Positions 1 through 64,000 of a DNA stretch of 64,000 nt are shown in pieces (the first letter of the stretch is position 1; each line of letters begins with the position of its first letter). The notes below the pieces were generated by a model, which did not search any database, had not been told where the DNA came from, and was given only the letters and a program-made list of their open reading frames with translations. The DNA comes from Pagrus major (taxonomy: Eukaryota; Chordata; Actinopteri; Spariformes; Sparidae), in NCBI RefSeq assembly GCF_040436345.1, contig NC_133215.1, positions 19,785,306-19,849,305 on the forward strand. The letters are read 5' to 3'. A program made the translations under genes and the position numbers.

Positions 1-146
1 ATGCAGCATGCAAAGCAACTAGTAACTTGCCTCCAAAATGTAGTGGAGTGTAGGTATAAAGCAGCAGAAAATGGAAGTACTAGGAAAGTATCTCAAAATT
101 GTACTTTAGTACAGAAGTTGAGTAAATGTACTTAGTTACATTCCAT
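1..146 (-). repeat. Percomorph 'AAGTA/CTTAAGTA' dispersed repeat, partial copy
   Basis: This stretch reads, on the minus strand, like the common spiny-rayed fish dispersed repeat that starts near 'gtgatggaatgtaact' and contains alternating AAGTAC/CTTAAGTAC steps and 'ctccactacatt'. Similar pieces occur at about 2.9-3.1, 6.15-6.33, 6.98-7.18, 8.18-8.28, 37.7-37.8, 58.3-58.8 and 61.99-62.48 kb, in both orientations. It has no coding content. The repeat is recognised from memory of fish genomes; its class is not certain. Confidence 0.6.
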
Positions 147-156
147 CACTGCAACA

Positions 157-688
157 CAAGACATTTAGGCAGTTCAAATGGGCTCTGCAAACTTGTCATC
201 GGTATTTTGCTGCCATACCATGTAGAGCTGCAATGATTAATGGATTATTTGTGAATGATTAAATTAATCACCATCTATTTTGATTATCAATTAATGGGTT
301 TGAGTAATTTTTAAAGAAAAATAAAGTCAAACTTCTTTGATTCAAGCTTCTTAATGTAGACATTTTCTGGCTTATTTACTCCTCTATGACAGTAAACTGA
401 ATATCTTTGGGTTGTGGACAAAACAAGACATTAAGGAAGTTACAATGGACTCTGCTAACTTGTCATGGGTATTTTTTCTATTACCTGTAGAGCTGCAATG
501 ACTAATTGATCAGGTATCAACTATTAAATTAATCACCACCTATTTTGATTATCAATTAATGGGTTTGAGTAATAATTTAAGAAGAAATAAAGTCAAAATT
601 CATTGATTCTTGCTTATTAAATGTGATACTTTTCTGGTCTCTCCTCTATTATGGTTAACTGAATATCTCTAGGTTGTGGACAAAACAA
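157..688. repeat. Two-copy tandem duplication, unit about 265 bp
   Basis: Two diverged head-to-tail copies (about 157-422 and 423-688) both run from 'acaagacatt' through 'gtagagctgcaatga', 'attttgattatcaattaatgggtttgagtaat' (split here for length) and end with 'gttgtggaca'. A third copy begins at about 689 and is lost after a few bases. The unit contains the 'gagctgcaa...gattaat' motif of a common fish hAT-like MITE, so it is probably a tandemly duplicated transposon fragment. Confidence 0.6.
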
Positions 689-1519
689 GACACTCGAGGG
701 CGTCATCTTGGGCTTTGGGTAAAACTGATTGACATTTTTCACCAACAACTAATCGATTAATCAGGAAAACAATCAACAGATTAATCGACAACAAACATAA
801 ACGTTAGTTGTAGTCCTAGTGATGATCTGCAGGTAAGTTAGACAATGTTTTTTTTAACTGACCCTTTAAGCGAATACAAACAGTGCAGGCAGATGGCAAC
901 AGTAAGAGGAATGAGGTTGAGCCAAGATGCTGATAACCTCAGCCCTCCGGGGTGTACACACGGAGCAGCCTGCTGCCAGGCTTGAAGTCAGTGCAGCCTC
1001 AGTGGTAGATACAGATCATACAGGTCACTGAGGCAGTGGCTGTCACTTTGATTCACAAGACTCAGTAGTCATGCAGCCCTGCTCCCCTCTCTGCCTGCCC
1101 TCTTGCTCCTTGTTGCCTTCACACATGTAATACAGTGCACTCCCCAGATGTGCAGCATTTTTTCAGCATTAATAGCAGTGAGTGGCTAATACAGGAAAAT
1201 CACACATTTGAAGACTGGAACATAAAATACCTGATGACATGACATTAACTGTTTCCCGACTAAAAATGGGTATTTTTGTTCTGGCTGGCCACGCAAATTA
1301 ACATACACGCCCACGTATTATGGGTCCATATTTATGTTACCTATAATGTCCATCTGTTTTGATACAACACAGGAGACGAGCTCCATCACAGCCTGTCGAC
1401 CCCCATTGTCTCTCTCCAGTCATGCTGGATAATAACGTTAACGGCTAGCTGCAAGCAGCTCCGTGCTAGCTGCTAGCTTCCGTCGGCTAACTATCGGTCG
1501 GCTCGCCTGTCACACTCAC

Positions 1520-1760
1520 CGATTCCCGTTCAATTGACCTGCGCACAGCTCGAGGAGGAGACAGTCCGATCTGTTGTCGCTCTGAGTCCAAGAACAAACG
1601 ATGTATATCCAAACACAGAGATAATAAGATGAGTAGCAGTCATGTGATTAGTCTGGGTACCTCTCCTCTCCTTCCCTCTGGCCGTGAGCCCCCCTTTACC
1701 GTTACCAAGGCGACAAGAGGAGAAGGAGTGGGGAGATGCAGCGCGCATGCGCAGTATGAC
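1520..1760 (-). promoter_or_regulatory. CpG promoter and probable 5' noncoding exon of a gene to the left of the window
   Basis: The region is locally CpG-rich, against an AT-rich background. A perfect NRF1-type palindrome (gcgcatgcgc) lies at about 1743-1752. On the minus strand, a purine-rich exon-like segment ends in a consensus donor (ATCG|GTGAGTGTG) with the last exon base at 1520. This fits a TATA-less housekeeping promoter whose transcript runs leftwards and whose coding exons lie outside the window. The upstream gene ending at 3838 has its own stop codon, so this is a separate unit. The owner cannot be named. Confidence 0.45.
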
Positions 1761-2258
1761 TTTCCCTCAAAGGGACATTTTTTGGCACAGTGTCCTCTGT
1801 CACTGATACAGACTATTTTTAGGGAACACTGAGGGTTTGCGTTAAGCTATAATTAGTCCAAATTAATCAAATTTGATCTGAATCAAATGTGGCAGATATT
1901 TTTAATGTAAAAATTCTCCTCCATGGTGAAGCAGGGTGGAGGAAGATGTGCTGATGGCCTTTACAGAAGTTAAAGTATACTCAAATGTAAATAATGCCCC
2001 CTTAAAAGTGTAACTACTGCTGTTATTATTTTTATTGAAGTAAAAGTGCATAGGTATCATCAGCAAAATGTACTTAAACTATTAAAAGTTCTCATTGTGG
2101 AAGCAGAACAGCCCATGACAATATTTTATTATGGTGTATTATGAAATTGAATTACTATTAGCATACTGTATGTGGATGTAATTTTTAACTGCTTTATATA
2201 GATAAGAACATCATGTATAACATTATATTTTATTTTGCATTGTGTGTAAAGACTTTAA

Positions 2259-2549
2259 AGGTGCACTATGTAGTTTTGGGGAAGCAATTTTAATCCACAG
2301 GAAGAGATCCTCACTGACTGATTTTTTATGCCTAAACAAACTAAATAAACAAACTCTCTTTGTTTTCATGACTGAATCAAATTGACTTTGTTTATATTTG
2401 GCTTCAAACAGTGTTCTGGGGACCTTATTTTCCTCTGAGAACAGCTTGTCTATTCAATTATGGAATAAAGAGGTTTTATTACCTCATTAATATTGTAAAT
2501 ATTACATTTCTAAGTTTTCATTTCTTCCCCAAAACTACACAGTGCCCCT
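2259..2549. mobile_element. TTAA-flanked palindromic MITE (AGGKGCACTATG family), copy 1
   Basis: The ends are inverted (AGGTGCACTATGTAGTTTTG at left, its near reverse complement at right) and are directly flanked by TTAA on both sides. This is the signature of a piggyBac-type non-autonomous element. A second copy with the same ends lies at 15129-15408. No transposase is present. Confidence 0.8.
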
Positions 2550-3837
2550 TTAACTACCATATAACTGAAGTGGAGTAAAAAGTTCAATATTGCCCTCTGA
2601 AATGTGGTCCAAGTAAGTAGCAAACTATAATGGCAATCAGTAGAGCGCATACCTCCGCCAAGGCCCAACAGTCCCCTTTATCCACATCAAACTGTTGTCA
2701 CTCGTGTTGTCACGCCTGAGAAATGAGCGAAAATGTCAAAAAATGCCCAATCTCGCGATGTAAAAGAAAGTGACAAAAATGTCCTGGATCTGTCCCTTTC
2801 TTCTGCAGTCGCACCAAAAAGTAATTTGTCTTTTGTTGTCCAAGACACATCCTCCATCCAAGTTTTGTAGATGGACACAGGAGAAAAAACATGACTTCCT
2901 TGGTGGAGGTAAAAATAAAGATACTGTAGTAAAGAACAAGTATCTTAAATTGGTACTTAAGTAGAATAACTGAGCTAATGCAGACAGCTACATCTACAAC
3001 AAGTACAAGTACTCCATTACACTTATAAGTCATTCAGTCATAATTTTACTAACCTAAAAGTACAAAAGTATCATCAAGAATAAGTACTCAAAGCTTCAAA
3101 ACTACTCATTCAGTGGCAGGACATATTATATTATTGGATTATTAAAATGAATGCATTATTATGTAAGCAGCATTTAATATTGTATCTGGTCTGGGTGGAG
3201 CTCATTAAACAGCTGTTAACTGCTACAACACGGGTTCCTGACTTCATCGTAAATAGCTTCTGAGCTCACTTATCAACAGATCCATCCCCATGACAGCAGA
3301 GTAAACTCTACCTGCTGATGACGACCATGTGTTACAATTGAAAGCTCCAGAAAGTGCTGGAAAGAGATCGCAGAGTCAGCTTTGTTTTGTAAAACAAATA
3401 CTGTACAGTTTTACCTTGAAGGGCCTCTAAAATCTTGTTAAATGAAGCAATATAACAATCAACTTCAGTTGGACTTCACAGAACTCACAAACATACAGTC
3501 TGCAACCTGCTGCAAGTAGATGATGCTTCATGAAGGCTGGTAATCACTGCACTGTGATATCCTAAAGGCCCTCAGGAGGAGATTCAGACAGCTTATTTAT
3601 ACTTAGTGGTGTCTTATTTTTAATCTCTATCTTCCAGGATTTACACATTATATGTAAGTGTTGCTCATTAAAATGATTCTTTAAAGTGTGACAGGAGGAG
3701 AACCTCAGCTGTGTCACCGTACTCACACTTTATCTCTGAGTTGCTCTCCTTTCGTCCTGCTTTTGCTTTCCTTTCTGCATGTTTTCCTTGTGTTTGTTTG
3801 TCTCTGTTGAGTGCTGCACTGGCATGTCCCCCTGGAC

Positions 3838-6026
3838 TCACTTTGATAGAAGTCTGCTAACCAACGCTGTCATGTCTCTGCTCTGCATGTCTGTTACTCT
3901 ACTGATAAGGAGCAACGTCTTAAATCCCTCTTTGACCGCCCCCTCAGCAGAGTTCCCGCCCCCTTAGATAGCAGAAAATTATTTAATTTCTCACTCCAAA
4001 TAGATTTAAGAAGAGGAGATGAAAGAGTCCCTGATGTGCTCTGAGGAATTTGTCTTCTAAGTGGTTTCTCTGTACTCACCCACATACACTGAACCTGGGT
4101 AGTACATGGTGACATAATAGGGGTCCTCTGCTTCCTCCATGATAAACGCTCTGTCTGCTGGAGAGTAATTCGGTTGGTGTAGTGGAAGGGTAGCTGTTGT
4201 TGTCCCATCTGGTCTCTGGTATTCTCTGTGCTGCGGCTGGGACATCAGGTCAAAGACCCCCTTTGAACTGATGCCAACCCTGTTTGTGTTGAACGGGCGG
4301 TGTGCCACAGGCGGTGACCAGCTTACAACGCACTTCTCTGAGGGATATTCTGGTAGCTTTGTGGGCACCTCATGATGGCCAGATGGTGCAAAAATACCTG
4401 TTTGATTCAGTCCTGTGTCACTGCAGTTCTCTCTTTGTCTGTTACTTTGATGCTGGTGTTTGTGTGATATAATATCAGGTGGTGAAAAGGTAGTTTTTGA
4501 TGTGGCCTCCTGTGTGTGAGGTGCCACCAGACAGGTCTTAAGTCGATTTAATCTGTGTGGACACTGAGGAGGATCCTCCGTTTTCTGATCGATGCCTTCT
4601 GAGTGGCAGCTGTAATCCTTTGAAGCACAGTCGGACTGACTTACTGCACTCTTCACATCCATCTGAGTGGTTTGACTCTGAGCCTTCGACCAGAGTCTGG
4701 GTTTCTGAGGTGACTCGTTTTCAAAGAGTTTCGATGAACTTCCTGTAATTGTCCATTTATTGCTCTCTTCCTGAGTTCTTGTTTCACTGTTGTAGCCGAA
4801 TCGTCTCCTTCTCGTCTCAATATTTGGAGAGACAATAGATATTTTGGGAGTCATTGATAAAGCTGCACTTCTCTCAGAATACATTCGCTCATATGATTGG
4901 TCATTGAAAGCAAATCCTGCAAGTCTACTCTGAGGGTATCTGTGAAGCCTCACCTGAGCAGCCAGTCCATCTAACACAGACAGAGACTCTCTCTGAACGT
5001 TAGCAAACTTAGTCCCTCCAGACTCTGGGAGAGGTGTTTGTGTACCTGCCGCTCCAGTTGGCAGAAATTCCTGCTGTTGTTTGATGTTTGACTTTGGTTT
5101 AACAATTGCACTGATGTCTATATTCCTTGGTGGAGGCTGTGGTTTCTCTTTTCTACTAAAACCCCATTTTTCTTGCAATAAACAGGAGTTTTGAGACGTG
5201 GCTGCTTGTCTCTGAGACTCATGTGGACAAACTCTTCTGAACGTGGGATTAGTGAAGTCCAGTAAAGCTTCTTGGTCAAGGATGTCATGCTTTGCCACTT
5301 TGCTGCACTCAGGGTCAACTTTAATGTTTGATATGGTAATCGATCTAGCACGTCTTTCCTTTGCAACAGGAGACGGCTGCTTGACTCCTCGGCTGTCTCC
5401 TGAAGTTGGAGACGGACTCAGTCTGGGTGTCGGGACGGTCAGAGTCGGAGAAACACTTGGCTTCGGCGGAGGCTGGTGCAGTAATGGAGAAGGATCACAC
5501 AGATGTGAGGTGGGGAGATGAAGAGAATCACTTGGCTTTGGTTTCAGAGTGGGAGAGGAATTTGGCTTCGGAGCAGGAGAAATGGAGATTCTGGGCTTTG
5601 CAGGGAGAGTTGGAGGGTTGTGTGTTTTGGGCTTGGTTCTTGGGAGGGTTGAAGCTCTTTCTCCGTGTGAATACTGACATGATTTACTCCAAGAGGGCCG
5701 ACTGGATGTCTTGGAGGAACAAATTGGAACAAAAGATCTGAAGCCAAAAGAGATTAAAAAAAATGTAAATGGCAAAATGAATTAAAACTGAGCAAAAATT
5801 CAAGCTCCAGCTTAATTTACCTGTCAGTGTCGATCTGTTTTCGGTCGTGTTTTTCATAGATGAGTCCCTTCTCATCAAATGACGGGATCTGAATGGGTTT
5901 CTTTTTGATGACAGGAGATGAGAGGGCGAGAGGAGGTGACAAACAGACTGATGGTTGTTCTTTTGTTTGTCTGGAGGTTGCAGACACTTGAGGGATCAAA
6001 GGTGCCAGACGGTGAAAAACACTCAT
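3838..6026 (-). CDS. Uncharacterised proline-rich protein, 662 aa model, three coding exons
   Basis: I do not recognise this family. The model joins exons 6026-5821 (ATG at 6026), 5737-4080 and 3962-3838 (TGA). The first junction has clean sites (CTGACAG|GTAAAT and GGCTTCAG|ATC). Exon 2 ends at G|GTGAGT. Exon 3 follows an AAG acceptor, the weakest call, but it keeps frame and gives a helical-looking tail ending SRLLSK. The long middle exon is open for 1.66 kb. It starts with a region rich in Pro, Ser and Lys (about residues 85-190) containing repeated PKP/KPS motifs. The rest is polar and predicted disordered, with no signal peptide or membrane segment. The region EDPYYVTMYYPGSVYVG near the end looks like a conserved motif. 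A leader exon may lie at about 6442-6640 (donor CAG|GTTAGT). The composition suggests a scaffold or adaptor, but function is unknown. Confidence 0.7.
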
Positions 6027-6441
6027 TCTGTTTGATAGAGTCGTGTGTGAGGAGAGGAGAGGATAGATTAAACTGACGCCAGTGAAGAAATGCAGGAAAA
6101 TCAAACATGTATCATCATTTATTTTCGAAAAAAAGTGACAATATCACAATGTTAAAGTACTCCATTACAAGTAAGAGTTACATTAAAATCAAGTTGAATA
6201 ACTCTACTTTTTAAATCTGAAAAGTAACAAACAACCATAGGCGTAAAAGGATCAAATTTCCCTCTGATATGTAGAACATTAAATTATAACTACCTCAAAA
6301 CTAGTCCTTAAGTACAGAACGTCAAAACTCTGTAGTCTGAAACCGTATGGCTGCTATGTGCGAACACTATAAAGTCGACCACATAACACATCTTAACAAT
6401 TCATATATTTTAGTTCACAATAGAGGGAAACAGACACTAAC

Positions 6442-6640
6442 CTGCTGTGTGAAGCTCTGTCTCTGTTGTTGACACTCTGAGAGAGTAAATAAGTGAAAGA
6501 GTGCGAGATGGGGAACACAGCAGTAGGAAGTGGTGGGCACAGAAGTGCCATTCTCTCCATTCCTTCGACACTGAAGCTGCTCTGTTTCACTCCCACTGCG
6601 GCCTCTCATCTCGCTCGGTTCATGGGACTCCGTCTGTGAA
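6442..6640 (-). other. Possible 5' untranslated exon of the proline-rich gene
   Basis: On the minus strand this segment ends in a plausible donor (CACAGCAG|GTTAGTGTC, last exon base 6442). It lies about 400 bp upstream of the first coding exon, which itself has an acceptor-like CGTCAG about 45 bases before the ATG. There is no direct evidence of transcription. The upstream limit is arbitrary. Confidence 0.3.
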
Positions 6641-6974
6641 GTCTGAATGTGCTCTTAGTAGTCTGTCTGATTCACAGTTAGTGTATTTTTCTTATTTTGT
6701 TTTTGGGGTTTTGTTTTAATTTCAGCTCTTTTACAGAGACAGTTTGTTCGTTTCAGTTTAGTTTTTATTGTTTAAAGATGTTTTATTTTTTTAAAATGAT
6801 CACTTTGTGAAGGCAGTGGACTCACAGTGTCAATACACATATGAACCGAACCTCCTCATGTTTGATGTGTAAATGTGCATCGTCTAACATATCAGATCCG
6901 ATATTCCAGATTTTTCTTCATCAGTGTTTTTCTATCTGATTACTGTTAAAAATAAACTGATTTAAAAATGTGCC

Positions 6975-7180
6975 ACATTGGCTCTGATGCAGCATGTAAT
7001 CTGTAAAGTAACTAGTAACTAAAGTTATCAAATAAATGTAGGAGAGTAAAAGGTACAATACTCCAAAGTGTAGTGGAGTGGAAGTATAAAGTGGCAGAAA
7101 CAGAAATATTCAAGTAAAGTTCCTCAAAGTTGTACTTAAGAACAGTACTTGAGTAAATGTACTGAGTTACATTCTGTCAC
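6975..7180 (-). repeat. Percomorph 'CTTAAGTA' dispersed repeat, well preserved copy
   Basis: In minus orientation this copy contains the recognisable start ('agtgacagaatgtaactcag' in reverse complement), the AAGTAC steps, 'cagtatcataaag'-like interior and 'tagtggagtg'. The whole 6.65-9.0 kb spacer otherwise shows only AT-rich DNA and smaller pieces of this repeat (7.83-7.93, 8.18-8.28 kb). I see no gene there. Confidence 0.55.
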
Positions 7181-9063
7181 TGGATTTTAAGTAATTAGTT
7201 TTAAATTTAGCTGTGTTTACATTTTTTAGTCTATTTTAATTGCTGTGGTCTATTATGATGCTTAATAGTGACATCAAAGTAGTTCAGTGTTTCTAATGAG
7301 GTTTTCTTCATGAAACTGTGATTATTCTCAATCGTCAACAAACACCAACAAACATCAGTTGCAACTTTAAAATAAACACTTACTTATTAAATGGCTTATA
7401 AAGCATTTCATTGTTTGTTAACAGAGAAATAACTATTAACTACAATTCTACTTTAACTTTAAACTTTATAATCCATTTATTAATGATGGTTAATATAAAT
7501 GTTAACCAAAATGTATTTTTTCTTTTAGAAAATCATTTCAGTTAGTTCTTGTCTTTTTTCTTCTATAGTTTAGTTTTTATTCTCTTCCAGTTAGATAAAA
7601 AGAGTTTTTAACTGCACTGGATTTCACTGGGACTATTCTGACACTAATCCTCCAGGTCACCTGGTAAGCAGAGTTATAAATGAATGTATATTAGAATAAA
7701 TGTTTAAAGAAAGATTTGATGATCACGTCTTGAGGTGCACATGTGATGAATTCAATGAAACACAATGTAATGATGATTATTGTAAATATAATGGGCTGGA
7801 TTTTGGACCCCAGGAAGACGAGCTGGTGCCAAGGACATTCAGCTAATGGGAAAACTTTTAGATAAATAACTAAATAAATGTAATAACAGTGATCTGCTGA
7901 AATACTTAAGTGAAAGTACTGCAGGTCCTGCAACCTGTAGGGGACGGGCCCCTCCCAGAGGTCACAAAGTAAAGCTGAGGAGTTTTAATTTATTTGTTTA
8001 TTTTAAGCTTTTTCTATCATTGTTTTTTTGGAAATTTTGGATAATATAACACAGTTATTTAAATGACAACATGTAATTTGTCTTTCAGTGGAGCTGCTTG
8101 TCAACTCATAGACGTCAAAGATGACACTTTATTGTAAAGGGTTTGGTCGTTTTTTTTATCTGAAGAGTCACTACAGCTGTAGCAAAGATGTAGTGAAGTA
8201 AAAAGTATAACGTCTCCCTCTGGAGTGGAAGTATAGAGTGACATAGAATGGAAATACTTGAGTAAAATGCAAGCTCAGCTTCATAATAAGACACTCAGAG
8301 AAAAGAGGATTAACAGTTTTATTTTGTATGAACAAAGGAAGCATATGATCATCAAAAGAGGGCTGATACACACCCTGTTTCCTCACCATGCTGTCAAGTA
8401 AAAACAATGAAAACAAAAACACTTTGAGCGTTACCAAATACTATTTTTCTATAATCTTGGTCCATCCAGGAGAATTTTGGCACCTCAAACAAACCAGTTG
8501 CATTTGTTCAGCACATAGTATTCTAACAAAGTCATTACTACACCATTTTGGCACAGCGGCACTAACAATCCTCATGCTTCTCAGCAGCTGCCATGCCGAC
8601 ATCACCAGAGAGAGGATCCAAAAACCCTCCCTGCTGGCGACAAATTCATTGCACTTATGTCGTTCACTTCACCCTTAATTAAATGCACAATACAAGTAAA
8701 CTTCATGAGATATGTAAAGTGATTGTCGGTTACAAAACGTATGTAAAAGTTGGCACAAGTATAAGATGGCGTGAAATTTACATCATTTCTAAAGGGCAAC
8801 ATGTCCTCCAATCAACTGTGTGTTGTCTTCTCCTTTTTGTGCATTTGGCTTCATTTTATAAACTCTGCTGAACTTTTCCCTGATCTCTAACAGGAAAAAG
8901 CTTTAAGTATGTTAGAGAACAGGGAAAAGTTGGAATGATAGCTCCTCCATCTTTCTCTTCTCTTCTCCATCTTAAAGGTGTTGGCTCCTATCCCACCTCT
9001 GTCCTGGCAGCACCCCTGTCCAGATGGCCTGCCTCCCCGCCCTGCTCCCCCTCGTCCTCTTGA

Positions 9064-9264
9064 TCATATCAGGGCATTGCTATCGTCATCTCTGCAGTTC
9101 ACACTGGCCACCAGTGGGTGATGCCGGACTGTTTTGTTGCTCCACTTGTGGGCATCCTGCAGCCCGGGCTCGAGGAAGTACAGGCACGCTCCGAAGCCTG
9201 CCAGCACCAGAACCGACACCAGCAGGTAGAGGGGAACGAACCAGTCCAAGAACAGCCACGACAT
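9064..9264 (-). CDS. smim45: Small integral membrane protein 45 orthologue, 66 aa
   Basis: The protein has a short polar start (MSWLFLDWF) and one strong hydrophobic helix at about residues 8-31 (VPLYLLVSVLVLAGFGACLY). The FLEPGLQDAHKW block that follows closely matches vertebrate SMIM45 (human FEPGLQEAHKW, about 68 aa). The tail (HHPLVASVNCRDDDSNALI) keeps a PLV and an RD pair. The ATG was chosen because it sits 5 bases after a splice acceptor (CTCTCACAG) at about 9270, so the whole reading frame is in one exon. A GC-rich 5' exon with a good donor lies about 330 bp upstream. In human SMIM45 sits beside CENPM and SEPTIN3, which fits this neighbourhood. It is a single-pass membrane microprotein whose molecular role is not established. 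Confidence 0.88.
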   Translation of the reverse strand: MSWLFLDWFVPLYLLVSVLVLAGFGACLYFLEPGLQDAHKWSNKTVRHHPLVASVNCRDDDSNALI

Positions 9265-9598
9265 CACTGCTGTGAGAGAGAAGGGTAGAGGTTGGAGGAG
9301 GAGGAGGAGAGGGTGGAAAATGGATGAGGAGACATGAGGGAGGAAAGGGTGGGTGAGCAGAGTTGCACTGTTATTCAAATCCCTGCAAACACTCACAGAC
9401 ATCATGACAAACTGCAGCATCTCAGCGTCCCATTATTCTCACTGGAATCAAGGAGTCGAGACATTACACAACCAGCCTCCAGCACGCTGCCTGCCTCCAT
9501 CACACTCAGATACCCAATCCTTTCAATCTGCAAACACACACAGGTGTTGCACTCTACAAAAACAGTGCTGTGGTAGTAAATAACAGCGTCACGTTTAC

Positions 9599-9800
9599 CT
9601 GCAGACGCTGCTGAATCAGTCGCTCTTCGTGTGTTTGATGGCGTTCGATGTCAAAGAGTCAAATGGATCATGAGATGATCTCCGGCGCTGCAGCTCTGAC
9701 TGTTGCATGTGAGACGGACAGACTCACAGGTGCTCTCTGAGAGGCACAAGAGACAGAAGCTGCATGCGGCTTCATCCTCCGGCTCCTGGCGCTGACGTTG
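9599..9800 (-). promoter_or_regulatory. smim45: Probable smim45 first (noncoding) exon and promoter
   Basis: The minus strand shows GCGTCTGCAG|GTAAACGTG, with the last exon base at 9599, preceded by a GC-rich 200 bp. The next acceptor downstream is that of the smim45 coding exon, so this is the natural 5' UTR exon. The upstream limit was set by composition only. Confidence 0.5.
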
Positions 9801-10624
9801 GAAAGGAGGGGTGGGGGTTGCTATGACAACACCCCTGCTGGTGGCTGAGAGGATGGAGGGAGTGGGAGGGAAACTTATATAACTATAATCTTTTTTTTGG
9901 GGGGTGGGGTGGGGGAGTGAGTGGTGGGGGCAAGCCCTTCAGATGTCTCTGGATGCTCGCCGGCTTGCTGCTCGCTGCGTAAAATCAATTCCACTCCATT
10001 TAACACCAAGGCCATCACACAGTTTATGTGACATTGAGAGAGGGAGAGAGGGGGGCCATATTTTGCGTGAGCAGCACCTCTCATATCTGCCCTGAGTGAC
10101 GGCAGCTGCAGTGTTTTATGGAGTCACTCCCCTGAGTAAAAGGGCGGAAAAAAGATTTTTTTTTTTTTTTTTTTGGCTTTTTGTCTTGCTAGTTTCTGAG
10201 ACAAAAGCTGAATACAGAGAGGATGGCCTACATAATGAAAAGTTGTCAGAGGATGTCATCCCTTTTAATGACTGCCATTTTTAGCACATTCTGCACGAGC
10301 GTGAGATTCATGAAAAGCAGCCGAGTTAAACAGATCAGCTTCAAACAGAAATGATGACATGTGACATCCTGGCCTGATGAGTTACAGAAAGAAATGCCGT
10401 TGTTTTAATATTTTTTTTCCTGTTGTGAGCTATATCACAGTTTGACCAGGTTAGAACTAGGAAATCTTGTCTTTTATTTCTTTTATCTGACATCCCTGGA
10501 ATCAGTTTTATTGAATTTGTCAAAGAATCAAATTTATTTGATTATATTTTGCTGCATACATTTGTTCATTTCAATTTGCTGTCTTACCTGAAGCAGTTTG
10601 TAACTTGGGTTTTAGAAAGATTAA

Positions 10625-10970
10625 AGGGGATCTATGTAACAATTTGTAGTTATTTACATGTATTAATCACTTTTTTATTGGCCATATGCGAGCAGATTAT
10701 AATGTGATGTGAAAAATGAGACCTTCCCCGTCTCTCTCTGTTGCCTATAGAAGCCTGTGGATGGTTAGTTTAAGTTGTTTAAAGCTGCTGGACTGTGGAT
10801 TTCTTTGTGAAGGACAGTCCAAAGGATTTGACTTTGTGGACCTTTTTCGAGTGCCTCTCTCCGCTCTGCTAACAGAGAGCAACAGTAACTAACGTTAGTA
10901 TAGAAATGGAGTCTGCTAACATAAACTAATGACCGGCTTCCAGCACAACACAGAGGTTCACAGGGCTCCT
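10625..10970. mobile_element. TTAA-flanked MITE (AGGGGATCTATGTAAC ends)
   Basis: TTAA lies immediately outside both ends (10621-10624 and 10971-10974). The ends are imperfect inverted repeats (AGGGGATCTATG at left, AGGAGCCCTGTG read inwards from the right). At 346 bp and with no coding capacity it fits a piggyBac-type MITE. The surrounding 9.85-12.0 kb holds no gene that I can support. Confidence 0.65.
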
Positions 10971-12044
10971 TTAATAAGAAGAATTATTTCCGTTGTTGCC
11001 TCCAGTGGTTTCACAGTCCACCAATCTTCATCAAGATGGAGACAGGAACTCTATGACTTAAGAAACATTGAAAAATAGGAACTAAAACTAGAAAAAATGC
11101 ATTATATGAACAAATAAGATTTTTTGAGGAAGCAGCAGGGCCATTTATAGCTTTTTGGGGGCCCTATGCAAGATGGAGACCCTATTTTGTGGAGGGGGTT
11201 CCAAACTCTAGTTATTTATTTACTTATACATCTTTCACGCTGGCCAAGAAACCCCACATACCCGCTAACATCTGTTTTTTGTGTACAATGTAAATGTATA
11301 TGATAAGGATTTACTCCCCTGTCGATGAACCCTACAGTAGTCAGGGGTATTTATCGCCTCTGGCTCGGCTCAGCTGTGATGTGAATGTCACACCCGGGTA
11401 AACATGCGTCAACGTGTGTTGAAGTTAAGGCCGCTGACTTGTTAATATCTTTCCATCTGTCTCTGTCAAGCAGCGCTTGAACATCGTTCAGTCAGCGCTG
11501 ACTTCGAAAGAGAGATTTAAGTTAAAGAAAAAAAAAACCACTACGTGTCTAATTCAGAATATTATTGATTAAGACTTTTTATAACAAGTTTAAAGTCTTC
11601 TGGATGTAGTCTGATGAGGTGTATGATCTGCTGCTTTCGGCACTGGCAATATAAAAGGAGATCATTGCTGATTATTAGCGGGTTTAGTATCTGTGTTTAA
11701 AAAGCTAATTTTGGTGTTGTAGCTTGTTCTTATTCTCTATTACTACTAATTTTCTGGACAGGATTCAGGATTTGGGACAACTGCTCATAATTCATGATTG
11801 TACCAAATGTTTCTGTCTGGTCAGCCAAGTGCTAAGCCAGCACAATAAGGAGTTAGGTCAGTTCTGCAGTCCATTCACATCACAGTTTTATTTCTTCATG
11901 GGGTCCCTTTGCCACCGCATGGTCTGCATATAACAAGAAACAGTTTTAGGAAGCAGACAATATAGAAGGTGCTGTATCGTGAACAACTGAAATCAATATT
12001 GTGAAGTGATGACAAAAAACTGAACAAATATAATAACTAACAGT

Positions 12045-12141
12045 GTTATGTTCTGTCCGAGTGTTTGGACAGATGCTTTGGCAACATTGTTGTTAAACTT
12101 TCATGCCAATAAAGCCCCTTTGAATTTGAAATTTGAATTTG

Positions 12142-12142
<1 letters not shown>
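12045..12142 (+). mobile_element. Retroposon 3' tail (LINE/SINE type)
   Basis: The segment 'catgccaataaagccccttt' followed by repeated 'gaatttgaaatttgaattt' is the typical 3' end of a fish non-LTR retroposon, with AATAAA and a short tandem tail. Only the tail is recognisable. The tail runs directly into the (TG)n microsatellite. Confidence 0.5.
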
Positions 12143-12196
<54 letters not shown>

Positions 12197-12230
12197 CGTG
12201 CGTGTGTATGTGCGCGCGTGTGTGTGTGTC
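12142..12230. repeat. (TG)n microsatellite
   Basis: About 88 bp of TG dinucleotides, with a few TGCG and TGTA interruptions at the right. It ends a few bases from the stop codon of the proximal serhl copy. In that gene's mRNA it becomes a (CA)n run at the very start of the 3' UTR. Confidence 0.95.
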
Positions 12231-12232
12231 CA

Positions 12233-15200
12233 CTATGCTGGCAGCTGCTGTGAGATCACTTTGGTCTGCAGGAAGTCAGAAACAAGAGGAGCGACGACTT
12301 CAGGACTGTTCAGGTGGACGTGATGTTCGCCTGGTACAGTCACCACTGTGTGCTGTGGCAGAGAGAGAAGTGATGATGAACATTTGAGTTTTCTTGTTTT
12401 GTGCTGCTCTGTCATTCAATGATTTTTCATAAAGAAATGATTAAGAAAGATCTTTTCTCTCACGTTGAGTCTTTTGGTTAATTTCTAGTAATACATGAAT
12501 TTCCTCCACCAAGAAGCCCATGTTTTCTCCCAAGTCCGTTTGTTGGTTTGTCAGCAGGAATACACAAAAACTACTGAAAGGATTTCCACAAAACTTGTAT
12601 GGGGAATGGGTCTCGGCCCAGAAAAGACCCCATTAACTTTTGGTGCAGGAATTTTTTTTATCACTTTCTTTAACAATGCGAGATGGTATTTTTTTCTCTT
12701 GATCTTGATGTAAACAAATCAACTGTATTCGGGTGGCTGGTATCTAATCCTCAATCTGGTGACTTAAATTGTGATTAAATTATGGGTGGTCTCAAATTTA
12801 GAGTGATACAGGGCTATCAAGGTTCACACCGAATGAGGCTTGATTGAATTAAAGGGTAACTCCACCAATTTATACAATAAAGTGTGTTTATATGTTTACG
12901 GGAGTACTCCTGCATATATGAAAAAGTAGTATAAGGCCTTGTGTGGCTCCAGAGGAAATGTAATCCATTAACTTGTCTTAACTGATGTCACTCAGTTGCA
13001 TTGTACGTAATGAAGGCCACAGGTTTTGAAAAGGAAAACGAATGTGTGAAAAAAAAAGGCGACATCTCTGTTTCTGTTTTCATGGTGGTGTACCACAGAT
13101 ACACTGCTCTTGTTCATTGTATAGTTGTTTTGTTGTTGTTTTACATTTGCCCATACTGTATTACTCACACACTCACACGACATGAAACTGAAGGACCACA
13201 GTCCTTTTTGTGACTTGTCACAGCAGGAAAAGCAAAGGTGAAACAAATTTAATGTTAACAAAGACTCAGTTCCACAAAGTGAGTCATGACACTCAGAAAG
13301 CATGGAGGAAAAACAGGACCCTGAAACCAGGACATCTGTGCTTTTACTGCTTTGAAAAGCTAAAATGTCTGCTGTGAAAAAGGTCTTTTGTGTACTGGAC
13401 AAAACATCGGTGTATTTTTCCCCTGTGCTAAATTTTGATATTGATTTCTTTTTTAAAAAAGAAAAGGAACAATCTGGTTGTGTCTTTGAACTCTTTTGTG
13501 ACCCTGTTTCTTGGTAACGCTCTCCAGTCTCCTCTGTGCTGTGGACAATAAGCGGGGAACAATATGTTTTCGTTTACTTTCCTTTTAACCGACACCGACA
13601 TGGCAAGGCAGCGTTCGCCCAACCTCCCTCTGTCGGGGTTCACAATACTACTTCTCATTGTCATACTTACCTTCTAAAACAAGAGCAGGCAGGAACGAAA
13701 CATTTAATCTAAGGCGAGGGAACATGAGGTGCACTTAATTGTTACACATGTAAATATACAGTATAAATAATAGTTAAAGTGTTAATGATAATAATAATGA
13801 TGATCAAGTTAAGGATAATGAAATAATTGTCCAAAACAATGCTGTGGAATCATTCCTACTGAAATATGATTTACCAAAGTATACTGTTCACCTTAAAAAC
13901 CCCTTTAGACTCACATATATTTCTTTAAATGTTCACTTATATGCATGCTTGCATACCCACATGGAAAGAAATTATAACAGAAGAACGGTAAGGCCTAATT
14001 GCAATGTATGTGGCTTTCATCTGAAAGGTAAAATCGTATAGTTTCTGAAAACTGTGCTTGTGTGTCATGGGTCAAAAAGAAACGTAGTTACTTCAATTAT
14101 TCATCTAAAATAAGTCATATCTGAATAACAGGAAATAGGATATACTTTATGTCAGAGCTTTGCTAATCACTACACATACCTTCTACATCTCGTCAACTAC
14201 ACTTTACACAAAATGTCGGACCTCTAGGCCTAATGAGCAACACAATAAACTTAAGGAATAACTTTTACTTTAATAACTAAGTAATAAATATTTTTGTTTA
14301 TATATCTATATATAATATTTAGTACATTGTAAATGTCTATATGCTCATCCCTCACCCTTCTGGTATTCTATGATGGTTAAATCCTCACAATAAACTATTC
14401 CAGCAGCTATTAAGATTTTTTATATCCAAGATTTAAACTCACATTTCTGTCACGATAGCCTTGGAGAAGTCTCGAAGTAACTTTCTGTTGGTTTGATTCT
14501 GGAAGTGTTGCACCAAAACCTTTGTCAGCCCTGAAAAAAAAGCAAAGTTTGAAAGAAGTTTAGTGTGACGTACATTGGTGACTTTATCAAGCCACATTAA
14601 ATTGAATTAGGATGCACAAATCATACGAAACTGGCATGTTCATAATTTCAGTGTATTGATCAACATCTTACAGAACAACCAGAAGAGAGGCTTGAATCCT
14701 CGCCTGCATGTCCAGACTCTGCTCCAAACTGATGCGCACTATGTTTTTCTGAAAACAGCAGATAAAACAAATGTGTGCTGTACGAGCTGAATGCCGAACC
14801 TCTGGTAGAAAAATATATCCATTACAAAGAGGCGGTGGATGTGGGAAAAAGGGTTTGGGAGGTTAAAAAGACTTACAAAATTAACTCGCATGTCTCTGGA
14901 GAACACAAATCCTGCAGAAGAGAAACACTTTCAGCTGGCAGCAGATGGGAGAAAGCAAAGTGAGATTACTTCTCTCTGAGAGGAAAACAAGAGATAAAGA
15001 CGCACCTGCTTCAACTTGAACGAGACCTCGCTCTAAAAGGATGCGCACAGACTGTTCAGACAGAATCGGGTTTGCAGCTAACAGCCTGAAAGAAATACAA
15101 CAGTTGTGGTTTATTGTATCATGTTTAAAGGGGCACTATGTAGTTTTGGGGAATAAATTGTATTTAGAAGAGAAAGATCTTTGTAGACTGATTTTTTGAG

Positions 15201-17719
15201 CCTAAACAAACTAAAAAAACAAACTGATCTTAAAGGACATCAAAATTTCACACTGTTTTACTTTGTTTATATTTGGCGGACCCTGCCACCTTTGTAGCTT
15301 CAAACAGTGTTCTGGGGACCTTATTTTCCTCTGAGAACAGCTTGTTTATTCAGTTATGGAAAAAAAATCTGAGTTTGAATTTCTTCTCCAAAACTATGTA
15401 GTGCCCCTTTAAAGAGTACTGCACTGAATCATGACTGCACTAATAGCACTCAGCACGCTAGGCTAATGATGGACAGGAAAAAAAAGATCAAATCGATGGA
15501 ACAAAAGCAGAGATATCATCTTCTTCTTTGCCAACTGTTGTCTGTCTGACTGTTAAAAGTATGGCTGGGTTTCAGATGCGTTATGCTAGTAGCGGCTAAT
15601 GTAGCCTGAAGCTGCTAGCCGTAAGCAGAGATGAGGAGTGGACTACAGAGATCAGATGAGCTCACTTCTTTCTAACTCAACAGTCTCAGATTGTTTTAAA
15701 TATCAAACTTGTGTCTTCAGCTCCAACCAACACTGCCTCCAGTGACAAGTTGAGTATGAATATATCAGATTGTGCCTCTTTAGACCATTCAAGGAAGTCA
15801 AAATTAAACTAACAGATTGATTACAAACATAACGTTTCGCAGGTTTTCTGATATTTTATGTTTAAATGCACAGATGAAGCTACTTAATTACATATGTTCC
15901 AAACTGAACAGTAATCTTAACAAAAATAAACACCTACACGTTTATTTTGGACATTTTTCCCCGGATGCAAAAAAAGAGCAAAATCTCAAAACTGAAAACA
16001 AAAATGACAGCTTATTTAACTTGAATTGGTCACAAACTGGAGCGCTATAATACCTCTCCGCAGCCTTCTCATAAGTGTAAACTCTTTTCTTCTCTTCTGT
16101 CTTTTTTTCATACTGTAGCATCTCATCCATCCCCTGTCTCATCAGCTTGGGTATTTCTGTCTGCAGGAGGAATAGAGAAAGAAACAATGAGGTGAGAAAG
16201 TCAACTCAAACTGACAGCCGTGGAGGGTGAGCATAATTGAGGAATACTTAAATAATATTTTTATGGATATTGTCACTATTAAACCATCTTTTCTTTAAAG
16301 GCTTGTCATACTCAGTATAGTGATCATAAAAACTGTGACGGTACCAGATCTGTAGGACTAAATCCAAAAGCGTCCAGCAGTACGACAGCATCCACCATCT
16401 CAGGATACAGTGCGCTAAACTGTGGAAAACACAATATGGACAAAATATGATACCATGCAATAAAACACAGCAACATATTCTCTGTATAATGAGTGAAAAC
16501 AGTGAAAACTTGCGTGTGATGAATGTTACTTACCATTGCAGCGATGTTCCCACCTGTCAGGTGGAGAAAAAACAATCATGCTCAACGCTTTGTCAAAATC
16601 TTTACTCACTGACTTATTTCAAACAGATTCTGGGCTGTAACAATAATTAAATTTTCATTATCCATTAATCAGTTAATATTTTTTGATAGATCAATTAGTG
16701 TAGGAAAGTGTCTGGTGTCTCCAGATTATCTATCTTAAGCTGAATCTGCATAATGTGGGACTCACCCATACTGTGGCCTATGATGGAGAATTTTGTCCAC
16801 TGGAGACCTGTGGGAGTTTTCATAGAAAACATCTGATTAAATCTAGTTTCATTCCCTGCTGTACTTTATAACAAATCTGGATTAACTTCCACAGAGACAT
16901 GATAAGATCTGACATCTTGCTGAAAAGGTCCTGCATCCTCTTGAACTCACGTACCGTCAACAATTCTGCGAACATCCGCCACGTACGCTGGAAAAGCGTA
17001 GAAAACTCCAGGAGGACGATGAGAGGACAAACCGTGACCTGGCATGTCCACCGCCACATACTTGCAGTCTGAGAGGAAGCAGAAAAAGAGATTAAATATT
17101 CCACAGTGTAGCGAACCTCAACAGGGTTCAGTCTTGTGTCTCACCCACTGTTATATCATTTATTTTTCAGTAATGCTTGCGGCAGTGTTGGCTGGTCCAC
17201 TGCTGTGTTCCAGACTGAAATATCTCAACAAATACTGGATGGATTATAACGTTGTACAGACATTAAAGCAACATTATGTTTTACTTTTTTACCTTAAAAT
17301 AGCAGACTCAAAATCATTTTTATTTCACCTTTATTTTACCTGGAGGTCCCATTAAGATTAAGATCTCTTTTACCATGACATATATCGCCAAAGTAGCAGC
17401 CATACACTATAATAAAATAAAACTTATAAAACTTGATATACACATAACCAATCCAAAATGCCACACAAGTTGAAATGTTGTTCATTACCTTTGGGTAGAA
17501 GGGGAATGAGTGTGTTGAATGTACCACAGTTGTCAGCCCAGCCGTGCAGGCAAAGCACAGGACGACCGTGATCAGGACCCCAGACTTTACCTCTGATCTC
17601 TCCCCATGGCACCGGGACAGAGAGCTCTGAAACTGGACACACAACACAAGCTCAGAGAGCAGCTCTCAAACAAGGATCTGACAGATATTCACTGCTCACA
17701 TACTACCTGTAGAGGACAT
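12233..17719 (-). CDS. serhl: Serine hydrolase-like protein, copy B (304 aa, 12 coding exons)
   Basis: Alpha/beta-hydrolase of the SERHL/SERHL2 family. Coding exons, 5' to 3': 17719-17707, 17632-17489, 17068-16955, 16807-16766, 16553-16534, 16419-16345, 16160-16054, 15085-15006, 14911-14877, 14748-14672, 14530-14443, 12352-12233. All have GT/AG sites and matching phases. Motifs: LCLHGWADN oxyanion region, AVDMPGHGLSSH, nucleophile elbow GHSMG (Ser103) and GEHHVHL (His275). The acid-position loop reads ADKGFG, with Gly242 where copies A and C have Asp or Glu. The short first exon encodes only MSST. The end is QQLPA, without a peroxisomal signal. Introns resemble copy A, showing recent duplication. 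The last intron (2.1 kb) carries transposon pieces. The expected role is hydrolysis of an unknown, probably lipid or ester, substrate; activity may be reduced. Confidence 0.88.
12853..13080 (+). mobile_element. Half copy of a TTAA MITE (AGGGTAACTCCAC family) inside serhl copy B intron 11
   Basis: TTAA at 12849-12852 precedes AGGGTAACTCCACCAA. The following 220 bp align by eye with the left half of the full element at 60647-61102 (shared 'aaagtagtataa', 'ctccagaggaa', 'ggttttgaaaaggaa'). The right half and the second TTAA are missing. Confidence 0.65.
15129..15408. mobile_element. TTAA-flanked palindromic MITE (AGGGGCACTATG family), copy 2
   Basis: TTAA at 15125-15128 and 15409-15412 encloses a 280 bp element with ends AGGGGCACTATGTAGTTTTG and its near-perfect reverse complement. 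The interior shares 'tagcttcaaacagtgttctg' with the copy at 2259-2549. It lies in intron 7 of serhl copy B. Confidence 0.85.
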
Positions 17720-18759
17720 TTTAGTGTCTGATGATCTTCAGCTGATGTCTCACCAGCAAAAACAAAAAACAAAGTTGTCCTGAAATATCCACATAACAAC
17801 AGAAACAAGCAGACTACCTTTGACCTTTGGACCCTCAGAGCAACAGCCTCATTCTTCCTCTTCTTCTTCTGTGGAGTTTTATGGCGGTTGGCATCCATGT
17901 GTGTTGCATTACTGCCCCCTACAAGATATAGTTTCACCGTGAAAATGATTTACATTGTCCAAAGTGATACCATTCCCAACATTGTCCATCCATCCTATTC
18001 CTATGGGGTTTGTGTGTTGACTCTCTTTCAGAAATCCACTTACTGAACCACAGACTTTTATGTTTTAATATGCTGCTGACCAGTGAATTAAATGTTACTA
18101 CACAACTATATGATGGTAGGAGTTCATCTGTTTTCTATAGCACCCATAACAACACAGTATTTAACACAGTGTTTCGTTACGGAGGTGGTACAATACTCCT
18201 TCAAGCAAAACAGATCATGAGACGGGATGTACCAGGATCTGGGAGGCAGACCACTTCCGCTCCAGGAGGACACCATGAAATTAGACATTTTTCCTTCCTC
18301 CATGCACTCTGGAAGTTGATGAAGTTTTGATGGAAATTCCTACTCTGCTTCCACCTTGAAATGAGCACTGAAAACGTATGAATTCACGAAAAACTGTGAA
18401 TCTGCAGTGCTGCACTTGGTGGGTGTAACAAAAATGGGACCAAGAAAATAAATCACACTTTTTTTCAGCCAAACCTTCCTCTCTCTCTGTAACTGCTGTT
18501 GGCCTGTTGGCTTGCATTTAAGGCTAAATCTCTTATTTATGTGGAGAAATGTGTTTGTCAGCCCCAGTTCAGATTTGTCAATAAAATTCTCATTAATGTT
18601 GCCTCCAGCTCGTTTTGATAGGGATTATATCATCTTAAGGAAGCATATTGGCACTTCACGGGAGCTTTAGTACTTTTATTCATGGAAACTCTCACACAGT
18701 TTGTTCTTATAAACAACAGTACAACGTGACTTTGTCAACAGTGTTTGACTGTTTGCAGC

Positions 18760-21700
18760 TTATAACTTGTGCTCTCGGGTCGGCGGTGAGAGCACTTTGG
18801 TTCGCAGGAAGTTGGACACGAACGGAGCGACGACTTCCGGCTTGCTCAGATGAACGTAATGATCGCCTGGTGCTGTCACCACCGTGTGCTGAAACAAAGA
18901 CAAACAGAGAGGGAAGGGATGAGCACTACACTATTCACAACAAACCAATGCACACATTTTGTATTTTCATTCTGTCCCAGTTGCAAACTCACGTTTCTGT
19001 CCCGCAAACACTGGAGCAGTGTGGTGGTAAATTTACTCTGAGCTGGTTCAGAAAGTATTCTATCAAAGCTGCCGTTTGCTCTGGAAAAAAGAGGTTTTGA
19101 ACACATTTAGTTATATTGAAGGATGAAGAGTTAAGTACAGTAAGTTATTGATAGATATAATACGGACAAAGATGTTCAACACACTTACAGAACAACCAGA
19201 AGAGAGGCTTGAATCCTCGCCTGCATGTCCAGACTCTGCTCCAAACTGATGCGCACTATGTTTTTCTGAAAACATAAAAACACACGTGTGCTGAATGCTG
19301 AACCTCTGGTGGTGGTGGAACATATAGAAGTTTACAAAGAGGTGGTGGTGGATGTGGGAAAAAGGTTTGGGAAGTTAAAAAGACTTACAAAATTAACTCG
19401 CAGGTCTCTGGAGAACACAAATCCTGCAGAAGAGAAACACTTTCAGCTGGCAGCAGATGAGAGAAAGCAACGTGAGATTACTTCTCTCTGAGAGGAGGAA
19501 AAAGAGATAAAGACGCACCTCCTTCAACTTGAACGAGACCTCGCTCTAAAAGGATGCGCACAGACTGTTCAGACAGAGTCGGGTTTGCAGCTAACAGCCT
19601 GAAAGAAATACAACATGTTAGCAAGCGGCTCACTAAAAGGACAAAATGATATTATATTATATTATATAAATGGCCAACAATTTAAGAGCTATTATACCTC
19701 TCTGCTGCCTTCTCATAAGTGTAAACTCTTTTCTTCTTTTCTGTCTTTTTTTCATACTGAAGCATCTCATCCATCCCCTGCCTCACCACTTTGGATAATT
19801 CTGTCTACAAGAAAAGAGACAGAAACGATGAGGTAATGAAAGGAGCGTAAGCACGGAAGAGATCTGTTTTATGAAACATGATACAGTGTATGACTTAAAA
19901 GAAAGAATGAAAATGAAGATAATTGAAGCACAACTCAATAATACTGCAGAAATCATGTTGAACACTTGAATGAAGATTATTTGATGAATATAATCAGAAG
20001 TTATTTCCTTGAAAGTTGAATAAAAAAACCTGCTGGTTGATTATAATGAGTTCAGTATCTAAATATATGATACATGTACAAACATCTAACAAGGGCTGTA
20101 GCCTGACTGAGGTCATTTTTCAGCAGTTATAGCAACCAGAAGGGAGTTTTACAGTCTGAAATCAGGAAATACAATTAGTGAGAATTAAATGACCTTATTT
20201 TAGGGTTTTAAAATGAATAAATGAATAAATTGTACGACTTACAGCCAACATCCAACACAACAAATAAATAAACAAACAACTGATTCAGAAATTCATTCCT
20301 TGAAACATTCCTTCGCCCTTGTTTTGGGAAATAAAATTTACACAAAAAGACATGAAACAGTTACACAAACTGCAGCGAATATGAAAAATAAAAACTTTTC
20401 ACCAACACAAACTGTTAAAGCTCTTTAGTAGTTTCGTGTCTCAGAGTGGCTCTTACCGTGTCTGTAGGCAGGAACCCGAAAGAGTCCAGAAGTACGAGCG
20501 CCTCCACCATCTCAGGATACATAGAAGCGAACTGTGGGAAACATAATTTGGACCATACGGTATCAGAACGCATGAAAACACAGCAAAATATTGTTCATGA
20601 TGTAAAAAGGAGGAAACAGATAGGAGACACGGACACTTACCACCGCAGCAATGTCACCACCTGTAAATGAAAAAAAAATTACTTTACAAAACAGATGGCA
20701 GGAGATAAATTCTGATGTGACGCTGACTCACCCATACTGTGGCCTATGATGGAGAGTTTCTTCAGCTGCAGAGCTGTGGGAGTTAATTTCACAGATCATC
20801 AAACAGACAGGTTCAGCATCTCGTCACAGAACAAAGACAAAGTTGGCAAGATTTTTCAGTTTCCAAAAGTCCTGCTGTGGTGCAATCATGGGCATAAACA
20901 GGAACAATGAAGAGGAGCGCTTCTGAAACTTCTTGAACTCACCCACCATCGACAACTCTGCAGACATCCGCCACGTACTCGGGTAAAGAGTAGAAAGTTC
21001 CAGGAGGACGATGTGATGACAGACCGTGACCTGCCAGGTCCACCGCCACATACCTGCACTCTGAGAGGAGGGACAGAGTACAGTACTCACACGACACACT
21101 CAGTGGAAGTGACTAACCACCTAGCCACTATGCGAGCCGATATTAGATATTATTGCATATCGCAATATTTGCTGTCATATGCAGTATTTTTCACAATATC
21201 GAATATCAACCAGCAGTGTGATTCTTCCCCTGAGAGGAACTAATCCGACTGCATTTTAATTTTTAATTTATCAGTGTTACATCTCACCTGGTTGCTCTGT
21301 GACAGACTAGCTGAACCTAAAACTGAAGGTTATTCTGTTATATTTGCAATGAATTATTTGCACAAAAGCTGTGTTGTATGTGTTGCTGCAAAGGGAGACG
21401 TAAAGAGGGGAACAACATATCGACCTCTTGGTCGATTATTTATGTTACGATGATAATATTGTCTATCGTGATATTTTAGCAGGACAATATCGTGATATGA
21501 AATTTTGAATATTGCCCGAGCTTAATCTCTACAAGTGTAATGTTGCACAAAATGCATCTGCTGCTTTACACCTCGTCTTTCATTAATCAATCTTAATCAT
21601 TACCAAATGAAAATGCTCTTTCCAGGAAACGTACAAGAAAATCATCCCCTACGAGCCAGTAATGGGTTACCTTTGGGTAGAAGGGGAATGAGGGTGCTGA

Positions 21701-22506
21701 ATGAACCACAGTTGTCAGCCCAGCCATGCAGGCAAAGCACAGGATAACCGTGATCAGGACCCCAGACTTTACCTCTGATCTCTCCCCAGGGGACCGGTAC
21801 AGAGAGCTCTGAAACTGGACACACAACACAGTCTGGTTTAGTTATACTCACGTCTCCACTCTTCTCTCGTCTGCCTTCTCTCAACTTGACCTGGTGACAT
21901 TATCTTTCCAGTAACATGACCAGAAAGATAAACTCACACTTTCAATAAAAAAAATCGCCTCTGCGCCCAAAGTGACTTCAATCACTGGACACACAAAACA
22001 GCATCAAACACAAGAATATCAGAGAATTGATTAAATATTACTACTGCAGTAACTCAGACAGCCATTAGCAACAAAGTGGTGTTTTAACATGAGAAACTAT
22101 TTGACTGACAGACGAAAATAATCCCACAGGTTTCAAATGAATCCATGACACCTGTCTTCTCTACTGTCTACTGCCTGCTTGTTTAGTTGTAGCCTGGTTG
22201 TCACCAGTTTAAACCACCTGTAAAGGCTGACAACACTTATTCACACAGATCCCTGACAGACACAAACACGTGTGAAACTGAAGTCTGCAGCTCACACACA
22301 CGATGACCTGACAGGAGAGGAAACAGAAACTAACAACAGCAACAACTGTCATTAATCATTACAGGCCTGTGAGGGTCAGGCTGACACTGAGCTTTAAAGC
22401 CACATATGGACTATTTGACAAGACATCAGTGTTACAGCCTGCTGTAGATGTCTGACAAGACGTTTAAACCTCCAAATACTCTGACTTTGTTACCTTGTTT
22501 AGCCAT
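18760..22506 (-). CDS. serhl: Serine hydrolase-like protein, copy A (307 aa, 12 coding exons)
   Basis: Middle gene of the tandem array. Coding exons 5' to 3': 22506-22494, 21814-21671, 21060-20947, 20773-20732, 20660-20641, 20531-20457, 19804-19698, 19598-19519, 19423-19389, 19265-19189, 19080-18993, 18888-18760. Phases are identical to the other copies and the frame is unbroken. The 13-nt first exon encodes MAKQ. Motifs: LCLHGWADN, AVDLAGHGLSSH, GHSMG (Ser103), ANGSFD with Asp242 at the predicted acid position, and GDHYVHL with His275. The C-terminus is REHKL; HKL is an accepted variant of the SKL-type peroxisomal signal. The gene is compact (3.7 kb). The catalytic residues are complete, so it is probably an active hydrolase, plausibly peroxisomal like mammalian SERHL. 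The substrate is unknown. Confidence 0.9.
21125..21530. mobile_element. 'CGATATT' rich MITE remnant in serhl copy A intron 2
   Basis: Repeated 'atatcgcaatatt', 'tatcgtgatatt' and 'caatatcgtgatatgaaatt' with opposing halves are typical of a widespread fish hAT-like MITE. The ends are too eroded to fix the boundaries or a target duplication. Confidence 0.5.
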
Positions 22507-22818
22507 TCTAGTTGATGTTATTGTGTGAAACCCTCCGTGAAGTTTGCTCACATCTCTAAACGTAACAAGTCTGCAGTCCTGTTCACTTCCGTCCTCTCCT
22601 GTGGCTGCAGCAGCGTGGACTGATCAGCGTCTGTTGTCCCTCAGTAAGGTCTGTCAGGCAGCACCTCTTTCTCATGGAGCTTTAGCTTGTGCTCTAGTTT
22701 CAGCATTTGCTTAAATACTGTGCTAAAAATACATTTACAAATCTAGAAAAGAAAAAAAAAAGTCTCTTTCTGTATCTTCCTCGCTCACACGCACACACGT
22801 CAGTAAATGTCATGGCAA

Positions 22819-23025
22819 CAGGATGATGACCCTGCAGAGGTCATGTTGAACTGCTGCAAACTGCGGAAAAATAACTCTCTTAGAGATTAGAAGTGCAGGA
22901 AAACTGGAAAGAGTATCTTGTTGGAAAACAAAACAGTTGGATCACTCAACTACTGTGGAAAAAGGGAGGGCTTAAAAAATGGCCCTCATGCTGATAAGGG
23001 CGGCCCATGAGTTGGACAATAACCA
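22819..23025. repeat. Dispersed direct repeat, copy 1 (pairs with 24201-24391)
   Basis: About 200 bp from 'aggatgatgaccctgcagag' to 'gagttggacaataac' recur, nearly identical, at 24201-24391 in the same orientation. Copy 2 lacks a short stretch around 'tgtggaaaaagggag'. The segment holds no reading frame I can support. The whole 22.6-27.6 kb spacer holds only repeats and unassigned DNA. Confidence 0.75.
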
Positions 23026-24200
23026 TGTAGGTAAGGCAACTTTTAAATTAATAATCATTTTACTAATCCATTCATTCATCCTCTTAAAAGCTTTATTAGC
23101 ATAGAAATCAGGTGGACAGTTCATTCTTTCTCATGCATTTCATTTTTTCCGAAATAAGGTCCCATAACGCAAACTGGAAGAGGTGTGACTTCGGCTCTCT
23201 ACAGGTCCAAATATATATTCAAAAATAATAATAATTCTGAAGATCACAATAACAATAACGGTTTTAACCTTGTGTCAAAGAAGTCTATGTGTTTCAGAGA
23301 TATCTACTGAAGTTAGCATGCTAACCAGCAAGGGCCCGCCAAAGCTCCTGCTAGCGGTGTAAACAAGAGTAACCCTCCCCCAGTGCCCCGGGCTCCCAGT
23401 CCAGAGCGCTAGCTGCACGGCTAACTGAGCTAATTAGTTAACGGCAGCTGCAGTTAGCAGTTTCTCTCATGATATGCTGTGCCCCTATTTGTTTGGAGTA
23501 TGAATTTGCCAGGTGGTCAATTCTTACACCTGTAAGTACAAATTCAGGGTACATGAAGGCCTATTTTACCTGAGTAACTAAAGTATTTCATACAACTTAA
23601 TACTTCTTCTCCATTATCAGAGACAATTATAGTACTTTTACCCCACTACATTTGTCTGACAGCTATAATGTTTCAGACAATTACAACTCACACGAGGGTT
23701 TGATGTTGTTAGTTTTTGCTGTGTAACTGTTAAGAGGATTTTGTGTGTACTCTAACTTTACCTACAGGTATCAGTTACCTGTTTATGTGTTATGAATGAG
23801 GTCAGAATAATCCAGGATCATGTTTCAGCTTCTTATAAAGACGTATCAAAGAAATTCTCAGTGGAGATGAGCTCAGAAGTAGGGCAAGACTTGTTCTTCT
23901 GTAGTTCACCCTTCAAATATTCAACTTACTGAAGATCCTTAAGCCGTGCATTAGATCAGTGGTTATCAATCATGCCCCCCTTCAGAAGCTAAATTAAAAA
24001 TGTTCATACCCCCCAAACCATGTAAACTGATTTAGTCAATCACTGACAATATTGCAAAAGGGACTCAAGATGTATTTTATTAAAAATACATGAAATGATT
24101 CAAGTCAGCATGACAACATCAGCAAACTCTTGTTTGTTTTCCTTCCTTTGCCCTCCCTTTCTCTCAGCTGTGCTTTCCATTTCAAATTCAGATGCAGACA

Positions 24201-24391
24201 CAGGATGATGACCCTGCAGAGGTCATGTTGACCTGCTGCAAACTGGAAAAATAACTCTCTTAGAGATTAGAAGTGCTGGAAAACTGGAAAGTGTATCTTG
24301 TTGGAAAACAAAACAGTTGGATCACTCAACTATTGGGCTTAAAAAATGGCCCTCATGCTGATGGGGGCGGCCCATGAGTTGGACAATAACC
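24201..24391. repeat. Dispersed direct repeat, copy 2
   Basis: Same orientation as the copy 1.38 kb to the left, with only a few substitutions and one short deletion. It is either a segmental duplication or two insertions of the same element. Confidence 0.75.
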
Positions 24392-27300
24392 GCATTCAAT
24401 TCAATTTCTTATTGCAAAAGGAGTATTTGATGGATTGAATATCTTAAATATCCCGGGGCAGATGTGGAGTGTAGGTGATTATGCATCCTTGTTGACAAAA
24501 TACTGCTGCTATCCTGCCTCTCCACCTCCTGGTAGCAGTTAGAGTGCAGGGGAGGAGGCGTTGCTCATTTGAAAATGTTAGTCTAGTCTGCCTGACTCAT
24601 TGATCCTTTATCTGACTGAGGTTTGTCCAAGTAAGAATCTATGGCCCCCGCCATGACTCTGATATATCATTAGCCTAACTCTGCTGTGTATCGATAAATC
24701 CATGGTGCTCTCTGTGGTGCTGAGGTAGCAGATGGATTTCTAATTCTGCCTTTTTTCTCTGTTTCTTCTTGAATCTAGAATATCCTGTAGTGTAATATAA
24801 CCATATAACCATAAATAAGTAGTTAGTGGTTAATGACAACTGGTAACAAGTACTGAGATATTAAAGAATCTAATCAAAATGTGAATGAATCATAAATGAA
24901 TGGGTAAAACATGTATTGCTCTGCACTAGTTGATTGAACACGCACCTATTGATTGAATTGATGATTAAACTACAGAATTGTGTCACCTTAGAGTGAAATA
25001 TAACCATAAATGTAAGAGTGAAATCATGTGAGTTAATATACCACACTTTTTTATTATTGTTGTTAAAAGAGATGCAGTCAGTAGGTCAATAGAGCCCATT
25101 ATGGAGGAGAGAAAAAGCGTCTCACAGTCCCTGCACAGGGGAGGCAAGGTCACGTAGATAAGACATGCAGCTGCACAAAAACATCAAGGGGCATCCCGAT
25201 AGAGAGCTTGGGTCAACACATGGAGAGCTTGTGTCAAACGAGGTAGAGTTTGCGCGAGCAAGGAAGATCGAAGGAAATGCCGAATGTCGACAAATGCAGA
25301 CATAGTTTTGGCACGTGTTTTAGCCTCGTGCAGGAAAATACCCAAGTCTGCAAAATTTGATACATAAACAAAAGAACGAACCAGGATTGGACAAACCATG
25401 GTGCCCGGCCCCCGTTTTAGTGAATAAAAGGAGTATGTTTTGTATTGAGAAATTGGGTCGTATCGGATGAACTTTTGTCTGTATGATCTCATGTTTTAAT
25501 GGTCGACAATTAAACATTACTGCACTCAGCTTTGGAGGACTCCTGGAGATTATTTCCTTTTTATCGGTAACTTTTTTGAAACTCTGAAAAACCTTTTTGA
25601 GCAAACAAAGAATTAAGAAGTAGATACACGACAATCCTCTCACCTTTTTTAATCCCAAATATTTTATGTTATGAGAGATATTTAAAATTTGAAATCAAGG
25701 TTTCAGGTGCTATAACTACATCATAGATGAGGAGCAGGTAAGTGCTCAGAGGAAGAGGTAGAAGAGTGAGGAAAGCCATGAGGAGCCAGCTCCTTCCACC
25801 CAAAGGCCTCAGCTGCTGTTACTGGCAGGGTCCTTGTGAGCCCTCATGGTGGGCTGATAATAGACTCTGTAGGACTGAAGGCCCTTTTTGCTGTAGAATT
25901 GGAAAGCTGTAAAACCTTTGTGTCTGGCAGGGCTGGTGAAGCCGCAGGTAACCTTCCCACCAGTCTGCTGGGGTTGGCGATGACTCAGGTAGCATCTTGC
26001 TGGCTTTGTTATTTGTTTTCTTTATATTGATTTTACTTTTCAAGGTCCACTTTTTAAGAATGTTGATATTTGAGTCTGACTCCAAGCTTGGCAAACACCA
26101 ACTCTTTTGGGATGACGACGACCCGACCTACAATCCCAAAGAGACCCTCACCGTGTGCAGCTGAGAGACAGCTGAGACCACCAGTGATGGCAGTAAAATG
26201 GTCAAAGATTAAATTATCTCTGGAGATTATGGAGTCATAGTTTTAGAGAATTCCAATAAATGTTCCTCTAAAGCAAGATTCATCCTCTGCATTCACTGCG
26301 GCACTCAAACACAAGCACCCTTTCTTCCCACAGCTCATAAGCTTTTGAGATTAAACATGAGGACACACGATTCAGAGAAAGTGTGCAACTGCTAAAATAT
26401 TAACAACGGGCAGCAGACATCGAAGACATCTGACGCACCACAGTGCATTTCAAACAGTCCTCAAAGACAGCAGGTACAAGGTGATATAACTACTGCCTGT
26501 GAATACACCTGCAGGAGAGGAGGAAGGCAGCGAGCCAAGAGAAGAGTTCAGCAGCCTGAAGAACACAAGACAACTGAGAGGAGCTCACTGTCATGATGTA
26601 GACTTCAGCCTGCCAGACATTCAAAAAGGTCTCGGCTGCCAGATGTCCTAAGAAGCTAAACATGTTTGTCGCAATCTGGTTTGACTCAGAATAAAATATT
26701 TAACCTTATTTTTTTGCAAAGAGTGTGGCTCGAATACCATTACATTTTGGTACTATTATATAATATATACATATAAAATAAATGAGTCTACAGTTGTCAC
26801 ATGTGAAGGGGAACGCCACAGATTGTACACAGAGGTCGATTTACAGTTGTCATCCGACTTGGATTGTAGGGAAACTGTCGGTGGTTCAGTGTCATTGTGC
26901 ATAATGTAGGCACCCACTTTTGAAAAGGAAGAAAGGAATAGAAAAAAAGATAACATTTGTAATCTGCAGCATCGATTTTGATCAGTTTTTTAAAAACTGA
27001 GTCACAATAATGTTAAAGGAGTGCAATGTTAAATCAGCAGAGTACTCTTTCAAGCTAATGAATCTTACTGAGACATGCCTTCATCAGCCACACGCTTTCA
27101 AGTGTTACATTTTACTGTTGCTTTCAAGTTGTCACTAATAATTTAAGAGATATGTTACAGGATGTGTCATGTATTAAATACATATAATACTGCACGAGAG
27201 CCAGGTGTTGAACTCTCGCAAAGTTAATATTTGATCAATAAGAGCTTGATACAAAGCCACTGAATGGAGTGAACCTGGCTATGAAAACATTCACTCACTG

Positions 27301-27653
27301 GACCAAAAAGCAAAAGATACAAACTGAGCCAAAACCACAATTTAGCTGCCTTTTGCTGATCCATCACTCCCACTTCACTTTTTTACACACCATCTGGAAT
27401 TAGAGACAAGCAGCTTGATGTGAAACATGGCTTACATTGCTCACATAGCTCTGTCACTCAAAACAATACACATTAAAATCTATTAAAGTATGTAAATTCA
27501 TGCAGCTGTCCAACAAATGTAACATGATGCGACTAGTTGATGCTATTACAGCAGGTTGACTGAGGTTAAAGCATCAAGGTGAGTTTCAACAGTACGGTAT
27601 AAAAGAGCTTGTGCAATATGAGTTAAGGCAAAACTGTTGCTTGTCTGTGTTCA

Positions 27654-30600
27654 TTATAACTTTGAGGCCCGTTCGTCTGTTAGGCTCGCCGACTGTGAGA
27701 GCACTTTGGTCTGCAGGAAGTCAGATACAGGTTGAGCAACGACATCAGGTTTGTTCAGATGGATGTGATGATCGCCTGGCACAGTCAACACCTCGTGCTG
27801 CAAGACAGACACAGAAACAGTTACACAAGTGTAAAGTGCATTATTTTAACCTGCAATAACTGATTATTTTCGGCCACATGGAGGCAGCAAAAACAACATG
27901 AACACAACATTTACATGTTATCATCACCTTTTGACTTGTTGGTGGTTGCTTATTTAGACATCCAGCAGTTACAGAGCAGACGTGTTTTTGGTCCAATTTT
28001 TAGACTCAAATTCTTTGTCCCCGTTTTTGGTCTATACAAAATCCTGATGGAGGTGTTTGTCTCTTTAGCTATGTTTACCAGCTAGTTTCTAACTCTGTCT
28101 CTCTCGTCCAATGTTTGACATTTTTGCTTGAAAAAAATGACTGAATCAATTTATCGACTAATCGTTGTAGGTCTACTAAAAAGCTCTCTAAACCTGAGGG
28201 AAGGTGCAGAATAAGGTGATGATTCACTACAAATGACGCATTTTCACATTGTCATGCTGTCATTCGATACATTGTTATAATAAAAATATTGATTTATTGA
28301 TATATTGATATTGAAAACATCTTCTGCTTGTTGAGGGTTGCTGTCGCAGCAGGCTAAGCAGGGTATTCCAGACATCCCTCTCAAGTAATGCTTTCCAGCT
28401 CCTCCTGGAGGAACCCGAGGCATTCCCAGGTCAGATGAGGTAAGTAATCCCGCCAGTGAGGTCTGGGTCAGCCCCAGTATCTCCTCGCAGTTCAACGTGC
28501 CTAGGAAACCTCCAACGGGAGGCATCGTAATCAGATGCCTGGACAACCTCAGCTGGCTCCTTTCGCTGCAAAGGAGCTGCGGTTCTTCTCTGATCTCCCT
28601 CCGGATGTCCGAGCTCCTCATACTACCTCTAAGGCTGAGCCCAGCCAGGAGATTGAAAAGCTTTGCCTTCCGCCTCACCTCCCTTTTCATCATGATGGTT
28701 CAGTGCAAAGCCAGCATCAAACCGCCAGTCCATCTCACGCTCCACTTTCCCGTCACTCATGATCAAAACCTTGGGATACTTAAACTCCTTTGCCTGGGGC
28801 ATCAATGCACCCCCAACCCAGAGTAGGCAATCCACCGTTTCCCAGCGGAGAACCCCGGCCTCAGACTTAGAGTTGCTGACACTCCTATCAGCTGCAAACC
28901 GCCCCTGTGCCTGCTGGAGATCGCCAACTGATGAATCCAACAGAACCACGTCATCTGCAAAAAGCAGAGAAACAATTCTGAGGTTCCCATACCGGACACT
29001 CTCCTCACCATGGCTGCACCTTGAGATCCTTTTCATGAACACCAAGGTCAGGATCCAAGACAAGGGACAGCCTCGTCAGAGTCCAACACTCTCTGGAAAC
29101 ATGTCCAAAATTGTGCCGAATATGCGGACACTGCTTTCACTTGGATTATAGGACCGGATGGCTCGTAGCAATGGCCCCTGTACCCCATACTCCTGCAGTA
29201 CTCCTCAAAGGACTCTTAGGCCTCAGTCCACAAAACACATGAAGACTGGATGGGAAAACTCCCACGAACCCCCCAAGAAGCCAGCAAGGGTGAAGAGCTG
29301 GTTCACTGTTCCAAGACCAGGATGGAATCCGCATTGTCCTGAACCCGAGGTTCGACAATCGGTCGCAGCTTTCTTTCCAGCACCCTGAAATAAACCTTTG
29401 AGGAAGGCTGAGCAGTGTGATACCCTGATATTTGGAGCACACCTCTGGTCTGTCCCCGACTTTGTGACGACAACACCAGTCCAACAATGTCCAGAGCCTT
29501 CAGCATCTCAGGGTGAGTCTCATCCACACCTGCCGCTTGGCTGAGAAGCTTCTTGACTATCTCAGCGATCTCTGCCAGGGGTATGGGCAAGTCTTCAAAC
29601 ACTTCTACCTCCTCAGAGGCATATTGATTATAACCGCTTTAAAAATCATTAGTATTCTGACACGGATTTTTTCCATCACCAACTGACTTGGAAAGAGACC
29701 ATCATGGGACATGTTTACTTGATGCACATTCTCTGTTTTCCTTCTCATCAGCAGCACATGACCAAGTTCCTGTATGTAGGTCACTGTTGCGGTTCACAGC
29801 TACAAAAATAATTCTGCTGCCTCTGAGACATTGAGCTCTTATAACTCTGCTACTTTTGCATATGTGTGGCTGTCTGTCTGTCTACTAGGCACAATTACAC
29901 ACACACAGAGGCTTAACAGCTAAAAATAAATATGAAGATGAAAGCATACCTGCTTTACACAAGCAGACTGAACACACACTCACATTTCTGTCCCTATAGC
30001 CCTGGAGAAGTGCTGATGTAAATCTTTTTTGATCTGGTTCAGAAAACATCTTCTCAAAGCCGTCTTCTGCTCTGGAAAGACAAAGAGAAAGATTGTATGT
30101 ATAGTCAGTTAGGTACAATTTACAAGGATTGTACTGAGTGTAATACATGTACTAAAGAATTGTGAGGTGAAGGAATATCTTACAGAACAACTAGAACAGA
30201 GGCTTTTATCCTCGACTGCATCTCCAGACTCTGCTCCAAACTGATGCGCACTATGTTTTTCTGGAAACATAAGAGAAAAACATACTGTACATGGTCTGCA
30301 CACTGCACATTTGAGAGAAATAAAAAGGCAAAGTGATGAGTTGGTGCAGTTCAGCAGAAACCTACCAGATTAATACGAAAGTCTCTGGAGAACACCACTC
30401 CTGCAAGAGGAAAATATATTTGCAGCATAAGAGTAAAGACGAAGTGAGATTACTCAGAGAGTGAGCTCAATTTTTTCTCTGAGGAGCACTCACAGCAAGA
30501 ATAAAAACAAAGAGGATGAAAAAAGCCGTACCTCCTTCAACTTGAACTAGACCTCGTTCTAAAAGGATGCGCACAGACTGTTCAGACAGAGTTGGGTTTG

Positions 30601-33600
30601 CAGCCAACAGCCTGAAAGACATAAAAGGTTTTTTTTGTAGACAAAAGTTGTACAAACAAGGTTATTATATGATTGGATGTTGAGTAGTTTTATAAAACAC
30701 CATAAATAAGAGGGTGTAATACCTCTCCACTGCATTTTCATAAGTGTAAACTCTTGTCTTCTTTTCCTCTGGCTTTTTTTCATACTGAAGCATCTCCTCA
30801 AAGCCCTGTCTCACCACTTTAGGCATTTCTTTCTGCAAGGAAACAGACAAAAAAGATGAGGGAAGCCATTCAACACAACTGGCAAGAGTGGGTTGTACAG
30901 CGAGTAATGCAATAATATAATATAAACGCTTGGCAGGGACCCAAAGGACAAAAAAACATGTTGGACTCAATTACACTGGTGACTAAAGCATTTCTCAAAT
31001 GTGATGCCTTTCATTTTAAAATGTCAACCGACCCACAAATGTATTTTTTCATTACCTCACAATTTAGAGTTCCTCAGACATCCTCATAAAGTCTAATAGC
31101 TTTTTAATACCTCATAAAACGCAATTTAAAGCTTTTTTATCTTAAAATATCAGCTTCTCAATCATTGTGATGGTACAGTGTCGTAATAGGGTGAATGATG
31201 TCTCTGTCTCAGCCACTCTGTCCCCCCATGACTTGTTTCTGCACTATGTAACTTCAGTCAGAGGGTAGGATCACAGTGTTACATACGTGTTTACTTCAAC
31301 ATACAAGTTTTCAACACACAACATTGTTATGACGTAATGAGTTTTGTTTGTAGTCAGCACCTACATTACGACTGACAAACATGATCATACAAAGTACGAT
31401 GGAAAGCCAGTACAGATGATACAACTAAGGAGTAAGGTACAATAATTCCTAATGATGGAATTATTAACATAATTGTCACTTGAATATGTGGTATAAAATG
31501 CAATTATGGATTATGTAGGATGTTTCTTTTATAGGCTGCACACGTTCTTTTGGTAACTATCACATCACCGGTGGGAGGACCCTTGGCTCAGATATTTCCT
31601 TTTGAAAGTCTCCTCACACCTTGCTTTAAGTTTTCCAGAACGACTGGTAAGTCAATGTTTTTTATTTAATAAATAGCATAAAACGTATCTGGACATCGGT
31701 ACGGATCTTTTGTACGTGGCACAGTTAACAGCCCACTCTAGTCAAAACTGCTGAAGTACCAGATCTGTAGGTAGGAATCCGTAGGAGTCCAGCAGTACAA
31801 CAGCATCCACCATCTCAGGATACAGCGCGCTGAACTGTGGGAAACACAATATGGACTAAATACCACACAGCATAGCTAAAATAGTAACAAGATGAAACAG
31901 CCTGTCACAACAGTGTCACTTACCAGTCCAGCAATGTTTCCACCTGAAATAAAATAAAAGATAGTTGACACATAAATGTAAGACACATAGTGCATAACAA
32001 GCATTTAAAATGGCTGCACTCACCCATACTGTGGCCTATGATGGAGAATTTATTCCACTGCAGAGCTGTGGGAGTTAATTTCACAGATCATCAACCAGCT
32101 TCAGTATCTCATCACACACATGGACACTGTTTTTTTTAGTGAAAGACAACATCACTACTGTGGTTTAACTGCAGTACATTCACTAGAGCTGTGTGACAGA
32201 GTTAAAAATACCACAACATGAATCAGTGAATTTTTCTATATGAATACTACAATGCTATTTATACTACAACTTGTACGAAAGGCTTTCAGACTAAAGGTAT
32301 AAAAGCACTGCCCCATCATGGGAGTGCAGTGCCACTCCATTCAGTTCCAGTGTACTGTAAAGCAAATATGTGCCAAATCACATTACATCTTTGATTTAAC
32401 AAAAAAGGTTCATTTAAATTTTGATATTAACAGGAGCTTTCAGCTTTAGTCGTGCCTGTTGCCATGGAGATTGCTCATCTGTATCATCTGCTGAATAAAC
32501 TGTGAGATGTGGTCAAAAGAGCAAGTAAGTTGAAATTTGCTCAGAATCACTTCGTGCAGCTTGCTGAACTCACACACCGTCAACGACTCTGCGAACATCC
32601 ATCACATATGAGGGAAAACTGTAGAAAACTCCAGGAGGACGATGCGATGACAGACCGTGACCTGCCAGGTCCACCGCCACATATCTGCACTCTGAGAGGA
32701 ATGAGAGAAAGAAGGACAGAGTCCCACCAAGTGAATGTCACAGCATTTCTTAAAAAAAATCTGTTTAAAGGACAGTGGTAGTAATATCATAATCAGATAA
32801 CATGCGTCCTTCATCCTGCTGGATGGGAGGCAGCTGTTCTAACAGCTGAGCATCAGCACCTGCACAGACACACTTTCCTGAGGCGAAGACTAATTAGCCG
32901 AACACTTATGCGAGTCAGGGTTCTCACAATTTCTTAAAATAAAACTCAAGGACTTTTCAAGGACTTTCCAGGCTCAAATCCATTCAATTCAATTCTTCAA
33001 GGAATAGTTGATGACACAGATCAAGGTTAATAATAGTGACAACACTGAGAACTAGCAGGCTTTACAGAAGCTCACAGACATAAATGAAAGAGAGAGGCTT
33101 GTATGTGTGAACCTCTGCTGCTGTGTTACATTGATTACATTGAAAAGTCTTGGAGACACATGCGTTTTTAAGCATCGTAGGCCTACGTACCATATTGAAA
33201 TTTCTCCAACAGGTGTTATATCATGTTCATATCACTTGCAAAATCCTATAGCTGTACTCCAAATGCTTTCTAAGTAATGATTTTCTTTAAGTTTGGCCCT
33301 TGGATTCAATTCCATCAGCAGGGCAAGATTATTTGACTGGGGGAGAGACTCTGACACAACATTGGCACGTATCTTATATTGTATCAATGATTGGATCCGA
33401 GTTGTGATTAAAAGCTCGGGTGAACCCAAGAAGATTTTCCAATTTAAAAATGAGCTGCGTCATTCTTGAGTTTATGAATGGCTGCTTTAGGGTAAAATAA
33501 AGTGTGAAGAGCTAAAACTTGGGTGGTGAGAGCAGTGTTTAGTTTTATGTGAGATCCTCAGTTTACTACAAACAGTTACCTTTGGGTAGAAGGGGGATGA

Positions 33601-35122
33601 GGTTGTTGAATGTACCACAGTTGTCAGCCCAGCCGTGCACACACAGCACTGGACGACCGTGATCAGGTCCCCAGACTTTCCCTCTGATCTCTCCCCAGGG
33701 GACCGGTACAGAGAGCTCTGAAACTGGACACACAACACACTGGTTTAGTTATACTCATCTCTTTACTCTTCTGTCGTCTACCTTCTCTCATCTTGACCTG
33801 GTGACAATATCTTTCCAGTAACATTACCAGAAAGATAAACTCACACTTTCAATAGAAAGGGTCTCTGCGCCTAAAGTAACTTCAATCCCTTTTGATGGTT
33901 GATTTTTCATTGAAGTCATTAATCAGGGAAAACTTCCAGCTTCTTTAACAAGATGATTTGCTGCTTTTCTTCATATTATAAGCTTACAAATTAAATGTTT
34001 TTGTGTCAGACAAAATAAGCAATTTGACGAGTTCACCTACAATTCTTCTCATTATCGATTAATCCTATTATTATGATTATTTATCCTATTAATTGATTAA
34101 TTATTTGGTCCCGAAAAGACAGTGAAACGCAACAGATCTTTTCCCACTTGAGAAGCTAGAATCATCTGGATTTTTGGCATTTCTGCTTTTAAAGTGACTT
34201 AAGCCATTAATCGAATATTGAGACTGAAGACTGTCAATTCATGTTCTGCAGAACAACTCAACACAAACAACACCATAGCAGATTTCTCCTTTTCAGTCAA
34301 TTTGTAGCTCAGGAGGTAGAGCGGGTCGTCTAGTAAGCGAAGAACGCTGGTTCCAATCCCTGGCTCCCCCAGCTGCATGTCGAGGTATCGTTGAGCAAGA
34401 TACTTTTGCTCCTGAGCAGTCGGCACCTTGCATGGCAGCCTCAGCCATCAGTGTGTGTATGGGTGAATGTGACAAGTGTTGTAAAGCACTTTGAGCGGTC
34501 AGTAGACGGGAAACACGCTATATAAATGCAGGTCCATTTACCAATCTGACTGTCCTGCAAGCAAACCCAGATTAAAGCTATATAAATGTATAAATGGTAT
34601 ACTAAATCTTATATATTGTAAGCAAGATGTTTTCCAAAAGTTAAATCGCTGTCCAAAATTTAATTGTATCTATCTCTGTGTTCACTTGTGTTCTGTTTTA
34701 TTGTTATCTTCAATAAAAAGGTACTGGACCACAGTCAGGTTGATTATAAGTTGGATATTCATATTCATGCAGGCCAAACAGGAGACACCTTCATACTTGA
34801 ATTTAGTGCTTTTTATGTTTAATCAATACCCATTTTTGGTACTGATTGAGTCACTGGGTCACATTAAATGTTGAAAAGGACATTTTAACGCTCTTATAAC
34901 GCGGTTTGCAACACATAATGTTACATAAGCAACATTACGAGCAACATCTCCGATTCAGCAGACATGTAAACACTTTATTGATTTATTTGACTTTTCTCTT
35001 CCCTTCATAGGAGTTGTCCTGGTTGTAAAAACACACTGTACCGAACAAACACTGCCACAGTTACCTGCTTGTTTCACTGCACTGGAGTGCAGGTGTCTGA
35101 CGCCTTTCAAAGCTCGCATCAT
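27654..35122 (-). CDS. serhl: Serine hydrolase-like protein, copy C (328 aa, 12 coding exons)
   Basis: Distal and most diverged gene of the array. Coding exons 5' to 3': 35122-35065, 33723-33580, 32691-32578, 32065-32024, 31943-31924, 31834-31760, 30832-30723, 30611-30532, 30400-30366, 30260-30184, 30071-29984, 27797-27654. All phases match copies A and B. The first exon is longer and encodes MMRALKGVRHLHSSAVKQA, basic with no acidic residue, like a mitochondrial presequence; a second in-frame ATG follows at once. Motifs: LCVHGWADN, AVDLAGHGLSSH, GHSMG (Ser118), AEDGFE (Glu258 at the acid position), GDHHIHL (His291). The protein ends RASKL, a canonical PTS1 peroxisomal signal. A LINE fragment sits in the last intron. 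It is probably an active hydrolase, with dual targeting possible. Confidence 0.92.
28300..29620 (-). mobile_element. Broken LINE (non-LTR retrotransposon) 3' part, in serhl copy C intron 11
   Basis: Successive minus-strand frames resemble a fish LINE reverse transcriptase. A YQGITLLSLPQ-like block lies near 29.4 kb, followed by the catalytic block SLLFADDVVLLDSS near 28.97 kb, the AKEFKYPKVLIMSDGKVEREMD block near 28.77 kb, and the downstream SLRGSMRSSDIRREIREEPQ and SQLRLSRHLITMPP blocks near 28.5-28.65 kb. The frame shifts several times and stops intervene. The 5' half is absent, so it is a dead, 5'-truncated copy. The clade was not determined. Confidence 0.85.
34296..34543 (+). mobile_element. 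tRNA-derived SINE
   Basis: A pol III A box (TAGCTCAGGAGGTAGAGC) is followed by a B box (GGTTCCAATCC), then the fish SINE body ('gttgagcaagatac', 'gcatggcagcctcagccat', 'gggtgaatgtgacaag', 'gtaaagcactttgagcggtc') and the end 'cgctatataaatgcaggtcc'. It lies in intron 1 of serhl copy C. The tRNA-like head is not a functional tRNA gene. Confidence 0.85.
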
Positions 35123-35340
35123 CTCGGAGAACACCTCCGCTAAACAGCCGCTGTGATTAAAACTAAAAAAAGTAGGGAAAAGCGATAGTTTTGGTCAACT
35201 TCCACGTTAGGTACAATACATGTTTTGACTTTCAGTGCCGGTTTCCGGGTGAAGACAAACACGTGACGCGAGCTAGCGCTGCTATTGGATAAACGGACAT
35301 GCGGCGCTACAGTTTGGACCAATCATCGCGAAGAAGAGGA
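35123..35340 (-). promoter_or_regulatory. serhl: Promoter region of serhl copy C
   Basis: Just upstream of the copy C start codon lie an E-box of the USF/TFE type (CACGTGAC, 35260-35267), an ATTGG (35284-35288), a CCAAT (35319-35323, opposite orientation) and several CpGs. No TATA box is seen. CACGTGAC is also the core bound by MiT/TFE factors, but binding here is inference. Confidence 0.5.
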
Positions 35341-35982
35341 GGGGCTTACCTTTTACCCATTGTGATGACTGTTAACCAACCAGCAGAGGGCCTGATGGTC
35401 TCTACTACAGGCACTGAGCAGCGCACAGACCATAAGAGCAAGAGAAGTGACTTCATTGTCAGGGCATGGGTTTATCTGTTAAACGTGCACTTCAAAGTGC
35501 TGGATGTAACATTGATTTAGATAAAGATAAGCTAAAAATGAGTACATGTAACAGCAGTAACAGTGCAGTGAGACAATTTAAGAAATTTATTTTGGCCCTA
35601 AACTGTTCAGCACTTTATAAACCAATATTAACATTTTAAAATCAATGTATATCCAAGTAAGATCAGTCAATGATCTTTAAGTCTTAAGATAATTCTGTAA
35701 ATCACAGCTTCTAATTTACAGCTGAAGAGGGGGAGTGTAGCTGAGGTGTGTGTTTGGGTTATTGTTACTCAACATTTGCGAGAAGTATAATTCAAAACAT
35801 ATCAGCAGAGTATACACAACACAGCATATTGACAAAATATTCTGTGTTCGTGCAACAAAAGGTGTCTTCAGTACTACATTTAATCATGACGACATAAACA
35901 CACAGACTCACAAAGTGGCAGGTGGTACTAACGCCGTGAACAGATACTTTGTGTTTTCTACCTCGTTTTTAGTTTCTCTTAA

Positions 35983-36325
35983 AGGAGACCTGTTATGCTT
36001 TTTCGTTTTTTCCTTTCCTTTAGTGTTTTATATTTGTTCTTGTGCATGTAAAAGACCTTGAAAGTCAAAAAGGTCAATGTCTCTCTGTTGTTGTTAGCAG
36101 TTCTGGGTCGGGCATGTGTGAGATGACCAATCAGAGGAGACTGGAGGGGCTTTAAAGAGACAGGTGCTAAAAAAGAGTGTTTCAGACAGAAGGGGAATAC
36201 AGTACTGCAGCACTGGACAGTGTGAGAAAACTGATGTGTTTTTCGAGCATTAAAGCATATAAACCTATTCTGGTAGTAACTCAAAATAAAATTATGAACC
36301 TGAAAATTAGAATAAGATGTCTTCT
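35983..36325. mobile_element. TTAA MITE (AGGAGACCTGTTATGC end)
   Basis: TTAA at 35979-35982 is followed by AGGAGACCTGTTATGCTTTT. The right side ends in 'tgaacctgaaaattag' and a decayed terminus near 36325, matching a very common fish MITE from memory. The right TTAA is lost. Confidence 0.6.
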
Positions 36326-36390
36326 GCTTTGTTATTGCTTTGCAAATGCACAAACCTGGTAACCCAAAACTGCTGTGTAATCTAGAGATA

Positions 36391-36425
36391 TCCACACACA
36401 AACACACACATACGCACACACACAC

Positions 36426-36488
<63 letters not shown>
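36391..36488. repeat. (CA)n microsatellite upstream of myoglobin
   Basis: A run of about 95 bp of CA with a few CG and TA interruptions. It ends about 220 bp before the myoglobin TATA box. Confidence 0.95.
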
Positions 36489-36489
<1 letters not shown>

Positions 36490-36706
36490 TTGCATATATT
36501 TTTTGGTAAGTATGTTCTTCTTTGTTAAAATGACAGTAAGGAGGGCATATAAAGGCTCAAAGACATGAAACAGAAAATAAAGAGTCTCCCAGTCAAAATT
36601 ATATCAGAGACAACTCAAGGGTTTCCAAATTAAGTTTCTAAGTGTTGTGAAGAGAGGTAGCTGGAAGGGAGAGCTGGAATTATTTCGTGAAAGGAGAGGG
36701 AGGGAG

Positions 36707-36786
36707 TATAAAAGGTCAGTTTAAGCTGAGGGGGGCAGACAGGTTAAGAAGAACTGAATACAGTGACACAGGATATTTGACTACAG
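36707..36786 (+). promoter_or_regulatory. mb: Myoglobin TATA box and noncoding first exon
   Basis: TATAAAA at 36707-36713 lies about 80 bp before a strong splice donor (GACTACAG|GTAGGT, last exon base 36786). The matching acceptor (TTCCTCAG|ATTGG) is at 37325, 41 bases before the myoglobin ATG. This predicts a short noncoding exon starting near 36738. Confidence 0.65.
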
Positions 36787-37366
36787 GTAGGTCCTGTCTT
36801 TTTAGTTGTTTTATTCTTGAATAAAAATTAATAATAATCCTCATTTATCAATTAATGATAATAATAATGAAATAATGTTGATTTACGGTATAAAAGTGAT
36901 TAAATTTGGTAATGATTTGGTACTCAGGAATTCAGAATAAGATATATTTCTTTGGTTATTTATTATGATGCAGAATATCAGGATGCAGAGAAATGTCCTG
37001 CTGGAGAATGTTTTGTTTGTTTTACACAAAGATATAAAAAGTAGTAAAAATACAGTCGACTGTATTTGAGAAAAAAATACCTATATTGAAGAGAAAAGAA
37101 AATTATCTTTTGTTACAGCTTCATATTTCACATAAATTATGTAGGGTTACATGACAAACAGTGAGGGCAGCTGAGGTCACGTATCGTCTCTACTAATGAC
37201 TTGCCCTCAAATGCACTGGTTCTTACTGGCTACATTAAAATTAAACAAAAGAAATCATACAGTTATACTTTTTTATACGTTTTTCTGTGACTGTTCTTTT
37301 TATTTTCTGTGATTGTATTCCTCAGATTGGTGTTTTTTGTGACTTGTTTCTCCATCTGCTGAGATC

Positions 37367-38310
<944 letters not shown>

Positions 38311-38616
38311 AGATAAAAATCACATGTCATGCTGAGGTCAGATGACAGACGAGAAAATTTGTAACATGCATGCCCTTTTTTGAAACAGTTTAATCCTCTG
38401 TATACATACATTAACTAAATCAGAATGAAAGGAAAACCATGACAGCATTACTAAAGACTTAAGAGTGTACAGAAATGTATCTTTTATTGCAGCATTATTG
38501 CATTTGATTGTGTTAGATGGTGCTCGGTAATACACATGTTCTCTATTTGAGTTAAATGAGATTAATCTTGTTCAGGATTCTTGTCTAACAATATACTGTA
38601 AACCCTTGTCTTTACC

Positions 38617-38622
38617 AATAAA
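38617..38622 (+). terminator. mb: Myoglobin poly(A) signal
   Basis: AATAAA about 307 bases after the stop codon, followed by a T-rich stretch (ttctttcattctcgtctg). It is the first canonical signal downstream of the gene. Confidence 0.75.
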
Positions 38623-39506
38623 ATTCTTTCATTCTCGTCTGCTCATCATTTTGTTTTGTCTTCTGTGCTGTGGGAAATAGACTTATAACTAATTGCTCAT
38701 TATAAAAAAATAAAAGGTATGAGAGAAAGTATGTGTTTGTTGATTTATGTTGTCTGAAATCCAGTGCAGCACGTTGTTAGAGTCTGACAGTGCAGATAGG
38801 AATCAGGTCAGGACTACAACATCAAGTGCTGGGAAACTTGCATGCACACACACACTTAAAAACCCCACTTAAACATGCCGTCAGGCCGATTATCTTTCAG
38901 ACTCTTTTTTAGTTCTTAGTCACCTGATATAAAGTGGATGTGATGGTGCAGAGCCTTTGGCAGGAGCCATATCAGGGACTTTATCACTCTTTCAACTTCC
39001 TGTAAAGTAGCAACCCCCCATTTTCCATGAATCAGTTCTCATTTCCTTCAGTACTTTATGAGGCCATTCAAGGAGAAGTTAATCTAGACTTGTGACCCCT
39101 GAAAACAAAGCAGTGCTCCCTCATCCACGAATCCAGTTATTTCACAAGGAAAAAGCGACCAAACCAGGGAAGCAAAATATGCATTTTTTCCATATCAGCT
39201 TCTCATGGCCGATGAAAAGATTTGGTGTCTTAAAACTTGTAGACTTCCCTCAGACTGAATTGGATTAAATGCAGACGAAAAGTCCAGTAAAAGAAACCTG
39301 GCACACTGTATATTTCAGGTTCGACCAGAACTCGACTGGCATTCTGTTTTTTACATCCAAACCCCACAAAGTTATTGTAAGATAAAGCCCTGCGTTTGTG
39401 TTACCCTGTCAGGTAGTTGTTACCATGGTTACAGCTTGCCTGTGCACCCTGATTACAGACATGTACAGTGTAGATGACCATGAAAAGGCATTGTCCTGCG
39501 CAGAGA

Positions 39507-39625
39507 TATAAAATGACAGAACCCGAGCCTGGACATCGGGTCGGGTATCCTGCTCTACTTCCTTTTGGACAGAGAATTAAGACTTAGGTGTTGACACCTG
39601 ACTGGAGGAGGGATGAAGACAACAG
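39507..39625 (+). promoter_or_regulatory. Orphan TATA promoter with short first coding exon (MKTT...)
   Basis: TATAAAA at 39507-39513 is followed about 105 bases later by an ATG (39613) opening a 13-nt exon, ATG AAG ACA ACA G, which ends in a perfect donor (CAG|GTGAGG). The arrangement is that of a tissue-specific gene whose remaining exons lie downstream, but I found no plus-strand exons before smdt1. It may be a relic or chance. Apart from this, the 38.7-41.8 kb spacer holds nothing I can support. Confidence 0.3.
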
Positions 39626-41852
39626 GTGAGGATGATGATGTTGAAGCTCTGGCCCACTCTAAAGTTCATCATAGACCTCTGACGTGATTATAAAGTGGTG
39701 CAGCAAAACACGAGACGTGTCATTCAGAGGTCACTCCAATTCAAACATCTTCACCAAGTTTCTCATGAGCACAGCAGATGTCTCAGCAAGTGGAAAGAAG
39801 AAGTCATTGCTTTTGGGTGATGGCCCGGCCACGTGTTCCTGATATCAGCGTTATCTTTGACATTCCAAACTCTCACTGACCGCCTGTTGTCCTTCCAATT
39901 TCTGACTTGATGCCATAATTGTGTTTGGTTAACTTCCACGTTGGAGAAATTCCATGATGAACTATTAATAGTGTTTGTGTGTGCGTACACTCGTGTATAC
40001 GTGACAACCGGCACAATGCCGCTGGTCACACACACCTCAGTGTCTCCCTCACTCGTCCTTTCTCACTGAACGCTGAACAACTGTTGGGTGAACTGAGGTC
40101 AAACACTTGCTTCAACAACACAAAGCTCTAATTACTTGGTCCAAACTGTGACAAACGGCATCACTTTTCATTTAAATGAGAGGTAGTCAAAGGAGTAGTA
40201 TCTGACCAATATGTAGTTTCTAAGCCATATATGTTGGCAAACATACTTACCTCATCTCCCAAATCCCTAAATTAACACCTTTTTGTTGAGAAGGATCAAT
40301 TTGGAATGCAACACCACAGTTGGCATTCAAGGGTAAAATTAATTACTTCAGATACATGTGCTTCCTCTAAAAGTGGCAGACGTATTTGCATAGAGGAACA
40401 GTCAGCAGAAGTAATTTAATGACTGCAGCCCCCCACCTCAAAGTCTCTCCTCGTCTCCAAAGCCCTGACGGCTCAGCCATGCATGGAGGAACAAACACAG
40501 GTAGCAAGAGCAAATCAGACTGCAACAAAACATAGAAACATGAATGGGAAGCATTACAATGACGGGCTGGATGCAGGACAATGGACCCGACATTTAACAA
40601 ACGGCACCTACTCCCTGCTTGGGGAAGGACGCAATATTGCAACCTGACAGCTGACGTCTTCATATAAATGTATGAACTTGCATCCCAATTAGAGAAAATT
40701 TTCATCTTAATCACAGAGAGCAGTGTGTCGGCCCCTTGGTTAGTTAAAGTTAAAGAGTGGACAATTAGCATGAAATAGTTATATTTATTATTTATTTCAT
40801 TATTATCATCGTCATCATTTAAACAATTATGTCAATTCATAGTACAATAATGTAAATGCATAGAAAAAAAAATTAACAAGGCCATAGTTAACATTACACG
40901 AAATCTTTACAGCAATGTTTTGTCACACTCATCAACTTAATTAATCCAAAGTGTGTTAAAATAAATTGTAAATTCAAAATTCCATTAGTATAATTTTCTT
41001 CAGTTCAAAGTGTATAAATAATAATGGTCCATCCTGCTTTTATTGATCACAGACTTATTTTATTTAATTTTTTGACACTAAAGTTCTCCTGTTAAAGCAT
41101 CATAAAAACGCAACGCATAGAAAGCATACTGTATTATAATTATAAACATTATGTAAAACAGCTTTGAATGAAGCTGTGCAGCATCATGTTTATATTGGCC
41201 AGCAGAGCCTGATATGTGTTGATATCACAGCGCAGTGTAATTACACGGCCCTGCACACCCACACAGGTGTTTTTGGTTTGGATGATTAGACCTCTGCTCA
41301 GGTTGGAGGTGGACAGAGCCACGCTGAAAATTATATAATGTCACCAAGCTGTCAATCAAACACAGACTGTACACGCCCACACAGTCCGGAGAAGAGCAGC
41401 CAAAATAACTAAAATCCCCTGTGTGGGCGCCATGACTATCTGTAACTGCTGAAGTATGCACAACAAAAGGACGAGCCAGTCCATTAGATGACTAGCAGTC
41501 ACAGCTCAAAGGTCAATGTTCTTCCAAATCTTCTGCTTCATCTAAAGTCATCCGTGTCATAGGTCTAAGATCTTTATCAATAACATTAACCATCGCTGCT
41601 GTCGCTTTCTTTCTACATCAGGAAGTAGCACAAGACAAATTACTCCAAATTTGAACTCAACAAATGGTTAAGAAACTCTTTCTCCTGATCTGGAAGAAAA
41701 ACACACCATTACTGCAACAGCTAAAAGTCAAAGCACAAACATGTAATGTAAAAATAATTAGTGGAAATAACATGCTAATGTGTTACATGCATACATACTA
41801 CATACAAATATATACATGAAAACATCAGAGAGACATCCCTCAGAGAAGACAG

Positions 41853-44800
41853 TTAATCAAAGCTCGGCTGCTCGATGTCTGGCGGCGCCGTTCTGCGAGT
41901 CAGGTTGGACAGGTAGAGAGCAGTAGCCATGGGAACAAAGCCGGCTGCCACCTTCAGGATGGTCAGCAGCCTCTCAGTAGCATTGGTCACACCATCAGGT
42001 GTCTGAAGGGGAGGAACGTGACACAAGACTGCTTTTACAGAAACAGAACAGAAAACATTACAGACATTTGGTGAAACACTCAGGTACTTAATCCACGCAA
42101 TTAGCTTCTCTTTATACATCCTGAGGGCTTTTGTTTGGGTTAGGGTTAGGGTTAGTTAGGTAGTTAGTTAGGGTTAGGGTTTGTTTTTCAAGTATCCCTG
42201 TCTGACTTTGGCCATCAATAGCAAAAATCTATGGCTTGCCCCCGCGCTACATTTGTGCTTCTCATGTGTTTGCTCTGAAATTATGTCTCTGGTTTAAACC
42301 GTCTGCAAAGTTTGTGACGAAAATGGATACAAACCTGATCCTCTGCAAACAGCAAGGGGCAGTGGAGCGATGCGGCCAGCTTTCTGACAGCGTCCAGGCG
42401 CTCTGTGGGAACTGAAGCGTTACGAGCTACAAGAGACGGATGCACAAGAGGGCAGCCAGTCAGAAAGAGACACACAGATAGGGCGGAGCCCCACAACACA
42501 ACAATATAGGACGGGATAAGGTATATAAAGAGTGAAAATGGTCCATATTTGACCATTCCTGCTCCATTTAATCCCCTTTGCTCCTGTTTTGACCTCCTTC
42601 ATGTGATTTACAGAGCTGAGGAATTTAACCTATTGACATACCATTAGTGACCATGATGCAGACTTTTCCGAGGAAATATCCAGGGTCCAAATTTTTCAGG
42701 GACGCTTCTGCTGACTGGAAACTACGACAAAACAAATAACACAAGTCACAGATTGAATAGTGTAATATATTATTATGAATAATACACAAAACATACACAA
42801 ACCATGCTAAACAAATCAGTAGTTCTTCCACATTCGAAGGCAGTGCCATTATTAGATTATCGGGTCCTGATTTGTAAAGGTCAGTGGTTTCACAGCCTGA
42901 CAAGTGTCATTTAATTTTCATATTCTTCTTTAAAAAGTTGACCAATATATCGTTGATATTATTGGCTGGCACTGGCCTAACATAGACATATCGGTCCCAG
43001 TGAAGTTTATTGTTTCAGTGTACTGGTGTAATTTTAGACAATCTTAGACAGGGTTAACTGTGACATATTCTTCCTAACTCACATATGTGTCTTTAGTGTT
43101 TGACAACCATATTTGAGGGATCAATGCCAAATAAATGCGTATATCTTCTTGATGCTGTGAGAGGCTTTTTTCAGAATTATAAGTGCTGTATTGTAGGCAA
43201 CTGGACGTTAAGGACACATGTAAGCTCTGAGATTCAGAGTCGTCAGGGCCACTTGTGGGTTGTTGACCCAACTGGCCTTCATGTCAACGACCCACAAGTG
43301 GCCCTAACGACTCTGAAACTCAGAGTTCGCACGTCCTGAACGACTCTATAAGGACACTCTCCAGTTAGTTAGAACTGAAGAAGCCTCTTGGATGAGAGGT
43401 GAAACATCTTCAAGAAACTGAAACAAGTCCAGTTACCTACAATACAGCACTTAGAATTACCATGACTGAGAACCTTCATCAATATGCTTATTTCAGAACA
43501 ACATAATACATAGAATTAAGTCGCAGTAAAAAAACCAATACAATACAATGTATAGTATTTAATATATAAAAGGCATACTGTTGTGGATTTAAAAGATACC
43601 TGAGCTCTGAGGTGAGGTTGATGATGAACACCACCAGGTCTATCCTTGGACGACTCTCCTCATTCTCCATGGGCAGAGGCAGACTCTTGGCTAGTCTCCT
43701 GATTGAAACAATTAAGATGGTTACTGCAGTCTGAACATGATCACTGATATGATCATAATCAGAGGTGGTAATTCTGTTTGGACGGCCGTCACATGGGATG
43801 GGTGGAAGGGATGAAATATTCCGATGTTTACAACTTGTTCATGTCATCAGACGTCTCAAGACTACTGTATGAGGTTTAAAAATACTGTGCATTGACAATA
43901 TAACACTATATATGTATTATTAAGCTGTACTCAAGTCTGATATTGAAAACTTTCACAAAAGGTTTCCCTGCTGTAATAATAACTCGATGTGAACTGGTAA
44001 TTACAATAACTCTGATATACAGTGAACGCAGCTTCAATAGTCTTGAGCCGAACCATTTTTCCCAAAGTATGCAACCTTTGGCTGCTGTGACGCACAAATT
44101 GCCCCGTTTGCGGGACTAATAAAGGAATTCTGATTCTGATTCTGAAGATATACTCATGTTGATTATACAGTAGATCCAAACAAACAAATGGAAGTAAATA
44201 GACAACATGTTCACTCATCACAAAGTGTTTGATTAACAAAAATCAATCATTAGTAATTTGGTGCTGTTGCATAGGTTAAAGAGAATATTAAAATAATAAT
44301 AATACAAATCAGGTCTAGTTCCAGTAACAGAAGAGCAGATGGTGTTTCCAGTTGTGTGCCTAATGACCGTCTCCTGTAAAGGATAGCTGACTTCAGCAGT
44401 TTAATGTGATGGAGCAGTACTCACACATTCACAGTGAAAGTGGTCTCCTCCACCAGAGTGTCTGCTAAACTCTGCTGAAACTGCTCCTCACTCTCCACCA
44501 GCTGCAGAAAAAAACACTCGGAGTCAGCGCAAAACATGGAAATATGGAATATGAGGTGGAAAGTAAAGTAGCTCAAATTCACTCAAGCACTGAGGGTGCT
44601 GGTACTCTCCTGTAGAGTTTACAATGAAGTAAGGAATTACTTCAGTTCTTTAAATATGATGTATTAGTATAAACAGAAAAGTTATCAGATGTCACTGGGA
44701 TCAGGTAACACATAAATAAAAAAAATGCCTGTGCTCCCCTGAAAACTTCCACTGTGTTTCATCAAATACATTTCTGACTAGTTTCATATATTTTGAAACA

Positions 44801-45528
44801 TCTCCTGAATACAATAAACTGTTCTTCTTTTAATTAAACTGCATTATAAGGACAGTGGTCTCCAACCTTTTTACCATTTGACCTTTAAAATGAGACAAAT
44901 GTTTACCTGAAACCACTCCTGATACGCTGAACATGTGAATTGTGAGATGTACAACCAAAAAGATTGTTTTAAAGATTTTTATAGTGTTGAAGAGGTTACA
45001 CTTCCCATCCAGACTTATCTTGTGACCCCTTGGAGAAGGGTCCTGACCCCCGGGTTGGGACCCACTGATGAGGGAACATGTGAATGACATTGTGATGCTT
45101 TTGTTTTGAAACTTTGAGCCGGTAAGGGTGAGCTTCATGTGAGATAAAGTATTTTAATCTTCCGTACATCATTGTGTCAGCACAAGTGCAACTTAAATGT
45201 GCTTTGGTTGCGTAAAAGTAAGTATTTATTACTGGTAGGAAGTCCAGTATCTATCCAGAACAAGACACTATATTGACGACTGAGCTATCTTGACGTTAGC
45301 TCAACTTAAAACACTTTTATTTCACTGCTAGCTCCTCCTGAGGGCAGCTGTACCAGTGTACACACCAGCACGGTAACCGCTGCTTTATTTTTAATAAGGC
45401 TAGCTAACTAAGGTAATGTCATGTCGTGTCTGTAGCTGTCAATGATTTAAGCTAATAAAACGCAAACTCACCAAGATGTTCGCTGTATTCAAACACGGCA
45501 GCTTACTAAACGGCTTCAATAACGCCAT
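41853..45528 (-). CDS. cenpm: Centromere protein M, 184 aa, six exons
   Basis: Subunit of the constitutive centromere-associated network (CENP-H/I/K/M group), built on a small-GTPase-like fold that does not bind nucleotide. Exons 5' to 3': 45528-45472, 44501-44425, 43698-43600, 42721-42642, 42426-42335, 42002-41853 (TAA). Landmarks aligned by memory with human CENP-M: KPFSKLPCLNTANIL start, LVESEEQFQQSLADTL, AKSLPLP, the RPRIDLVVFIINL strand, and YFLGKVCIMVTNG. The length agrees with human (180 aa). Exon 4 uses a CGTAG acceptor, and all phases close. Transposon pieces and a short telomere-like array lie in the introns. A palindromic CRE sits upstream. It is in the minus direction like luc7l, which starts 9 kb further upstream. 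Confidence 0.95.
42137..42180. repeat. Short interstitial telomere-like array (TTAGGG variants)
   Basis: The run contains three consecutive GGGTTA units, then TTAGG/TAGTTAG variants, then two more GGGTTA units. It lies in cenpm intron 5, about 135 bases upstream of exon 6. Confidence 0.8.
43175..43457. mobile_element. Foldback element with nested inverted repeats, in cenpm intron 3
   Basis: The outer arms are 'aagtgctgtattgtaggcaa' at left and its near reverse complement 'ctacaatacagcactt' at right, about 283 bp overall. A second, inner inverted repeat pairs 'cagggccacttgtgggt' (about 43247-43263) with 'acccacaagtggccct' (about 43290-43305). The part 'gatgagaggtgaaacatctt' is familiar from fish retroelement termini. 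No coding capacity. Confidence 0.7.
44030..44145 (+). mobile_element. LINE 3' end with TTCTGA tail
   Basis: The segment 'aaattgccccgtttgcggga' followed by 'ctaataaaggaattctgatt' and a short repeat of TTCTGA is the familiar 3' terminus of a fish L2/CR1-like LINE. It lies in cenpm intron 2. No coding part remains. Confidence 0.65.
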
Positions 45529-45640
45529 CCTAAATTTAAACACTTAAAACCTCCACAGTAACGTGAATTAAATCAATAAATTCACTGTAGAGCTTCTGGT
45601 CAACTCATGTTTACTCGCGCTTCTTTTCCGAACGTGCGTC

Positions 45641-45648
45641 TGACGTCA
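45641..45648. promoter_or_regulatory. cenpm: Palindromic CRE in the cenpm promoter
   Basis: TGACGTCA lies 113 bases upstream of the cenpm ATG in a CpG-containing region. A second half site (TGACGTCT) overlaps just after it. CREB/ATF binding is inferred from the motif alone. Confidence 0.6.
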
Positions 45649-46186
45649 TGACGTCTATCGTGCAGTTTGACCGCATGACGTTCTCCGCTCATCTGAAGCT
45701 ACTTCCTGCCACCTACAGGCCGCGCGGTGTTTTGTGATTCACTCCTCATGATCTTTTTGCAAGTACAGATTGTACATTTTGAGCTAATTTATTATTGATT
45801 ATCAGTTAATTACCAGTAATTTAGGATTTGAATGCAGCGGTTTTAAAGGGAAGTATCAGCTGCAAACGAGTCACAAGAGCAGGTAATAATTCTGACTTAA
45901 TGATAGGCTACTTAATGACCACCTCACCTTTAACGGGACGATTTTTCATAAAGCTAAACCAATTTAAAAAAACATTGAAAAACACATTTCAGTACCATTT
46001 CTAAACGCGAGGATCAAAGGAAATTTTTTTTTATAATAATAAAAAAAACGTGTATGAAATATCTATGTAGCTTATGTGTTGTGTCAATTAGGCATGGGAC
46101 AATGTGAACATTCCAACTCACGATTATCCTGATCAAAATAATTGCAATTCACGATATTATCCCGATAATAATTAAAATATGCTTAA

Positions 46187-46730
46187 AGGATAAGTTCACC
46201 CAAAAATTACAATTCTGTCAATATCTGCTCCAACTCATGGATGAGATTGATGGAAAGTCGGGTGAAACTCACAGCAAAAGTGTTGCAGCAGTGTTGCAAA
46301 CGACTCAAGTAGATGGGGACTTGTTTTAAATGTAAGAAAACAGAAAAAAAAAAAAACTGGCTCAGTTTGTCCTGCGTATTCAAAGCCTCTGTAAGCCAAA
46401 TTGATTTGAAAAGACATTATTTACACACATTTTTAAGCCGAATTCAGTGTAGCTGCTTAACTTAAAGCGTTAGCGAGCACGACCGTGCACTGAGGGTATA
46501 AGTAATGTCCTTCCATATTAGTTTGGGATTTCAAGCTCAAACTGCATGGAGCCATTTTGTTGTTGTTTTTTACATTTTAAAACGAGTCCCCATCTACTTT
46601 AGTCATTTATGAGAATGCTGCAACACTGTTTTCCTGTGAATCCCACAAATGTTTTGTGAACTACAAAAGACATTACATCAACATGAGAGTGAGTAGATAA
46701 TGACTGAATTTCTAATTTGTGTGAATTTAT
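46187..46730. mobile_element. TTAA MITE (AGGATAAGTTCACCC end)
   Basis: TTAA at 46183-46186 precedes AGGATAAGTTCACCCAAAAA. The two halves are inverted: 'gtagatggggacttgtttta' at left against 'aaacgagtccccatctac' at right. The right terminus is decayed near 46730. Otherwise 45.75-48.18 kb shows no gene. Confidence 0.7.
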
Positions 46731-48185
46731 GATTTTTTCTCTTGATGTGGCACTAAAACATACTGGAGTCAATGTACCTTTTTATTCCATCAGAGAAGTC
46801 ACACATATTTTTGTAGTGGTTTAAAACTTAAATAAGTCAAACATTAATCATAAGATCCTCCTGCATAAATGAAAGATAAATAAATGGTGGGCGAGCTGAG
46901 CCTTCAGCCATGTTGACAGGGTTACAACTTTGTAATGACTGGAAAGATGTGGGCTACCCTTTCAAAATAAATCCTGAAATCAATATAGGGCTGTTGGTGT
47001 TGATCTAGACAGCTTTTTCAAGTCACTCATGTGAGAATATTAACAATTATTCTGATAATGGAAATTTGAATAGTTATCTTTGTTTTTATTGTGATACATG
47101 ATAACATCTTATCTTCTCCCATCACTTTTGTCAATAACGTTTGATAAGGAAAGACTGTTACTCCGGCTGTAGCAGAAGCTCTCTTAATGTTTTTGTTGCG
47201 TCTCAAATCTAAGGTGCCGCCTTATTTTAAATTAATGTAATTATGTAAAGTGTATGCATAAATAAGTGAGGTTAAAGAGAATTATGTATAAACACAATGT
47301 ATTTGAATGGAAGCAGAAAATTTTATTCTCTTAATGGTGGCACAGCAAAGTAGATTTCCCCAGTACATCCAGGTTGTATCACAGCAAACAGGACACAAGT
47401 CCCTGGGCCTTTGAGTGTCAGTATGCAAAGACGCACATCATCTATATGCATTCAACATGTCAGGAACTGAGTGGAAATATGTGGAGGACTTCTTGCAGGG
47501 GGACAAGTGGAGTTTATTTTCAAAGTACGAGCTCATCACTGCATCCTGGATTAAGAGAAGGCTCAAGGAAGTGTAGCCTATCAGATTTTCCAAATGAGAT
47601 TGTTATGGCATGAAGGCAGCGAATAAAACACAAACATCAGAAGTGCCTTCAGTCATTCACAGCTCATTTCAAACATTACTGCAACGGTTATGCCACATTA
47701 ATGAGTCCAACCCGTGTAAATGAATCTACTGCTCGATTCGTAATGGAACAGGAAAAACAGTATTAACATTTAGGGTCCAACTAATGATAAAAAAATAACA
47801 GCAAATCATGAGCGAAATGAAAAACAGACTCAAATAAGGCTGCTGTCTCTTCACTCACTCATCCCTCATCACTGTCAGAATAACTCAGAATCAGAATCAA
47901 TGACTGTACATAAGATTGACAAGATGGCATAAAAAATGACTATACTGCTTCCACTAGCCTCACTATTATCTTAAAAAAGATGGTTTGCGTGTTCCTTGAC
48001 CGCCACCACTCAAGCTGATCCCCCATCCCCAAAGTTAAGTTTCCACTGTCCACCCCTGCTAATGTACATGTCCCACTTTTAACATGAACACACATACAAA
48101 GCCGACACACACACACTCGCACCAACACACACTCATCTCTCCATGCTCCTTTTACTAAACAATATATCCAAAGACTTCCTCTTGT

Positions 48186-51100
48186 TCATATCTCCCCAGA
48201 CTCTCGCTCCTCAGAGCTGGAGCGTCGGTCCCGCTCGCATGACAGGGATCTCTCTCGTTCCCTGCCCTTGGCTGTGTCCGCAGAGGGGGACCTCTCCCTG
48301 TCCTCCCAGTCTCTGAACTCCGCCTTGTCATCACGCCATCCCTCTCCATATTTCTCCTGCGGCTGCGAGCCTTCTGTTTCGCGGCCGTGAGATGTTCTTT
48401 CTCTGGAGGACCTGACGAAAAACCAACAGCAACAGATTAAAAACATCAAGGGAAGTACATTCCCAGCACAAGATTGAGGACCTGATGTCCTCGGTCAAAT
48501 CTGGTTTTGCTAAAGAGATGAAAAGCTAAGGGTTATTGTCCACATGTAGAAAGATGGTTCTTAAATCAGATTAGATGGGGTGTAACCAATCAAAGTTGTC
48601 ATAGCTGGACACATTTTAAGTGCAACACAAATATTTAATTATCAGATTTAAGTATGAATTCATCTAGAGCTGAACTACGATTATTTTCATTATCGATTCA
48701 TCTGTCACATTTTTATGTGAGATATTTTTATGTGAATGAATTGTCATATCCTAATGATGCTTTATGAAGTTTGAGTGGTGGATAAAAGCCACACCTCTTC
48801 CTTTTGTGCCTGTGAGAGTGGGAGCGTGAGCGATGTCTTTCCTTGTGTCGATGTTTCCTCTCTCTCTCACGATCCCGCTCTCCACCACCTTCTTCTCTAG
48901 AACGAGAGGAGCGGTGGCGTCTCGAACGATGGGAGGACGAACTGCCTCCATCCCTACAAACAGTTTTACAGGGAAAATAAGGTTTTTAAAGTTTAAATAA
49001 AAAAGAACAAAAAACAGGTAGACAGCAGTACTTTAAGCTAGAGATAGGATACTTTAAAGTTGAAACATCCCGAGGCATCTTGTCTCGTGACTAGGGCTGC
49101 ACATTGATCGAAAATTATTGCAATATGGCCAAGTGCAATATCCAAATAACAAGAAGCAAGGGTTTTTTTTGGCTAAATTGTAGGTAAAATGTGGGACAAA
49201 CAGCACTGTATCAAGTACTGTAATGCAGCAAAGATGCCCTGGCCCACAGATTTTGTTCACCAGATGTAAGAAAACATGTTTGTTTGGTAAAGACCCAAAC
49301 AAATGTCACATCATTCATGATATAAATCAGTTTTTTGTGGAAATGAAAATTGTGATGCAAAAATTATCAATCACACTAATAACGAATCTTGTCAAAATTG
49401 TTATATGTGTCAAAGTAATCACAAAATAAAATTTCCCATAATCATATCGTGCTGCCCTACTTGTGAGCAATTTAATTAGTAGATGATGGCCTTTACAGTC
49501 GCCAGTCATCAAATACTGATGACGTTAGAAATGGTGGTACATCAGATCCCTGTCAACCTCTGAACTGTTTGTCACCACACAACAAAACTGTCTTTACACC
49601 TGCTCACGTTATCATTATTTTTGAGTGTTGTCACTCAGGCAAGATTTTAAAAATATTTCACAATTTTTCCAATATATCAACAATGCTGTATCACAGCTGG
49701 CTTTGTATACCATTATACCCTTGTGTTTGTATTTGGATAACTGACTATCATATAGATGACATCGTGACACACAACTGGCCAAACAATAGACACTCACTAC
49801 ATACAAGTAATATTTAGAAATCTTTATTTACAAGTGTGCACCCTGAGTGTGTATATTTTGTGAAATTCTAAGTCACTCACATGACCGACAAAGACAAAAT
49901 GTATGAAGTGATTCTGGTCAAAGCAGACATACCTGTATCGGTCTCCACTTCTAGATCTTGACCTGAGACAGAAAGACAAATCAGTTTCCAGATGACACCA
50001 AACTTTTTTATTTGAACACAGTAACAGTGGTAAGTTGGACTGTTTCTTACCTCCTACGCTCCCTCTCCCTGTCTCGTTCTCTCTCCCACTCTCGCTCTCT
50101 CTCGCGTTCTCTTTCCCGCTCTCGTTCTCGCTCCCGCTCGATCTCCCACTCTCGCTCTCTTTCATCTTCTCTTTCGCGTTCCTCTCGTCTTCTCATTCGC
50201 ATTCTTTCTTGTTTCTCTACAACTGCTTTCTGTATGAAACGAAAATAACAAGAACGTCCAAAGTTAAGCACAACACAAATAATGCATCGTAAAAAAATGT
50301 CATGCAAGTTTAAGTAGTTCTGTGAATGCCTGTTACAGCGCAGCCCTTACCCGTAGCTTGTCAAGCTTCTCCCGGATTTCAATGAAGCCGAGGTGCAGTT
50401 TGCCCCCAAAGTGGTCAGCCAGACGACGATCGTTGTCATGAAGACCCAAGTAGGCAGAGCACACCTCACACACCCGTAGTTTTTGTTGTTGAAAGCTTGA
50501 GGCTGGCATTGAGTTCCTGTACACATCCTGCAAGAACAAAGGTTATGAGACTATGAAGCTGGAGCAAATAAACTCAAGACACACCATAAAAAAAACAAAG
50601 ATTTAAATTTTGTATTTCACCAAGCCTGCATGATAGAGCCTGGACCTGAGTGTCAGCTATGCTGGAAACTACGAGACCTATCAAAACCGTTTATGACTCT
50701 AAATATAGAAGTTACAGAAGGAGAATCAATTCAGTTTCCTCTTCCTGATTTCCGTCATTGTGAATTTTGAGAAGTTAATTTCTGTAATCAGTAAACCCTA
50801 CATCTTCATGCAGTGTAAATAATATTTAGATCTAGTTGGTGACAAAAATATGTTATAATAAACTAGTCACAACAAAGCAGTTATTTGAGTTCTGACCTCT
50901 GCTTCTTTCTTCAAGCCCCGGGTCTTCTCCACCATTTCCAACAATTGCTGGGCCTCGTCTACGTTCCCCTCGCCCCCGAGCTGCTCGGCCCGGGCAAGCA
51001 TCTTCCCAATCTCTTCATTCAGCTCGTGAACACGTTCAGCCTTTTCATTGCAGGAGAAAGAGACAAAAAAAATTAGCTCTAAGGTTTTAAAAACATTTCT

Positions 51101-54100
51101 TTGCAAAGACTCTTTATAAGAAGATTAATTTTCCCAGGACATTAATTATCCAGTTATAAAGCATTCATAAAGATCTGATAATGATCCCACTAGCAATGTC
51201 AACAGTGAGTTTATCACCTTTGCAGCTACTTCAGCGCTGATCTCATCCTGCGTCTCGGCTAGTCTCTTCTTTGCCAGCTCGGTCCTGCGGTCGCAGTCAG
51301 CAATGAAAGACTGAAGGTGCTCAGCAGCCTGCGAGAAAATACATGAGATAAATGCAATCTGTGGGTGTAAAATGTACACCAACTTCTCTGGTGGGAAAAG
51401 AAAGTTTACAATGTTAGATCTAATCTAATATGGATTTTTTTTTTTCTTTTTCCAAAACAGGCTCTCAGCACCACTCAGGCCAAACTCTGATATTTGTGGA
51501 AATGAGAGTAACACAAACAGAAAGCAAGAGTGTGTCTCTAAGTTAGACTCTTGGTCCAGTCAAGTCGGGGTCATCAGTTTCAATTTTCAGCCCAACTTCT
51601 GTAACTATCCCATCATCCGGTGAACCACAGAGGAGATGGCAACCATGTCATGTCACTGACACTTTTACACAGTCTGAATTAATTTACCATCATCCAACCT
51701 GATATCCTTAGTTTGACATGAAAGCAGCCTCATCAATCTGAATAACTTTAAACTGTGCAATAGATGGTGTAGATACAGGAAGGCGTTCCGTAAGATTTAC
51801 GGTGGTAAATATTGATAAGATATTGTCACAAGTTTTAGATTATCTGGTGATCTCCAAAATGGATAGAAGAGGATATGCACTATTGGACTTAGCAGCTACC
51901 GAGACTGAAAATAAAAGTGTGAGGGAAAAAAAACAAGGTGCTGCGTTGGTGTTGTTTTAAGTATGGGTGAGAAGATGAAATATGATCCATGAAGTCCAGC
52001 TTGACTTATAAATCTGAGTGTTAAAACACTGCACAGTGGTTCATAATAGAAGCTGACCAATGCTCGATCTTTGGGGCTGATGCCAATAAAACATTGGGAT
52101 GGGATTGTCCGATATACATTGTTTTGCAATGATCCCTAAAATGTGGTTGTTATACATTTGTGACAAAGATATGTAATTGAGGCAGGATATCTTATAGTTT
52201 ACCAATAACCTTTATCATTATAAAAGAGGACCCAGAGATTTAAGCTCGACATTCACAGTGACTCAAGAAATACATCATGTTGGCTGGTGATCAGCAAGGC
52301 TGACATTAATCATGCTCGTCCAAGACTCTCAATCATGCTCGTCCCTCTCAAGACTCAGGGCCCAGGACTTCTGACCTGGTGTTCCCCCTGCATTGGCAGC
52401 TCTGGCGGCCAGAATTTATTTTTTGTCAAACCCCACTTTTATGTGGGCATTCGACGCTTGACAGGTGTTGACTTTGGACTTTCTTTATGATATTAAGATT
52501 TCTGTATCACTCAGTGTTCACAGTGAAATCACAGAAAACAACAAACACTTTTTTAAAAGCTATACATGATTAGGTGCTACAGTGTATGCGTTTGACTCAC
52601 ATCAAGTTCGAAGAAGTACTCCTGCTCCTTAGAGGCAATCTCGTAGTCTGCTCTGAGTGCCAAGTCATGGACTTTCATACACTCTCCCAGGTCCATCCTC
52701 TGCAGAAATCAGAAAGACATCAAAGTATTGTGTTTGTATGCTTCATCATTTCACCCATTGGTAGTCCCATGCCAATAATTCCCCTATGTTAAAATGTCAT
52801 AATGTCTTACAGCATTTAAATGACATCACATTAGGGACTGTAAATGAGATATCCTTTGAGTCACAGTGCTGCAGGGATGACTGTATTGCTTTTCTGTACA
52901 GTGAAGTGACGGTAATGAGACACAAGCACATTTTTTGTGTCGGTTTTCACTCCTGCATAGTTTAATGGAGAATAAATACTGATTTTGAGGTTAGAGTGCT
53001 GACTCTCAGTTAAAATTTAAGGGTGTTTACATTCACATCAGAGGCATTGTGTTGGAACTATTCATTTAATCTCCTCTTTCAATTTGCTGTCTTCCAGTTT
53101 ACAGAAAGTAATTAGACAAGTTAAAAGCTACATTCAGTTGTTTACAGGCAAAGTTTGGCTTAAGTACATCACTGAAATATTAGCTATCAGTACCGTTCAT
53201 GTGATGCTACATCAGGCTTGTACTGCAGCTATCTTTTGATCCCTGGGCTTTTTGCCTTCAATCTGATTGTAAGACTGGAATATATCTGCATCAGGGTCAG
53301 ATGAAAAGTAGCTTCTCGATGGTGTACAAAAAGATCAGTCCTACACTGCTCATACAATATAAGGGCAATCTCATAGTCTGCTCTGAGGGCCAAGTCATGG
53401 ACTTTCATACACTCTCCCAGGCCCATCCTCTGCAGAAATCGTCTTCTTATCGTCCTTTATTGATTCTATTCTTTTATTCATTTCAATTTTTGCATGACTT
53501 TTTTCTCTCTTTTACTGTGATTTTGCCTGTTTTATCACTTTTATTCCTTTCACGTCTAATGGCTCATATTGACTTTTTGTGTTTTTACATTTTCTGTTCC
53601 GTCTTCTTGTTTTAATTCACCTTCAACGAGGCTTCCTTGTGTTTGGCTTGACTACTGAGTGTTTAATCCATAATAATGTCTTCCTGAGTTTCCTGCTTTT
53701 GCTTGATCGACAAAGCACTTTGTAAACTCTGTTTTAAAAAGGTTCTTTATAAATAAGGTTTATTGTTATTATCATTATTGTTGTTATAAATGTACATTCC
53801 CTCAAAAAAGCTTGAAATCAGCACTTTAAGCTTATATTCACTGAATCACTTCCAGACCTAATGACAGCATCTATCCTTCTACTTTACAACTTAAGTCTAT
53901 TTGATACATGATAATTCCCTCTATGTACAGGTGTGTGTATAAACATTATACTCACGGTGCCAGACAAGATGTCATGAGGACATGAATCCAAGAGGTGACT
54001 TTTGCAGACTCGCTCATCTGTGAATTTGATTCTCTGCCTCATGGTATCTCCTAAAAAAGAAAACCAGAACAAGAGACAGACATAATAGGCTTGTGATTTA

Positions 54101-54593
54101 ACCCAGCCAGTCCCAACTAGAACGACACGTACTAAATCATGTAGGTGCAGACTTCCGATGAATGAGTTATACTGTATCTGTAGCATTACTGGTAAAACCT
54201 GAAGTTAGCTGCTCAGATAGAGTCTGATAACATGACAGGATCTGGTAGCACGGAGAAAACAACATACTGACCATGACAAAGCAGCATGCTAACATGCTAT
54301 TAATATGTTTTTGTTGTATATGTTCGCAACATTTTAACTTGCCATGTGAAGTCAAACTCAAAAACAACAGGTAGCTAGCCGGCTGGCTATCCTCATGTTA
54401 GCTAGCTTGGTTTGCAAAGCGTGCCTCAGTGTCTGGCGGATTGGTTAGCTTCCCGGCTAATGCTAGCAACAACACAAACTCCTGTCTTGATTAGATCAGA
54501 CACCGATCTCACCCACAGCCAGCTGAGCTCACCGTCTCTCCCCGTCCCCATGAGCTGGTCCAGCATCGCTCGCATCTGTGCCTGGGCCGACAT
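48186..54593 (-). CDS. luc7l: LUC7-like splicing factor, 426 aa, ten exons
   Basis: U1 snRNP-associated factor that helps choose 5' splice sites. Exons 5' to 3': 54593-54533, 54050-53956, 52699-52601, 51328-51218, 51040-50897, 50527-50351, 50229-50051, 49962-49933, 48953-48795, 48411-48186 (TGA). Domains: LUC7 start SAQAQMRAMLDQLMG; CCCH finger (Cys36, Cys44, Cys59, His63); coiled coil at about residues 85-168; second finger (Cys190, Cys193, His209, His215) in the strongly conserved DVYRNSMPASSFQQQKLR region. An Arg/Glu-rich then Arg/Ser-rich tail runs from about residue 230 to the end (ERESGEI), as in LUC7L. It is longer than human LUC7L (371 aa) because of the extended tail. Exon 5 uses an AAAAG acceptor. 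A partial extra copy of exon 3 lies in intron 2. Confidence 0.95.
49092..49459. mobile_element. hAT-type MITE in luc7l intron 8
   Basis: The ends are TAGGGCTGCAC at left and GTGCTGCCCTA at right, exact inverted repeats. The 8 bp flanks, CTCGTGAC and CTTGTGAG, match at six positions, consistent with a worn 8-bp hAT target duplication. The 368 bp interior is AT-rich and noncoding. Confidence 0.8.
53363..53440 (-). pseudogene. Partial duplicate of luc7l exon 3 (dead exon)
   Basis: These 78 bases repeat 52633-52710 with about three substitutions. They carry the splice acceptor (TTTCTGCAG) and the first two-thirds of exon 3 (RMGLGECMKVHDLALRADYEIA), then break off into unrelated sequence with no copied donor. 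It lies in intron 2, in the same orientation as the real exon and upstream of it. It could be recognised as a decoy acceptor. Confidence 0.8.
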
Positions 54594-55150
54594 GTTTCTG
54601 AGTGTTCAGCTAACGTTGTGTGAGTCACTCCTCGCCAGCTTCGGTCCTCACACATGCAGCCCCCTCGACTGCAGGCCTCGTCGGCTCCTCCACCACCACG
54701 ACAACCGCGGACAACTTTTGCCACAAGGAGAACAAGCTCGACTCCCGCCGAGCCAGCGAGCTGACTGTGTGTGGCGGTAGAGCAATTGTCTGGTTATCAG
54801 AGCACTTTAAACACAGCTAAATGTGACTTTGTCACGGTTGATGACTTCGGGTCGGATGAGCAAGTGCAACGTCTGTTTGAAAACTGCTGGAGTCCCCTGG
54901 TCGTGTGTCGAGTTGAGAGGGCGGTGACTGAATGTAGACAGGGCGTTTAGTTAGCTAACTAAATCTGTATCGAAACAAGTAAGCGGTTCTTCTGTAACAT
55001 ACTCTCTGACTGTATTTCTAGCCAGTTAGCTAGAAGTTGGCAAGTTTATTCAACGTCCGTCCTTCCGTCTCTCCACTTCCCCTCCGTGCGCGTCACCGCG
55101 GAGCGCGCTCTCGTGCCTCCGCTTCGAGGAAGTGCTGCAGCCTCGCGCGC
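54594..55150 (-). promoter_or_regulatory. luc7l: luc7l CpG-rich promoter region
   Basis: CpG density rises sharply from the luc7l start codon to about 55150 (for example 'cgcgtcaccgcggagcgcgc' near 55.1 kb), with no TATA box. The next gene in the other direction, smdt1, starts 1.26 kb away from the luc7l ATG, so the genes are divergent. Confidence 0.55.
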
Positions 55151-55850
55151 TTGTCGGTTTGGTGACGTTTCACTTGAAGCTCAAAATGTCAGGAAGTGAA
55201 TGATTTAAATGTTCAAAATTATTGTTATATTATTATAAATAGATATTAATATTATTAAACCAGTTCAATTGTGCGATGTGTAAAAAATCCCAACTGTATG
55301 AATGCTTTCCAAACATTTATTACATTGTTCTAAATGTTTAATTGAAACTAAATCTGTTGACAAATTCAAATCATACTGGGTAAATTTAACAAACACTAAT
55401 CTGGCTCAGATGTTATACTATCCTTGTAAATATAACACTTCAATTTAACGTTTGAGGAACAAAATTAAACTTAAAATTCAAAATGAACTTCAAATGGACT
55501 ATATTGATGACTCTGTCACTGTTTTATGTCGTAGTGACTTGTTGTACCCCTTTGTTGTAAATAAATGGTTTCAGAAAAGCATTTTCATTTTTATTCTGTG
55601 AGAATGAAATACATTACACAGCATTTGGGGACGTCAGTGGTCGATGTCAAAGGTGTAAGGCTACGTACATTTGACATAAAATGCCCTGGCTACACAACAC
55701 AGTTTAATTTGAAAGTATTTAATTAATGTAATTGATGCATCAAAGTGTGACGTTACTGCTGGTGTTTTCACGTCAAACGCCAAGACACGCCCATAAAAGG
55801 CATCCCAGTCCAGCCACACAGACGTCCCACCCGCTAGATATACAGGAAAA

Positions 55851-57308
55851 ATGGCGACGAGGTTACTGCGGATCCCACTGCGACTTTCCACCCAAAATAT
55901 GGGGATAACGAGCCGCAACACCGGCTTGAAAACATCAAACATATCCAGGGCGACCCAAAGCAGGACGGCAGTATCAACGCCATCGGGTGCAATCTTACCT
56001 AAACCGGATAAAGTGAGTTTCCTTCTGCCTCGGTTACCGAGTGAAAACCGACAAGAAATATGAGAAGTAGTAGGCGGGACTTGTCACTGGATTGACACAA
56101 GCTGTGGCGAATAGAAATGCAGGATACGAGCTGTGTCAGTCGAGTCAGCCAATGAGCGTATGTTTACACGAAGCTAAGAGGCACTTTCAGGAAGTAGTTT
56201 ATTACCGCTGATCTAGCCATTTCAAGTCAGATTCTGGATTAAAGTAGATTTACAAAAGCACTCGGAATAATGTATAATTAGAAGATTAGCTTGTGATTAA
56301 TTGTTTTGCGTGGCGTGTAACTAAATGGCGCAAACGTTAGACGTCTTGGAGTGCATGGTTGTCAAGAAAGGTCGAGGAAAATGAAGGGTATACGTTCATA
56401 TAGCCTTTAATTAAGATCTTTTTTGAGAACTGTAACTGTAACAAATGAAGAGCACGTACACAGTTGGTTGTAGGGGAAGCTTTTTCATCCCCCCAACCTG
56501 CTGTCGTGCCACAGGGCAAAAATAAGCTAAATGGGTCCCAAATAACACCCCAATCCTCCCAAAGTGTTTCTTTATTGCTCTCCTGAAACATTTTCTTATC
56601 AAGATTTATTGTTATTGTTATTTATTAGTTTCAGAAAATCAATGTAGGAATAAGTACTGAGATAATGAAGATCTTTTAAACTAGATTTTGACACAGGGGC
56701 CCTCAAAACAGGACCTTATGTTAATAGGGTAGTAAAGCAGGACCCACCATGAAGCCCCAATTATGTCTGTAGCTATTGTGTTTTAATTTAAACATGTAAG
56801 ATTAAAACAGTACTTGCATATGATAGTAGATAATCTCATGTTTGAACCTGAAAATGTGTGTGAATGCAGTACACAACCTTTGTGGTCTGCTGCCAACAAA
56901 TGTTGGTTTTTGTTAAGGGCTTCTGGATCCGGCTGTATTGCGGCTGCCAGAGATGGTTGGCTCTGCTATAGTCTCTCTAAAGATTGGATTTGTATTTAGC
57001 TTTTGTTGAAACAGTTGCTCATAATCACAAATCTGGACAAATAATCCAGAGCAAACTGAGGGGGGATTCATATTGAATATTTTAAGTAATCTGAACAGTC
57101 CATGCGTCCCCTCCCTTGATTAAACTCTTTAAATTCATGCCACTTGACAGTTCCTCCTTATGTTTTCCAGACACCGTTTGGTCTTATCCGTATGACAATA
57201 GTGGTGGTGCCTTTCCTGTATGTGGGAACTCTGATCAGCAAGAACTTTGCCGCTCTCTTGGAGGAGCATGACATCTTTGTCCCTGAGGACGACGACGACG
57301 ATGACTAA
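55851..57308 (+). CDS. smdt1: Essential MCU regulator (EMRE), 99 aa, two coding exons
   Basis: Single-pass inner-membrane protein of the mitochondrial calcium uniporter; it couples MCU to the MICU1/MICU2 gatekeepers. Exons 55851-56012 and 57171-57308 (TAA). The N-terminal about 45 residues are basic and rich in Ser and Thr, a cleavable presequence. The conserved part follows: SGAILPKP (Pro50-Lys51-Pro52), then the membrane helix at about residues 62-81 with the GxxxS motif Gly73-Ser77, then the acidic tail EEHDIFVPEDDDDDD that contacts MICU1. Everything from TPFG onwards is nearly identical to human SMDT1. A further intron lies in the 3' UTR (57330-57516), 21 bases after the stop, too close to trigger nonsense decay. 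The poly(A) signal is at 57720. The frame is intact. Confidence 0.97.
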
Positions 57309-57719
57309 ACCAATGACAGAAAATAAAAGGTAAAGTCAAAGTGTACATTAGCCACGCCTTATGTTACCTTTTAACACTGTTGCTTCAACCTTTATTATGC
57401 CTGATCTTGTGTAAAGGGTGTGTCAGCTCCATTTCAAAACGTGTAGTTTGTGGCATGTTTGCAATCAACTGGTAACTGTAGGAAGCTTATTAATTTTTTT
57501 TTATTTACCTCCACAGAGTGAATACTAGCCAGCACAAGGAAGGTGGAGAAGATGGGACAATTTGACTACCAAATCCTTGATCTTCACCCATCTCCTTCCT
57601 CTCGCCTTTGCTGTTTATGTTGTTTACATTAAATTCATTTATTGAAATGCCATATCATGTGAGGCTATCAAAAATAAGTTATGCCTTCACTCTTGTTTGC
57701 ATGTTTGTGTTTGTCACTC

Positions 57720-57725
57720 AATAAA
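57720..57725 (+). terminator. smdt1: smdt1 poly(A) signal
   Basis: AATAAA in the last smdt1 exon, after the 3' UTR intron acceptor at 57516. It lies only about 170 bases from the stop codon of the converging gene triobp. Confidence 0.7.
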
Positions 57726-57893
57726 CAGAGTCAATTACACATGAATAAACACTTGTTGTTATTGAATATTATCAGTCTTTGCATGGTGGTTTCCAAGTAC
57801 ACAAAAGTCATATCCAGTCATGTCAATAAATACTTAATATTGGCTTGATGTCCCTGTTCTTCAAGGTAAGTTTTAAACAGTTGTCCTTATTGG

Positions 57894-60800
57894 TCAGGTC
57901 TGCCTCGCTCCCTCCTGCAGTACAGCGTTGGCCAGTCTCAAGTGTTCGTTGAGGGAGCCCCTCTCCAACTGGCTACGACCCCTCATGTCACTCAGCTCTA
58001 CATACGCCTCCTTGTAACGCTCATAAGCTGCTTCTTTCTCCTAAAGTAAAGGTTAGATAAAATAGGAAAGTCCAAGTTGTAAATGTACAACATATAAAGT
58101 GTATTCTTTTCGTTAGTTTAGGAGATCAGATCACAAAACGTACCTTGGTAAGAGACTGCACTTCATTCTGTAGACAGCTGATTTCTTTTTTAAGATACTG
58201 CACCTCATTGTCTTTTGCCCTTAGTAATGTCTGAAAGGCAAAAGGTGACATCTTACTATTATCAGTGAACCTTAAAATGTTTAAAACCTTTAAAATGTTG
58301 TAGAGCAGTGGTGGAGACATTTATTCAAGCACTTTAAAGTACTTGTACCTAACTTGAGCATTTCTATTTTCTGCTGCTTTACTCCCACCCCACTGCTGAG
58401 CTGAATATCTGATCCGACAATCGACTAGTTGACCATAGTATACAGTATACATATAAATGTATGTATAGTTTACTTTTACGTGTTCTTTTGATACTTAAGT
58501 ACATTTATTGTCAGAAAATTACTTTGATATTTAAGTACATTAAATATCAGATACTTCAAGACTTCTACTCAAGTTATATTCATATGGGTGACTTTAACTT
58601 TTACCAAAGTAATATTTTAACATGATATCTCTACTTTTACTCAAGTATGCCTTTTGGGCACTTTTTACAACACTGCTTGTATTTTACTTGAGTGGTTCTT
58701 TTTCATGCTACTCCACACTTTAGTCCACTACATTTCAGAGGAAACATTAGTCATTTTTGCTCCACTATATGTATTTAACATCTACTGTAGTTACTTTGCT
58801 GAATAAGAATGTATGCACAAAACATGATTACCTTATAAAATATATACTCAGATCATGACTTCAAAACAAAGCCTCAAGTTCTTACACATTAATGCATCAT
58901 TAACAATAAAACCATTAATGTCATATATAACAAGAACCAGCATAACAAATACACTTTAAGGGAGGGACTACCACTGGTGTTGGACTTCACAAAGTCTATC
59001 TATAAAACCTTTAACTTCAGCACAAGTGATGTGCTGGACTGGTACTCTCAAACATGCACTGGTTCAAGCAGTAGATGGCAGTATGTGCTGTGTGAGAATG
59101 TGACCAACCAGAGATGCTCAACACAAATGAGGCCACCAGAAAAAAAATGAACAGGTGACAATGTTGCAACGGGGAGTCATTACAGAGGATATGAGACAAA
59201 ACAGTAAAAATACTTTAATGAATTTGTTTTATTAAAGTGGGTCCAAACTCTCACAGCACATTTGTCAAATGTTGCTTCTGCCTTCCCATGATGACAGTAA
59301 TGTCAATATTTGTCCTTTGAGTCCAAGTTATTATTCAGGAGCTGTACATGAAACTGGGTTGGGATGCAGAAAGAGGTTGAGTTGAGATTACGTAGGATCT
59401 AATTTAGGGACAACCATTGAACTTATTACTATCAATACCTCCACTTCTGACGCAGAGCGCTCAGTGTTGCCAGGAGATACCATGTCCGACCTCTGGCCTG
59501 TAATGAAGTATCGCATGCGGCTGATCTCTTCTGCCAGTTTTGCCTTAAGCTCCTGAAAAGAGATTTTTAGCACAAATAACCGGGTTCATATAATGTAGCC
59601 AATTATGTTTCCTTAATAATTTAACCCTATAAAAACTCAAAAATAACTTCTGATGGCAATTTTTTTAACAATCTATAAGTTGGTAGAAATTAGGCATGTA
59701 TGTAAACCTGGTTCTCTCTTCTCAGCTGCTCCAGCTCTCTCTCCTTGCGACCGAGGTCAGTCTCTCGGCCCCTGCTGCTCTGCTCGGTGCGGCTCAGCTG
59801 CAGGCACGTCTGGGAGTAGCGCTCTGACAGCACATCTAACTCGCTGTGCAAGACATCCGCCGGGGGCCTGAAACGCACAAACACACGAGTTATGGAGTGA
59901 ATCTTAATGCACTGTCATGCAAGGGGTCATGGCTGGGTGGAAAACATCTTGAGCCTGCAGCGAGAGCCTATGAGATGGAGAACTGGATCTCTCAGTATGA
60001 TAACAGAGTGACTGTGATACACTTACATGTGGTATGACGTATCCACATGTTCAGCTCCTCCAGCCAACCTCCTGGCCTTCTCCACCTCTCTCTCCAGCTC
60101 CTCTCTGTGAGCTGCTCTCAGTGCCTCCATCGCTTTGAAGAAACAGAACAAAGCGTGATTTTAAAAGACATAAAAACATCATATAGAGAGGGATAGGTTG
60201 CAAGATTTATTTAGCAAAAGAAGCATAAGAAGGCAATGCATATAACTAACGTGTCAAATTGTCCCTCCTGAGCCACCGTTGCTCAACTTCTGCTTTACCT
60301 TTAGCAGCCGTCTTGCTCTCCTCCTGCAGCATCCCATCTCTCTGTTCCTCCAGTTCCCTGATCTCCCTTGTATGTTTCTCCTGCAGCTCCTGCAATGCTT
60401 TCCGATGGGCTGCTTCCATTGCTTCTAGTCTGGCCCTACAGGGGGCCCCGGGGCCGCACGGGCTCTCCACCTCAATCCCAATGGCTGCACGCTCCCTCTT
60501 AATGCTCTCCACTTGCTTTCGAAGAGAGAGGGCCTGGGAGATGGATGAATGGAGGGGGGAAAGGATCACTTCTGGATGTTTACATTATTTCCTTTTATTA
60601 AAAACACTTAAAAGAAATGTCACTTCTTTCAATGGAGTGACTTTAAAGGGTAACTCCACTAATTCTTCACATTAACCTGTGTTGACATGTCTTGGGGATT
60701 ACTACTACATGTGTGAAAGAAGTAGTATAAAGCCTTCTGTTGCTCCAGAGGAAGCTGCATGTAATCTGATTAATTGTCTCAAGTGATGTCATTCAGTGGC

Positions 60801-63725
60801 TAAATTGCACTGTGGGTAATGTAGGCAGCAGGTTTTGAAAAGGAAGAAGAATGCAAGGAAAATAAAGGTGATTTCGATAATTTGTTTTTTACAGGAATAC
60901 AATGCTAGACCAGTGGACTGCTTTTCACATGACCCAAAATGCAACTTCACCACTGAGTGACATCACAGGAGACAGTTAATCAGATTACATGGAGCTTCCT
61001 CTGGAGCCTCAAAAGGCTTCATGCTACTTTTTCACATATGCAGTAGTACTCCTCAAGACCAGTAAACACCCTTTAATGCTTAGAAAATGGTGGATTTACC
61101 CTTTAAGTTCTGTCTTACCTCCTTTTGAAGTGCTTCAGCTGTGTTTGTTTGAATGGTTTGGGCTCCATTTATGGTTGGAAGAGCTCCCTTTGAGCTCGAT
61201 ATATCAGTTTCTGACACAGTGACAGACTGTTCGCCCTCTTCAGGGCTCGACTGATACGCCTGCTGTGATGCCTGCTGGGTGTTTGACTGATCAGCCTGCG
61301 CTCCAATGAGAGACTGCGCGCTCATGTCACTAAATGACATCCTCTCCAATTCTGCCCACTTCTGGCTGACCTCTGAGTCCATGGTCTCTATAACAGGCAC
61401 AGGCACACTCCCCCTCTTCAGCTCCATGGAGTCCCACCTGCTGCCCATCTCACCTAAAGGGACCCCCTCCTCAAACCACTTGTTCCTCTCCTCCAATCGC
61501 TTGGCCTGCTCGCGGTCCCAGCCCTCCCCTTCCTCTCTCTGACTGGCTGGAGACAAGTCCAGATCCCCGTCTACAGTTTGGTGGTGGTGGCCGGCCCGAT
61601 GGGAGTTTGCAGCTGTGGCAGTGGAGGTGGAAGTGGTGGGTTCATAGCCCGAGTCCTGGCAGGTGAACCGAGCAGGGGGTTGGCATGACGACGGTCTGCG
61701 GGAGAGGGGGTTCTCTTTCTCGCTGCCGGTGTCTGATTGGCTGAGGTTAAGAATGAGGGAAAGACAGGAGGGTAGTGTTACACATGAGAAGAAAGATGAT
61801 AGAGGGGTTCACTACAGACAGACCACCCAATCACATTGTCTGCATTTCTCCACAGTTTCAGGAATTTTCAGTTCAAAGCGTGTTTGTTTTAATCAGATTG
61901 TGGATTTTAATATCATTTTTTGCAGGAATAACATAATAAACGTCACATGATCACTATGTAGGGTGCCCTTTTTTGTAATTAGTACAGTACTATACAGTGA
62001 TGGAATGTAACTTACTACATCGACTTAAGTACTGTACCTCACTACAATTTTTAGGTACTTGTACGTCACCTAAGCATTTTCATTTTCTGCTATGTCATAG
62101 TTCTACTCCACTACATTTATTTGATCATTTTAGTTACTAGTTACTTTGCAGATTGCTTGTTGCATCACAGCGAAAGTGGTGCATTTATGTTCATTTGTTT
62201 TATCAGCAATTTGATTTAAAAAAACAAAAAATAATTCCGATAATCTGAAAAATGTTGAATATTGGATCAGATCATGAGCCAGGCCAATTATCGGTTGATC
62301 CATAGACAGTATATACTGATAATACATGTAAATATAGTTGTACTTTTGATACTAAAGCACATTTAATATTAGTTACTTTAAGACTTTTACTCAAGTACTT
62401 TTCCTGTGGGGGACTCACTTTTACCAAAGCAATTTTTTAACACAATATCTTTACTTTTACTCAAGTGTGGTTTTTATTTTTTATTTTTTTTTATTTTTTT
62501 AACAAACACTGGTACTAGGCTATATGATGTATTAGTCATAATTTATGACAGGTCAAATGATGACAGATTCTTTTGGCATTGTCAGCCAAAGTAGCCAAAG
62601 TTTTATTAATTATCTAACTTGTCATCAAAGCTCCAGAATAGCTTCTAAAAGTGAATTAAAGTGAGATTATTTCATCAACCGCTGTTTCTAAGGTCCCAAA
62701 TCATCTAACAATCTCAATATGATTCATGATTTATTTGGCATCATTCCCTCTTTCATAGATATATATTATATTTTATCCCACAAATTGTAAGAATAGAAAT
62801 TACTCTAAGGTAACTAGCAAGTTTCCTCTGTGTATAGACTGATAAATTAATTGATTTTTATAAACTGAATAATTAAATAAATAAAATTTTTGGCATTTTT
62901 GACATAATGCATCTTTGAAGTATTTGACCATGCTGAAACTGCCATTAATTCTTTGTGTTCTTTGTGTTTGTTTAAATGTTTTAATGTTTTCATCTTTATA
63001 TGAATATATTTTGTATTTCTACATTGTTTTTGTGTGCGATTGTTATGACTTTAAATCTTTATGTTTGCAAAACAGCTTAAATTGCCTCCAAAGGGACAAA
63101 CAAGTATTTTTGAATTGAAGTTGAATTAAATATAGTACATTATTGTAATGTAGTCTTTTTGTCCTGATTATAGCAAATAGTTGTCTAACAGCAGCGGATG
63201 ATCGTATCTCAGTACATTTTCTCAAGTATTGCACACATTTTGGTACATGCCACTTGTCTGCTCTGTACAAAAAAGGGAATATTGTATTTTTAACTCTGTT
63301 ACATTTAGTCTACAGCCTAATACTGCCCAATACTGTTAGTTACTGGTTGCTTAGCATAAAAGATTTTACATGCAAAAGCATGATGAGCTTATAAAGTATA
63401 ATGCATAGTTATTAATCTATCAAACAGCTCCAACTACTACAACAGGCAACAAGGTATCATAAATGATAATCAAATCATTTAATATATAAGAATTAAACAC
63501 TCACAATGACCATTTATCTGCAATAAACAATTTAAATTTGTATCCTTTATTAAAACCGTTGTACTTTTATTTAAGTAAAGGCTCTGAATGCTTCCTGCAG
63601 CACTGTCTCCCAGTACAAAGTCAGACTCACTGCGTCTTGTTCTGGATCGCCTGCTTTAGTAACTTCACCCAGTTCCGCCGTATTCTGGAGGTCATAGCAG
63701 AGAGAGTGAACACTGCTCTCTTTGT
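57894..63725 (-). CDS. triobp: TRIO and F-actin-binding protein, 3' part (eight exons, 521 codons plus stop)
   Basis: Actin-bundling/cytoskeletal protein, long-coiled-coil (TRIOBP-1-like) form; the 5' exons lie beyond the right edge. Exons 5' to 3': 63725-63631, 61740-61119, 60533-60299, 60132-60027, 59867-59708, 59552-59439, 58230-58144, 58040-57894 (TGA). The first exon encodes the end of the PH domain and TLSAMTSRIRRNW. Exon 2 is a disordered linker (SDTGSEKENP start). The rest is coiled coil with family blocks ALQELQEKHTREIRELEEQ, LLRAKDNEVQYLKKEIS, YKEAYVELSDMRGRS and the ending LNEHLRLANAVLQEG. The paralogue MPRIP is similar, but the C-terminal LxEHLRLA block and the 22q-like neighbours favour triobp. 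A MITE and dispersed repeats fill the introns. Confidence 0.88.
58312..58800 (+). repeat. Percomorph 'CTTAAGTA' dispersed repeat in triobp intron
   Basis: The segment starts 'gcagtggtggagac' and carries 'aagtacttgtacct', 'ctactcaagttatat', 'tacttttactcaagt' and 'agtccactacatttcagagg'. It is the plus-orientation version of the same family seen at the left end of the window. Confidence 0.6.
60647..61102. mobile_element. Full TTAA MITE (AGGGTAACTCCAC family), 456 bp, in triobp intron
   Basis: TTAA flanks both ends (60643-60646, 61103-61106). The two halves form a long palindrome: 'gattactactacatgtgtga' against 'tcacatatgcagtagtact', and 'ttgctccagaggaagct' against 'agcttcctctggagcc'. No transposase. 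A half copy is at 12853 and a fragment at about 26890-26965. Confidence 0.85.
61990..62480 (+). repeat. Percomorph 'CTTAAGTA' dispersed repeat, split copy
   Basis: The segment begins 'acagtgatggaatgtaact' and includes 'acttaagtactgtacct', 'ggtacttgtacgtcac', 'ttctactccactacattt' and, after an interruption, 'gacttttactcaagtact'. The right part resumes near 62340. It lies in the triobp intron; the remainder to 63.6 kb is AT-rich DNA with no gene visible. Confidence 0.6.
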
Positions 63726-63747
63726 CTGGACGAGATCAAAAGCAAAA

Positions 63748-63758
63748 ACACACACACG

Positions 63759-63810
<52 letters not shown>
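63748..63810. repeat. (CA)n microsatellite, (TG)n in the triobp sense
   Basis: About 60 bp of CA, with CG interruptions at the left. It sits immediately upstream, in the triobp direction, of the acceptor of the exon starting at 63725. Confidence 0.95.
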
Positions 63811-63813
<3 letters not shown>

Positions 63814-64000
63814 TGTTAAACAGGAAGCAGCAGCCACACATGTAATTGATGTGGAAATTGGGGAGGGGGGTGGTGTCTGACTGTCCATCTGTCTGATGGT
63901 CTACTGTATGACACAATGAGCAAAACACACGTACAGTAAATACATACTTGTATTTGGAGTCCATAGTTCTTCTCTACATCACAGTCTGACACGTTCACAC

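Follow-up and report, generated by a model that had tools for sequence, protein, structure and literature searches.

The window, that is the whole 64-kb stretch of DNA that was analysed, carries three serhl-like genes in a tandem array, here called the left, middle and right copies (Table 1). It spans C1:19785306-19849305 and, to judge by its gene content, comes from a fish. The genes were defined by mutual comparison of the minus-strand frames within the window and by explicit splice models, in which all introns are bordered by GT and AG (33/33) and there are no internal stops. The name serhl was given to the three copies in an earlier note on this DNA and presumably holds, as it fits SERHL/SERHL2 (serine hydrolase-like).

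Table 1. Features of the serhl-like array and of the left-copy gene end (positions within the window).
Feature	Position	Strand	Description
Left serhl-like gene (copy B)	17719-12233	minus	12 exons, 304 aa, spliced model, open frame
Middle serhl-like gene (copy A)	22506-18760	minus	12 exons, 307 aa, spliced model, open frame
Right serhl-like gene (copy C)	35122-27654	minus	12 exons, 328 aa, spliced model, open frame
Left-copy exon 12 (last)	12233..12352	minus	stop 12233-12235, LPA codons 12236-12244
HKL codons of middle copy	18763..18771	minus	weak PTS1-like end
SKL codons of right copy	27657..27665	minus	canonical PTS1
Right-copy first coding exon, MMRALKGVRHLHSSAVKQA	35065..35122	minus	58 nt, presequence-like
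Left-copy exons 8-10, tract common with middle copy	14672..15085	minus	likely gene conversion
Middle-copy exons 8-10, partner tract	19189..19598	minus	likely gene conversion
(TG)43.5 microsatellite	12143..12229		Tandem Repeats Finder; 3 nt from left-copy stop codon
Dispersed retroposon-like repeat	12044..12141	+	98-bp 3' end, TTTGAA tail, 5' truncated; own-genome search and alignment

The right copy, to which the profile scan was confined, matched Abhydrolase_1 (PF00561) with 83.5 bits at a cut-off of 25.8 (E 2.3e-23), and the solved structure nearest to it in sequence is 7al5, a 'Probable hydrolase' (residues 20-303, E 9.2e-41). The left and middle copies can be aligned with it throughout. 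All three copies keep the motifs GHSMG and PG[DE]H[HY][VI]H (GHSMG and PGEHHVH in the left copy), which we take to be the nucleophile elbow (GxSxG) and the site of the late catalytic histidine, respectively. The residues past what is presumably the seventh strand vary among the copies (ADKGFG, ANGSFD and AEDGFE). Since an Asp (VLLD) sits earlier in 3/3 copies, we claim neither a loss of the catalytic acid nor a loss of activity.

When the genome (786 Mb, 25 contigs) was searched with the serhl-like proteins and 32 of 32 candidates were scored, 20/20 matches fell inside the array and no further serhl gene was found outside it; the three genes are therefore the only copies at the sensitivity of that protein search. 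Other loci with a Pfam match were rejected as serhl genes on a tblastn comparison that covered the 8 fetched of 15 such loci. The match was weak in 6/8 (best E 2.6e-6, at L001), and L006 and L008 had no tblastn match to the three serhl-like proteins at E up to 1; we read these loci as other alpha/beta hydrolases.

The gene model of the right copy ends in KVLSQSASLTDERASKL, i.e. DERASKL before the stop, and SKL fits the canonical pattern [SAC][KRH][LM], in agreement with the textbook PTS1 (RASKL) ascribed to this copy in the earlier note. The QQLPA end without a signal that had been described for the left copy is likewise what the gene model gives: it closes with KVISQQLPA and a stop, LPA being neither a canonical nor a broad PTS1 tripeptide. 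The middle copy ends in KVLSPPTREHKL, i.e. REHKL, which lies outside the canonical pattern. As a chance level we used the 5816 in-window stop codons with three open codons upstream. The canonical tripeptide precedes only 26 of these (0.45%), and SKL is therefore unlikely to have arisen by chance; the broad pattern, in the consensus quoted in PMC8919083, precedes 402 (6.9%), and since HKL fits the broad pattern only, it is weak evidence when taken alone. HKL on zebrafish G6pd was termed a weak PTS1 (PMC8919083), and an Arabidopsis HKL decapeptide reporter was cytosolic in onion cells (PMC3487989). Thus the middle copy has the end that had been called a weaker but accepted variant, but this end is not a secure import signal, and it is not secure that the middle and right proteins are both peroxisomal. 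The AAGTTATAA end found in the middle and right copies suggests a common end, with a local alignment that is not clearly better than shuffles (fraction 0.10).

In the 120-nt last exon of the left copy, the match to the right copy (86%) runs up to position 105 and that to the middle copy (80%) up to position 106, and both then stop. The homology ends at CTCACAG, about position 12248 and ~18 nt from the microsatellite, and the 22 nt that follow align no better than shuffles to the right copy (fraction 0.89) or to the middle copy (0.41). Because of this, a small frameshift alone is not supported as the source of the new stop, and a small indel is not distinguishable from a replacement. An own-genome search with positions 11500-12232 gave 1091 first-look candidates, of which 40 were scored, and in the resulting repeat alignment 17 of the 19 other loci reach further 5' (by best match) than the copy in the window. 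The 5' truncation and the TTTGAA tail suggest that the dispersed repeat is a retroposon; no target-site duplication was seen around it by eye. The (TG)n was rejected as part of the repeat family, since within the 80 nt inspected beyond the tail 0/19 other loci start with (TG)n. The truncated retroposon-like piece and the microsatellite thus occupy the place expected for the last codons. The retroposon may have caused the loss of the signal, to which it is linked by adjacency only.

The length of the last exon is 120, 129 and 144 nt in the left, middle and right copies, respectively, and is the most variable among exons 2-12, in which the sole other difference is that of exon 7 (107, 107 and 110 nt). 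To this extent the earlier observation that the last exons are the most diverged in length stands, but it does not extend to exon 1, where the spread is larger (13, 13 and 58 nt) and where the two 13-nt exons (left and middle copies) are only weakly predicted. By nucleotide identity, exon 11 (60-72% among the copies) and not exon 12 is the most diverged, and exons 11-12 of the left copy are strongly diverged.

Among the splice combinations scanned, which lay on the minus strand and reached as far as position 9000, none restored a canonical PTS1 to the left copy, and within that scope alternative splicing was rejected as a rescue. None of the 344 alternative acceptors after exon 11 and none of the 941 donor-acceptor pairs from exon 12, for which five GT sites beyond the histidine motif were used, gave the canonical tripeptide, to which both scans were restricted. 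The opposite-strand controls gave it in 2/335 and 10/1085 cases, respectively, all 10 of the latter ending in GSKL. Read-through past the stop yields WTHTHARTYTR onward and no PTS1.

Branch dN/dS, as estimated from a three-point comparison over 304 codons, was 0.38 for the left copy (bootstrap range 0.22-0.69), 0.42 for the middle copy (0.26-0.79) and 0.33 for the right copy (0.20-0.55), with values of at least 1 in 0/100, 1/100 and 0/100 bootstraps, respectively. All three copies are constrained on average, and with its open frame and this branch value the left copy looks functional. The constraint on the left and middle copies is not fully independent, because exons 8-10 of the two have likely been gene-converted. 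In these exons the pair differs by a dS of 0.000 and a dN of 0.021 over 64 codons, and it shows matches of 95% in intron 8 and 80% in intron 9; dS in its other blocks is 0.22-1.44.

The copies also differ at their N-termini, a point that was absent from the earlier note. The first 20 residues of the right copy have a net charge of +4, no acidic residues and a hydrophobic moment that peaks at 0.65, which 6 of 896 random in-window ATG 20-mers equalled. By simple charge and moment, such a presequence-like N-terminus is found in the right copy and in neither of the others. Since the right copy alone has it, its protein may be dually targeted to mitochondria and peroxisomes. Homology of the 5' exon regions did not exceed that of shuffles between the middle and right copies (293/500 as good) or between the left and right copies (179/300), and was borderline between the left and middle copies (13/300). 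The idea that the left and middle copies eroded a shared presequence was rejected on this ground, and because homology to the right copy is absent above shuffles we claim no loss of an N-terminal presequence. Over its final 172 nt, intron 1 of the middle copy shows an 88% match to the right copy. CpG o/e at the gene starts is 0.86 for the right, 0.58 for the middle and 0.14 for the left copy, the 350-bp reference windows having a median of 0.37 and a 95th percentile of 0.87. With its CpG-rich start, the right copy is the probable parent of the array.

We favour the reading, at a probability of roughly 0.55, that a tandem triplication was followed by divergence of the PTS1, with SKL kept in the right copy, a weak HKL in the middle copy and the signal lost at the repeat in the left copy, the protein of which would be cytosolic. 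A single serhl-like alpha/beta-hydrolase gene would have been triplicated, and the right copy, as its probable parent, would have kept the canonical PTS1; it also has the presequence-like N-terminus. The PTS1 would be ancestral, as the published zebrafish prediction and two of the local copies suggest, and would then have been lost from the left copy when the end of its last exon, which now stops at QQLPA, was replaced at the repeat. Loss of the PTS1 is the likeliest history of the left copy, since zebrafish Serhl has a predicted PTS1, seemingly a more efficient signal than in human (Kamoshita et al. 2022, PMC8919083), since AAGTTATAA is present in the middle and right copies, and since the left copy has an intact frame under constraint and no rescue among the splices scanned. 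From the missing PTS1 it would follow that Pex5 does not import the left protein, which would remain cytosolic as an active hydrolase, while the middle protein would be mostly cytosolic, with partial import at most. It had been proposed that one duplicate lost its peroxisomal signal and moved to the cytosol. The absence of the signal is firm at the level of the sequence and its loss is the best-supported history, and from these we infer the change in import and the shift to the cytosol.

It is conceivable that the left copy was without a PTS1 from the start, its duplication breakpoint having fallen inside the last exon and its new stop having come from the flank, with the microsatellite and the repeat as bystanders. 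The sharp break in homology would suit such an origin, as would the downstream flank of the left copy, which does not significantly match that of either other copy. However, the 3' flanks of the middle and right copies are themselves barely alike past the stop (fraction 0.08 against shuffles), so that divergence by itself would account for flanks without homology, and we consider this origin unlikely, though far from negligible. The missing signal would be meaningless if the left copy were an early pseudogene or unexpressed, as its weakly predicted 13-nt first exon, its CpG-poor start region and its strongly diverged exons 11-12 might suggest. This we hold to be very improbable in view of the twelve canonically bordered exons, the open frame, the retention of both motifs, and the branch dN/dS of the left copy, which reached 1 in none of its bootstraps.

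The remaining alternatives concern where the proteins go. All three could be chiefly mitochondrial or cytosolic, the SKL and HKL ends mattering little in this animal. This would accord with the presequence-like N-terminus of the right copy, with the presence of SERHL2 among genes intersected with MitoCarta3.0 (PMC10334674), and with a review table in which Kraken, the fly counterpart of SERHL, is marked as having no peroxisome localisation (PMC7477296). The canonical SKL of the right copy and the zebrafish Serhl prediction (PMC8919083) speak against it, as do the basis of the presequence in simple charge and moment and its restriction to one copy, and we regard it as improbable. Least probable of all, in our estimation, is that the left protein is still peroxisomal, brought in together with a paralogue that has a PTS1 or through a different signal. 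The three proteins are similar enough to co-assemble in principle, and the idea of PTS1-less isoforms riding with PTS1 partners was raised for zebrafish Acoxl (PMC8919083), but no second targeting signal is apparent in the left protein. In the rat, Serhl2 has been linked with the oxidation of lipids and with lipid droplets (PMC11732562). No experimental localisation of any fish Serhl paralogue was found among the literature matches listed.

A bolder version of the triplication reading, which we put forward as doubtful, is that the array would provide three addresses for one enzyme. The right protein would go to mitochondria and peroxisomes, the middle one partly to peroxisomes, and the left one would be cytosolic, a retroposon and a microsatellite having taken the place of its last codons, while gene conversion would hold two of the copies similar over part of the enzyme core. 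Should the preferred reading, of a PTS1 lost after tandem triplication, be true, the array would exemplify, cleanly and at one locus, how a duplicate changes compartment by losing a terminal signal, with the parent and an intermediate of weak signal still adjoining the signal-less copy. A compartment-specific role of SERHL would then be testable by comparing paralogues in one animal.

Loss of the PTS1 in one paralogue is a known and ordinary kind of event after duplication, as Crata/Cratb and Prdx5 illustrate (PMC8919083). A close likeness is to zebrafish Crata and Cratb, a fish paralogue pair in which Crata has a PTS1 (AKL) and Cratb has none, although the account of the pair in that paper describes neither a tandem array nor a repeat at the gene end (PMC8919083). 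In Prdx5 the PTS1 has been lost in zebrafish and most teleosts, which the authors read as relocation, but there the loss concerns an orthologue across species, whereas here it concerns one of several tandem copies (PMC8919083). Zebrafish Serhl is itself a named gene with a predicted PTS1, discussed as a single protein, with no paralogues or loss reported in the text devoted to it (PMC8919083). Plant duplicates also change compartment via their targeting signals, but those relocalisation studies, as they describe themselves, are genome-wide, whereas the present case is one fish locus (PMC4202327, PMC7086175). The serhl-like array is a tidy and testable case.

Among the exons of the array, exon 11 is the most diverged, with 60-72% nucleotide identity when the three serhl-like copies are compared and 50-57% amino acid identity over 30 codons. 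This exon adjoins exons 8-10, which are near-identical between the left and middle copies. Within intron 11 of the right copy, a stretch reads, on inspection by eye, like a fragment of a non-LTR retrotransposon, and this is an impression only.

Features in and around the serhl-like array
Feature	Position	Strand	Remarks
Exon 11, left copy	14443-14530		
Exon 11, middle copy	18993-19080		
Exon 11, right copy	29984-30071		
Candidate non-LTR retrotransposon fragment	28330-29640		right copy, intron 11; sequence read by eye
Direct repeat (~200 bp), two copies	22818-23024 and 24200-24391		5' flank of middle copy
Globin gene	37369-38310	+	Pfam Globin match of two joined exons, E 9.8e-23

Downstream of the stop codons, neither AATAAA nor ATTAAA was present in the first 1.5 kb past the stop of the right copy (26154-27653), and AATAAA was found at 341 nt in the left copy and at 80 nt in the middle copy. 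The direct repeat copies upstream of the middle copy are spaced ~1.38 kb apart and share 87-97% identity in ungapped pieces. The array is adjoined by a plus-strand globin gene, probably myoglobin.
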